DNA from: Mucor racemosus
Lineage: Eukaryota; Mucoromycota; Mucoromycetes; Mucorales; Mucoraceae
Assembly: GCA_027405735.1 (NCBI GenBank)
Contig: JAPEHQ010000001.1
Coordinates: 6,696,001 to 6,760,000 of the forward strand
Length of the DNA stretch: 64,000 nucleotides
Direction of reading: 5' to 3'
Shown here in pieces: positions 1-64,000 of this stretch; within the stretch, counting starts at the first letter, position 1, and every line of letters starts with the position of its first letter. Both the position numbers and the translations under genes were made by a program. Below the pieces are notes generated by a model. It did not search any database, had not been told where the DNA came from, and was given only the letters and a program-made list of their open reading frames with translations.

Positions 1-1010
1 CTGGTTGTCAAAAAAAAAAACAAAAAAACAGGGGGACCATCGTGTTTTTGAATAAACCCTAAAATTTGAGTTCCATTAATGACGTCTTCAAAATTTAGTG
101 TAATTTGATTGAAATGCTGTTTATAAACTTGAACCACAATGTAAATGCAATCATCTGTGTTATAGAAATCATTGTTTTAGAGAGCGGTATATATTAGCAA
201 TTTTATTTCGGGAGAGAAATTAATGGCCTATAGAGACAAGATACATCTATTTTGGAAACTTAACTAAATTTGACTCAATATTGGGCGAAAAAATTTGAAA
301 ATTATCCGAAAACCATCTGAAACCATCCAGAATTTAAGTGGCAACAAAACTGTATCCTGAGGAACTTCGATCCAAGTAACTTCCAAATTTGCACGAGAGT
401 TTGGTGCGCATCATCGTCCACGTAATGATGTTGAATGGCAACTTTCACAACCTACTGTCTGTTGAAAAAATAGTCGCCGAAGTGCACCTATATTTTGTTG
501 CACACTTTCATTGAAAACAATTTAAATAAGGCATCTATAAATACTGATCCAAATAAGCTGCGACTCCACATAGACATAGATATGAATATTCATTAAAGGC
601 ATTTCAGATACAGTATCAGCTTCTATGGGCTATTGTGCATTCGATAGGTTTGAACAACAAGTTGGTTATCTTCTATTTATGCCTTGTATGAAGGTCAATA
701 AGCTCATTCGCTCTCGACGGATATGGATCCAAATAACCTCCCGTTGTAATAGCAGGTACTTTTTATGTTGGTCAACTGAATTGCAAAAGGTTTAGCCGCC
801 TGAGTTGCTGTAGAAATGGAGAAATAAAAACTCATAAATGTTCAAATTTCAAACTATTCTGTATCACTTGTTTCAGATATTCCTTGAAATTTTTTATAAA
901 ATCAAATAATGATTCAAAATTAAATTTTGAGGTTAGACTTAATGCACAGTGAGCCTATGAATAACATACAATCCTGGTCTCATTAATTAAAAATTATTTT
1001 TGAATGATCA
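1..1010. repeat. Dispersed AT-rich repeat R3, divergent copy
   Basis: No supported gene. From about 400 to 1010 the sequence is recognisably similar to 5100-5740 (same strand) and 28400-28840 (opposite strand). Shared landmarks are the phrase around 'atccaaataagc', a 'cagatnttccttgaaa-ttttataaaat' stretch, and 'aatgcacagtg' followed by a 'cattaatta' block. Copies are diverged by substitutions and small indels, so this looks like an old repeat. The first 400 bases hold nothing else I recognise. Confidence 0.6.
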
Positions 1011-1129
1011 ATGCACGGCTGTCAAAAAGAAACCTGTTTTCCTTAGATTAAAAAGTTCCACTACTTTGAGGCTTCAAATCTTTGCAAAAGGGCAAGCTTT
1101 ACTGACACTTTCTAATAATAGTAAAATTT

Positions 1130-2150
1130 GTTTTGAAACGCTCCATAACAGATATGATAGTATACATATTTTTTGAGCACTTTTATTTTTCTGACACTTT
1201 TTTGACACTTTTTTTTTTTTTACATCCATATCATCCACCTCGTTAAGCTCTCTCAGACCCAATATAGTTTTTTTTTTCTTCAAAATACTGATATTTCGTG
1301 GAAATATCTTTCTCAAAAATGTGTACAAAAAGATACCTTCGTTTCTAGCTTCAATTTTTTCATTGTATACCATTATATTTGACATCTTAGATTGATTTCT
1401 TAAGCGGGGTAAAAGCAAGTGTTTCACTTTTGAAGCCTTTATACTCGCTGAGAAATCAACATGAATAGAAATAAGTCTTTTGTCAATATTCTGTAGCATA
1501 TTAAGTATAGCCCTACATTTTGTATTTCCTGATTATCTATTGAAATGGGGGCACGCTCCGATTTTGAATATCACCATATAAAATTATATAATTAGATATG
1601 CACATGTAACTGAGCTTGAATCCAAAAAGTGTTCAAATGGAAAAAAAATCCAAAAAATCCAAAAAAATCCAAAAAAAAATCTTGTATGTTTAATTACTCA
1701 CAAAAATGCATAGCAAGTTGGACTAGCGTATTAAATGTTTTAGGTTCAGTTTTTGATTCTGAATCGATCTGTGTAGGTTTTAAAAATATTTTTCTCATAA
1801 AATCTCTAGTAAATTTAGTGTCAAATTTTAACGGTTTTTGATCAAAAAGTACCCTTCATTCAAATGCAACCCTTAAATATTTTATTTTCACATTATGCGC
1901 AACAAAATTATCTACAAAATGAGTATTTATACGTAGTTGTAGCCCTATTTTTGGTGGGGATATACATTTTTTTGATCATTTTTTTTGGTCGGCAAAAATT
2001 TACCCTTGTATATCCTCGTCCAAAATTGATCCTTTTTTGTATCACCAAAAATCAATCATTCAACCTCAAATTTCTCGATCAAAAATCAATATTTTTTGAC
2101 GAGATAAAATTCATTAGATAGAAGTTAATGAGTACTATCCTATGGCTTTA
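1130..2150 (-). repeat. Divergent partial copy of repeat R2
   Basis: Read on the minus strand, 1150-1530 matches the part of R2 seen at 38050-38280 and 57890-58120 ('ggaaatatctttctcaaaaatgtgtac' region on plus). The 1629-1850 stretch resembles the upstream half of R2 ('agcgtattaaat', 'ttttgattctgaatc'), so the copy appears rearranged. Long T and A runs interrupt it. Short open frames here are chance or repeat-derived and show no domain. Confidence 0.45.
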
Positions 2151-2845
2151 GCTTTGCATACCAGGCATCCCTTCATGGATCTCTATAACAGAAAAAATAC
2201 TCTCTGTTGTATTCCACCTACTAGTATCATACATTATCACCTTCTACAGTATCAATACATCTTACAATCTATTGACTACGACATGTATTGAAGTGCAAGT
2301 CTTGATATCAGATATAAGAAACTCCTAGCGTACCAAGTTTAATCCAGTAATTACCAAGAACGCTTGGACCTCAATTATGACACCACATTATTTCATCCCA
2401 GCAGTTAACCAATCAAGTAGTTATCAAATCAACATCCAAGCATATTTAGCGCAGCATTGAAACAAGACAACTCACAAGCTCTGCAAGAACTGTTAAATTA
2501 CGATTGATCCATTTCAATCCATAGGTTACTATCAAACAGATCCAATGGTTCAATAGTACCTTAAATTACATTTCAGGATCTCAATGTCAAATCAACATAA
2601 AAGGCCATACTTTTATATCTAAATAAACGATATCTTGTTTTTATTATACAGTTGAAGAACTGATTAATTACTCATTCTTTTATAATTGTATTCTTTTTTA
2701 AGTACTATTTATCAATCCTGAAAATATACGACAGTATTAAATTATAAATCAAGCTTTTCATAGCATACTTTATAACAATTACAGTGGCATATTTCTAAGT
2801 TTAGATTGATATTTATCATAAGGCCTACTGATGATACTACTTTCA
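2151..2845. other. Gene-free AT-rich interval
   Basis: No coding, RNA or repeat feature that I can support. It lies between the R2 fragment and copy A of the dynein-fragment repeat and shows no match to the flank of the other copies. Confidence 0.4.
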
Positions 2846-5085
2846 ATGGAACCAGTTAATTTAATTTATGGAATTTGAATGCAAATACCGAGGAACAATT
2901 TGTAAATGCTTAATAAGTTGGTTCTAATAAAGCATTGAATACACTGGATTGGGACAAGAGGGCAGAAAGGCGACAATAGGTTCCAGTGATGGCCACGTTT
3001 ATGTTTATGATATTGGAGAGGTAAGACTAAAGCTCAATGTAGATTACCTCTACCGCAATAATTATAAAGTACGACTATATTATCATCAAATAAACTACCA
3101 TACAGTATTAATATGTACAAATATTTACAGTAATAAGCTTGATACAAATGGGTACAACATTGTAAGTTCTTGAAAAAGTTATGAGGTATTATATAATCTC
3201 TTATTTTTAAGTCCTACAAGGCTTATAAGCGGAATATTAATTTAGAAAATTATTTTTATCCAGATCACCAATTTTGACATTTTTTAAATTTTTTTTTTTT
3301 GTTTTGCAGATCTAGAGTGAATTATACTTCCAATTATAAAAACAAAAAATATACACATATACAAAATTTAGCGCTCTATTTGCTCAATAAAAAATAGCAA
3401 ACATTTTTATTGCAAAATATTACATGAAAATCCTTTAATCAAAAAACCGTTTTTGGGCTAAAAGTACAAAGTTTCATTACTTAACATTTAATATTAAGCT
3501 TTTATAAAATGTGTATTACCTATAGCTACAATTTTCTCTCACAATTTAGTGTATTTAAACGTTGATTTTGGTATCAAAATTTGATTTTTCTGTTTTTTGA
3601 TGAAAATCATGAGGGTTGGTAAGGATAAAATGAGCCCCGAAAATGTCCGCTACAAAAACTGAATTTTCAGATCTTACATGGTTAAATATAAGAAAAGTAA
3701 AAAAAGAAAAACTTTTTTTATTTAAAGCTTAGATATACTATAGTATAAGAGACTTACCCGTTCAATCTTGCTATGCTCAATTACGGCATCGCTCTACGGG
3801 CTCGCTTTTGCAATTTTTTAATGAATTTATGATATGACAGACGGATTTTCTGGTAGAAAAATGTATTTTTCTATGATAACATATATTGCCTATTCCGTTT
3901 AGTTTATGGTTTATGCGCTGTAATGCTGCTTCTACATTGGCTTAAATGAGCAATTTAATTGGTTTTAATTACGCTAAATAATTTAAAGCCTTGAAAATCC
4001 TTTTCTACGTGCATTGTTTCTCTCTTTTTGTTTTCATATTCCAAGGATATTATTCACCGTTTGACAAGGCATATCAGACTACTGTATTATCAAGCTGGTA
4101 TTCTTTTCTTTTATCTGCTAACATAAGGGGCTAATATTTTTGATATAGGTAGCAGTCTATGTTAGAGGCTGATATTTTCAGTTAATTGCATTCTAAGATC
4201 AAATTGAAGGCGATGATATTTATTATTTATATCTGCTCAATGAAAAGCTAGAACTGGCTACAAACCCACGAAATGTTTCAGAAAAGTGATGAAATTTCAA
4301 ATGGTGGTATAGAAATACAAAAAAAGAGTATTCTAATGTCTTGTATAATAATAATAACCATAGTTCTGATCTTAGCTATACTTGAAAACAAATCCTTTTA
4401 GAGCTGACAATCGTAAACTAAAATGGTAAGTTTAAAGAAGGTTAATTTGTTTGAATTTTATGAGCGATAAAGTAACATCTATAACCTTAGATTTGGCTTG
4501 CATATAAATGTGAACAGTAAGTGTTATTTAAGCTTATACTCGAGCAAAAACCATTATTGCTATAAACATTAAAGCTATAAGCATATTTACAAATGATGAT
4601 AATCGTAAATATATTGGTTCTTGCATGTATTGCTCTATATCAACAACGTTTTGAATTGTATTACTATAATCTATATTAATAAAAGCAAATGTAATTTAAA
4701 AACCCATTCCAGTAAAAAATGGAATGAAATTTTGAGAACGGCACCACGACGATGCTCATATACAAACTAATTTATGCCCATACAATCAGCTCATTGTGTG
4801 CATGGCCAGATTTTGTTATTATGCACAAATAAAAATAATGATGTGTTTATGGGCAATTCTACTATTATGCACACATGGGACTAATGTCATGCATACGGAA
4901 AGAATTTATAATTCTGCACATACAGGCTATTTGTTGTGCTCGTGTGCAGTTTCTGTTGTTGTGCCCATGTGCATCTTGTTATCTTTTTAACCGTATTCAT
5001 GAAGCACAATAACTCAGGCTATAGTGTGTAGCCCACCACCTGGGGACAACAAAATCATCTTGTGCAGCACAGGTCGGCCGTAGTG
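2846..5085 (+). repeat. Mobile repeat R1, copy A (carries dynein IC fragment)
   Basis: First of four R1 copies (others: 28841-31640 minus, 33600-36467 plus, 60040-61020 minus). It starts in a decayed dynein intermediate chain WD40 exon (2850-3020) and ends at GGCCGTAGTG (5076-5085), the terminal motif also seen at 28841 (inverted). Inside are shared blocks such as 'aaaaccgtttttgggc' (about 3443) and the subterminal region 4735-5075 rich in TGTGCA/GCACA/ATGGGCA words. Copy A lacks the 431-bp solo LTR found in copies B and C; the unoccupied target ATATC is at 4071-4075. Confidence 0.75.
2850..3019 (+). pseudogene. Captured dynein intermediate chain fragment, copy A
   Basis: The reading 'GQEGRKATIGSSDGHVYVYDIGE' (2949-3020, split here as GSSDGHVYVYDIGE) followed by a GT donor matches the C-terminal WD40 signature of cytoplasmic dynein intermediate chains (N-A-L-N-rich helix, then G-S-D-G-x-x-Y-D-V/I-G-E). 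Upstream, 2850-2905 keeps traces of the preceding exon (NLW.LN.NTEE). The frame is broken and no full gene surrounds it, so it is a pseudo-exon carried by the repeat. Dynein identity is inferred from motif memory of the family, not from a search. Confidence 0.6.
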
Positions 5086-5745
5086 GTAGGTACACATCAC
5101 TTACACAATAATCGCAAAGGAAAAATTTTATAACCTACCGTGTATCCAAAAAATCATCGCCAAAGTCCATATATTGTTTTTTGCATACTTATTTATTGAA
5201 AGCAATTTAAATACGATCTCTATAAATACTGTTTCAAGTAATCTGTCACTTTACATGGATATAGGTATAAACAGGAACTACAAATATTTTAAATATCAGC
5301 ATCCAAGTTTTATCGTGTATTCCTTAAAGGTTGAGCAACAAGCTGGTTACCTGCTTAATTTACGCCTACTACTAATGTCAGTAAACTCACAAATTCTCGC
5401 CGAATATGGATCCAAATAAGCACTCGTTGCAATGATAAGTACGTCTAGTGTCTATCCACATAACTGCAAAGCTTCGGCCTCCTCAAATTGCTGCGAAAAT
5501 GGGACATGAAAATGCTCACTTGTTTAAATTATTTTTTTGTATGGATTGATTCAGATGTTCTTTGAAAATTTTATAAAATTAAATAAGGGTTCGAAATTAA
5601 ATTTTGAAGCTGCACTTCATGCACAGTAGATGTACGAAGAACATATCCTAATTTCATTAGCTAAAAACTGTTTTTGAAGGATTTTTGGACACGTTTTTGT
5701 AAAAAATAGTCTTTTCTTCTGCTTAAAAGAAATTTAGTAAATGGA
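5086..5745 (+). repeat. Repeat R3, copy flanking R1 copy A
   Basis: Directly abuts the GGCCGTAGTG end of R1 copy A. The same junction (flank 'ggtacacatcactt') is found inverted at 28400-28840 beside copy B, so R1 and R3 have been duplicated together. The internal sequence matches 28430-28830 closely and 400-1010 more distantly. Confidence 0.65.
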
Positions 5746-6764
5746 AAAATGCCTGTAATCAGTGAATACTGATCCAAATAAGCTAAAATTTTCAATTATA
5801 TACTACAGCTGTAACAGTATCTAGGATTAAAACTTTTTGCATCCATTGAATTGCTGCTTAAATCCTAAGAATAGAACGCCCACTTTCTTGAGTGGGTTAA
5901 ATCCGCCAAAGCTAGCATATATAGCAATGAAACTAACGAGATTAACAAGTAAACGTCCTCTTCATGTATAATTAAAGTTATAATACAATGTATTCTACAT
6001 CTATTTTTCGAAAAAGAATATTTGATATTTAATATCGATTTAATCGGCTGTACGGAAATAAATATATACAAGAAAAAATACCAGAAAATAATCGTAAATT
6101 TTTGTTCATTGATTGAGTTGCTTCACCAGGTAGTTAGCTATCAATAGTCAATAAAAAATATATCGTAATATAGACAACAGGAAATGTGGATTTTTGAGAG
6201 AGTGATTGATAAAACAAGTTATAAGCTAAATTATTGGCGTGAAAATAATTCTCGACAGCAGTGGCTTTTATGCGATTGCAAAGCTAAATAATATAATTCT
6301 ACTCACGTTAATAACAAAAGGAGATCTTTTCAACAATAATCAATATCTCTAATAGACTCTTTACAACATCATATATTTGCATAGATCGAATTGATTTTTC
6401 CGTTATATGTTACTGATTGGATATATAAAATGACACGTAGCTATGACAAAGTAGGTTTCGGATCGCGCATAGTATATGCAAGCGAGTTCTTGCTTTCGAT
6501 GATAAGGGAATGACAATTACTTTAAAGGACTTACTCGATCAAAGATATCAATTACATTATATTATCAATTGACTGAAAATATTATATATCATAATGAAAG
6601 TGAACATCCAACGAGGTTCTCCGCAAAACAATCAAAATCCGTAGCAATAATGCACTACCCAAGGAGTTTGAATGATACGATTTACAAAAATTTTCTTACT
6701 GATATAAATATAATGTTAGCAAAGTAATGAATGAGATATCTTCTCGACTTTTCATTCAAATACA
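5746..6764. other. Intergenic region upstream of the WD40 gene
   Basis: AT-rich, no supported gene. It contains the presumed promoter of the CMR1-like gene; no clear TATA or operator could be assigned. Confidence 0.4.
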
Positions 6765-8404
6765 ATGTCAAATTTATCAGAATATGAAAAGAAACGATTA
6801 GAAAATATTAGGTAAATTCCAAGCATATATAACAATAATTATCGTCAATTCACTCTCTTAATGACCGTATCATAGGGCAAATGAAGCATTGTTGCGTGGT
6901 TTAGACCTTCCTACTAAAAAGGCACCAAGTGAAAAGAAGAATTTAAAGAAGCATATCCCAAAACCAGCACCAAAAAAACCTCAGCAAGCCACTCGTACCT
7001 CTTCTCGTATTCGTGGAGAAGAACCTGATTTAACAAATCTTGAATATACTGAACCAACAATGAAGAGGCAAAAGTATAACGAAAAGACTGATGAAACGAT
7101 GAGCGAACAAGACCAAAAGAAATTTTTAGGAGTTCTTGAAGATGCACTAAAGGTACCTAATACGATACCTACTGTCAAGAAAGAGTATGAACCAAAACAA
7201 ATCAAATCTTACGAATCATTGCAAAATACATTACAAAAATTGGAGATTCGACATGAATGGACTACTGTCAAAGTGACAACCAGTCGTATTACAAATTGTC
7301 TGTAAGTTGGGTCAAAATATCAAATAAAGGGTACAGAAATTTTAAACTTTTATACATTAGATTTCATCCTTCTCAAAGTAAAATCCTTGGTTGCGCAGCT
7401 GATACTGATGGGTGGATTGGATTTTGGGATGTTAATGGTCGAGAAGAAAATGAAGATCCTGTTACATATAAATACAGACCTCATAGACGTACTGTAACTG
7501 ACATGCATTTCAATCCCGTTGATAATTCCAAGTTATTATCTTCTTCTTATGATGGCTTTATTAGAGTATTTGATATGAATACAGCCAAATTTGACACTCT
7601 TGAGTTGGGATCAAACAAATACTCCATCTCTGGGTTTGACATGACTCAAGATGGACACTGTGTAGGGTTTAGTATTTTACCTTTTCAACAAATCAATATT
7701 AATTAATAGGGGTTTATAGGCTTGGTTTACTACATCTGATGGTGAATTGGGATTTGTTGATACTCGAGTTGAAAAAGATGCCGTTGTATATAGAGTTAAA
7801 GATAAAAAAGTTGGTTGCGTTCATTTAAACCCAGTGCACCAACATCTCATGGCGTTGGCATCAAACGACAGAACTAGTACCATTTGGGATTTGCGCATGT
7901 GGAATGATTCCGATGAGGTAGAGCCTTTACAGTCTATTGAACATGGTTATTCTGTAACTAGTAACTATTGGTCACCAAATGGTGACATGTTGGCCACAAC
8001 TGCATACGACAGTTTCATCAGATTGTTTGATTTAAATGAAGAAAAAACCTTGGATTTGAAAACTGCAATTAAGCATAATTGTGTTACTGGAAGGTAGTAG
8101 CAGTAAAGAATATTGGTAAAATACATTGTTTATTTAAATTATAATATTGTGTAGATGGGTAACAAATCTCCGTGCAAGATGGAATAGAAACCAGACACAA
8201 GGATTAAATAATCAACATTTGATAATTGGAAATATGGAACATACATTAGACATCATTTCAGGCGAAACCGGAAAAGAAATTGCCTCATTGTATGATAAAG
8301 ATCATATTACGGCTATACCATCTGTTGCACAATTTCATCCAAGTACTGCAAATCCTGTCATCTTGGCTGGAAATGGATCGGGAAGAATGGTATGCTGGAG
8401 TTAA
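6765..8404 (+). CDS. CMR1: Cmr1/WDR76-family WD40 DNA-damage-binding protein
   Basis: Five exons: 6765-6811, 6876-7301, 7361-7661, 7720-8093, 8155-8404 (465 aa). All introns are GT-AG and 58-64 nt. The N-terminus MSNLSEYEKKRLENIRANEA is the family hallmark (yeast Cmr1 begins MPEL-x-E-F-Q-KKRLENIK). It is followed by a basic linker with a TSSRIRGE motif, then WD40 blades from about residue 150 (LGCAADTDGWIGFWDV, LLSSSYDGFIRVFD, ALASNDRTSTIWDLR, ATTAYDSFIRLFD, GNGSGRMVCWS). Known role in yeast and man: chromatin- and DNA-binding protein of replication-stress and quality-control compartments. The start is set by the conserved N-terminus and lack of an alternative. Its TAA overlaps the stop codon of the convergent gene. 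Confidence 0.9.
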
Positions 8405-9570
8405 GAAGTGCCGTAAAATAAACGTTCTATAAAATTACCCGCACTCCATCTATTATTATAATCATCTTGCTTTTGCTGTTGCTGTTGTTGCTGTTGTTGT
8501 ATAGCAGTTTTCAATAAAATTTGTCTGCGTTGTTCCATATGAGGTATATCTGATGTATTTGTTGTCGCTGCAGTAGTCATTGTAGGAATAACAGCAGATG
8601 AAAATGTGCGTTGTTGCAAAACTGGCTTCTTGGGAGGCTTCTTTTTATCTAAACTTTGTTGACATCGTATCAAACTTTCCATCATTGGATCTTGATATTT
8701 ACGCACACAACGGTATTCTTTACCCATTTTCTCCATTTCTCTTGTTAATCGAATCATATTTTTAGGATGAGCGATATTATTTTCATCATGAATCAAACTT
8801 TGTTCACGTTGCAATAATAATTTTTGTTGTGTGCGAGTCATACCAGATGGTTGTTGAGCAATAGCCGCTGAAGCAACATTACAGACTTTCTTGTTGCTGC
8901 TGTTGTTGTTACTATGTTCAACAAATTGAGATTTTAATAAAGGCTTTTTAGAAGTATTTCTGTTAGTAACAGCGGTTGCAGCAGCAGTAGTAGTAGCAGC
9001 AGATTTCTTATCGGGTACCACTAGATTGTCTGCTGTGACATGAAGTGGCTGCTCAATAGGCGCTGCTGGTGTAGTATGTGAAACGTGAAATGTAGGTTTT
9101 TTATCTAAAGGAGTTGTTGTGGTTGGAGGTGGAGTTGTAGGAGGAGAATTGGGTGATATCACCTCTTCTTCTTCTTCTTTTTCTTCTTCTTCTTCATCAT
9201 CATTATTATTTAGTTGTTGATCATTACCTTGATTCTTGGTTGTATTGTTGCTAACAGCAGGTGTAAAACCTGTCATTCCGCCCTTTCGCTCCACAGATGA
9301 AAGGCGAGTTAAAGACTTATTAGATTGCGATCTTTTCATAGGTTTTCTATCTTCATTATCCTCATTATTATTGCTATGAGCTCTTGCCATAGGGGCTAAC
9401 TTTGATACATGAACTCTACCACTAGAACGTCTTTTGACATGATGTCTAGTAGGTCTTTTATTATTGGTAGTTGTGGTAGTAATAGTGCCTGTACTAGTTG
9501 TAGGAGAAGGTGGAAGATCTCCTACTGCAAACTTTTTTGATTTCTTGATCTGATCATCGTTTAATGTCAT
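8401..9570 (-). CDS. TCO89: TORC1 subunit Tco89-like protein
   Basis: Single exon, 389 aa, mostly low complexity (Thr-rich, an acidic run near 126-136, a poly-Q run near the C-terminus). Residues 244-305 carry the diagnostic block: RTQQKLLLQREQSL, a spacer, then EMEKMGKEYRCVRKYQDPMMESLIRCQ. This parallels the yeast Tco89 segment (RTQRKLWLQRENSI ... EYSNVKRFYNPLDEALLRVQ) by my recollection of that protein. An N-terminal KRSQSNKSLTRL motif is also typical. Tco89 is a fungal-specific TORC1 component on the vacuole surface linked to stress and wall integrity. The gene is much shorter than yeast Tco89 (about 800 aa). Identification rests on two short conserved blocks. Confidence 0.7.
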   Translation of the reverse strand: MTLNDDQIKKSKKFAVGDLPPSPTTSTGTITTTTTNNKRPTRHHVKRRSSGRVHVSKLAPMARAHSNNNEDNEDRKPMKRSQSNKSLTRLSSVERKGGMTGFTPAVSNNTTKNQGNDQQLNNNDDEEEEEKEEEEEVISPNSPPTTPPPTTTTPLDKKPTFHVSHTTPAAPIEQPLHVTADNLVVPDKKSAATTTAAATAVTNRNTSKKPLLKSQFVEHSNNNSSNKKVCNVASAAIAQQPSGMTRTQQKLLLQREQSLIHDENNIAHPKNMIRLTREMEKMGKEYRCVRKYQDPMMESLIRCQQSLDKKKPPKKPVLQQRTFSSAVIPTMTTAATTNTSDIPHMEQRRQILLKTAIQQQQQQQQQKQDDYNNRWSAGNFIERLFYGTS

Positions 9571-10713
9571 TTTTTTATATTGTATTTAAAAAAAGGTTTG
9601 AATGATGGAGGAAAGAGGGCATTTTTAGTTAAAAAAGAGTGACCATTTGTACTATTTTTTTTTTCCTTAATCGATGAATGAACCTTCTTGATGGATTTGT
9701 CATTTTTTAGGATGCCGCCTTTCTTTTTAGCTAAACAAACCATAGGATGATACTGTTGGTATCCAGGGGTTGATCTTTTTCATCCCATTTCCGTTGCCAT
9801 GGAGATTAACGAATCATCATTTTAAACACAGATTAGGCACCGAAAAATATAGGATTCATATTTTTGAATAAAAACCAAAGCATCGTTTGATTTTGTTCAT
9901 GTTGTAAACTAAATTTAAAGTATAATATATTATAAATGAATATGGTTGAGTACACGTGGGAATGTCGGATGGCGAAAGTAATAAATGGTTCCTATTCGTT
10001 TGATAAGAATCATGATTTGTTTGCTTTTTACTATAACTTTTTTTAAATGTAACCCGACATTCGAACATGAAAGCATTTTTATAGTGGTGATTATCACACA
10101 TTTGCGAGTGCCTAGTTCTTTTTCCCAAACGGCTATATATTATTGGTATATACGTATTTTCTTTTGTGTTTATGAAATATTCTAAAATCCGTTTAAATTG
10201 CATATTCCAAATGCAATAAATTTTATATTTATTTGAAAATAAATTAATCTTGACAAAATGTATACTGTCAGAAGAAAATCTAATTAAAGAATAGTGGATT
10301 TTTTCATATCTTTGCATCATGTTTATGCATAATTGGTTGTGTGATCAACAACTAAAATCAGCGGCAACAACAACAACAACAACAATGAATATGTAATTCA
10401 TTATTTTTTCTTTTAGAAAAGTGAATAAAACAATGTGTTGTCTCCTTTTATTTAATAAACAAAGAGTCTATAAATGCTCTTTAATCAAATCCAGTCTTGA
10501 ATCTACTCTTTCTTATCGTTTACATAATGAATCCAGGTACAACATCTATGAAAAACTATTACTTCGTGACGTCAGGGGAAAGTGGTGGTGGCTTCTTTGA
10601 AGCAGCTTTAATGAGTTTTTTATAAAGAAATTAAACGGTTCAACACATGTTTTCTTTTGTTTTTTCTCTTACTTGGAACGCAGATTTACTAGGAACAGTT
10701 TATTGCTAAAATT
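9571..10713. other. Divergent intergenic region with CAA microsatellite
   Basis: Separates the Tco89-like gene (minus) from the kinesin gene (plus) and must hold both promoters. A (CAA)n run lies at about 10364-10384. The open frames on both strands around 9856-10320 are overlapping shadows with no recognisable motif, so no gene is called. Confidence 0.45.
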
Positions 10714-14034
<3,321 letters not shown>

Positions 14035-14148
14035 TAAAAATTTAATAAATTGACCAATTTTTTTTAACTTTACACTATGTAAATAACAGTTTTATAATCA
14101 TTTATTTTGAAAGAGGGGGGGGGGGCATATTGTAATAAGGAAATATAA

Positions 14149-14706
14149 TTAAGCTGTGGCAGTTGCAGCAGCGACTGCAGCAGCAGCAGTACCTGTCAAT
14201 CTTCCAGCGTTTTTGGATGCCTTTAATGCAGATTTGACAGAAGCAAGAGATTTCTTGGACTTTTTCTTACCTTTCTTACTTAAACTAGCCATATAGACAA
14301 GACCATCATTTAAAGGATTGGTATCTTTGAGAGAAGCAGTAAATGTAAAAGTACCAGTGTAATGAGTGGTAGTTGTAGCAGCAGTAGGAATAGGTGTAGG
14401 TGTAGTAGTAGTAGAAGTAGTAGTAGTAGATGCAACAGCAGCAATGGAATTAGATGCAATTGGAACAGCAGTAGCAATAAAAGAAGAAGAAGAAGCAGCA
14501 GCATCATTACTTTCACTCAAATCAATGTTGAATACTGTATCATCACGCTTGCCTAATTGCTTGGAGATTTGAGACCCACCTAATCTAGGATTTCTAACCT
14601 TGTTAATAATTTTGCTTTCATTATCGGCAGCAGGAAGAGCCAGAACGAGGCAAAGAGAACAAGCTACAACAGCTAAAGCGAGAATAATTTGAGCACGAGT
14701 GTACAT
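14149..14706 (-). CDS. Small secreted Thr/Ala-rich protein, unknown function
   Basis: 185 aa from the ATG at 14706; a longer in-frame start at 14757 would put 17 residues before the signal peptide, so the inner start is preferred. Residues 1-24 are a good signal peptide (MYTRAQIILALAVVACSLCL then VLAL). A KR dibasic site at 53-54 suits Kex2 cleavage. The middle is Ser/Thr/Pro-rich (TTTTSTTTTPTPIP) and likely O-glycosylated; then KKGKKKSKKS and an Ala/Thr-rich end. No GPI signal is evident. The microsatellite-like GTA/GCA repeats make the antisense frames spuriously open. Function cannot be assigned; a wall or secreted matrix role is only inference. Confidence 0.65.
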   Translation of the reverse strand: MYTRAQIILALAVVACSLCLVLALPAADNESKIINKVRNPRLGGSQISKQLGKRDDTVFNIDLSESNDAAASSSSFIATAVPIASNSIAAVASTTTTSTTTTPTPIPTAATTTTHYTGTFTFTASLKDTNPLNDGLVYMASLSKKGKKKSKKSLASVKSALKASKNAGRLTGTAAAAVAAATATA

Positions 14707-14757
14707 TTTTTTTTTTAGGGATGGAAAGAAGGAAAGAGCTAATGAAGCCATTTCCAT

Positions 14758-17092
14758 GTAGAAACTAAATGTTCTTTTTATATCTAAATGTCAAAATCAT
14801 ATGGATTGTATCGCCTATTTAAAGAAACACTTTAATGGAAATCAAACAATCGCAAACAGTTGTGTTTTCATTTCTACTAATCGACGTCTGTATGAAAATA
14901 TCTCGATGAATGTTTCTCACTCTCATATACATATTTTCAACCAAGTAACAGCGGGACAAGCTATATAAAAAAAAAGACCTTTGTTCCGTCGAGATACTAT
15001 GCAATAAATATCTAATTTTGGTTATTCTGAAAGAGGGGAAACAAGAGTGCCTGCATTTTATTTTATAACATGAAATGTGAAATGGTCAGAAATTGGATAT
15101 TATATCATACCACGCACATGAAATATATTTAACAGCATTCAAAAATAATAGTTTGTCATGTTCTTTCCTTCTTTTCTATAAATATATAGTGTGTTTATTT
15201 TAAACCTTCTTTTTTCTATAATAATGATGTAAAATATCTGTGTTTAATTACTTTTCTTTTCTGTAAAAAAAGATCGTTTCATTTCTGCCAATATCTTTTG
15301 ACTTATCTGATTCGATCATTTCTACAGATTTATAAATAAACAACCCCCCCCCGTGGCAACCATTCAATATATCAGGTGCATTGTTCTGTTATAAATATAA
15401 GAAGACATAAAAACCTAAAGGCATTGAAGGCAATTTTTACATAAAATCATCCAAAATATGTTGATTTTTCGTTTAGCATATCTCGCACGGACATTATTAT
15501 TATTATTATTATCGATTATCAAACAAATGTATAAAATGCGTAAAAAATAAACATGTCTGTAAATTAAAAAATATGTTTTATATAAATATGGTTCAATCAG
15601 CAACAACAACAACAATTCGTCTTAGATTTATAGAAATTAATATAATTATTGATGCTCTATCTGTTGTTGTGTTTGCATTTTCCCTCTCTAGTCGCATCAA
15701 GTAATTGCAAGCACATTGCATTATATCCATAAATAGGGGCATTTGACATTTAACCCAGGTAAACTTTCAATTTTGAACGGCCAATGAAAAAACAGTGAAA
15801 TAAAGGCTATTGAGCTCAAACGTAGCAATTCTGGCCAATGAATCAAGCTTATTTCGCTCTATATTCACTTGACAAAACCTCAAGTGTCATGAAAACTAAA
15901 GAATCATGTCTCCAAATACATTCAAAATTAACAATATTAGGACATAATCTCAAATATATACCATTAAAACACCCAAAATGGCCAAGCATAGCACTTTAAA
16001 TACTATATTCTGATAGAGTTAGGCCACGCCTAGCGCTCAGAATGGTACCAAACGAATGCTATCGATCAATATATTCGTTTCGATACATCTTTGCGGTTTT
16101 TCGCAGACCTAAATTTCAATTCGATTTTTGCCTTATATACCTCATGAAAAATCCCAATTTTGACAAATCTCAATTTTTCACTTGAAAAATGAGACTTTTT
16201 ATTAAGGTATTTACTGGAGTTATAAGACCGAAATTATCATATCTATCTTCTGAAATTGTTTATTTCTAGTTTATATGCTGAATTTTTTGACTTTTCCCCG
16301 AAAAACTGAATTTCCACATTTTGACAGATTAAAAAAAACTTTGTGTTGAAAATACTCGAACAAAAAATTCCATCATATACAACACTTTAATTTACATACA
16401 TTTCATTATAACACTTTTCGGTCATCAACATAAGTTTTTGGTTGCAAATATCCTTTAAAGTTGAAATTTTTTAAAAAAAATACAAATTGAATCAAAAATG
16501 AGCCAGTGGCAATTTTGTGATTTAACCCCCGCTAGCACTGAATTTCTTGCATTATTTGGCTTTCATCAAAGGATTCAATGTATGAAAACACAAAAGGGAA
16601 TGATATATTCGTCATAGTGAAACACCTTGTATGAAAGAAGTGTGAATTTTGCCTTTTGTAGTTGATTTTCATACAAAAATACATCTCCATTAAGAAAATA
16701 TACAACCATTTGCACCCACTAGTTCTGATACATTGATATAAATTGAAGCTTGTAAAGCTTATTTTGATGCTATTTTTTGTTTGAATTGATTGTCTTCCGA
16801 TCATGAATACATCACATTTCCTTGCCCCTTTCTACACATGTCAAATAAAGATCCTCATATAATACCAATCCTTATTTCCACCAGCAATGCCTCCATTCCT
16901 CTCTCTTTTTTTTATTTTTTTTTTTTTCACAATCCAACATTTCCGTATTACAAAAAACATAAAAGAAAAAAAAATACACACAAGAAATAATACTGTGGAT
17001 GTAAAATATTGCATGTATATAAGTACTATCTTATAGACGTTTTTGCTTTATTTTTCTCGAGTTAAAAATTTCGTTTCTTCTAAATTAACAAT
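14758..17092. other. Long gene-free intergenic region
   Basis: About 2.3 kb of AT-rich DNA. It contains a C-homopolymer near 15344, an (ATT)n run near 15495-15512, CAA repeats near 15602-15615, and the shared 3' flank and terminator region of eL33. No open frame shows a domain or intron-linked continuation. The 15700-16530 part has the texture of a decayed repeat, but I could not match it to another part of the window. Confidence 0.45.
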
Positions 17093-17677
17093 TTAGATGT
17101 TGGAAGGGTAAAGCATCTACAATTAATGGTATAATTAGTTTACATGATATCTTCTTACAATTGAAAATATGTCAACTTACGACACGGACGGAAGCACCAA
17201 AGACCTTAGGAGGCAAGTTCTTACGGAAACGGGCCTTGACGACACCGTTAGTACCGTGGGTACGGGCAATACGACCCCAGATAACACGGATCTTGGAACC
17301 ATTGACCTCACGTTGAGCACGGTAGACATAAGCAATACGCTTACCGAGGTAGAATTGAGCATCCTTGGTGGTTTGAACACCTTCAACTTGGATGAGAGAA
17401 ACATTGGGGTTTTGGGTACGCTTGGCACGCTCGAAACCCAAGACGCGGCCCTTGCTGTACAAACTATACATTAAAGAATATTAATATCTGTCTTTCTCTT
17501 TCTTTCTCTAAAAAAAATTGTATCTCGTAAGAGTGAAAAAAAATGCAAATGTGTCTTTTTGAAAATCAATCAATCCATTCATCAATCATCCATGTATTCA
17601 TCTTGAAAAAAAAACATCCATTCATTTTTCACTCTTTCAATACATCTTGTTCAGTCTTACCGATCGGATCCAGACAT
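17093..17677 (-). CDS. RPL33: 60S ribosomal protein eL33 (L35Ae)
   Basis: Three coding exons on the minus strand: 17661-17677 (17 nt), 17181-17463, 17093-17116 (24 nt), giving 107 aa, the same length as yeast Rpl33. The protein runs [20 protein letters not shown], then [44 protein letters not shown] and ends ASVRVMLYPSNI, all family signatures. Only with both tiny end exons does the ending LYPSNI appear, which supports the model. eL33 is a large-subunit protein needed for 60S assembly. The central exon is more GC-rich than its surroundings, as expected for a highly expressed gene. Confidence 0.95.
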
Positions 17678-17679
17678 GT

Positions 17680-17719
17680 CTAAAGATAGGTGATGAAAGA
17701 GGAGGGTGTATCAACTTAC
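17680..17719 (-). other. Probable 5'-UTR intron of eL33
   Basis: On the minus strand a GTAAGT donor (17714-17719) and a TTTAG acceptor end 2 nt before the eL33 start codon. The 40-nt interval is pyrimidine-rich near its 3' end. Ribosomal protein genes in fungi often have such introns. The length is at the short end for a spliceable intron. Confidence 0.5.
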
Positions 17720-19331
17720 GCCTTTCTCGATTGCCTTCAATCCCTCTTCCTGTGCCCCCCACATCTTTTTCCCTTCGCTCCTAAAACTAGTCGTCAAATG
17801 CTCCTCGTTCTATGGATAGAACACCGGGCATTGTCCGGCCCGTCGTAGATCTTTTCTGATTTAAGAGGGCGCAACTATGAGCACTACATTTTTAGAAGAT
17901 TTTGGCAACAAAATGCTTGTGCAAGTGTCATTTACAGGCAAACATACAACATGTAGTTCAAAAAAAAAGCTCCCTACATCAAAATTACCATTGAGATTTT
18001 GTGCTATAACAATATATGCGTAGCTTTTTTTTATTTACGATGCCCCATATCTGGTTTAAGGGGCGCACCTTTAAAGAGTTTTTTCGCATGCTCAAGCAAT
18101 TGCTGAAGTGTATTCGTTGATTCACATAATTTTCTAACTTTAAATTCATTGATTCTTTTTTAGATTTTTAGATTTTGGTACAATTGCAGTTATTTTCTGA
18201 AGAATATCAATCAGGTTTTTCGTTTCTGCGCATAATATTTCTGGCGCCGCTTGATTAATCCAGTGGAAGCAAGTTTTTTGTTCGCACTTTTTGATTATAA
18301 AAGATTTTTTTTCAACAAATATTGACGACAAATAACTTTAAGTTTAATAAAAATGTTTTAGAAACTGTCATATATAACTGTGCATTTTTTTTTGCTTGAA
18401 AATAGTGTAAATTGAAGCTACATTAGTATATGTATAAAATGAGATATACGTTTGGGAATATTCATTTGCCGCACTGGAAATGCAATAAAATCATGAAGCA
18501 TATTTGAAGAATACACAAACAATAGTAAACAAAATCATTTTTTAGATCAATTTACCGATGGTATATAGTCCTAACATATTATCTGTCGGTCGATATATAA
18601 TTTCGATTTGGTTTGGTATGACACTGAACCTGCACTCAAAAACTGATTATAAATCGCAATCAAAGCTTCGGAACCATGAATATATTCCACATTTGAATAA
18701 AAATCAAACATTTATAGCTGTTACATTACCAAGCAAAGAAACCTTCTGCATTACATGTTGACATTTTACACTAAATCAACGTTTATTTTTTCGATCAAGC
18801 AATATTGCCAAATGTCAACCTGGTCATGATTGTCAAAATGAATACAGAATCAGTTCCTCTTAAGAGAGTTCAACTGAGATATCAGCTATGCAGTCAAATG
18901 ATCTGATGCTTTATTGAGGGTAAAAATATGTACTGTGTACTTTTTTGGAAAGCTTGGTTTTCTTTTAATCGACTTAGATCATCGATATGCTATTCTAATT
19001 AGATTGCATCAAATATACAAAATGACATGACAAATATCAAATCGATTTTGACAATGAATTCAATATCAGGTGCAGATTCATCTGCGCAAAGAAATTGAAA
19101 ATATTATTAAGCACTTTTTGATTGGTAAGAACAAGCTATCATTCTTGGTATTGTGCCATAAAAGTAAACTTTATCTTACGTAGACCTCTTTGCCCCGCCC
19201 GGCCCGATGGTTTAAATCGAAAAAAATGTATAATCATAAACACCGAGAAAAGTATTTAATGCAAACTGAAAAAAAATCTTGTTATATTCTTTTCTTTTTC
19301 TTTTTTAATAACAAACAACAAATACATCATA
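17720..19331. other. Intergenic region with a possible decayed ORF
   Basis: Contains the eL33 upstream region (to about 17850, more GC-rich) and the presumed GPX promoter. On the minus strand between about 17990 and 18331 several frames together read like a degenerate protein (for instance EFKVRKLCESTNTLQQLLEH then KKLFKGAPLKPDMGHRK), broken by stops. I cannot identify it; an old transposon remnant is possible. Confidence 0.35.
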
Positions 19332-20132
19332 ATGACTACTTTATACGATTTCACTGTCAAGGATATTAAGAACAAGGACTGGAACCTCTCTGAACTCAAG
19401 GGAAAGGTAAACAATCTATTATCTTTAATTTCATGATTTGGGATGAATAATTAATAGTAAAATTAAAAAAAAAAAAAAAAAAGGTTGTTCTCTTTGTTAA
19501 TGTTGCCTCAAAGTGTGGTTTCACCAAGCAATATTCTGGTTTAGAAGAACTTTACAAAAAGTATGAACCCAAGGGATTTGTCATTGTTGGTGCCCCTTGT
19601 AATCAATTTGGTGGTCAAGGTAATTTTTTATATTAAAAGTGATTGTTTGTGAGTATTAAATCGAATGGCAAATAATAGAACCTGGTTCCGAAGAAGAGAT
19701 TCAAAACTTCTGTACTTTGAACTGGAGCGTTACTTTCCCTTTGATTGCAAAGATGTAAGTATTATATTTTCGAGAGATAAGGATGAAAACAAGAGATTTA
19801 TTTGTTATGGTTATTTAGTGATGTCAACGGTGACAATGAGGCACCTATCTACAAGTGGTTAAAGGAATCTCAACCTGGTCTTCTCGGGTAAATATACAGC
19901 ATTTTCGAATAATCGATCCATATAATAACATGTGTTTATGATTTGTATAGTTTGAAGCGTGTCAAGTGGAACTTTGAGGTAAATACATGATATTTTTTTG
20001 TGCTGTATGGCGTCATTTACTAACAATTACTCATAGAAATTCTTAATCGACCGTGAAGGTAAGGTCGTCAAGCGTTATGCCTCCACCACCGAACCCAAGT
20101 CTATCTCTTCTGAAATTGAGAAGCTTTTGTAA
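19332..20132 (+). CDS. GPX: Glutathione peroxidase (Gpx/Hyr1 type, thioredoxin-dependent class)
   Basis: Six exons: 19332-19406, 19484-19619, 19679-19754, 19819-19887, 19951-19978, 20037-20132 (159 aa). Family motifs: [12 protein letters not shown] with peroxidatic Cys36, [13 protein letters not shown] with Gln70, NFCTLNW with Cys82, and VKWNFEKFL with Trp125/Asn126. Cys36 and Cys82 are at the same positions as the catalytic and resolving cysteines of yeast Gpx3/Hyr1, so reduction by thioredoxin is the likely chemistry. No N-terminal targeting peptide, so cytosolic. The protein lacks selenocysteine. The first intron ends after an A-rich run of about 18 nt. It converges on the lipase gene with a gap of 179 bp. 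Confidence 0.93.
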
Positions 20133-20311
20133 ATCATTTAACTTTATAATCATTGATTTATCTATAATATTCCATAATTTTAATAAAAAAAAAAGCGCCT
20201 TATCTTTTACTAAACATGTTGTACAAAAAGTTTTTTTTATTTTTAAATCAATCACAAATCAGAGTCAAATCTTGAGATCTGCTGCGTCAAATTTATGCAT
20301 TAATATAGTTT

Positions 20312-23199
20312 CTATCGTGTAGCTTCACCTCCTAAAATATTTCCTTCGCCACCTGTTCTATCTGTTGTTCCTTTTAATCCTAATTTTGCAATAGATCCCC
20401 AAATAGGATGATCAGTTTCGTCTGTAGCAAGCGATTTATTAGTGCTGTCATCTTCTTGCGGTGATGTTATGGTACAATCATCCTTATGCACCTGTTGTAC
20501 ATCTTCATTTAATGTCACATCCTGCTTTCCTTCTGAAGGAACAGGATCCAGAACACCATCTACAGAAGGTCGCTTTTCTGGTGGAACAATTGAACTTCCT
20601 TCCATCATTAGCGTCTCTCGTGCTCTTCTAAATGCCACGTCAAAATTAGTCGGTAAATGATCCAATATGATGGATTTTTTCACCACTACTTCATTACACA
20701 CTTTTGTTGCAGTTGTCTTTTCGATTACTATACGGGTATCATTACTAGGTGTTGGATCCTATAAAAAATATTAGTAGCAGTTGTGGTAATAGATTGTTTG
20801 ACCTTTACCAGCCAAAATTGATAGATTTGTCCTGCAACATACAACTAAAAAAAAAAAAAAAAAAAAAAAGGATGCTTAATATAAGAATAAATCCAACTTG
20901 TATTTACTTACTCGAGGGTTTTCCATTGAACCTAAACATCGTTTACGAACTTCTGCAATCTGTTTGAATGCAGCTTTCCATTTTTCATCTTCTGCAGCTC
21001 CTGACCACAATATTTCACTGACGCCCATACTTCGAGCAGCCTCAGAACTTGCGATAATAAGTTCCTTCGCATCCATCATTGACCCATAACTTAGTTTACT
21101 GACCATATCATCTGCAAATACAAATGATTGAATAATATCCTTGTATTTTTCAGCTAGGTCCAGACTTAGCCCACAAGCTGGTGCATAACCGTAACATTGC
21201 AATGTAAACTCCTCCTCTTTTCCTTGGCGAAATTCATGAATATAATCAGTCAAAATGATTGTTAAAATGGCAGCAGTGGCAGCACCTAAACTGTGGCCCA
21301 CAATAACCAATCCTGTTGTTGAATGCTCGTTACTATAAGCAATCAATTGAGGCGCAACATGACGGAAAAACCACATTGCCGAGTTCTTTGAATCATAAAA
21401 TTGTTAATATCCAACACTGCAAATAATATATTTGACTTACTTTCATGCCGCTATGGATGAAACCGCCTTTCCAAGGCTCATACTCACATACTAGATCAGT
21501 GAGTGTGTCCATAACGCTCTGATAAATTATTAGTATCCACATAAAATAACATTTGCGACAGTAACCATACCATTGTTCCTCGAATTGACAGCACAATTGA
21601 ATTTGTAAATCGATCTCTTGCAATAAAATAACTAGGTCTAAATGCTTCTGCTGATCTAAACTCGTAAGCCAAGAGATCTTCTTTGGGTATTGTCAAATAC
21701 TCAATGATGGATTTAGCGTCAGAATGTTCTCGCATAGCATCTGAAAAGATACCATTTCCTTTTCCAATGAAATTTAAACCTTTCCAACCATAAGATGCGA
21801 TAGAAAATTTCCAAAATCTAGCACCCATATCAATTTCAGATAAATTTTCAACCAAATCCCAAGATCTGTTTCGTGGAAGATCTGAATAAAACTTTTCTAA
21901 TACTGTAAATCCGGTTAAAACTTGCATATTTGTCAACTCAAATCCTTGGCCAAATGTGGCAAGTAGTTTCCCAATAGTGCGAATAACTTGACTAGTATCT
22001 GTTGCTCCTGTCCAAGATCCGCTTGATTTTTTACTGTCATTGGAGGTGGGAATAGTTTTAACTGGAGTGCTAGGTTTATGTACTGGTTGTCTCTTTCTTG
22101 TATGTGTATTCACAGTATCAGCATTAGAGAAACTGAGCCAAGATGTGGATCGACGAACAGTATTAGGTTCTGGGGCAGCTACCATTTCACCAAATTCATC
22201 ATCCTCATTATTGCCATCAGTTGCAATTCCTCCATATGATGCAGAATCAGCTCTTTTTTTACTCATTTTCAAAGGCTGCATCAAAGATCCTTCTTCTTCT
22301 TCATCATCATCATTTGATTCATCGGAACTATGCATTCCATTTCCATAATCATTATAATCACTCTCATCAGGATAATCCAAACTCTCTTGATATACATCTC
22401 CCTCCTGCTCTTCAAATTTCCTGAAATTAATACTGCCCTTATTCGTCTTTTTTCTTTCGCGTTGAAATTGCAAATGTCTCTTGAACTCGGCTGCTAATTG
22501 TTCTTCTGTCAACAAGTCGGTAGAACCAGGAGGGGCCTCGCGAACTTCCTTTATCTCCCCCAAATTTTGGCCTTGATCGGTTACATTTGAAAATCGTAAA
22601 TAACGATAAGATATTTTAGCCTGTAATGCCCCAACATTATTTACTGCAGCTCTTTCTCTGCCAATACTAGAGCTTGCGCCAGTAGATAACTTTTTATCCC
22701 AAATTTCGTAGTAACTTGTAAATGTTTCTGGCATACTTTCTAATGTGCTTAGACGAATCTCTGCACGACCCACGTGCTTGTCTGGGTAGATAGTATAATT
22801 GTCATATAAATCTAATTGAATTGTGCCAAATAATTGTGCATGAAATGTCACTGTAAATTCAAAATATTCATTCCAGCGACCTTCTCGGAATTCAGATACT
22901 GATGTTTGATATCGTTGGTCTATTAAAGAGTATATGATATGACTCAGCTCAAGCGTTTTTATGAAAATATTATGTTTTTATTACCTCCCAATGTTATAAT
23001 CACATAAGGTCTTTTCACCTTGACATTGAGGAAACAGTTGAGTATTTGTATCTAATTGTTTATTTATGTAAGATATCGAATTAATAAGCACTCACAATTC
23101 AAAAGTTACTCTTAGTTTTCCTATTGCTAAAGGAGTTGCGTTGTTACCTAATGGACAAGGTACGGGAGGCAATTCTTCTGGTTCATTAGTTGTAGACAT
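20312..23199 (-). CDS. C2-domain class-3 lipase (sn-1 diacylglycerol lipase type)
   Basis: Seven exons on the minus strand: 23110-23199, 22985-23051, 21571-22919, 21441-21518, 20912-21385, 20809-20844, 20312-20758 (846 aa). Residues about 27-130 form a C2-like domain (GKLRIQILNC, KRPYVIITLGDQRYQT, GRWNEYFEF, GTIQLDLYDN). An acidic, Ser-rich linker follows. The lipase domain has SIRGTMSVMD (oxyanion-type region), VIVGHSLGAATAAILT with nucleophile Ser560, and FVFADDMVSKL with the likely catalytic Asp621. This order matches fungal and animal DAG lipases, which release 2-monoacylglycerol at membranes; Ca2+ binding by the C2 domain is inference. The exon 1 donor (GTAACT) is non-optimal but is the only one that keeps frame with exon 2; the exon 6 donor could shift by two codons. 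Confidence 0.85.
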
Positions 23200-24198
23200 C
23201 TATGATTTTGTTCGAGAAAAAGTATTTCAGATGAAAAAATAAGTAATAAAAGTCAATTTATGCTTTTTTCTGTTTGAAACTCCCAATCAGAAACCCAGAA
23301 AACCATGTGCAAATTAGACGGAAATTTCTTGCAGGTTAGTTTCTACTATATGATAGGTAAAAATCAGGTCTTATGCAGCTTAAACTCACCAAAAGTTGAA
23401 TTGAGTTTTACCTTGGCAAGTGTCTTAGTTGTAGCAGTGTAAAGAAAAAAAATCTCATTGTGAGAACCGTTTTATTCTTTACTACCGTCCAGAATAATTG
23501 CCAAAGATGAAGTATGAAGTGTGATCTATACAAGAAATCACTGATTTCAGTATCAAATTGTCTCTAAATGTACGCATATTTCGCAATAAACATTCAAGTA
23601 TTTTATAAATACAATGAAAGTTATATACATAGTAAAACTGCAAATGCGCAGTAGTATTGTGAGAAACAAAATCCTTAAAGAATTGTTATCGACTCATTTT
23701 ACATGATAAATGGCAATACTATTTTGCATATTGTTCAATGGCATCTGGAGAACATTCCTGAATTTTTGTTTTAGGGGATACCCATGATAAAAGGTTTATA
23801 ATGCGAGCATATGCTAAACAAAGATTTTCATCCAAAAAAATGCGGTGCACATAGTTTTTCTTGTGAATAATCAGTACATGGATGTTTATCCGTATGTGAG
23901 TATAAGCTATGCTCTTAAGCGCTTGAATTATCATATCCGGCGTATGGTATTAAGCTCTGTATATTAAAATTTCGTTTTAAAATCATTTCACAACGAATTT
24001 TATTACAGGTTTGTTTTTACAATGGAATTTACTGCAAAATCATTTAGAATCAACAAAAATTGCTGTATCGAATTGAATGTTACTTCCTGTAGTTTATTTT
24101 ATCATAGATTTGATTTTACTGTAAAAATTTTACCAACAAAATAAATAATAATAATGATTTTATTAAATTGTAATTATTACAATGTTATATTAAACTAA
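23200..24198. other. Gene-free interval between lipase and Ecm33-like gene
   Basis: AT-rich upstream region of the lipase gene and downstream region of the ECM33-like gene. The minus-strand frame at 23719-23934 has no recognisable motif. Nothing else seen. Confidence 0.4.
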
Positions 24199-25441
24199 TC
24201 AAATGACATTGATTAAATAAGCCAAAGTGGCACCAGCCAATGTCAAATAACCATAAGACAAAGTATTACCAGCATTTTCAAAATAGTCAGAACCTCCAGC
24301 ACCGCCCTTTCCCTTGATGTTTGACTTTGGTTTAGCAACAGCAGCTTTACAAACGAAAGAATTTCCCTTGATGACACCATTTTTAAGCGTATTCATAGCA
24401 TCGCAAGAGAAAAAGTTACTGGACGTTTGAACATTAAGACTACCACGGACATCATTTAAAGCAGGGAATTGGACTTCATCGAAACCACCTGTGATATCAA
24501 GAGTACCATCAACTTGTTGGAGGTTGGGGAATGCATTGACACTGGTAAGTTTATTATTTCCTCCAATTGAAAGTGCTCCACCTAAATGACTTAATTGGGG
24601 CATTGACAAGTTGCTAAGATTGATATTATCGGTCAATGTCAAAGTACCAGAAATATCAGTTGTTGTAGGTAAATCCAGAGCTTCAAATGAGTTTGAGATG
24701 AATGATATATCTCCTGAAACTCTCTTGAGATTTTCCAATGAAATTTGAGCTACATTACGGAAAGCTGCTTCACGGACACCGTCAATTTGACTCAACTAAG
24801 AAAAGTAATTTAATGAGACATACATCAACACAATTTTGTATAAATTTACTTACATCCAAATGCAAAGAGGGAGAGTTGGCAGAAACAAGGATGCTTCCAA
24901 GACTAGTCATGTTACCAAAAGACAAACTCTTCAAATAAATATTGTTGGATATTTCGACATCCTTGACAGAAGTCATTTTGAGCCCATCAATTTTGGTAAT
25001 GGTAGTATCAGTAATAACAATCTTGTCAGCTTGAGATAAACCAGCAGGAAACCTGAGGTCATTTAAAGCAGGATGTACAGATACTTCGAGACTACGAATA
25101 GCATAGAGTTGTTTCATTTCAACTGTTTTCAAAAGCTTATTGTTCAAAAGTTTAAGTTGGCCATTGATACCTTGCAATTTGGGAAAAGCTAAATGTTGAA
25201 GTCCATTGTTGTTTGAGATTACCAAATCACCTTCTAATAATTCAACACCATTCAATGTCAAATCAGGAGCACCAGAGTTGTCAACAACAATGTTACCGCC
25301 ATAAGACTTGCAGTTACGTACTTGATCCAAATCTTGTTGTGTTACTACGACAATATCACCTTGGCAAGCAGCTTGAACGTTACTAATAAGTAAGATTGCG
25401 GCAAAGACGAATCCGAATCTTGTAGTGTCCAATACTTTCAT
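24199..25441 (-). CDS. ECM33: Ecm33/Sps2-family GPI-anchored cell-wall protein
   Basis: Two exons on the minus strand: 24854-25441 and 24199-24795 (394 aa), 58-nt intron. Residues 1-24 are a signal peptide (FVFAAILLISNVQA). The body consists of receptor-L-like leucine-rich turns (LEGDLVISNNNGLQHLAFP, IDGLKMTSVKDVEISNN, ISGTLTLTDNINLSNLSMP, VDGTLDITGG), as in Ecm33. A Cys pair near the end (FSCDAMNTL ... SFVCKAAV) is typical. The C-terminus is Gly/Ser-rich (GKGGAGGSDYFENAG) followed by a hydrophobic tail ending LINVI, which is a GPI-attachment signal. The family sits at the plasma membrane and wall and is needed for wall integrity and glycan organisation. Confidence 0.9.
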
Positions 25442-25909
25442 ATTTCTTTTTATTTTCTGAATACCAGTATATTAGCCTTGCTTTACATTGTTGTCTTTTT
25501 ATATATAAAATGGGATAAAATCTCCAGGTTCATATTAAAATAATTAGAGGCTTATAATGGTAGTTTCCCCGTAATAATAAATAGTAATATTTTATTGCAG
25601 CGAGTTCAATTATTACGAAGCTTTCATGAAAATATTAAGCAATCTTTCTAATGCTCATGCATTGCACACATGTGCATTTACACAGCTAATTGATAAGATC
25701 CTCAAAAAATCTAATCTATCTATATTATAGGCTATTGTTCATTCAAAAATTGAGGGCAGCACACATAAACAGAAAAAAAAGCATGTTTTTCATATAAACA
25801 AACAAATATGCAATCCTCGTTTCATTGGCTGATTCCCACATAATCAAAGCAAAAGCCTAGGATACTTTCTCTCTTCTTTTTCTTCTTCTCTTTTATATTT
25901 GCTAATAAC
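25442..25909. promoter_or_regulatory. Divergent promoter region, ECM33-like / F-box gene
   Basis: 468 bp between two start codons that point away from each other. 'tatatataaaat' at about 25499-25510 could serve as a TATA element for the ECM33-like gene. A CT-rich stretch at 25870-25892 immediately precedes the F-box start, as in many fungal promoters. Assignments are by position only. Confidence 0.35.
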
Positions 25910-27655
25910 ATGATTTTCTTGCCAATTGAATTATTATCTTGTATATTTGATCTTACAAACAAACAAGATCAACTTAGATGTCAGTTTGTTTGTAATTCAT
26001 GGCATGTACCTGCTAAACGCGCTTTTTACAGCAAGGTCACTATCGAGGAAAAACATGATGATTTAAACTACAACAATCTAATCAGATTCAAGAAATTTAT
26101 TGAATGCATATCTCAATCAAACTATCATTTACCTGAACCAGGTCAATTCATTCAATCACTCATCATTCGTTTTGAAATCGCATTGGAAACAAAATTCATG
26201 CCAACAAATGCGGATTTTCAATTATTGGCAACCGCCTGTCCAAACCTTGAAGAACTCCATTTTCCATCCAACATGTTTTGGAATAATGTCATGTCAATAG
26301 ATAATCAACATTATTGGAAACGGTTAAGAAAAGTACCACAGTTTAAAGTTATGGCAGATAAACAAAGCTTGGACAAGTTTTTATATTTTAAATCAACTCT
26401 ATCTTATTTGCATATAGCAGAATGGCAGCCGAGTGTAGAGGATTTCATCGAAATGATCAAATCATTTACTCATTTGGAAACATTAAAGATAACAACTCGA
26501 CAACGTTTCACAAGCTTGTATGATATTCTACCCATAGTGGTAGAATGCCCAAATATTACTCAATTGATCATGACATCAGATGCCAGCACATCAACAACTA
26601 TCAACGACAACAGCAATGTGATTGTGCCGAAACTTCGACAACTTCGATTAACCGTAAACTCAATAAGTTCTCAGTTAGTTTACACATTAACACGTAGTTT
26701 TCCTGATCTCAAAGGACTAATGTTACACTTTTCTCAGCCAACAAACGATACATTTAGCTGGTCAGATGATTTGCAATTAGCAATGTCTCATCTGATACGG
26801 TTTTTAGCTCATATGCATCAAGCTCAGCTTGATTTATTTGTACCCAATTACCTTATCATGCATTATTTAGTCAAGCAATTTTATGCAACTACTAAGCCAA
26901 AAATGTATATTACTTACGATAGCTGTTCTTCATTTACTACTGGTCAACCAGATCTCAGTTATCATAAACAAGGAACAGTAAACCAAATTGGCAGATTAGA
27001 TTTACGATATCAGGGACATTTACCTGCTGGTTTGGAAGTAAATAATTTGCCACACACGTCTTTTTTGCAGGATAACGGTTGTCTAATAGACCAATTAAGT
27101 ATCCAGCTTCCATCTTCTTTTCTAGGTCATTCACAATTTGTTCAATCTATCTTTACAGATTATTGTCCCAATTTGAAAGTGTTCAACCTAGTACAAGGCT
27201 CTTTTGATATGGACTCCTCCTCTACAAAGTTGCTATTTAGTCAGTTGATTTACATATCTATGGAGAGATCTTTGATTACTTCATCTTCTCTGTATCACTT
27301 ATCAAAACTGTATGCCACAAGCCTTCATTACTTAAAATTGGAACATTGTAGATGTTCCGAATCACCTTTGGGAAATATAATTTCTATCAATATGCCATTT
27401 ACGCAATTCAAAAAATTAGTTATTGTACAAGATTACAAAAGTCAAGGTACGGAAAATCCTGTTTTGGTTTCTGTCTTTGAGAAAAAAATACATCGTACAA
27501 CGTTGTATTATTACATGACTCGAACAGAAAAGTTGGTTCCAATAGCACCTTCTATTATAGAGGGTTATCACTTTGAAATACCGCATGTATTTTTGGATAT
27601 TGTATGCTACTCTTTAAATCAATTGCATTTGAATTCATGTCATGTAGCCCTTTAA
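25910..27655 (+). CDS. F-box protein with leucine-rich C-terminal region
   Basis: Single exon, 581 aa. Residues 3-43 are an F-box (FLPIELLSCIFDL then DQLRCQFVCNSWHVPAKRAFYSKV), the Skp1-binding motif of SCF ubiquitin ligases. The rest has irregular leucine-rich segments (CPNLEELHFP, FTHLETLKITT, CPNITQLIM, VPKLRQLRLTV, FPDLKGLMLHF, CPNLKVFNLV, ATSLHYLKLEHC), suggesting an LRR substrate-binding solenoid. Mucoromycota have large families of such genes; the substrate cannot be predicted. The intronless structure differs from its neighbours. Confidence 0.8.
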   Translation: MIFLPIELLSCIFDLTNKQDQLRCQFVCNSWHVPAKRAFYSKVTIEEKHDDLNYNNLIRFKKFIECISQSNYHLPEPGQFIQSLIIRFEIALETKFMPTNADFQLLATACPNLEELHFPSNMFWNNVMSIDNQHYWKRLRKVPQFKVMADKQSLDKFLYFKSTLSYLHIAEWQPSVEDFIEMIKSFTHLETLKITTRQRFTSLYDILPIVVECPNITQLIMTSDASTSTTINDNSNVIVPKLRQLRLTVNSISSQLVYTLTRSFPDLKGLMLHFSQPTNDTFSWSDDLQLAMSHLIRFLAHMHQAQLDLFVPNYLIMHYLVKQFYATTKPKMYITYDSCSSFTTGQPDLSYHKQGTVNQIGRLDLRYQGHLPAGLEVNNLPHTSFLQDNGCLIDQLSIQLPSSFLGHSQFVQSIFTDYCPNLKVFNLVQGSFDMDSSSTKLLFSQLIYISMERSLITSSSLYHLSKLYATSLHYLKLEHCRCSESPLGNIISINMPFTQFKKLVIVQDYKSQGTENPVLVSVFEKKIHRTTLYYYMTRTEKLVPIAPSIIEGYHFEIPHVFLDIVCYSLNQLHLNSCHVAL

Positions 27656-28399
27656 TAATAAAGAGTTATGTCTTTGGTTGGAGTTTCTGTTCATTTCTGG
27701 TATATAATTATCTTAAATTTTATGGTCGATATAAAATGTAAAGTACAGCATGCATTCCTGTTGAAAAATTGTTGTTATAGCGGCATAATTATATTATGCT
27801 GGTCTCTACAAAACCTGTAGTTTTATTAGTAAACAGATGGTGTGTCTAGTCTTTAGTATTACAAGATCCAACCTCTTGGATAAATGTTTTAAAATCCTTA
27901 ACAAAGAGCATTAAAAAACTTAAAATGCAATGTGAAGGCGCTTCAAAACGAGGATTGTAACTCGACACAAAAGCCATATATTTTGACATTTTTGAAAAAA
28001 TTAGAACATCTAAATGATGATATATCCCGAATACATTTTGATTAGGTGCCTCAATTTTAAGCATGCTATATATACAATTAAATTCCTTGTTTGTGTGTTT
28101 TTATGACAATATTTTTTGTTATATATTTACCATAGTATAAAAACTTGGTAATAGTATCATGAAGTAAAAGATAAAGCTCTGACGGAAACCGCCATATATG
28201 CTTGTTTTGGTAAATTTAGCGCTATTTCTAATTTGAAATGGTTTGTTACAGTAAGCCGCAAACACCCTCCTCACTTGAAAAAAGAGCGCGGCTAATTCTT
28301 ATGATTAAACCAGAAAATTGATGGATGCTAAATGTTTTGATTCTAGATATTGTTACAGATACAGTATATATTTTGAAATTTGTAACCCATTTGGATCAA
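27656..28399. other. Gene-free interval
   Basis: Downstream region of the F-box gene leading into the repeat nest. The minus-strand frame at 27846-28064 has no recognisable motif. Confidence 0.4.
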
Positions 28400-28840
28400 T
28401 ATTCACTAATTGCAAGCATTTTTCCAATTACTAAATTTTTTTAAGCAGAAGAAAAGACTTTTTTTACAAAGACGTGTCCAAAAATCCTTCAAAAACAGTT
28501 TTTAGCTAATGAAATTAGGATATGTCCTTTGTACATCTACTGTGCATGAAGTGCAGCTTCAAAATTTAATTTCGAACCCTTATTTAATTTTATAAAATTT
28601 TCAAGGAACATCTGAACCAATCTATACAAAAAAATAGTTTAAACAAGTGGGCATTTTCATGCCTCATATTCACAGCAATTTGAGGAGGCCGAAGCTTTGC
28701 GGTTATGTGGATAGACACTAGACGTACTTACCATTACAACGAGAGCTTATTTGGATCCATATTCGGCGATGATTTTTTGGACACACAGTAGGTTATAAAA
28801 TTTTTCCTTTGCGATTATTGTGCAAGTGATGTGTACCTAT
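28400..28840 (-). repeat. Repeat R3, copy flanking R1 copy B
   Basis: Inverted copy of 5086-5740. It runs up to the CACTACGGCC start of R1 copy B with the same flanking bases as copy A ('gtacct' junction), so the R1-R3 junction is shared by descent. Confidence 0.65.
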
Positions 28841-29895
28841 CACTACGGCCGACCTGTGCTGCATAAGATAGTTTTGTTGTGCCCAGGTGGGCTACACACT
28901 ATAACCTGAGCTGTTATACCCATTGAATATGGTTAAAAAGATGACAAGATGCAAATGGGCACAATAAAAGAAACTGAACACGAACACAACAAAAAGCATG
29001 TATGTGCAGAATTATAGATCCTGTCCGTGTATACGGCATTAATCCCATGTATGCATAATAGTAGAATTGCTCATAAGCATATCATTATCCCTATTTGTGC
29101 ATAATAATAAAATACGACCATGAACATAATGAGCTGATCATATGGGCAAAAATTGGTTTGTACATGAGCGTTGTGCTGTTCTCAAAATTCCATTCCATTT
29201 TTTTTTTTACTGGGATGGGTTTTTAAATTACATTTGATCTTATTAATATAAGTTATAGACAATACAATTCAATACATTGTTGATGTAGAGCAATACATGC
29301 AAGAACTAATATATTTACGATTATCATCATTTGTAAATATGTTTATAGCTTTAATGTTTATAGCAACAATGGTTTTTGCTTGAGTATAAACTTAAATAAC
29401 GCTTACTGTTTAAATTTATATGTAAGCCAAATCTAAGATTATACAGTAGATGTTACTTTATCACTCATAGAATTTAAGCAAATTAACTTTCTTTAAACTT
29501 ACTATTTTAGTTTACGACTGTAAACTGTAAAAAGATTTGTTTTTAAGCATAGTTACAATCAAAGTTATGGTTATCAGGCAAGACATCAAATTATTCTTTT
29601 TTTGTGTTTCTATATTATTTGAAATTATATCACTTTTCTGGAACATTTCATGAGATTGTAGCCAGTTCTAGCTTTTCATTGAGTAGATACAAATAGTATT
29701 GTCTTCGATTTGATCTGGTAATCAAGAGATACGTCCAACAATACAGTAGTAGTAAATAATGATATTTGATCTTAGAATGCAATTAAATGAAAATATCAGC
29801 CTCTAATATAGACTGCTACCTATTTTAAATATATTAGCACCTTATGTTAGCAGATAAAAGAAAAGAATACCAGCTTCTTGATAATAGTCTGATAT

Positions 29896-30326
29896 TGAAA
29901 TGCCAAAGATTTAGAATAAATATTATGGCAAGAAAAAATGTATAATTTAATAAAGGAACTTGTTAAATTAAATCACACACAAAAACTGAAGAGAATCTTT
30001 ATTTAATATCAATAATTTGTCCTATTTATATACAAATTCTATATTACAATTATCTGTAAGATCAGCTTTGGATCGATTATATCTTTCTGACATTCCATTG
30101 TCAGGTCATTTTATGTACATTAGTAACACAGCACATTTAAGTTCAGCTTATTTTATATAACTAAATCCAACAAGTGAATATGTCTCACATATCCAGCTTC
30201 CCGGATCTTGCTTTAGAAAATAAGAACAATCGAGAATGTTATCATAGATCAGTTAGCTGACTTCTTGAAACTAAGGATTACAAATCAAAAGGTTCATTAT
30301 CTTACGATTAACCGGTGGATGCAACA
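29896..30326 (-). mobile_element. Solo LTR, 431 bp, in copy B
   Basis: On the minus strand it begins TGTTGCATCC and ends GGCATTTCA. It is flanked by 5-bp duplications, GATAT at 29891-29895 and 30327-30331 on plus. Its partner in copy C (34790-35220) has identical length and the same duplication, so one insertion was copied with the arm. Copy A has the empty site (4071-4075). Confidence 0.8.
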
Positions 30327-31394
30327 GATATGCCTTGTCAAACGGTGAATAATATCCTTGGAATATGATGAAAACAAAAAGAGAGAAACAACGCACGCAG
30401 AAAAGACTTTTAAAGGCTTTATGTTATTTAGCGCAATTAAAACACTGCTAAATTGCACATTTCAGCCAATGAGCCAATGTAAAAGCAGCATTACAGTGCA
30501 TCAACCCACAAATTAAACAAAATAATAGGCAATATCTGTTACTATAATAGAAACATAAAATTTCCTACTAGAAAAACCGTCTGTCATATCATACATTCAT
30601 CAAAAAATTGCAAAAACGAGCTCGTAGAGCGACGTCGTAATTGAGTATAGCAAGGTTAAATGGCTAAGTCCCTTATACTATGATATATCTAAGTTTTAGA
30701 TAAAAATGCATTTTTTTTTTACTTTTCTTATATTTAACCATGTACAATCTGAAAATTCAGACTTTGTAGCGGACATTTTTTGGAGCTCATTTTATCCTTA
30801 CCAACACTCATGATTTTGACCAAAAAACAGAAAAATCAATTTTTGATACCAAAATCAACGTTTAAATATACTACAATGTGAGAGAAAATTGTAGCCATAG
30901 CTAATACGCATTTTATAAAAGCTTAATATTAAATATTAAGTAATGAAACTTTGTACTTTTAGCCCAAAAACGGTTTTTTGATTAAAGGATTTTCATGTAA
31001 TATTTTGCAATAAAAATGTTTGCTATTTTTTATTGAGCAAATAGAGCGTTAAATTTTGCATATGTGTATATTTTTTGTTTTTATAATTGTTAGTGTAATT
31101 AACTCTTGATTCGCAAAATCAGAAAAAAAAAATTAAAAAATGTCAAAATTGATGATCTGGACAAGAATAATTTTCTAAATTAATATTCCGCTAATAAGCC
31201 TTGTAAGTCTTAAAAATAAGAAATTTTACGATATTTGAGAACTTTTTCAAGAATTTATGATGCTGTACCCCCCTTGATTCAAGCATATTACTGTAAATCT
31301 TTATATATTTTAATATTGTGTGATCGTTCATTTGATGATAATATAATCTTACTTTATAATTATTGCGCTAGAGGTAATTTACATTGAGCTTTAT

Positions 31395-31640
31395 TCTTAT
31401 TACCTCTCCAATATCATAAACGCAAACATAAATATGGCCATCGCTGGAACCTATTGTCGCCTTTTCCCCTTTTTGTCCCAAGCCAATTTATTCAATGCTT
31501 TACCATTTACCGAAAAAACTAACTTAAGTACTTACAAATGGCTCCTCGGTATTTACATTCAAATCCCATAAATTAAATTGACTGGTTCCACCTACAGCAG
31601 TATCAGACGTATTATCAGCCCGCATTATGATAAATGTCCA
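31395..31640 (-). pseudogene. Captured dynein intermediate chain fragment, copy B
   Basis: The most complete of the four fragments. On minus it reads two exons: one giving GGTSQFNLWDLNVNTEEPFV with a GT donor, then after a short intron ALNKLAWDKKG, GSSDGHIYV and YDIGE with a donor. This order (LWDLN-NTEEP ... ALNKLAWD ... GSSDGxxYVYDIGE) fits the last WD40 blades of cytoplasmic dynein intermediate chain. A frameshift after KKG and an extra 6-nt repeat in the YVYD region break it. Confidence 0.65.
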
Positions 31641-32987
31641 TCTGAAATCAGAAACATCCCATTGTCATTGTTATATTAAGCTACGAAAAGTTTGATTTTT
31701 AATAATACAGCAATTAAATAAAAAACAAAATGATACTAATAGCATATGGTGAGTATTTAATATTTAAATAAGTTTGATAAAGTATGCTTTTAAACCCCAT
31801 TTAAAAATCCTGAGGCAAACACAACACCTTGGTCCTGTGATTTCTATCCATCAAAATGTTGTGATTTCCGCTTCATAATGAATTCTCCTTTTATCAATAA
31901 TCTTGTCCTCGATGTACATTGGGTATCAGTTTTTTACGAGCTGTATTTTCTCTGAATCATTAATATTCAGTCATATTGAACGATTATTTGTAGCATTGCC
32001 AAAAAAAAAGAATAAATAATGCTTCAAGAATTTTCTGCATATCAGATTATGCAATTGAATAGCAATGATTGCACGTAACTATGCTTTTGAACCTATTGAT
32101 GTTAATTAGAATAACTAGCGCTTCCATTCAAACGTAAGCTCTGCTTATACTGTACATTCACATTCACCCATTCAATAAATGATATTGCATTTATTATCCG
32201 TTATATCAATCAACCGTCAACCACCAACTTCATCTTGATTCGATACATTTGACAATTAAATGCCTAAATTACACTTGAGCCAACAATTATCTCCACAAAA
32301 CAATCTCGTACAGGTCGACGAAGCATCACAATTTGGATCGTTTTTTTGTGTTCATATATCTCTGCATGAACCATAATAATATCTCTATCTGTTCAATTTA
32401 ACTGAAATACATTGAACGCCAAAGTCGTACTCGATAAAACGCCTTATTATTTTATGGAGAGCCAGCACAATTGATTTAATGCTAGTTTAGCATTAGCAGT
32501 TGAATCAGATATATTTGAGATCAGACAACCACTCCTTTTAATAACTTACACATCATGATCTAATAATGGACCGTTATTATAGATACATTAATCAAGGATA
32601 ATGAGTTAACTCTAATGGACGAACGAGTCAATTAATAGTATAATAAACAAAATATTAAAACCAAATATAGCAATTGAATGAGCAAGAGATGATAAATCAT
32701 GTAAATAATTAGCATAATTAAATTGCTTCAAGTGCTTTAAACTGAATACACCTTTACTTTTCATCTATAAAAATTGATTTATTAGTAAAATCAATTAACA
32801 AGCTAATAAGCAATGATTATAGTGTAACTTTGATAGTTGGTAGTGGTAGTATGCAAGACAGCGTCTCGTTTACTCTTCTTGACTGTTTGCCACCAAATAG
32901 AAACAAATATTTTTTAGAAACTAAATAGATTAACATGAGTTTATTCATTTATTAATTCATTCAAATCAAGTCAATACTTCAATACTA
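31641..32987. repeat. Inverted-repeat spacer, partly duplicated at 61925-62341
   Basis: Central spacer of the inverted repeat with no gene. 32560-32987 matches, on the opposite strand, 61925-62341 plus 63987-64000; that copy is interrupted by the Tc1 element. Here the same site is uninterrupted at 32570-32585, giving an empty target. 31641-32550 shows nothing I can match. Confidence 0.65.
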
Positions 32988-33605
32988 CACTACGGCCAAA
33001 CTATGCTTCTCATGGACATAATGATCTGCACAGATGGGCAGAATAAAAATTTTTGTGCAGATCAGGCAGCCCAAATTAGCAGAGCAACAATGAGATCAAG
33101 ATTTTTTAGTCAATTTATCAAAGTATATCAATCATAATATAATTAGTAACGAAGATAGTCTGAGTAGTTTAAAACAGCTATTATTAGTTACTCTGATTCA
33201 ACAGAATTGCCGTACTGACGAGATATGTTAATTTGAAATTTGGGGTTTGAAAAAGTTCTGTCCATGTTCTTCTTTGTGGGACCAAATGGGAACAACGACA
33301 ACAACCTGTTTGGTACCACTAAAAATATTTATGCTTTTTTGGTCTGAAATTGATATCTACCTGGAGAAAAACTGGTGATTGTAAAAGTATGTATAGCATT
33401 GACTTGATTTGAATGAATGAATAAACTCATGTTAGTCTACTATTTAGTTTCTAAAAAGCATTTATTTCTATTCAGTGGCCAACAGCTAAGAAGAGGAAAA
33501 CAAGATGTTGTCTTGTATATCAGTACCAATTATCAAAGGTACACCATAATTATTACTTGTTAGCTTGTTATTAATAAATCAATTTTTATAGGCCAAAAGT
33601 AAGTC

Positions 33606-33715
33606 TGTTCTGGTAAAGCATTGAATAAATTGGCTTGGGACAAAGAGGGGAAAAGGCGGCAATAGGTTCCAGTGATGGCCATATTTATGTTTATGTTTAT
33701 GATATTGGAGAGGTA
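33606..33715 (+). pseudogene. Captured dynein intermediate chain fragment, copy C
   Basis: Contains 'aaagcattgaataaattggc' coding ALNKLAWDK, then a frameshift, then GSSDGHIYVY with a duplicated GTTTAT unit, YDIGE and a GTAATA donor. The upstream exon seen in copy B is replaced by unrelated sequence joined at about 33600. Confidence 0.6.
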
Positions 33716-34789
33716 ATAAGAATAAAGCTCAATGTAAATTACCTCTAGCGCAATAATTATAAAGTAAGATTATATTATCATCAAATGAACGATCACACAA
33801 TATTAAAATATATAAAGATTTACAGTAATATGCTTGAATCAAGGGGGGTACAGCATCATAAATTCTTGAAAAAGTTCTCAAATATCGTAAAATTTCTTAT
33901 TTTTAAGACTTACAAGGCTTATTAGCGGAATATTAATTTAGAAAATTATTCTTGTCCAGATCATCAATTTTGACATTTTTTAATTTTTTTTTTCTGATTT
34001 TGCGAATCAAGAGTTAATTACACTAACAATTATAAAAACAAAAAATATACACATATGCAAAATTTAACGCTCTATTTGCTCAATAAAAAATAGCAAACAT
34101 TTTTATTGCAAAATATTACATGAAAATCCTTTAATCAAAAAACCGTTTTTGGGCTAAAAGTACAAAGTTTCATTACTTAATATTTAATATTAAGCTTTTA
34201 TAAAATGCGTATTAGCTATGGCTACAATTTTCTCTCACATTGTAGTATATTTAAACGTTGATTTTGGTATCAAAAATTGATTTTTCTGTTTTTTGGTCAA
34301 AATCATGAGTGTTGGTAAGGATAAAATGAGCTCCAAAAAATGTCCGCTACAAAGTCTGAATTTTCAGATTGTACATGGTTAAATATAAGAAAAGTAAAAA
34401 AAAAATGCATTTTTATCTAAAACTTAGATATATCATAGTATAAGGGACTTAGCCATTTAACCTTGCTATACTCAATTACGACGTCGCTCTACGAGCTCGT
34501 TTTTGCAATTTTTTGATGAATGTATGATATGACAGACGGTTTTTCTAGTAGGAAATTTTATGTTTCTATTATAGTAACAGATATTGCCTATTATTTTGTT
34601 TAATTTGTGGGTTGATGCACTGTAATGCTGCTTTTACATTGGCTCATTGGCTGAAATGTGCAATTTAGCAGTGTTTTAATTGCGCTAAATAACATAAAGC
34701 CTTTAAAAGTCTTTTCTGCGTGCGTTGTTTCTCTCTTTTTGTTTTCATCATATTCCAAGGATATTATTCACCGTTTGACAAGGCATATC

Positions 34790-35220
34790 TGTTGCATCCA
34801 CCGGTTAATCGTAAGATAATGAACCTTTTGATTTGTAATCCTTAGTTTCAAGAAGTCAGCTAACTGATCTATGATAACATTCTCGATTGTTCTTATTTTC
34901 TAAAGCAAGATCCGGGAAGCTGGATATGTGAGACATATTCACTTGTTGGATTTAGTTATATAAAATAAGCTGAACTTAAATGTGCTGTGTTACTAATGTA
35001 CATAAAATGACCTGACAATGGAATGTCAGAAAGATATAATCGATCCAAAGCTGATCTTACAGATAATTGTAATATAGAATTTGTATATAAATAGGACAAA
35101 TTATTGATATTAAATAAAGATTCTCTTCAGTTTTTGTGTGTGATTTAATTTAACAAGTTCCTTTATTAAATTATACATTTTTTCTTGCCATAATATTTAT
35201 TCTAAATCTTTGGCATTTCA
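34790..35220 (+). mobile_element. Solo LTR, 431 bp, in copy C
   Basis: TG...CA termini (TGTTGCATCC ... GGCATTTCA) with a 5-bp duplication ATATC at 34785-34789 and 35221-35225. Internal promoter-like TATATAAATAGG (about 35084-35095) and an AATAAA signal (about 35114) fit an LTR with U3/R order. No internal retrotransposon sequence remains. Near-identical to 29896-30326. Confidence 0.82.
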
Positions 35221-35850
35221 ATATCAGACTATTATCAAGAAGCTGGTATTCTTTTCTTTTATCTGCTAACATAAGGTGCTAATATATTTAAAATAGGTAG
35301 CAGTCTATATTAGAGGCTGATATTTTCATTTAATTGCATTCTAAGATCAAATATCATTATTTACTACTATTGTATTGTTGGACGTATCTCTTGATTACTA
35401 AATCAAATCGAAGGCAATAATATTTATATCTACTCAGTGAAAAGCTAGAACTGGTTACAAACCCACGAAATGTTCCAGAAAAGTCATAAAATCTCAAATG
35501 AGATAGAAATACAAAAAAAAAAATCTAATAATGTTTTGTCTAATAACCATAATAGTTTTGATCGTAACTACTGTATATTTGAAAACAAATCTTTTTACAG
35601 TTTACAATCGTAAACTAAAATAGTAAGTTTAAAGAAAGTTAATTTGCTTAAATTCTATGAGTGATAAAGTAACATCTATAATCTTAGTTTGGCTTGCATA
35701 TGAATGTAAACAGGAAGTGTTGTTTAAGTTTATGCCCAAGCAAAAACCATTGCTGCTGTAAACATTATAGCTATAAACATATTTACAAGTGATAATAATT
35801 GTAAATATATTGGCTCTTGCATGTATTGCTCTACATCAACAACATATTGA

Positions 35851-36070
35851 TGAAATGTCAAAAGAGTCTATATAAATAATCTTGCCAGAATATTACACTT
35901 TTATTAACAATACATCCTTTGGATGTATTTATATACATTAATTATAACTATTACTAGGGTTTTACTATCTAAGAATATGATGTAAGTCAATGATCCAGAT
36001 TGATTTACTGTAACACTAATTATAGACTGTGACCTTGGATGTGAGACATAGGATGAGTATTGACATAACA
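35851..36070 (+). mobile_element. Second solo LTR-like insertion, 220 bp, copy C only
   Basis: Begins TGAAATGTCAA and ends TTGACATAACA, an 11-bp imperfect terminal inverted pair with TG...CA ends. It is flanked by ATTGA at 35846-35850 and 36071-36075. Copies A and B have the uninterrupted sequence (B: about 29261-29280 inverted). It contains a TATATAAAT box near the start and a perfect hairpin, AATACATCC-TTT-GGATGTATT (35909-35929). An LTR of a small Ty3-like or TRIM element is the best reading. Confidence 0.7.
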
Positions 36071-36470
36071 ATTGAATTGTATTGTCTATAATTTATATTA
36101 ATAATAGAAGCAAATGTAATTTAAAAACCCATTATTCCAGTAAAAAATGCAATGGAATTTTGACAACGGCACGATGCTCATGTACAAACCAATTCGTGCC
36201 CATACGATCAGCTCCTTATGCTCATGGTCAAATTTTATTATTGTGCGCAAATAGGGATAATGATATGCTTATGGGCAATTCTACTATTATGCACACATGA
36301 GATTAATGTCATGCACATAGACAGAATCTATAATTCTGCACATACAGGCTTAGCGTTGTGCTCGTGTGCAGTTTCTTTTGTTGTGCCCATGTGCATATTG
36401 TTATCTTTTTAACCATATTCAGTGGGCACAACGAAATCATCGTCTGCAGCACAGGTCAGCCGTAGTACTA

Positions 36471-37526
36471 TAATATACATACTTTTATAATCACCAGTTT
36501 TTCTGCAGGTAAATATCATCGACTTTAGACCAAAAAAGCGTTGGTTTAACGTAGATGATGGAACAAAGTGACTAAGTCTTGGATGCTTTTTTTTTTGTTC
36601 GAGAATGATATTATCACGCGCCCTAAAAAACATTAACATTTAATAATTCATCTCCAAATAACAATAGGAAAAACATGTACTTGTACCTGCTACTTGATTT
36701 CAGTATATAAAAAATATTAGTCTTTTTGTTGTAGTTTTAAACATACAGCAAATAAAAGATCCCAGGAATGAGTGAGGAAGAAAAAAGAAAAATAATCTTA
36801 AATCAGTCGATTTTGTGTGTTACAAACAGAAATTTATAAAGACATAAATACTTTTAGTGTTGCCAAACGGCAGGTTGTTGTCGTTGTTCTCATTTGGTTC
36901 TCGAAAGAAGAACATGGGCATAACTCTTTCGAACCACAAATTTCAAATTGATAAATCTCGTCAATAGGGCAATTATGTTGAATCAGAGTAACTCACATCT
37001 GCTTTAAATCATTCAAATTATCTTTGTTATTAATTATATTGATATATCAGAAGTTTACCCAGATGTGGAAACCCAGGAACAACTATTAAAATTCAACATG
37101 ACATGGCATTTAGGAACACTATGCAATCATGAAACATAAGCAATCCTGCATCTTATCCAAATGATACAATCACAGATTCCCAATTCCACAAATTCCATTG
37201 TATATTATTTGTTCCAAAATCATATCAAGTACCTCAATACCTGGCAATCCATTAATAATATTAATATTCATATAAGTATCTAGAAAACATATAAATATGA
37301 AGCATCAATGAATTAATAAAATGTATCTTTTAGCAGAAGAGTATTTTTATATTAGTATCTTTCGATATAACATTGTATATCATAATTGATATACTTTAGT
37401 AAATTGATTAAAAAACCTCGATCTCATTGCTCTACTTATCTGGGCTGCCTGATCTGCACAAAATTTTTTATTCTGCCCATCTGTGCAGGTCATTATGCTC
37501 ATGGGAAGCATAATTCGGCCGTAGTG
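36471..37526 (+). repeat. R1-associated flank ending in GGCCGTAGTG
   Basis: 36471-36600 matches 61240-61370 (same strand) and, inverted, 33300-33400. 37430-37526 is a diverged inverted copy of the 32988-33100 terminus, closing with GGCCGTAGTG (37517-37526). It may be the far end of a larger, older element that the copy C unit inserted into. Confidence 0.5.
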
Positions 37527-38760
37527 TACTCTCATGTAAATTAATACATTAATTTTTTGTATTCACAAGAAAGATCCAACTAAAAAATACCCTACATTTT
37601 TTGTTCCAATAAAAAATATTGATTTTTCGTCAAGATAATCAAAATAATGGTTTATATTACAGACTAGGACCTATGATAACTGGGTTCCAAAACCGATTTG
37701 AAAAAAATGATCGAAAATGGGTAAAACAAAACAAAAATGTTTAATAACTCATGAACGGCAAAGCACGTTGAAGTAGCATATCAGATGTTTTTTGTACAAT
37801 TTTAGATTCTGCATTCAGCTAAGCAAAATTTAGACAAATGATTTACATTACATTTTACGTAAAATGCGACTGAAAATTTGGAGGTTTTCTGAAGGTACAC
37901 ATCATTTTTTATAAACATATTTTAAATATAATTAATTGAAATGATGCACAAAAACATTATCTATCGATCGAGCCACTGCTGAATTATTTAGCTGCATTTT
38001 TCGTAAAGGAAATAAGAATTTGGCCAATTTTTTTTTCAAATTCAGAATTTGGGATGAGGGTATATAAGGGAAAAATGGAAGCTAGAGATGGAGGTACCTT
38101 TTAGTACACATTTTTGAGGGTATCTCCACGAAAAATCAATATTTTGAAAAAAACTAAATCGGATCCGAGAGAACTCAACGAGGCCGATAACATAAATGCA
38201 AAAAAAATGTTTCTCAATTTAACCAATATTTTGAAATCTACTATAGAAATGCCAAAAAAATGAAAAAAAAATAAAGGTGCTCGGAATTTTTTTATATTCA
38301 AATATGTTATAGAGCACTTCAAAACAAGTAAGTTTTATTATTAAAAAGTGTTAGTATAGCTTAATTTTTTCTAGAGATATGAAGCCTCAAACTTTACAGT
38401 CCTTTAGCAGTGAAATACGCGTAAAAAATCTGAAACATTAGCACTGAAAAATTAATACCAACTGCAAAAAATAGGATATTTCCGGATACTTGTTTTAGGA
38501 TTAAAGCTGATCATCTCAGGTACATTGGCATATAATTTTTTCTTGGTGTTATTTAGTGAAAAATAAAGTAGAGCAGGGATGAAAAGTGAGACCCAGTTTT
38601 CAAGGAAAAAGCAATGAATTTTACGTGTTCTGAACTCTTTCGTGAGATGTAGAATAAATTCAAGGACAAGTAGCATAATGCGACCAATTCGTACCTATTA
38701 TGTAGTATCTAAGGTATATCCTAAAAAGTGTATAGTATAGGGTTAGTTATAGAAAAGAGG
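37527..38760 (+). repeat. Dispersed repeat R2, copy 1
   Basis: About 1.2 kb that recurs in the same orientation at 57370-58620. Shared landmarks: 'aaaaaatattgatttttcgtc', 'gatgagggtatataaggg', 'atatctccacgaaaaatcaa', 'gagatatgaagcctcaaa'. Open frames inside are short and differ between copies, so no gene is called. No terminal repeats or target duplications could be defined. Confidence 0.7.
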
Positions 38761-39182
38761 GCATGCTCTTATTTTGAAGCTTGCAATTTTGAAGAATCAT
38801 TTCTTTGAATTTTAATTTCCCAGCAAGTATTATCGTTTTCGGTTTTCCCGGCTTTAATAATTTGTCGATTCAAAAGGACCATAACCATGATTGTCATGCT
38901 ATGACATGATTGTATTCATCAAAGCAAAAAATCAATGTCCTTGTTACGGAAAATACTATATTTTTTTTGTAATAATATTAAATGATATGAAATGTAATTT
39001 ATTTTTTTTGTTGTTAATTGCATTGATAAATGTTGAAAAAAAAAGTATAATATAAAGAAAGAGGTTTTGAACGGTATAAACAACCTAAAAGTTTAAATGT
39101 CAAACTTTTAGAAAAAATTGTAGCTTTGAAGAAATATATAACAGATGGATCAAAAAGAGAGGACAAGATGGATGCATACAAA
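38761..39182. other. Downstream region of the phosphate transporter
   Basis: AT-rich, no gene. Presumed 3' untranslated and termination region of the minus-strand transporter. Confidence 0.4.
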
Positions 39183-41623
39183 TTAATAACCAATGCCTGA
39201 CATGATACCATAACCAAGAGTAAAGATCAATACAGTACAAATGATACTAGTAGGAATACCAGTGATAATAAAATCCTTTGTAGTCAAATAAGGCTTGCCA
39301 GAAGGATCTTCAAGCATAATAGCCGACATGTTAGGGTAGCCAGAAACAGGCAAACCCATACCAGCAGAACATGCTAAGCCAGCGCCCATAACCAACAAGT
39401 TGGGATGAGGAATAGGCAACTGTTGACCAACTTCTTGAACAATAGGTACAATAATAAGAGCAGCGACTGTATGAGAAACAAAGGTAGCGAAAACCAAAAT
39501 AAGGAAACAGAAAATAGCTAAAATAGCAATGACAGGTAAATCAGCAATACCGTCCTTGAGACGAAGAGCAATATCTTGCAATAAACCAGAAGATGTAACG
39601 GCATTACCAAGAGCCATACCACCTTGAGCCAATACAACAACAGACCATAAAAAGTTGTTGAGATCATCCTTGTTCAAAATACCAGTACCAAAGAAGACAA
39701 AAAGAGGAATAGCAGCAATGATACCAGTATCACCAATAGCATATTCAATGGAAGACTCAGCACACCAGAGAGCAATGGTAGCAAGAGCAGTGAGACAAAC
39801 AAATACTTGAGTCTTTGTGATCTTTTCCTTGGTAGGCTTAATAGTATTCAAATGAGGAGTATCTCTAGCAGGCTTATAGACAAGCAATAAGAGACCCCAA
39901 CAGACAAACATAGATAAGATGGAAATAGGTAAAGCAGCAGCAAACCAAAGACCCCAACCAGGATTGGGATCAATATATTGAATGGTGACAATATTTTGAG
40001 GAGAAGAGATAGGAGATGTCATACCACCAATACAGCTAGAAAGGGCAATGCCGAGAATCAAACAGGGTGCGACACGAGATCTATCAGGCAAAGTACGAAG
40101 AATAGGGTCGATCAAGGAGAAACAGAGGACGGGGGTGGCAACATTAGAAATGAACATACTGAGGAAACCAGATACGAACATAATAGCCAACAATACCCAC
40201 ATGGGACGAGTACCGGCACGACTCAAAACATGTGAAGCAAATGCCTTGGCAATACCATATTTAGAAAGAGCGGCAGCTAAAGCAAAACCACCAAGAAGCA
40301 TCATAATGGTACCACTGTACATGGATTGGAAAACATTTTTGGAAGCAGCCTTGGCAGTCATTTGATTACCATCAGAATCGTTGATAATACCCAATGGTAC
40401 AATCAAAAATGGAATCAAGAGAGAAGTAGCATAAAGAGGAATAGCCTCAGTAGCCCACATAATAGCAGCAAAAATCAATAAAGCGAAACAGTAGTTTTCT
40501 TGACGATCACCGAAACAATCGACACAGAGAAGGATAATAAAAGCAGCAATAGAAATAGCAAAGCAAATGATTTGACGGAAAAGATCTGATTCAATAGTAT
40601 ATTTTGTAAAGGGGATCTTGTATGTTTTGGTGACCTTGGGTTCAACTAATTTAGTATCATTGACCCTGCGTTCTTGACGCACCATATCCTTCCAAACAGT
40701 ATTACGCTCAAATGTAACTTGATCACGCAAATGGCTCTTCATTTGACGAAGAGCGACAGTGCGATTACCACCACAGAAAGCATCAGCAAAGATGGTTTCA
40801 ATACGAGCAAGTTGTTCCTTGAGAACATTCATAGTTTCAGGCATAAAAGGTCTGCTATCCATAACCATTTTGTTGATATATTGTTCCTTTAAATTACATT
40901 CAAGCACTTTATCGTATTTCTTAAGAATTTTCTCAAAGGCAGTACGATTCAACTCAACATAAGACTCAAGCTCGGATAAGGAAATGTAGAGCAAGATTAA
41001 TTGAGAACGCAAATCTGTTAATTGTTCCATCAAGAAATCATCATCACGATCCATAGACATACGGGATTCAAATGATTGACGAGAAAGACGGCGAGAAGCA
41101 CGGGAAGCTCTTGAACCACGACGTTGAGGAGCAATTTGCTCAATTCTTTCAACAGGGTATCCAGTATCATCCTTTTCGCTCATAGCATTGGGAAAATGAC
41201 ACGTAGAATCAAGGTTTTCAAGAGGGGACAAATGGGGCTTGCCAGGATAATCGCCATCGTTATTGAGATCACCATTACTGTCAATTTCATTATCAATTTG
41301 ATCGAGCATGCCGTAAAGCTCAGATTCTTTTTGAGTGTAGAAATCAAACACTTTTTCAAGTTGTGTATCGAGAGCTGTCAAAAATCTTGCTTCACCATCT
41401 TGCTTATGTTCAAGAGACTTTTCGGGATCTTCATGAGCATTGATTTCCTCGACCTTTTCTTTTTCTAATTGGAAAATCAACTTTTTCAAAGTATCATAGC
41501 TATTAAAAAAAAAAAAATTTAGTCCAAATTTGGATAAAAAACCAAATCATTTGACACCTACTTGACATAATTATCAATCCACTCGGGCACTGCATTTAAT
41601 TGCAATGTATGTGAGAATCTCAT
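39183..41623 (-). CDS. SPX-domain low-affinity phosphate transporter (Pho87/Pho90/Pho91 family)
   Basis: Two exons on the minus strand: 41562-41623 and 39183-41499 (792 aa). The joined N-terminus MRFSHTLQLNAVPEWIDNYV then NYDTLKKLIFQLEKE is the SPX start, which senses inositol pyrophosphates. The SPX region extends to about residue 260 (helices including LIDLRSQLILLYISLSELESYVELN-type and the K-rich FEKILKKYDK). Then comes a DASS/SLC13-type membrane domain: hydrophobic helices from about 320 on, with GGFALAAALSKYGIA, FISNVATPVLCFSL, the SCIGGMTSPISSPQN loop, and the C-terminal SHTVAALIIVPI and CSAGMGLPVSGYPN. The order matches Na+- or H+-coupled phosphate carriers. Plasma membrane (Pho87/90) versus vacuole (Pho91) cannot be decided here. 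Confidence 0.93.
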
Positions 41624-42430
41624 TATAGATGGTCGATTCTTGAGTAATAAAAAAAGTAATAGTAATAAAAAAGAGAAAAATGAGGAATCTTCTGAAAAAG
41701 AATTTTAGAACGGTTTCTTATATATAAATTTTAGCAAAAAAAAAAAAAAAAATCTTTTTTTACATATTTTCGGATGATGAGCTATTTGGTTCAGCCGGAG
41801 CCTAGGTTTACCAGTTTTCCATCATCTAAAGAGTTTAATTAGCTGAATTAGGCAAGCTGAGGCCCTCGTTGATTGGCTTGTTATTTACCACACTACCTCA
41901 CATGTAGTAAATAACATGATTCAACTCGCTCTGGCACTCAAATTCAAGTTTATTTCTGAAAACAAGTAGAATTTCATAGAAATATGTCAAAATCGAATTA
42001 ATGGAATAACAATCAAATTTTGACGTTACATCATTTAGTTATTTTGGCCTACTTTTTTTGTTGGTTGGTGATGTCCTTACCTTTTTTGCTGCCATGGCTC
42101 CAACGCACGACTTATTTACATCAGTAATCAAATCAAGTTTTCCCTCGATTTTTCTATTTTTCCTGGTTTCAACTTATTAAAAGCAATATTTTAAAATACC
42201 TCTCTTTCGTGAAAAGCCAATCATACTTTACACGTGGGGGTAACATTGGTCTTTGAGATGTCTAAAGGTATTCAACTTGGCAAACCCCCACTTTTTAAAT
42301 TTTACCCTGATTGGGAAAATAGTTCGTTATCACGTTTGGAGAAATATATTTGTCTGAATTGTTGATGATATTATCATCGCAGATTTATTGATCAGACAAG
42401 GCTCACATTTGAATTTATCAATACAACAGT
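41624..42430. other. Intergenic region upstream of the transporter
   Basis: Transporter promoter side (41624-41850) then AT-rich DNA without a supported gene. Confidence 0.4.
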
Positions 42431-42469
42431 ATCTTCACCCTGAGACTGGTTGAGTCTCAGGGTGAAGAT
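42431..42469. repeat. Perfect 17-bp hairpin upstream of the Fanzor-like gene
   Basis: ATCTTCACCCTGAGACT (42431-42447), loop GGTTG, then AGTCTCAGGGTGAAGAT (42453-42469): all 17 pairs match. It is much more GC-rich than the surroundings. It lies about 290 bp before the first candidate start codon of the nuclease gene. Confidence 0.9.
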
Positions 42470-42519
42470 GCTGGGTTTGAGTTGCTTATACTGAAAAATA
42501 TGCAAGGACAGTAGTAGTA

Positions 42520-42541
42520 TTCACAAGTTTTGACTTGTGAA
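42520..42541. repeat. Second hairpin, 8-bp stem
   Basis: TTCACAAG (42520-42527), loop TTTTGA, CTTGTGAA (42534-42541). Perfect stem, 50 bp downstream of the 17-bp hairpin. Confidence 0.75.
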
Positions 42542-42755
42542 AAAACCTTTGACATGTTGGCAATAAGAGTCGCACAGTAGTTTGCTTCGGTTCATTTGTA
42601 TTAATAGCCCTTAAAAACACTATAAATAAAGAAAACTATCTTTTGATTCTCCTGTAGATTTACCTAATATATTAACTACTAAATAATAAATAATAAAAAT
42701 CTACATACTCGTCATCAATATTTTGCTTAAAGCATTATTTTTATACAAAAAAAAC

Positions 42756-45700
42756 ATGAGCTCCCCACCTCCTACCGAGAATAATATTTGTAAAAGACAT
42801 CTTATTGTTGAAGATGAAGAAGAAATCGAAGCAGAAATCGAAAACCAACATGTTCTCATGAATGCTGTAGATCAAAACCACCCAACGTTTGTATCTTATA
42901 CTAAAATTTTCACTAGGGTATGTACGGTATAATATCAAAACAACAAAGAAGCTCATATATCTGCAATTAACCTTTTTTAACAACTTGCGAACTTGACATT
43001 CTGCAAAACCAAATAAATCATTTGGATTGATTTGGCCCACAGCGTGAGCGAGGAAACCCCGCTGTTAGCCAACATTGAATGTATTAGTATCGACAACATT
43101 TGATCTTTCTTTTCTTCTTTGTCTATTGTAATAACATCTCAATGCACATAAAAAGAAAACAATTAAATATATACGTTCCTGGCACTACAAGGAGAAATTT
43201 ACCAGCAACTTTGGAAACACAAACAACTAGTCGTAGAAGAGCAACAACTGATGATGATGAAGCTTATATGAACTCGTTGAAAACTCAATTTAGACATAGA
43301 ATCATAAAGCATATCAAAACATGCCATGATGAAAACGAGTCTTTCGATGATTTATACAAAACATTGATGCAGTTAAAACAACTTCCAAGAGGTGTGGTCT
43401 CGAGCGCTGAACAGAGCATCAATGCTCCAGTAAATTCAATTGTAGTGTATCTAAATCGTGTAACAAGAACAACCAAAAAGAAAAGCATTGAACATTGGAA
43501 AGACTATGTAAAAGAAAATTTTGAATCCCTCAAAGATTCAGTAACGATACAAGAAGAATCCACTGCAGCTCAAGAAGGTATTGAAAAGCAAGAAGAAGTA
43601 GATGAAGAAGAACCGGAAGAAATAGATGATAATGAAGTAGAAGACGACATAGCACATAGAACTTGCTCCACATCCTTCTCATCAGTTATTCGAAAGGATT
43701 TGCCACAAAATTGTCTATCAGCATTCATTGGTACTATCAATAAAACTATTGAACAAGCTTCAGATTACTTAGCTGATTTCAGCAAGCAAGTAATGAAAAT
43801 GTTGCTGCTTTTCAAAGACAATCAATTTATCACAAATAGCGGCAATATTCAATTAGTGCACCAAGAGGGACAAAGTATCAATCCAGTGTTACCAGTAGGA
43901 TATCTACACGAGGATGTGATTGTGCCTAAGCCCTTAAATAGTCAATTCCTGCAGACTGATAGTCTGAAAGAAGAGTACAATGTATTATTCCAAGAGGCTC
44001 ACTTTGATCAAATCCATTCAACTTACTTTGGATCAAAAGGAATTAGCAAATCCACCCTGAATACGGCACGACTTCATAAAGCAATAGTAAATTTACTTGG
44101 GCGTGATGAGGAGAATGTTTACAATGATTTGTCGTCTCACGTTATGAAAATGGCAAGAAATGTTTATATCGCCAATTTCATGAATATGTGGGCAGATAAT
44201 ACAATCGTAAACAAAGCATTGAACAGGCTCTTGAATATTCTATTGATTGTCCATTTATCTCCTGCTCATGATCAAGAATTCAAGAAAAAACGTGAGGAGC
44301 TCAAAGGAAAGAATAAAGGAAAAAATAGACAGCCTCCTAACAACAATTGTGCCATTCCAGTAAACTCGATGTCACTCATCAACAAAACTTATAATGGACG
44401 CAGAAGGCTTTTCGCTGACGAGATTAAAAGAAGGAATTGTTATATCGAGAAAGGAGGAGATTGGGTTGTTAAGCAATGGAAAGCTAGCTTGTGTCAGCAA
44501 AGGCTGAACTCATATGCAGATGTTTTGCAAAGAGAGGTAAGATTGATGAACAATCGAATTGAACAAGTATATTAAACAACCTTCTTCTAGAAACAAAAGC
44601 GGCAAGTGAGACGAGAGCAGCAACGTCAACAAGAAGAAGAGCAAGGTATCAAAATGCAAGAAGCGTTGGTAGAAGAAGAGATTCAAGATGTTGACATGGA
44701 AAATATTTTGGTAGAAGAGGACACCTCGCGAAAAAGAATAAACCAGCTAAAGCAGATAACAAGAGCAGCTCTTTTTGAGGAAAAAACAATTTGCAAAGCA
44801 TATTTTGTTGGTAAATTGAGCAACATTAGCGACAAAGAAGTGGAGGTCATCTTGAAGATTATTAAATTTGTAAAGCCATACATGGCATCTAGAGCCACAT
44901 ACCATGTATTTTCACATCAAATTCCCTTTCTCTTGATGGTTAATCAAGTATTGCGTTCTGTTGGTTACCATGGGCAAGTGGTGAAATTGACCCCCATCAT
45001 TAGGCCTACAAATCTGCACGCGTTATGGATTGATGCTACTACATTACACTCTTTGTTTTGTGCTCGAAAGCTGGAACATAAGATGGTACTCCATGATTTC
45101 GAAGGGAACGTCATTCGTGCGGCTTCAGTTACGTCTCAAAAGGATGCTATGTTTAGTAGTTTTTTCGACATAGATCGTCTAAAAACAATATGTGCTGGCT
45201 ACGGGTTGCAATTCGCCTACCGTATGCATGTACTACCTGGACTTCAGTGTGTGAGAATCCTTGGTACTAGAAATTACCAAAAGCATAAACAGAAGAATAA
45301 ACAGCAACCTCCTGTGACTCAGACATCCACAAGAAGCAATGAGATCAGCAGCAGAATTGAAGCATTGATTGACCAGAAGACCACAATAGAGAAAAGGTTG
45401 AAGAACGCTCAAATTACACTTAATAAATATCTACTTGGTTCAGAAAGTGCTTCTCAACTGAAGAAAAAATGGAATGATGAAAATATAGATAGAGACTCGC
45501 TGCATAAAGAGATACAAGTGGCCAAGAAAAAGAAGAGACAATTGATTCAAGAAGTAGTGAAAGCAAAGCAAGAACTGTCCAGTGCCAATAATAACATCTA
45601 CAAGCAGAGATATGACGCTACCTCCTCTACTGAAAGAAGACAGATAATACCAGTCGAGCCCAACAAACCTTGCCATCACAAGGTGGAGGAGTGTATTATT

Positions 45701-46754
45701 GATCAAAAAGTAGATAAAGACCAACTTGTATTTTCAGGGACAGACAACGGTATTATTAATGTCAGGGAGACAGTTGCTTTTGGTGTCGATAGGTTGAAAT
45801 ATCATCTTCGTTTGTACAATCGCTTTCAAGTATTACAAGGTCAAGGTAATTTAATGCTCGTTGATATCTTGCTTGTGGCTAATTTTCAATGCACAAATTT
45901 TAGAAGACGCTTATATGGAAGAAAAAGAAGACGCTCAGTTGAAGAAATTGCCCACATCATTCAAGGTAAGGAGTGCCGCCCTCCGCCAACATAGTGGTCT
46001 TGCTTCTTTTTCGTCTTCGCTCAATAGAAGAAAGCGCCTCACAGTCTTAGGTCAAAATGTTGCTGATCTTGAAAGCGATCTTTCTGAGTCCAGTATACAG
46101 CAATGTGGTACAATTGATGAACTGGATGCAACATTCACTCGCCATTCTCAAGCAAAGTCATGTATTCGTCAATTTTACTTTTCAAGATCGACTGCTAATA
46201 AAAAAAGACGATTAGAATTAACGAAAAATCGATTTTATGATAGACTTGCATCAAAGGAACGAAAATTTACGAAAGTATCGTCCCCTATTATGTTTATTGG
46301 AGATCGTGGGCATGCAATCAGGTCTCCTATTAAAGGACATTTGCGATTTGGTGGATATTGGAAAGAACTGAGACATTCTCGATATACGCCTACATTGATT
46401 ACTAATGAACACAACAGTTCTCAGACCTGCCTTTGGTGTTTCAGCAAATTATCACATCCGTATACTGCAAAAGATGGTACAGTCAAGAAGACTAATGGGT
46501 CATTCATTTGTTTGAACGATGCCTGCCCAAATAAGTCTGTCGTCATGAGCAGGGATTGTCTTTCTGCATTAGCGATTGGCCTCGCTGGTGCTGCTCAGCT
46601 TATGCTTGGTTACACCTTTCCTTGCTTTGATCCAAAAAACACAACAGCGAAACAAGCAATGTTTTCTCAATTAGCTCTGGCATTTTCGGATAGAAAACAG
46701 CAGACAAGCTGGCCCTCCGTTGGGGGTAGTACGACGAGAGCTTCGGCTCTTTGA
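42756..46754 (+). CDS. TnpB/Fanzor-like RNA-guided nuclease candidate
   Basis: Well-supported exons: 43142(or upstream)-44536, 44591-45845, 45904-46754 (1166 aa from 43142). A likely extra 5' exon is 42756-42916 (MSSPPPTENNICKRH ... SYTKIFTR, donor GTATGT), but its junction is unresolved. The last 320 residues look like a TnpB-type RuvC core: QLVFSGTDNGIINV with Asp850 (RuvC-I), IMFIGDRGHAIRS then IKGHLRFGGYWKE with Asp1017 where RuvC-II Glu would be expected, TNEHNSSQTCLWCF with a CX2C...CX4C zinc ribbon (Cys1059, 1062, 1086, 1091), and MSRDCLSALAIG with Asp1101 (RuvC-III). Fanzors are eukaryotic relatives of TnpB that cut DNA guided by an omega-RNA. The roughly 850-residue N-terminal part is acidic and coiled-coil-like and unlike the short TnpB wedge. 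The frame is intact across three exons, so the gene is probably expressed. Activity is inference. Confidence 0.7.
46736..46754 (+). ncRNA. cUUCGg tetraloop hairpin over the stop codon: omega-RNA candidate
   Basis: AGAGC (46737-46741), TTCG, GCTCT (46746-46750), extended by a G-T pair, ends one base before the TGA stop (46752-46754). C(UUCG)G is an unusually stable RNA tetraloop. TnpB and Fanzor guide RNAs overlap or follow the 3' end of the nuclease ORF, so this position is suggestive. Only the hairpin is seen; an RNA gene is inference. Confidence 0.35.
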
Positions 46755-49700
46755 GGTAAGTTTATATTCATTAGACATAACTCAATACTAAATCAATTCG
46801 TTTTTAATCTTCTAAATTCAAATTCACCTTTGGTGAGTAAAATCCTTCTACATTTGTTACCCAGTCAACTAATCAAATCTCTCTTTCCTTTTTGAACTAC
46901 TTAGCTTGCTATACCCTCTCAGTAAAACGTAGTTGGTTGGCCAAGCGGCTAAATTTTCCCATTTTTTCATGTGGCTTAATATTTCATAAAATTGTATTGC
47001 TTCGGTTTAATCAGCATCTGCGGCATAAAGCCAAGCTTTTTCATACTTGTAATAATTTTGATAAACATTCTCTCCAATATATACACAAAATGAACATGAT
47101 GCCAATTGGTTTAGTTTGATATCAATTTCTAGATTGCATTTCCTCTCAAATCTAATGATTTGGCGTATTTAATAATTTTTTGACATGTAAAATCCATATA
47201 TATATTGTGATCACAACAATATAAAAATTATGTCTTTAGGTATACCACGTGCCTATATTTCCAAGCAAAACAATCAATACTACTTGACATGAGTTTCAAT
47301 TATTCATCTCGCAAGTTTTTTTTATAGAAAGGTTTTTCAGCCTTGTTTGGCCCACCACTCAATATGCTTGAAATATATGAAAGATCTAGTTTGTAAATTA
47401 TGTTATATATGTGAATTTATTTTTATTACTGTACTAAGCAAATTAATCATGCAGTATGCGTATATAATATCTATGTATATTCTGTAATCTTGTAATTCAT
47501 CGCAATAAGATCTTGCCATCGATTTGAACTGGATTTCCAGAAATTTTGATAAATTTTACCATTTGAAGATCTATCCTAATAATAGCACATGAGGTAAGTA
47601 ATATATAATCTATTCTCCAATGTTTCAATTGCACGATAATAGCATAGCATATTTTTTGATAATTACTACCTCATAGTGTTTTTAAATAGTTAAATCATTG
47701 CTATTTAAGCACCCAAATAACACTTAACAGTTTCTAATCTATGCTTTGCATTAAATTAATACCTACGTTATGTGTCTCAGCTTTCCAAAATCGATCATGG
47801 CTCAAGCTGAATTCACAACTAAAATAGCGTTGTATCACCCAAAAATGCATGAATCAGCACTTTTTTTTTTTTTGAAAAAGATCATCCTTATACATTTATC
47901 ACAAGCTGTATCAATTAAGTACATTTATCAATATATCTTTTGTCCGTAATTTGTTCCAAGTCAGGTAACTCAAGCGTTGCCAGTAGTGTGGTTGAAAGAA
48001 ATCACCTACAGTACAAAACTTTAAAGCGCGCCACACGCTTAAAAACATAAGAATTAAAGAAAGTTGCTACAAAAGCATACCTAACGACATTCAAACGGCA
48101 CAAAATTTGTCTTAAAAGATGCGCTAGACTTTTATTGACATTTTGATACCATGTTTGCTTAGTTTACGTGGAATTTTTGTAGTTTTCAATCTGACATGGG
48201 ATATCTGACAACTTTCTAACCGACTTTTTTCAGAAAAGTGTTTTTCAAAATCGGAGCGAGCATTATCTAAGCATGCTACAGACTTACAAAAAGTATCATT
48301 TTAAAGCCAAGATGCACGAAATTATATTCAAAATTATTTGGTTAATTTATCATGTATATTGATGCTGTTATTAACCTTTAAAGTTGGGCTTTTTGTCAAG
48401 AAAACGCGTAAATGTTGATATTCGCTTTTTTAGTAACTGCGTTTAAATTTTGTGAGCTGCTGCTGCTTCTACCAAAAATGCTTGGATTTCTTGATTTAAG
48501 AGTAGAATGCATATCAAGCACAATTTTGTCTACTGTTTACTATATTCTACGTATGTGTGCTCAATTTGCACTAAGTTTAAGCTAAAATCGATGGGAAATT
48601 GCTTGGATGATCTCTTAGAAGGAACGAAAGCCAGTGACATTCATCTAATTTTAACGTACTTTAAAGAGTTTTAAGCCCTTAAAACTGCTTGATTAATAAA
48701 AAAAACAAGCAACCATAATATTGTTCAACATCTGAAAGACGTCTCTGCATTTTTTTCATGTCGAAAAAACCGCCATATATAGTTACTCAGATTACGACTA
48801 AAACAGCATCATTGACTTAATTAAACCTAATTGAGCTTTTTTAAAAAACAAAAGATACCCATAGATACTTTGAATGTCTTTATTTACTTTTTGTTTTCAT
48901 ATTTCTTGTTTCGTCAATCGAAATCTGATACAATAATCGCTTAAAGTATAGCCGAATATCTATTATAATTTAAATGCAGATCCATGCTTGTTGAAGATTC
49001 ATGGCACATGACACCACTGTAAATTGAATCAAATTGCGTATACATATGAGAATATACAAAGTTTATTATCAAATATAAACAAAAGGAATAAATATGTGTG
49101 GGGTACATGTGATAATGCGTGCCTGGCCATTTATAAACATATTTGAGCCTGTTATTTACTCCAAAGTAATTATTACCATTTGTATTTCTGAGTGGTATCA
49201 CAATAGCACCAATATGATCATTTGTAAATAAGGCATTAAGTGATATTATTAGAAACTTGAAAAAAAGCTAACTGTGATAGGGTCAAACCTTCTTTTATTC
49301 TGCAATCCCTTTTCTTTACATATAATCCTGGCACAAGGAGATTATCAATGGAAAAAAAATTAAATCTTTGTCATTTCTTATTCAATTATCAACAAAACTG
49401 CATATGCAAATTATCGCATACATAAGCGGCCATTATTTTATTCTCCTTTTTAAATATTTTAAATTGATTAACAAGAAAGAAAATCAGATTACGTATTTAA
49501 GAATTTATATTATTATAGATATTCGTTGTACATGGGCATATAACATTTACAAACAAGAAGAATAACTTTAACTTCTAGAAGCACAAAATGGTTAGATAAC
49601 CTGTTGATGCTCATTGTAACAAGGAAATAACTCCGGATTTTAGTAAATATCTGAATTTTGGTTAGTGCAAATCGATGAGCTTTATAAGCAATAAAGCCGT

Positions 49701-51355
49701 TTTTTTTTTTTTTTCGTGACCCAGAACTATGTGTAACTTACAGGATCTTTTATTCATTGGCTTACGGATCAAACTTTTAAAATATATAAATAAAATGCAC
49801 GTCAATGTAATAGACTATAATGATATGCAGCATTTACTTATGAATTTTTGATGGAGTACACAAAATTGTCTATAATCCGTTCCATCTTGCTTATATTGGC
49901 CGAGAAAAAAAAAAAGACCTAGCCCATCGTCTATAAATTTGTAAAATCCATAGAAACAAAGAAATGATAAGGTTTTAGGGTTCATACAAATTAGTAAAAT
50001 ATGTTCTCACCATCATTTTCTTTTGATTTTATTTCTCGTCAAAAAAAAAAAAAAAAACAAGTATGTAATGTATATCAATGACGATTATTTTGTAAATTAT
50101 ATAGCATAAAATATCTTTTGAATCTCTATAAATGGCCTTGGTTATCTGCTAGCATCTCTCAAGTACGGAAAGATAGCGATTTTAAAGTTTGAGGGTACAT
50201 GTAGTATGTATGTATCAAGGTAGTGTAACTCGTCGTTTTGTCTTTTTTCAGCTTGCTGGTGTTCAAGATTCCCCTAATGCGCGTATGACATTTTCGAGAG
50301 CACAAACTTTTATGCAGCTCTGGTTTACATTATTGAAATCAGCTTTTTACTATTTTCACTAATTCGATTTTTTTTTTATATGGTATATTTTGTCCTATAG
50401 TAAAATAAAGTTGTTTGCATATTTGAAATGCTCTATATACATAATTAATAATATTTACCAAGAAAGAAAAAAAGAAAAAAAAAAGTTACCCCAACCTCAA
50501 CAATGTATTATAATCAAATCTCATCAGTGTGGGATTTAAACATGATGTGCACTATCTTTTAGAAATTATCTGAGCGGTTAGGCCACATTACACATAGTTT
50601 GAGTATTCGGGTGCCTTGATTGAATTTGAAAGGGAATATCATCAGACTCGTGTGTGTGTGTATAGTATCAATGATATTCCGTTTTCCGTGAAATCAGGCT
50701 TATTGAATTTGCAATTCAGGTCATTTTGTACTACTATTTATTATTTTACATATTATTTTGTACCTCATTATCCTATTTACTTGTTTGCGCACAGATACAA
50801 TTGTATTCCACAGGAAATATGATTATTTTTCTATGTCAAACTATGAATGCTAATATGTATATATTATAATCAAAACGATTTATTATTGTTATTATTATTA
50901 TTATATTTAGAAACTATAAACAAAGAGAAACTTTTTTGGCTTTTTTGTTCTTCTTGATTCTTTGAATACTACAAGAGCAAACAAAAAAAAAAAAAAGAAA
51001 AAGATTGAAATAAATTAATGTACAAAGAGGGAGGGGATATATAGGGTTTTACATGTGTTTCTGGTGTAAATGTGTGTGTGTGTGTGTGTGAATGAGAGTG
51101 ATAGTGGCAGTGATTGTGATGGAAAATAATTGACGGAGATATTTCATAAAGAATAGGTAATCATAAAAAGTATTAAAGGTATTCGGAAGCGGTTTGGGAT
51201 AAAAAAAAAAAAGGAAGAGAAACGGGGATTGCCGGTAAAAAATAAGCATGTCGTACATATATATATATAAACTAATTACAAAGATGGTAATTTGGTCAAA
51301 AGGAATGTGTGTTCTCAAAAGGAAGGTAAACTTATAATCGGTTTTTTTTTTTCGG
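46755..51355. other. 4.6-kb AT-rich region without supported genes
   Basis: No open frame shows a domain, signal peptide or spliceable continuation. Simple repeats occur: T runs at about 49700 and 50040 (A), (ATT)n at about 50886-50905, and (TG)n at 51071-51089. 47990-48800 has the texture of a decayed repeat but no partner in the window. The first 300 bases after the nuclease stop codon could hold the rest of a guide RNA and the element's right end; I could not find a terminal inverted repeat there. Confidence 0.4.
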
Positions 51356-52476
51356 TTAAGGTGAAATTGGTGTTTGATCATAAAGCTGTATGATTAAACG
51401 ACTTGAGAGATTTAAAGTGTTTTCCTTGTTATTGTTGGGATATATATCCTTTTTTGAGAGTAATTTAGAGACCTAATAAAAAAAAACCATGCCATGTTAA
51501 TATATTTGTGAATTACACATGCTTTTATATTCAATACAACATACCTCATTTTGTGTCAAGATCTGAAGTCGAGAACGTACTTCACTTGACGATGATGTTG
51601 AAAGAGGAAACCCAGTCATGATATCATTGCTGATCTGATCTAATTTCCAATCTTGAAAGATACGATAAGCAGAGGCCATAGCAATACCTTTGTCACTGTA
51701 ATGGATTCAATGTTAATATTATAATAAAAATAAAAATAAATTGCAGCTATTTACCTAACATTGGCTTCTTGTAATGCATAAACTCGATTATAAGAATCTT
51801 TAAATACTTCCATTGAGAAGATAGCAGAATGTGATCCACGTTTTGCAGGAGTCAAACCTTGGGGATATTCATCATTTGCTGATGTGGGATAATCAGGTGA
51901 AGAAGATACAGAACCAGGTGGAGTAATGAGTGATTCAGACATTGAAAAATAAGAATTGTTGTTATTTTTTGCCATAGTTAATGAATCTTTAATAGAAACA
52001 TTCAAGTCCAATTGACCTTCATTAACAAAAATCCAACGTTGATTATCATTGTCAATAGGCTGCAAAGGAAATAAAACCAATTTTTGAACACCTTGATCCG
52101 TAGGTTGTACATCGAGAACCCATTCGTTACTGCAAAGTGAGTAAATATAAGAACCTGGTAATGGTCTACCATAAGCATCAACAGCATCTTCTCTGACACT
52201 CCAAAGTTGATTATGAGCATCCTCCAATGGTTTTGGTGTATATAAACAAATTTCTGTATCTTCAATTAATCTCAATCTGCCTTTTCGGATATCAAGCACA
52301 AGATCATTTGCTTTATTGCATAAAAATTGACCTTTCCAACACCAAAGTTCATGATCAGATAATGTAGGTGGAGTTACAATAACTTGAGAACGAAGTAAAT
52401 CTTGCTCTGTATTTGTTGCAGCAACAACATTTCCTGTGCTAGTGGATCGAATATAAAACCAACCGTTTGTTGACAT
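51356..52476 (-). CDS. Ricin-B-fold (beta-trefoil) domain protein
   Basis: Three exons on the minus strand: 51755-52476, 51545-51695, 51356-51472 (329 aa). The start at 52476 (MSTNGWFYIRSTSTG) is chosen because upstream in-frame codons are hydrophobic 5' UTR translation. Residues 1-150 form a beta-trefoil with the lectin QxW signature (QLW 90-92, QRW 146-148) and repeated GWFYIRS / FLCNKANDLVLDI / WVLDVQP strands. The rest is Ser/Pro-rich (LITPPGSVSSSPDYPTS), then a helical segment (YRIFQDWKLDQISNDIMTG). No signal peptide, so intracellular. This is only the carbohydrate-binding fold; there is no toxin catalytic domain. Ligand unknown. Confidence 0.82.
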
Positions 52477-52910
52477 TTTTTTTGGATATAAATATGGTAT
52501 ACTAAATAACGAGGAGAAAAAGGAAAAACGAAAAACGATAAAGGGATATATATATATATAGTTCAAGTGAATAAAGGAAAGAAGAAAAGAAGGAAAAGAG
52601 GAAAATGCAGTGGGTTTTTATACGTTTTTTTTTCTCAATAAAAAAAACAGATTGACAACTATAAAAGGTAATTTTATAGTCCATGTATTCCTAAACCAAA
52701 AACTTAAAACTCCAGTTCTTACTAACCAGATCATAGCACCAGTTACACAGACATTGTATAATATAACTGGTGCCTTTTTTACGAGAAAAAAAAACTGCCC
52801 AATGCCTATATTGTGTTGATTGGCCCACTTTATTTTTATCTTTTTTTTTTTTTTTTTTTCTATTTGCATGAAAATATCTTTATAAGTCAATAACAAGGTG
52901 GGTATTTTAT

Positions 52911-53467
52911 TCATTCATTTATTGCTTCGACCAATGGTTCTGTCAATTTTAATAAATCATTACCAAGATTCATAAAAAGCCCTGACATTTGAAGATTAGC
53001 TTTAATAAATAACATACAAAAATTCATATTTCGTACCTGTATTAGCTGTAGAATCTGCTACCAATGTGATGATTAATGGTGATTGATCTAATTGAATTAC
53101 TTGATATTGTTCATAGACACTAATAATGCTTTTATTATGCTCAAGCCCAAGTTTTGAAGCCTGTTTGAAAACGTTAACTTATTGGTTCCTTGAAGAGAAT
53201 GACCTCATGATTTGATATTGTACAAATAATTACATACTTGATTATTGGCTATAGAAAATGTTGTTGGGATGATGGGTTCAGTCATACTTTCTTTTGCTTT
53301 ATCAGAAACACCTAAAGAAAAATTTGAACATTTAGTGGTTGCTATGCAATGCGTTGCCAGGGTCCTTTACTTTTTAGAATAATAACCCCGTCTCGGTCGG
53401 TTACCATGGCAACCAAGAGACCGCTATAAAATAAACGACTGCACATTTGATTAAAATTTGATTCCAT
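52911..53467 (-). CDS. LAMTOR3: LAMTOR3/MP1-like Ragulator subunit
   Basis: Four exons on the minus strand: 53371-53467, 53238-53311, 53037-53160, 52911-52981 (121 aa; human LAMTOR3 is 124). It reads MESNFNQMCSRLFYSGLLVA, MVTDRDGVIILK, FSIANNQASKLGLEHNKSII, YQVIQLDQSPLIITLVADST, ANTGLFMNLGNDLL. The segments DRDGV, ASKLGL-x-x-NKSII, YQV-Q and S/T-ANTGL are LAMTOR3 signatures of the roadblock fold. LAMTOR2/3 form a heterodimer in the Ragulator complex, which anchors Rag GTPases and TORC1 (and MAPK) on lysosome or vacuole. None of its exons is long enough to stand out as an ORF. It is head-to-head with the AtuA gene. Confidence 0.9.
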
Positions 53468-53987
53468 TCTTGTTTATTGTATAGAGTATCAAGGAAAGAA
53501 AATAAAGAGAAGGAGAGAGATAGGCTGGAGCTACCTGTTTACTAGTAAATTCGTGTTAAATTTCTTTTTTTGGGGCGCAAAAGATGTGAAAAAAAGTCGA
53601 GTTCAGTCTCAGAGATTCAAGGAATCAAACATCCAGTGACGTCTCAACAACACAACTGAAAGTATCATGCTGAGCAGAATACATAGAGTAACGATAGTAA
53701 TTAAATTGAGAATGGAATTTGGAGCGGAGGGGCTCAATTTTGCATAAAACTGATTTAATTTTGCTTGAATGATTTTCACGAGTTTATTCCCTAATGCTCT
53801 TCAAATCGCAACTACTAATCAAACATTAATCCGAATGTTTGGCCCTATCAACAAATGATTTTCTTTGTGTGAGAGATTTTTTTGTTACCCCACACATTTT
53901 ACTAATGAAAAAAGTATAATTACAATAGAATTTTCTACATCTTGATTTCTTTTACTGTTGTGTTCCATTATTTTGAAACAAGATAAA
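53468..53987. promoter_or_regulatory. Bidirectional promoter region, LAMTOR3 / AtuA
   Basis: 520 bp between divergent start codons, the only DNA available for both 5' regions. No core element could be assigned with confidence. Confidence 0.4.
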
Positions 53988-56309
53988 ATGACAAAACCTA
54001 TAAGAATTGGCTGCTATTCTGCCTTTTATGGCGATTCACCAGAAGCTGCTGTTCAATTAGTTCAGCACGAGGGATCAAACTTGGATTATTTGGTCGCTGA
54101 TTATCTCGCAGGTACAATGATTAATGCAAATAATAAAAAAGAGTAACATCCAATATCTCGAAACTCCTACAGAAATCACGATGGGCATTTTTGCTATCCG
54201 GCGGAAACAACGTCGTATGATGAAATACATGGGTCTCAAGGATGATGGTAGTAAAGAATACGTTGCTCAGTTCCCAAATTATGTTCTTGGTCGTATTTTG
54301 CCTGATGTTATCCAAAATGGGACAAAAATTGTGACTAATGCAGGTGCCCTTAATCCAATTTTACTCAAGGAGATCATTGAAGGAATACTAGGCGAGTTAG
54401 ACTTGCCGCATGTTAAAGTTGCTGCAGTTGTAGGAGATGATTTGATGGCTTCCGTTGAGCAAGATGGTTTATCTACAGTATCTTTAAACCAGTTTAAAAA
54501 CTTCACCTCATTCTCTCCTGTTTCACCTACAAAGCACCAACTGCATTCAGATAGACTTCCCGATTCCGAGGAGCCCATTGTATCACTTCATGCATATCTT
54601 GGTGCTAGAGGCATCTGTGATGCTTTAGATGCCGGAGCTCAGATCGTTATCACAGGCCGTGTAGTTGATTCCGCGTTAGTTGTTGGTCCGTTAATGCATG
54701 AGTTTGGTTGGAATAAAAGCCAAGATCCGCCACCATATGACTTACTGGCTGCTGCATCACTTGCGGGTCATATTATTGAATGTGGTTGCCATGCTACAGG
54801 TGGCAATTTTACTGATTGGAAATTAGCCGCAAATTCAGAATTTGGTGGCTTTGCTTACATGGGATATCCTATTGTGGAATTTGATGGTAACTCTGGTGAA
54901 TTTGTTATTACGAAACCAAAAAGAACAGGTGGTCTGGTTTCTGTAGCCACTGTGTCCGAACAAATTTTGTATGAAAGTCTCGATCCTGCTTTGTATATTT
55001 TGCCAGACGTTATTTTGGACTTGCGCCAGATAAATTTGACCCAAATAGGTCCTGATCGTGTTCTTGTGCGAGGGGCACAAGGCCGCGCACCTACACCATG
55101 GCTTAAATGCTGTGGTATATTTATGGATGGTTGGAAATTGTCTGGACAACTCGTCATAGGAGGGCATGAAGCTAAAGAAAAGGTATAATCACTTGTTGTA
55201 TGTATATATAGAAGTTTTTAATTTATTTTTTTATTTTTTTTTATTAGGCTGAAGCTGTAGGAAGAGCAGTAAAAGATCGAGTAAATGCTTACTATAGGGA
55301 AAATGGTATTTCAGAATTTAGAGATTTTAATATTGAAGCAATTGGTGGAGAATCACTTTATGGGTAAAAATATATATATTATATTGAAATTTAGTATTTT
55401 GTCAACATTTCTAAAATTATTATTTTAGTCCGTCAAACTCCAAAAATGCAAATGAAATTCGCGAAGTTGTATTAAGAATGACAGGGCATCATGATGATCC
55501 GGAAGCCTTGAAGGCATTATCGATTGAATTAGTTTCTGCAAGTATTTTTAAACTTTTCTATAAATGGGGTAATCGTAATAATCTTTTTCACAACACAGCC
55601 AGTAACAAATATGGCTCCAGGTATCACTGGCTTCTTTGAACGTACAAAACCATTTCCAAACCTTATTCATTTCCCCGGTCTGTATCCCAAAAGCCAAGTT
55701 GAAACTATTCTTTATATAGGCAATCAGAAGAAGCTTGTTCCTTGGGGCCCTTGGGATGACAGCCATTCATTTCAAAATCCAAAGCCTGTACCACTTGTGC
55801 CTGAAGCCATTATTAATGAACAACAAGAGGATATCATCAAGGTTAAATTGATAGATTTAGCTTATGGTAGAAGTGGTGATAAAGGAGATGTTAGCAATAT
55901 AGGTATATAGTTTGAATATCAAAAAACAAGAGTTATAATTGAACGCTTTCTTGAAATAGGAATCATTGCTCGAGACCCTTCGTTTTACCCCTATATTAAA
56001 AGATCTTTGACCGCGCAAGTTGTATCTGAATATATGCAACATGTATGTAAAGGAACAGTGGTCCGCTATGATTTACCCGGTCTACTAGCTTTAAATTTCA
56101 TTTTAACTGCAACCTTGGGTACGACCATATGTCTTTTTTTTATTACTATTATTATTATTACTAAATACACTAATGTAATTATACATTTAGGAGGTGGTGG
56201 TTTAAGCTCAATGATTATTGATCGCCAAGGTAAAACCTATGCTCAATTATTATTGACAGGATTAGAGATTGAAATTCCTTCAAATCTCGTACGTTTTTCC
56301 AAACTTTAA
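53988..56309 (+). CDS. AtuA-family (acyclic terpene utilization, DUF1446) protein
   Basis: Seven exons: 53988-54111, 54173-55182, 55248-55363, 55429-55541, 55603-55902, 55960-56118, 56191-56309 (646 aa). The AtuA domain is clear: [109 protein letters not shown]. The C-terminal AtuA-associated fold has [20 protein letters not shown] and [15 protein letters not shown]. Bacterial AtuA belongs to citronellol/geraniol catabolism; fungal homologues are uncharacterised, so the substrate is unknown. The exon 4/5 junction is the least certain: donor at 55542 with acceptor at 55602 keeps frame; a donor at 55532 with acceptor at 55598 would too. Confidence 0.88.
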
Positions 56310-57369
56310 TATTGATTAAAAATATACGAGTTCAGTGTAACATTGATGGAAACTTTTGATTCAATAAAACCTTTTATATATTCATCAAAACGTTTATCCT
56401 AAAATATGGTCAGTTTTTTTTTTTTTTCTTGTTCTATAAAATCTATAATTGAAATTACCATGTATGTATAAAAGACGAGATTTTTGATCAAGATGTTACA
56501 GTCTCATCATCGTGAAGATTATAAATACATCTTTGAAATCCAATTTACCAATGCTCATGTACTACAATCATTGCTGGTTATGTAATTATAAATACAAAAC
56601 ATCAAATGTTTGTCAATCATTGCGTTTGTATTTAATAAATCAGTTCATAATTTTTAAACATGTACCTTAAAAAAGGGGTCTGCTCTTTAAAAAAAGAGCA
56701 TTGTTCATCTCGATCTCGATTCAGTTTTTTAGTCTCATCAACTTTGGCCGCCCTCTATATGTTTGTACATCTAATCTATTTTTATAAAATGCGCAATTTC
56801 AAACATTTGATAACCATGTGTCTTTCTTGTTTAAATCAACATGCTTTAATTAAAGCCAGAACAAAGCTTCACCAAAATAAATCAGGCGAGATCAAATGCG
56901 ATGTATATATCATATTACTTTTCACAGGATCTATATTGATATTTGTATACATATTATGATGCAGTTTTACTAACTGGCTACCAGTTTGATTAACATTTAT
57001 CCGAGTGCACAACAAAATGGTGTTATACTGTAACAATCGTCGAAAGTCAAAGCGTGAAATATTTTTTATAGTTAGTTGCAAACTCAAAAATATGTTTGGA
57101 TGGCTGAGATGCTATGCTTTAAGCAATATTAAATTTGCTGTTTTTTAATCTTTCGTGATGTAAAATTAATTCTTTGCCTAACTGACTAAAAATTGCTTTT
57201 AAAATGCATAAAGAAAGAAAAAGCGTGCTTAAATTTCTAACTCACAATCAAATATGCTATACATCTCTTCAAGACTTATAACTTGGACTAAGTGATTAAA
57301 TAATATATGCGTATTTGAAGAAAATTGTATCATACCATCACTGTTCAAGATGCTGGGGCTGCTTTATAA
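56310..57369. other. Gene-free interval with a short palindrome
   Basis: Downstream of the AtuA gene. TGCTCTTT-AAAA-AAAGAGCA at 56681-56700 is a perfect hairpin of the kind that arises in T/A-rich DNA. The plus frame at 56660-56959 has two hydrophobic stretches but no motif, and is not called. Confidence 0.4.
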
Positions 57370-58620
57370 CTTTGAAATCCCATAATTAAGTTGTTAATTT
57401 TTTGTACTCACAAGATAGATCCAACTCAAAGCTACTCTGCATTTTTTGTTTTAGCAAAAAATATTGATTTTTCGTCGAGATAATCAAAATAATAGTTTTT
57501 ATCACAGCTTATAGTCTGTCATAACGGGATCCCAAAATTTATTTTAAAAATGGACGAAAAATGATTCAAAAAAACAAAATCGTTTAATGGCTCATGAACT
57601 GCAAAGTAAGTCAACCTAGCGTATTAAATAGTTTTTGTACAGTTTTAGATTTTGCATCTATCTAAATAAAATTTAAATAAATGTTTTACATTAAATTTTG
57701 CATAAAATGCAATTGAAATTTTGACGGTTTTTTAAGATACACATCACTTTTTATAAGCATATTTAAAATATAACTAATTACAATAATGCGCAAAAACATT
57801 ATCTATCGATCGAGCTATTGAAAAAATTTCTAGCTGCATTTTTCGTAGAGAAAACGAGATTTTTGTCCAAAATTTTTCAGATTCAGAATTTGGGATGAGG
57901 GTATATAAGGGAAAAATGGAAGCTGGAAATGGAGGTACCTTTTTGCACACATTTTTGAGGATATCTCCACGAAAAATCAATATTTTGAAAAACTCTAAAT
58001 TGGGTCTGAGAGAGTTCAACGAGCTTGATGACATGAATGCAAAAAAAATGCTGCTCAATTTAATCAATATTTTGAAATCTACTATAGAAATGCCAAAAAA
58101 ATGAAAAAAAAATAAAGGTGCTCAGAATTTTTTTATATTACAATATGTTATAGAGCACTTTAAAACAAGTAAGTTTCATTATTAAAAGTCGTTAGTATAG
58201 CTTAAGTTTTTCTAGAGATATGAAGCCTCAAAGTTTTTAATTTTTAACAGTGAAATACGCGTAAAAATTTGAAACATTAGCACTGAAAAATTAATACCAA
58301 CTGTAAAAAGTATGATATTTTCGGATACTTGTTTTTGGATTAAAGGTCAGCATCTCAAGTATATTGGCATATAATTTTATTTTGGTGTTATTTAGTGAAG
58401 CAAAAAGTATAGCAGCGATGAAAAGTAAAACCCAGTTTTCAAGGAAAAAGCAGTGGATTTTACGTGTTTTTTAGCCTTTCATGAGATATAAAATGAATTC
58501 TGGAACAGGTAAAATAATGCAATCAATTTATTTCCATTTAGTAGTGTCTAGGGTATATCCTAAAAACGTTTATTATGAGGTTAGTTATAGAAAAAAGGTA
58601 TACTCCTATTTTGAAGATTG
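57370..58620 (+). repeat. Dispersed repeat R2, copy 2
   Basis: Direct repeat of 37527-38760 over about 1.2 kb, with the same order of landmarks and scattered substitutions. Neither copy has an intact long frame. Function and class unknown. Confidence 0.7.
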
Positions 58621-60039
58621 AAACTATCAATTTCTTTTTTTTTTTGAAAATTCAAATTTAATATTAAAATTCATTTTAACTTATCGAACGTAGTTTCTTC
58701 GTGTACTACAGCAAGTCAAAATAGGTTGTGAAGGACAGAACAGACAAAATAAATTGTAATGTTTTTAATGATTAATTAGTAAGAAAAATATTTACATAAA
58801 TATCATAGAATGTGATTGTTTAGCTTCTACATCATGGAAAAAAACTAAGAGTCATTTTTTATTATATATACTGTATTAACAGATATTGTTTTCCTATGGA
58901 GATTGGATGAGATCTGGTATCTTCAACATTGATAACCGTAACTTTTATAGATTATAAAAATTTTGTTGTTATGAATATATACACGTTTTATCTACTACTA
59001 CTAAATTTTTGTATATATACATAGCGCTATTTTTCATCTATTGATTATATGCTCACTGGAAACTTTAGCTATATTTTCTACTGAAATAAAGCCAGTTTTT
59101 GCATTATTGTATCTAGCATGATTACATGATATACAGGAAAAATGACAGGGTTTTCTTTATATTTCGATCAGGAATAAAGATTTTTTTGTAAATCAAATTG
59201 CTGCTGATACTTATTAGCAAATAGAAGAATTATATACCAGAGAAAAACAATATGGTCAAATTACTCAATATTGCACAAATCAAAAAAAAAACAAAATAAC
59301 GGATAAGTAGAAGGACGGCAATTTAAAAAAGCAAACATAGAGGGGACGTTTGTCCTAGTTGCTAGACTTATGCGCTTTACAGCTAGTTCAAACGGAGAGG
59401 TTGTGGGTTCAAAACTCGTGTAAGTGGATGATTTTCTTCGGAACTTGTGTTTGCCGGGTTAGAACCGCAGCTAAACACCCCCTCACCTTTTTTTTTTGTT
59501 TTACCTTTCTACGCACAGCTTTCAAAAGACTACCAATTGTTTTCTTCTTTCCTCTACTCCAGTATTTTTAGCGCTCTTTCAGAAATCCATTTTCTTTATG
59601 AATATCTTATTTCACAAGCACAAGAGAGACGCATTCTGCACGCAATAATTTAATAATGTAAACTGCTGTTGTATTGTAGGGCTACTACTGTCTGTATATT
59701 TTGATTTTGGTTTTCATCCATTAAGTAACAAATAGAGCATTACTAATTGTAACATTAAAGGCATACATAATAATGGAATATCTTTAGTCATTTTTTAAAA
59801 GACCTGAAAAGAGCTCAGCGAATAACATCGTTGTTAATCATATTTGGATTTCTATCAGTTTATGCTTCGGTCGTCGTCATCAGTTAGAAATTGGTTTGTC
59901 ACCAAATTTAACTTATCCTTAATAATGGACTTCAGGGTAATTATTACTGCATGAAAAGTACTATTAAAGGCATATCACTCTTCACCCAAGAAGTACTTTC
60001 TATGTAAAAGCTTAAGAATAATAATGCCCAAAGGTATAT
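58621..60039. other. Gene-free interval with a tRNA-like fragment
   Basis: Mostly AT-rich. Around 59345-59425 a stretch with 'ctagttgctagac' and 'tgtgggttcaaaactc' loosely resembles Pol III A and B boxes, but the stems do not pair well, so no tRNA is called. Confidence 0.35.
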
Positions 60040-61020
60040 AACGTTATCATAAAAACATGCATTTTTCTACCAGAAAACCTGCCGTCTGTCATATCACATA
60101 ACATACATTTATTAAAAAATTGTAAACGCAAGCCCGTAGAGCGACGCCGTAATTGAGTATAGCAAGACAGAGAGATTGAACGGCTAAGTCTCTTATACTA
60201 TGGTATAACAGTTTTAAATAAAAAAGCGTTTTTTAACTTTTCTTATATTTAACCATGTAAGGTCTGAAAATTCAGTTTTTGTAGCGGACATTTTCGGGCC
60301 TCATTTTATCCTTACCAACACTCATGGTTTTGATAAAAAAAAAGAAAAATCAAATTTTGATACCAAAATCAACGTTTAAATATACTACATTGTGAGAGAA
60401 AATTGTAGCTGTAGCTAATACGCATTTTATAAAAGCTTAATATTAAATGTTAAGTAATGAAATTTAGCATTTTTGGCCCAAAAACAGTTTTTTGATTAAA
60501 GGATTTTCATGTTATGTTTTGCAATAAAAATGTTTATTATTTTTTATTGAGCAAATAGAGCGCTAAATTCTGCATATGTGTATATTTTTTGTTTTTATAA
60601 TTGGTAATATAATTAACTCTAGATTTGCAAAACCAAAAAAAAAAAATTAAAAAATGTCAAAATTGATGATCTGGACAAGAATAATTTTTTAAATTAATAT
60701 TCCGCTTATAAGCCTTGTAAGTCTTAAAAATAAGAAATTTTACGATATTTGAGAACTTTTTCAAGAATTTATGATGCTGTACCCCCCTTGATTCAAGCTT
60801 ATTACTGTAAATCTTTATATATCTTAATATTGTGTGATCGTTCATTTGATGATAATATAATCTTACTTTATAATTATTGCGCTAGAGGTAATTTACATTA
60901 AGTTTTAGTCTTACCCCTCCAACATCATCATAAACAACATAAATATGGCCATCATTAGAACCTATTGCCACCTTTTTACCCTCTCTGTCCCAAGCCAATT
61001 TATTCAATGCTTTACCAGAA
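60040..61020 (-). repeat. Mobile repeat R1, copy D (partial)
   Basis: Minus-strand partial copy of R1. It corresponds to 3800-3020 of copy A read inward and includes the dynein fragment at 60905-61020. The subterminal GTGCA-rich end is missing. Confidence 0.7.
60905..61020 (-). pseudogene. Captured dynein intermediate chain fragment, copy D
   Basis: On minus it reads ALNKLAWDREGKKVAIGSN and then DGHIYVV with a frameshift before the donor region. It carries the same joined upstream sequence as copy C (about 61015-61060), so C and D share a rearrangement that A and B lack. Confidence 0.6.
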
Positions 61021-62342
61021 CAAACTTACTTTTGACCTATAAAAATTGATTTATTAGTAAAATCAATTATTAATAACAAGCTAATAAGTAATAATTATGG
61101 TGTACCTTTGATAGTTGGTACTGATATACAAAACAACATCTTGTTTTCCTCTTAGCTGTTGGCCATTGAATAGAAATAAATGCTTTTGGAAACTAAGTAG
61201 ACTAACATGAGTTTATTCATTCATTCATTCAAATCAAGTTAATACTATAATACATACTTTTACAATCACCAGTTTTTCTCCAGGTAGATATCGACTTTAG
61301 ACCAAAAAAGCATTGATTATAACGTAGATGATGGAACAAAATGACTAAGACTTGGAAGCTTTTTTTTGTTCGAGAAAGATATTATAACGTGCCCTAACAT
61401 TAACAGTTAATAATTTATTTCCAAATAAACAATAGGAAAAACGTGTACTTCTACCTGCTATTTGATTTCAGTTTATAAAAAAATATTAGTCTTTTTGTTG
61501 TAGTTTTAAACGTAAATAAAAGAGCTGAGGAAAGAGTAGGGAAGAAAAAAGATCTTATGTGTTACAAACAGAAATTTATAAAGGCATAAATACTTTTAGT
61601 GTTACCAAGCAGGTTGTTGTCGTTGTTCCCATTTGCTCCCCAAAAGAAGAACATGGACAGAACTCTTTCAAACCCCAAATTTCAAATTAACATATCCCGT
61701 CAGTAAGGCAATAATTCTGCTGAATCAGAGTAAATCATAGCTGTTTTAAACCACTCAGATTATCTCCGTTATTAGTTATTATATTATGATTGATACACTT
61801 TAATAAATTGACTAAAAAAGCTTGATCTCATTGTTGCTCTGCTCATTTGGGCTGCCTGATCTGCACATAAATTTTTATTCTGCCCATCTGTGCAGATCAT
61901 TATGTCTATGGGGAGCATAGTTTGGAAGCAGTGTAGTATTGAAGTATTGACTTGATTTGAATGAATTAATAAATGAATAAACCCATGTTAATCTATTTAG
62001 TTTCTAAAAAATATTTGTTTCTATTTGGTGACAAACAACAGCCAAAAAGAGAAAAACGAGATGCTGTCTTGCATACCACTACCAACTATCAAAGGTACAC
62101 CATAATTATTGCTTATTAGCTTGTTAATTGATTTTACTAATAAATCAATTTTTATAGATGAAAAGTAAAGGTATATTCAGTTTAAATCACTTGAAGCAAT
62201 TTAATTATGCTAATTATTTACATGATTTATCATCTCTTGCTCATTCAATTGCTATATTTGGTTTTAATATTTCGTTTATTATACTATTAATTGACTCGTA
62301 CGTCCATTAGAGTTAACACATCATCCTTGATTAATGTATCTA
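61021..62342 (-). repeat. R1-associated repeat tract, interrupted by the Tc1 element
   Basis: 61060-61250 matches 33400-33600 inverted, and 61780-61940 is a diverged inverted copy of the 32988-33120 terminus. 61940-62342 matches 32560-32987 inverted. The last match continues on the other side of the Tc1 element at 63987-64000. Confidence 0.65.
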
Positions 62343-63986
62343 CAGTGACCCCCAAAACTGTCCCAATGTTTCTTAGTTTTAAGTTTAGTATGATTTTCAG
62401 GTACAACAAATATATTTAAAGTACGACATATTTTATATATTTCGGAAGATCAATTAATTTCCTTTTATATTAAATTAAAAAAATCTCGAATTTTATTGGT
62501 CAATTGAATTTATACCCAATTTGGGACAGTATATGCATTGGGACAGTTTTGAGAGCCATTTTTGATTTTTAAATAATCGATGATTGTAGAACCATAATTT
62601 GCACTAGTATCTTGAACGCTTGGAAATCAGTAAATAAACACCTAATTAGGTAAAGAAAATAAAAAAGATGCATATTTCATATACAGATTCTGGTGCTTTG
62701 GCCTATTGAAAATTAATATGAAAAAACTTCAGGAGAATAAGGAAAATGATGCCATTAGTCTTTTAAACACCGGTAAATCAGTGCGCCAAGTTGCGGAAAT
62801 ACTGCATGTAGGTAAGCCTGTTGTGGAAAAATTAAAAAACGGTGTTGCACAAGTTTGGGTGTGTCTAAAAGGGGTCGACTTAAATTTCTGTTTGAATCTG
62901 ATGAAAGGTTTTGTGTTCGCCAAGCAACAAAAAAAGCAGTCAAAAATTCAAGTAACATTTTAAAATACTTGAGAGTAATTTCGGAGTTAATAAAAGCCCG
63001 GAAACTGTCCGAAATCGCTCCGTAGGGGGAGCATAGGAGCAATTATCAAGCCTAAAAAACCTATGCTGTCTCCGGCTAATATTAAAAGGCGTTTAGAATG
63101 GTGTCATCTTCGCAAGGATTGGACTTCCGACGAACGGAAAAGGGTGATTTGATCAGATGAGACCAACATTAATAGATTTAACTTAAATGGAAGAAGCTGG
63201 CTTTGGATTTGAGACGGTGAGAGCTTGAAATCTAATTATGTGAAGATGACCGTTATAGATGGCGGTGGGAGTGTCATATTTTGGAGGGCCATTACGTATG
63301 CCGGAGTTCGATAGATATGCAGAATTGAGGGTACTGTGGATCGACATTTGTATAAACAAATCTTTGAAGACGATTTGGAGCGGACTTTCAATTTTACTTT
63401 GGATAAATTAGGCCTTCGTCGTGATCAGATCATTTTCCAGCATGACAATGCTCCAAAGCATACATCAAATTTAGTCAAGGAATATCTATTGGATCAAGAT
63501 TATGAAGTAATAAATTGGTCTCCGCTATCTCCTGACTTGAATCCGATCGAAAATATGTGGATCTTATTAAAGAGGAGGCTTAATGAGTAAAAAACAGCGC
63601 CCAAATGAATCCTTGATCTTTCGGAGCGTGTAACTGAGGTTTGGTACAACACCATTAAACAGGAGGAGTGCCAAAAAGTTTTTGATAGCATGCCCAATTG
63701 TGTGAAAGTATATTTGGAAAGAAACGGCCTTTGGACGGACTATTAAATAGGATTATATTTTTTCCCGCGTAAGCTCCCAAAACTGTCCCAATGCATATGC
63801 TGTCCCAGACAGGGTATAAATATAGCGGACCAATGAAATTCGAGATTTTTTTAATTTAATATAAAAGGAAATTAATTGATCTTCCGAAATATATAAAATA
63901 TGTCGTACTTTAAATATATTTGTTGTACCTGAAAATCATACTAAACTCAAAACTAGGAAACATTGGGACAGTTTTGGGGGTCACTG
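62343..63986 (+). mobile_element. Tc1/mariner element with 214-bp terminal inverted repeats
   Basis: Ends CAGTGACCCCC (62343) and GGGGGTCACTG (63986) with the expected TA duplication (62341-62342, 63987-63988). TIRs are 62343-62556 and 63773-63986, nearly identical throughout. The uninterrupted target is present at 32570-32585. The transposase inside is broken (separate entry), so the element is non-autonomous now. Confidence 0.92.
62718..63745 (+). pseudogene. Tc1-type transposase, frameshifted with stops
   Basis: Starts near MKKLQENKENDAISLLNTGK with a helix-turn-helix (SVRQVAEILHVGKPVVEKLK). It loses frame at about 62840-62950. Later segments show SDETNINRFNLNG (first catalytic Asp), IIFQHDNAPKHTSN (second Asp) and SPDLNPIENMW (Glu). 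There are 34 residues between the second Asp and the Glu, so DD34E, the Tc1 class. In-frame stops occur at about 63210 (TGA in the W-I-x-D-G motif), 63311 (TAG) and just after 63587. At least one frameshift and several stops make it inactive. Confidence 0.88.
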
Positions 63987-64000
63987 TATAATAACGGTCC

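Follow-up and report, generated by a model that had tools for sequence, protein, structure and literature searches.

The window, by which we mean the whole 64,000-nucleotide stretch of Mucor racemosus DNA that was analysed, contains an element that we read as an intact, recently mobile transposon carrying only an unusually large nuclease of the Fanzor1 type, with a probability of about 0.8 for this reading taken jointly with its inferred steps. It is a multi-copy mobile element with defined ends, and its coding region is under constraint. The D-E-D residues stand in the Fanzor order, the Fanzor1 fold is recovered in the predicted model of a homologue (P0001), and longer relatives with the same ends encode an NDC10_II protein. 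According to our model, the putative Crypton-type recombinase of these relatives would move the window element in trans, and the putative nuclease would be guided by an RNA composed of the 3′ end of its own element and adjacent host DNA; the guided nuclease would then cut the empty donor site, after which repair would retain the element. Cutting of the empty donor site to retain the element has been proposed for TnpB and Fanzor.

Gene model and element structure

Three exons read from the ATG at 43142 encode a protein of 1166 aa, and given this start, the coordinates, the three exons, the 1166 codons and the motifs that had been described in an earlier sequence-only reading of this DNA are correct. 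The protein would have 1238 aa if an upstream exon were joined in frame (1238 − 72 = 1166). In 20 of 21 copies, this upstream exon (42756–42917) has an open frame that includes its ATG. As the donor of the exon, 14 of the 21 have GT, five GC and two TT; its pN/pS is 0.58 over 24 changes, and by eye P0001 shows no counterpart of it, starting instead at the methionine that matches 43142. Between 42427 and 46924, no further stop-to-stop frame of at least 150 aa is found besides the Fanzor-like gene. The features of the element are as follows.

42427–46924, +: family A transposon copy, 4498 bp, CAGTA at both termini (homology breaks between genomic copies)
42427–42473, +: left end with inverted arms (comparison of copies)
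42756–42917, +: possible upstream exon, uncertain (open frame in copies; donor variable)
43142–44536, +: exon 1 of the Fanzor-like gene, with start Met and the lobe before RuvC (P0001 begins at the matching Met, by eye)
44537–44590, +: intron 1 (GT..AG in 21/21 copies)
44591–45845, +: exon 2, ending after RuvC-I (gene assembly in copies)
45743–45745, +: RuvC-I Asp850 in GTDNG (invariant in alignments A2 and A3)
45846–45903, +: intron 2 (GT..AG in 21/21 copies)
45904–46754, +: exon 3, with the remaining RuvC, zinc ribbon, C-terminal tail and stop (gene assembly in copies)
46407–46409, +: Glu1052, the alternative glutamate of RuvC-II, six residues ahead of the first Cys of the ribbon (P0001 E1005 invariant in A3; rule from an excerpt of PMC10711439)
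46428–46526, +: C4 zinc ribbon, CX2C, x23, CX4C (motif comparison)
46554–46556, +: RuvC-III Asp1101 in RDCLSALAIG (motif comparison)
46712–46727, +: short RNA hairpin at the CDS end, candidate scaffold (pairing retained in A, B and D although the letters differ)
46756–46761, +: 5′ splice donor-like GTAAGT directly 3′ of the stop codon (21/21 copies)
46833–46838, +: second donor-like site, GTGAGT in the window and two other copies, GTAAGT in 18 copies
46868–46875, +: branch-point-like ACTAATCA (21/21 copies)
46902–46904, +: first AG at least 10 nt past the branch point, making the last 20 nt of the element the putative 3′ exon

About 0.9 kb to the left of the element, a gene at 39183–41546 on the − strand encodes a transporter that combines SPX and citrate/sulfate symporter domains.

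Copies in the genome and coding constraint

A genome search for paralogues, which the sequence-only reading had proposed, yielded 23 family A copies including the window copy, plus families B and C, in the source genome of 53.2 Mb in 54 contigs; these copy counts are lower bounds that leave shorter and weaker pieces uncounted. The search with the last exon returned at least 22 near-identical places at 96–99% identity (family A), together with one further copy with stops, at least 13 places at 51–53% identity (family B) and at least 11 at 38–40% (family C), eight of the latter 11 with one uninterrupted frame of 1194–1196 codons. The family A copies are dispersed, with clean ends and differing flanks, and 21 of the 23 were assembled, two being without an anchor. 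Pairwise identity among these 21 is 97.5–99.9% (mean 98.2%), and their coding sequences show a pN/pS of 0.335 (169 nonsynonymous, 133 synonymous and two nonsense changes). The frame is whole in 18 assembled copies and broken in three, which, together with the pN/pS, goes beyond chance. Neither the multiple copies nor the element ends had been recognised in the sequence-only reading.

Protein motifs and sequence relatives

By sequence, searches of Pfam, PHROGs and the PDB gave no TnpB or Fanzor match for the window protein itself, and its homologues, with NCBIfam included, gave weak matches only: PF07282 was reached by three of 13 homologues (best E 0.085), and SpuFz1 (8gkh) by a profile of all 13, collinear over 214 positions at an E of only 0.15. 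With about 8000 candidates scored per search, at least 12 relatives were found besides the query's own family; seven of the 13 database relatives look full-length (1082–1308 aa). The named ones, P0004 and P0009 excluded, come from Mucor, Rhizopus, Choanephora and Apophysomyces, all of which we take to be Mucorales. The name of one relative, P0010 ('Up in starvation'), is taken for a misannotation.

We compared 12 sequences, namely the window protein, one family C frame and ten of the 13 database relatives, leaving out P0003, P0007 and P0009, of which the last two end too early. The D-E-D residues and the four zinc ligands are present in all 12, with E, C4 and RD always in this order. In 12 of 12, the zinc finger is also preceded at a distance of six residues by the alternative RuvC-II Glu that an excerpt of PMC10711439 describes for Fanzor1. 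The founding Fanzor1 motif, D-X(125,275)-[TS][TS]-XX-C4 zinc finger-X(5,50)-RD (excerpt of PMC3627910), fits the window protein, with 202 residues from D to E, SSQT-C, and x8-RD; in P0011, the D-to-E distance of 283 exceeds the upper spacing of the motif. The TnpB/Fanzor-like core that had been proposed from the letters is supported; D, alternative E, C4 ribbon and RD stand in Fanzor order and spacing. The RuvC-I motif is DNG in 11 sequences and DYG in one (P0014), in place of the DPG that an excerpt of PMC10711439 describes as near exclusive to Fanzors.

GDRG, also pointed out in the sequence-only reading, is present in the frame, but it is unlikely to be catalytic, given that its D is replaced by N in P0005 and by T in P0014, while the E before the first Cys is constant. 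In TnpB, the canonical RuvC-II Glu lies about 50 residues ahead of the zinc finger; at the GDRG position, none of the 12 sequences has a Glu. In the alignment to SpuFz1 (E 0.15), the G of IGDRG and E1052 face MGDW and DEYKTS; we infer that these equate to G500 and E536 of SPu-1-1p, two further residues conserved in Fanzor1 according to an excerpt of PMC3627910.

A profile of the C-terminal part matched L074, a locus elsewhere in the genome (E 1e-18, small test set), and a SpuFz1 segment (4.8e-7), against 0.054 for the best of 1000 shuffles; with this profile, L067 and L071, two canonical Fanzors that the genome also contains, were indistinguishable from shuffles. L074 (G000:C19:93653), whose Fanzor exon falls between SpuFz1 and the oversized family, is matched both by the window query (E 2.4e-7) and by PF07282 (E 0.008, under the cut-off), and so bridges the two families. 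Beside it, on the opposite strand, a NUDIX-like reading frame was noticed by eye.

Predicted fold of a homologue

A structure prediction without an RNase H fold, or a confident match to an unrelated family, had been preset as the refutation of the sequence-only reading, and the outcome was in favour of that reading; what we obtained, for the homologue P0001 (43% identical to window residues 680–1238), was an AlphaFold2 model (pLDDT 67, pTM 0.54) whose seven Foldseek matches in the PDB at E ≤0.001 (3.9e-8 to 2.1e-4) are all Fanzor1 chains, followed by Cas12s. The model shows the Fanzor1 fold (WED, REC, RuvC and TNB), and its residues 167–1080 align to SpuFz 18–633, covering 549 of 590 SpuFz residues by VIA-align, a second look at Foldseek's own list that is silent on families outside it. 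Identity in the structural alignments with Fanzor1s is 10–14%. In a viral library, the 0.001 threshold is passed by 18 matches, of which four carry the name transposase and another is a Cas12f1-like TNB protein. The earlier suggestion of a fused N-terminal domain is unsupported from model residue 167 on, the first 166 residues being unmatched. Since DPG is absent, we file the window protein, going by the modelled homologue, as a divergent, Fanzor1-like lineage outside the strict fingerprint.

Element ends and a probable Crypton-type carrier

Comparing copies set the element ends at 42427 and 46924. No inverted pair joins the two ends and no terminal inverted repeats were seen; family A carries short terminal direct repeats, as Cryptons do. 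The left terminus is CAGTA in 19 of 20 hairpin-type family A copies and CGGTA in one, preceded by AA in all 20; L051–L053, with a truncated or different left end, are excluded from this count. Elsewhere, the letters before the left CAGTA are TT (L052 and the pattern on C13) or AT (the B copy L064 and the pattern on C12). The right terminus is CAGTA in 22 of 23 copies and TAGTA in one, with T following in 20 of 23. The left palindrome spans ~50 nt in the window copy and one other, ~100 nt in one and ~160–170 nt in others.

In the eight letters after the left CAGTA, six of 20 copies deviate, and ten of the 11 deviating letters (four of which come from one copy with a small insertion) equal the copy's own right flank. 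Over the 20 copies, left-end and right-flank agreement is 79, compared to 71.2 by permutation (p 0.00025), a pattern that strand exchange with the target would leave. An empty site reading AACAGTATNTT would make CAGTA part of the target and one reading AATNTT part of the element; when the flanks of 20 copies were joined and searched for, the best 40 of 108 candidates gave 40 matches, each at the copy's own place, and no empty site.

The left-end pattern recurs upstream of B copies on C26 (0 mismatches), C13 (three) and C12 (two). The long element on C26, of about 7.6 kb, encodes a PF16787 (NDC10_II) protein (E 4.9e-42), which we take to be a Crypton-type tyrosine recombinase, and close copies of this protein (93–100%) occur only on C26, C13 and C12, beside B copies, those on C13 and C12 being recognised by similarity. 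No tyrosine recombinase is present in the window copy. Given that longer relatives sharing these ends encode the NDC10_II protein, we favour the view that the window copy is a non-autonomous element of Crypton type which has retained the Fanzor.

Helitron or rolling-circle ends, a reading prompted by the left hairpin and the AA/T flanks, were dropped once the NDC10_II protein was found, and Tc1/mariner ends were rejected for A and B, there being no fitting TA duplication. The family C carrier, read by eye in L061–L063, three of the 11 copies, has inverted ends, CTTGAATCTTGCRAGTATAAT, and 8 bp of matching flank in each of the three. The genome also holds a second, abundant NDC10_II family, with 42 places at 33–34% identity to the C26 protein, mostly with a 412-codon frame, and weaker ones elsewhere; seven pairs of these places lie ~2.9 kb apart.

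Right end: hairpin and splice-like signals

From the stop codon to the element end, identity between A and one B copy is 0.66, compared to 0.43–0.52 in 5′ non-coding sequence and 0.44–0.71 in coding windows. The hairpin at the CDS end is paired in 30 of 30 cells across five sequences of subfamilies A, B and D, with three of six pairs changed on both sides, a value reached by 32 of 500 shuffles; this covariation only hints at a candidate omega RNA scaffold. In folding energy, the 3′ region does not stand out (z −0.61), nor do four short pieces of it (best z −1.92), and Rfam, at its gathering scores, matched nothing in the window.

GTRAGT, CTAAY and a first AG 8–25 nt from the end co-occur in 23 of 23 A copies, six of seven B copies (of 13 places), three of three C copies (of 11) and four of four copies of a further family, K; these criteria were set after the sequences had been inspected, and A and B are homologous. 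For the subfamily D locus L077, the branch-point criterion has to be relaxed to obtain a fit, and the set is absent from L071 and from the B copy L028. Among 4000 shuffles, the set appears nine times for A, three for B, none for C and six for K; in background sequence, it occurs in 0.03–0.2% of window segments, 11 of 14748 segments of other fetched loci and none of four left ends. The acceptor AG lies 11–20 nt from the element end, so near that a spliced last exon must be mostly host DNA, and the guides of TnpB and Fanzor derive from adjacent host DNA.

These observations suggest a tentative, on balance doubtful proposal, in which the Fanzor elements of this fungus would form their guide RNA by splicing, the scaffold being joined to adjacent host DNA as the guide. 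A spliceosomal intron would separate the scaffold at the 3′ end of the gene from the last 11–20 nt of the element, and once it is removed, little would remain of the right end recognised by the transposase. The arrangement would have been reached or kept at three right ends, namely Crypton-like (A, B), on an inverted-repeat carrier (C) and mariner-resembling (K). No description of a right-end spliceosomal intron in Fanzor elements was found in the titles and abstract openings of the CC-licensed PMC papers listed in our literature searches.

Family K (L067–L070, at G000:C11:327917, C1:6570424, C19:945057 and C20:867119) comprises canonical Fanzors with PF07282 above cut-off, in which ~130 nt free of AG separate a branch-point-like ACTAAT from an AG 11–12 nt from the right end; by eye, this right end resembles mariner. 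L077 (G000:C12:878000–880200, 2.2 kb fetched) has a family A right end and keeps only the last Fanzor codons and the 3′ region, as would an RNA-only or degraded derivative. L071 (G000:C19:930696) is a PF07282 Fanzor that, by eye, lies next to a sequence resembling the inverted repeat of family C; the same type of carrier may therefore serve two lineages of Fanzors.

Alternative explanations

The protein could be Fanzor-derived and no longer an RNA-guided nuclease, serving the element in some other way, for example by binding DNA as a helper or by acting as its transposase; nothing else of size is encoded in the family A element, DNG stands in place of DPG, the lobe is very large, and the 3′ region shows no significant RNA fold. 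We consider this improbable, since D-E-D and the four zinc ligands are kept throughout the compared sequences and relatives with the same ends supply a candidate recombinase. An intact frame under constraint would also be expected of a host gene domesticated from a Fanzor and kept for a host function, a very remote prospect already contradicted by the 22 dispersed, near-identical copies, whose ends are clean and whose flanks differ. Hardly credible is a protein with an RNase H fold but no relation to Fanzors, its zinc ribbon being there by chance: it would account for the lack of a family match by sequence, but it is already contradicted by the fold matches, which cover nearly all of SpuFz with Fanzor1s ahead of everything else listed, and by the bridging locus L074.

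As for the right end, the splice-like signals are probably those of an ordinary 3′-UTR intron or due to chance, with any guide RNA read through unspliced. They were spotted first and the test set afterwards, they arise at the stated low rates in shuffles (0–9 of 4000) and background, L071 and L028 are without them and D shows them only in relaxed form, and within family A the 3′ non-coding sequence is as variable as the 5′ (27 of 170 versus 98 of 642 sites). Against this stand the recurrence of one arrangement at three right ends that differ from each other within a single genome, the A–B identity of the 3′ end, which equals that of well-kept coding sequence (0.66 and 0.66) and exceeds that of the 5′ part, and the position of the acceptor, which would necessarily make a spliced 3′ exon mostly host DNA.

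Comparison with known systems

Like Fanzor1 (SpuFz1, PpFz1, GtFz1; of these, PpFz1 is described in PMC11423790 as purified from S. cerevisiae), the window protein is transposon-borne in a eukaryote, and it shares with these proteins the fold, as modelled for P0001 residues 167–1080, and the order and spacing of D, alternative E, C4 and RD. Unlike them, it has DNG rather than DPG and is far longer, with 1166 aa here and 1082–1308 aa in full-length relatives compared to up to ~800 aa reported in an excerpt of PMC10711439. What our analysis contributes is a further Fanzor1-like lineage, very large and divergent in sequence, in which the RuvC-I motif is altered and many copies are intact; we take all of its named database relatives to be Mucorales.

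Excerpts of PMC3627910 describe MuDR-type Fanzor elements of Mucor, Rhizopus and Phycomyces with terminal inverted repeats and 9-bp duplications, compared to inverted repeats and 8 bp of matching flank in our family C. The same excerpts report MCi-2 of Mucor circinelloides, also a Mucor Fanzor1 element with a nearly identical 3′ part and a variable 5′ part, one subfamily of which has a partial Crypton transposase; its target duplications are reported as 11–12 bp, ATAATTNNNN(N), whereas CAGTA repeats are found here, and the present family may be one of the ten MCi families. Our elements resemble Cryptons in that their termini are short direct repeats, inverted repeats are lacking and long relatives encode an NDC10_II protein, but the window copy has no recombinase and has kept only the Fanzor. 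A link between Fanzor1 and Crypton is mentioned in an excerpt of PMC10711439 and left uncertain for the Mucor MCi-2 elements in that of PMC3627910; the present relatives would tie a Fanzor1-like lineage to a Crypton-type transposon.

Finally, IStrons, which are IS elements of bacteria that contain a group I intron (excerpt of PMC4227781), likewise have a transposon transcript with an intron tied to the element's ends. Unlike theirs, the signals here are of spliceosomal appearance, and splicing would link the scaffold with the guide instead of reconstituting a host gene; if the signals are real, this would give a mobile element a new route to build its guide RNA.
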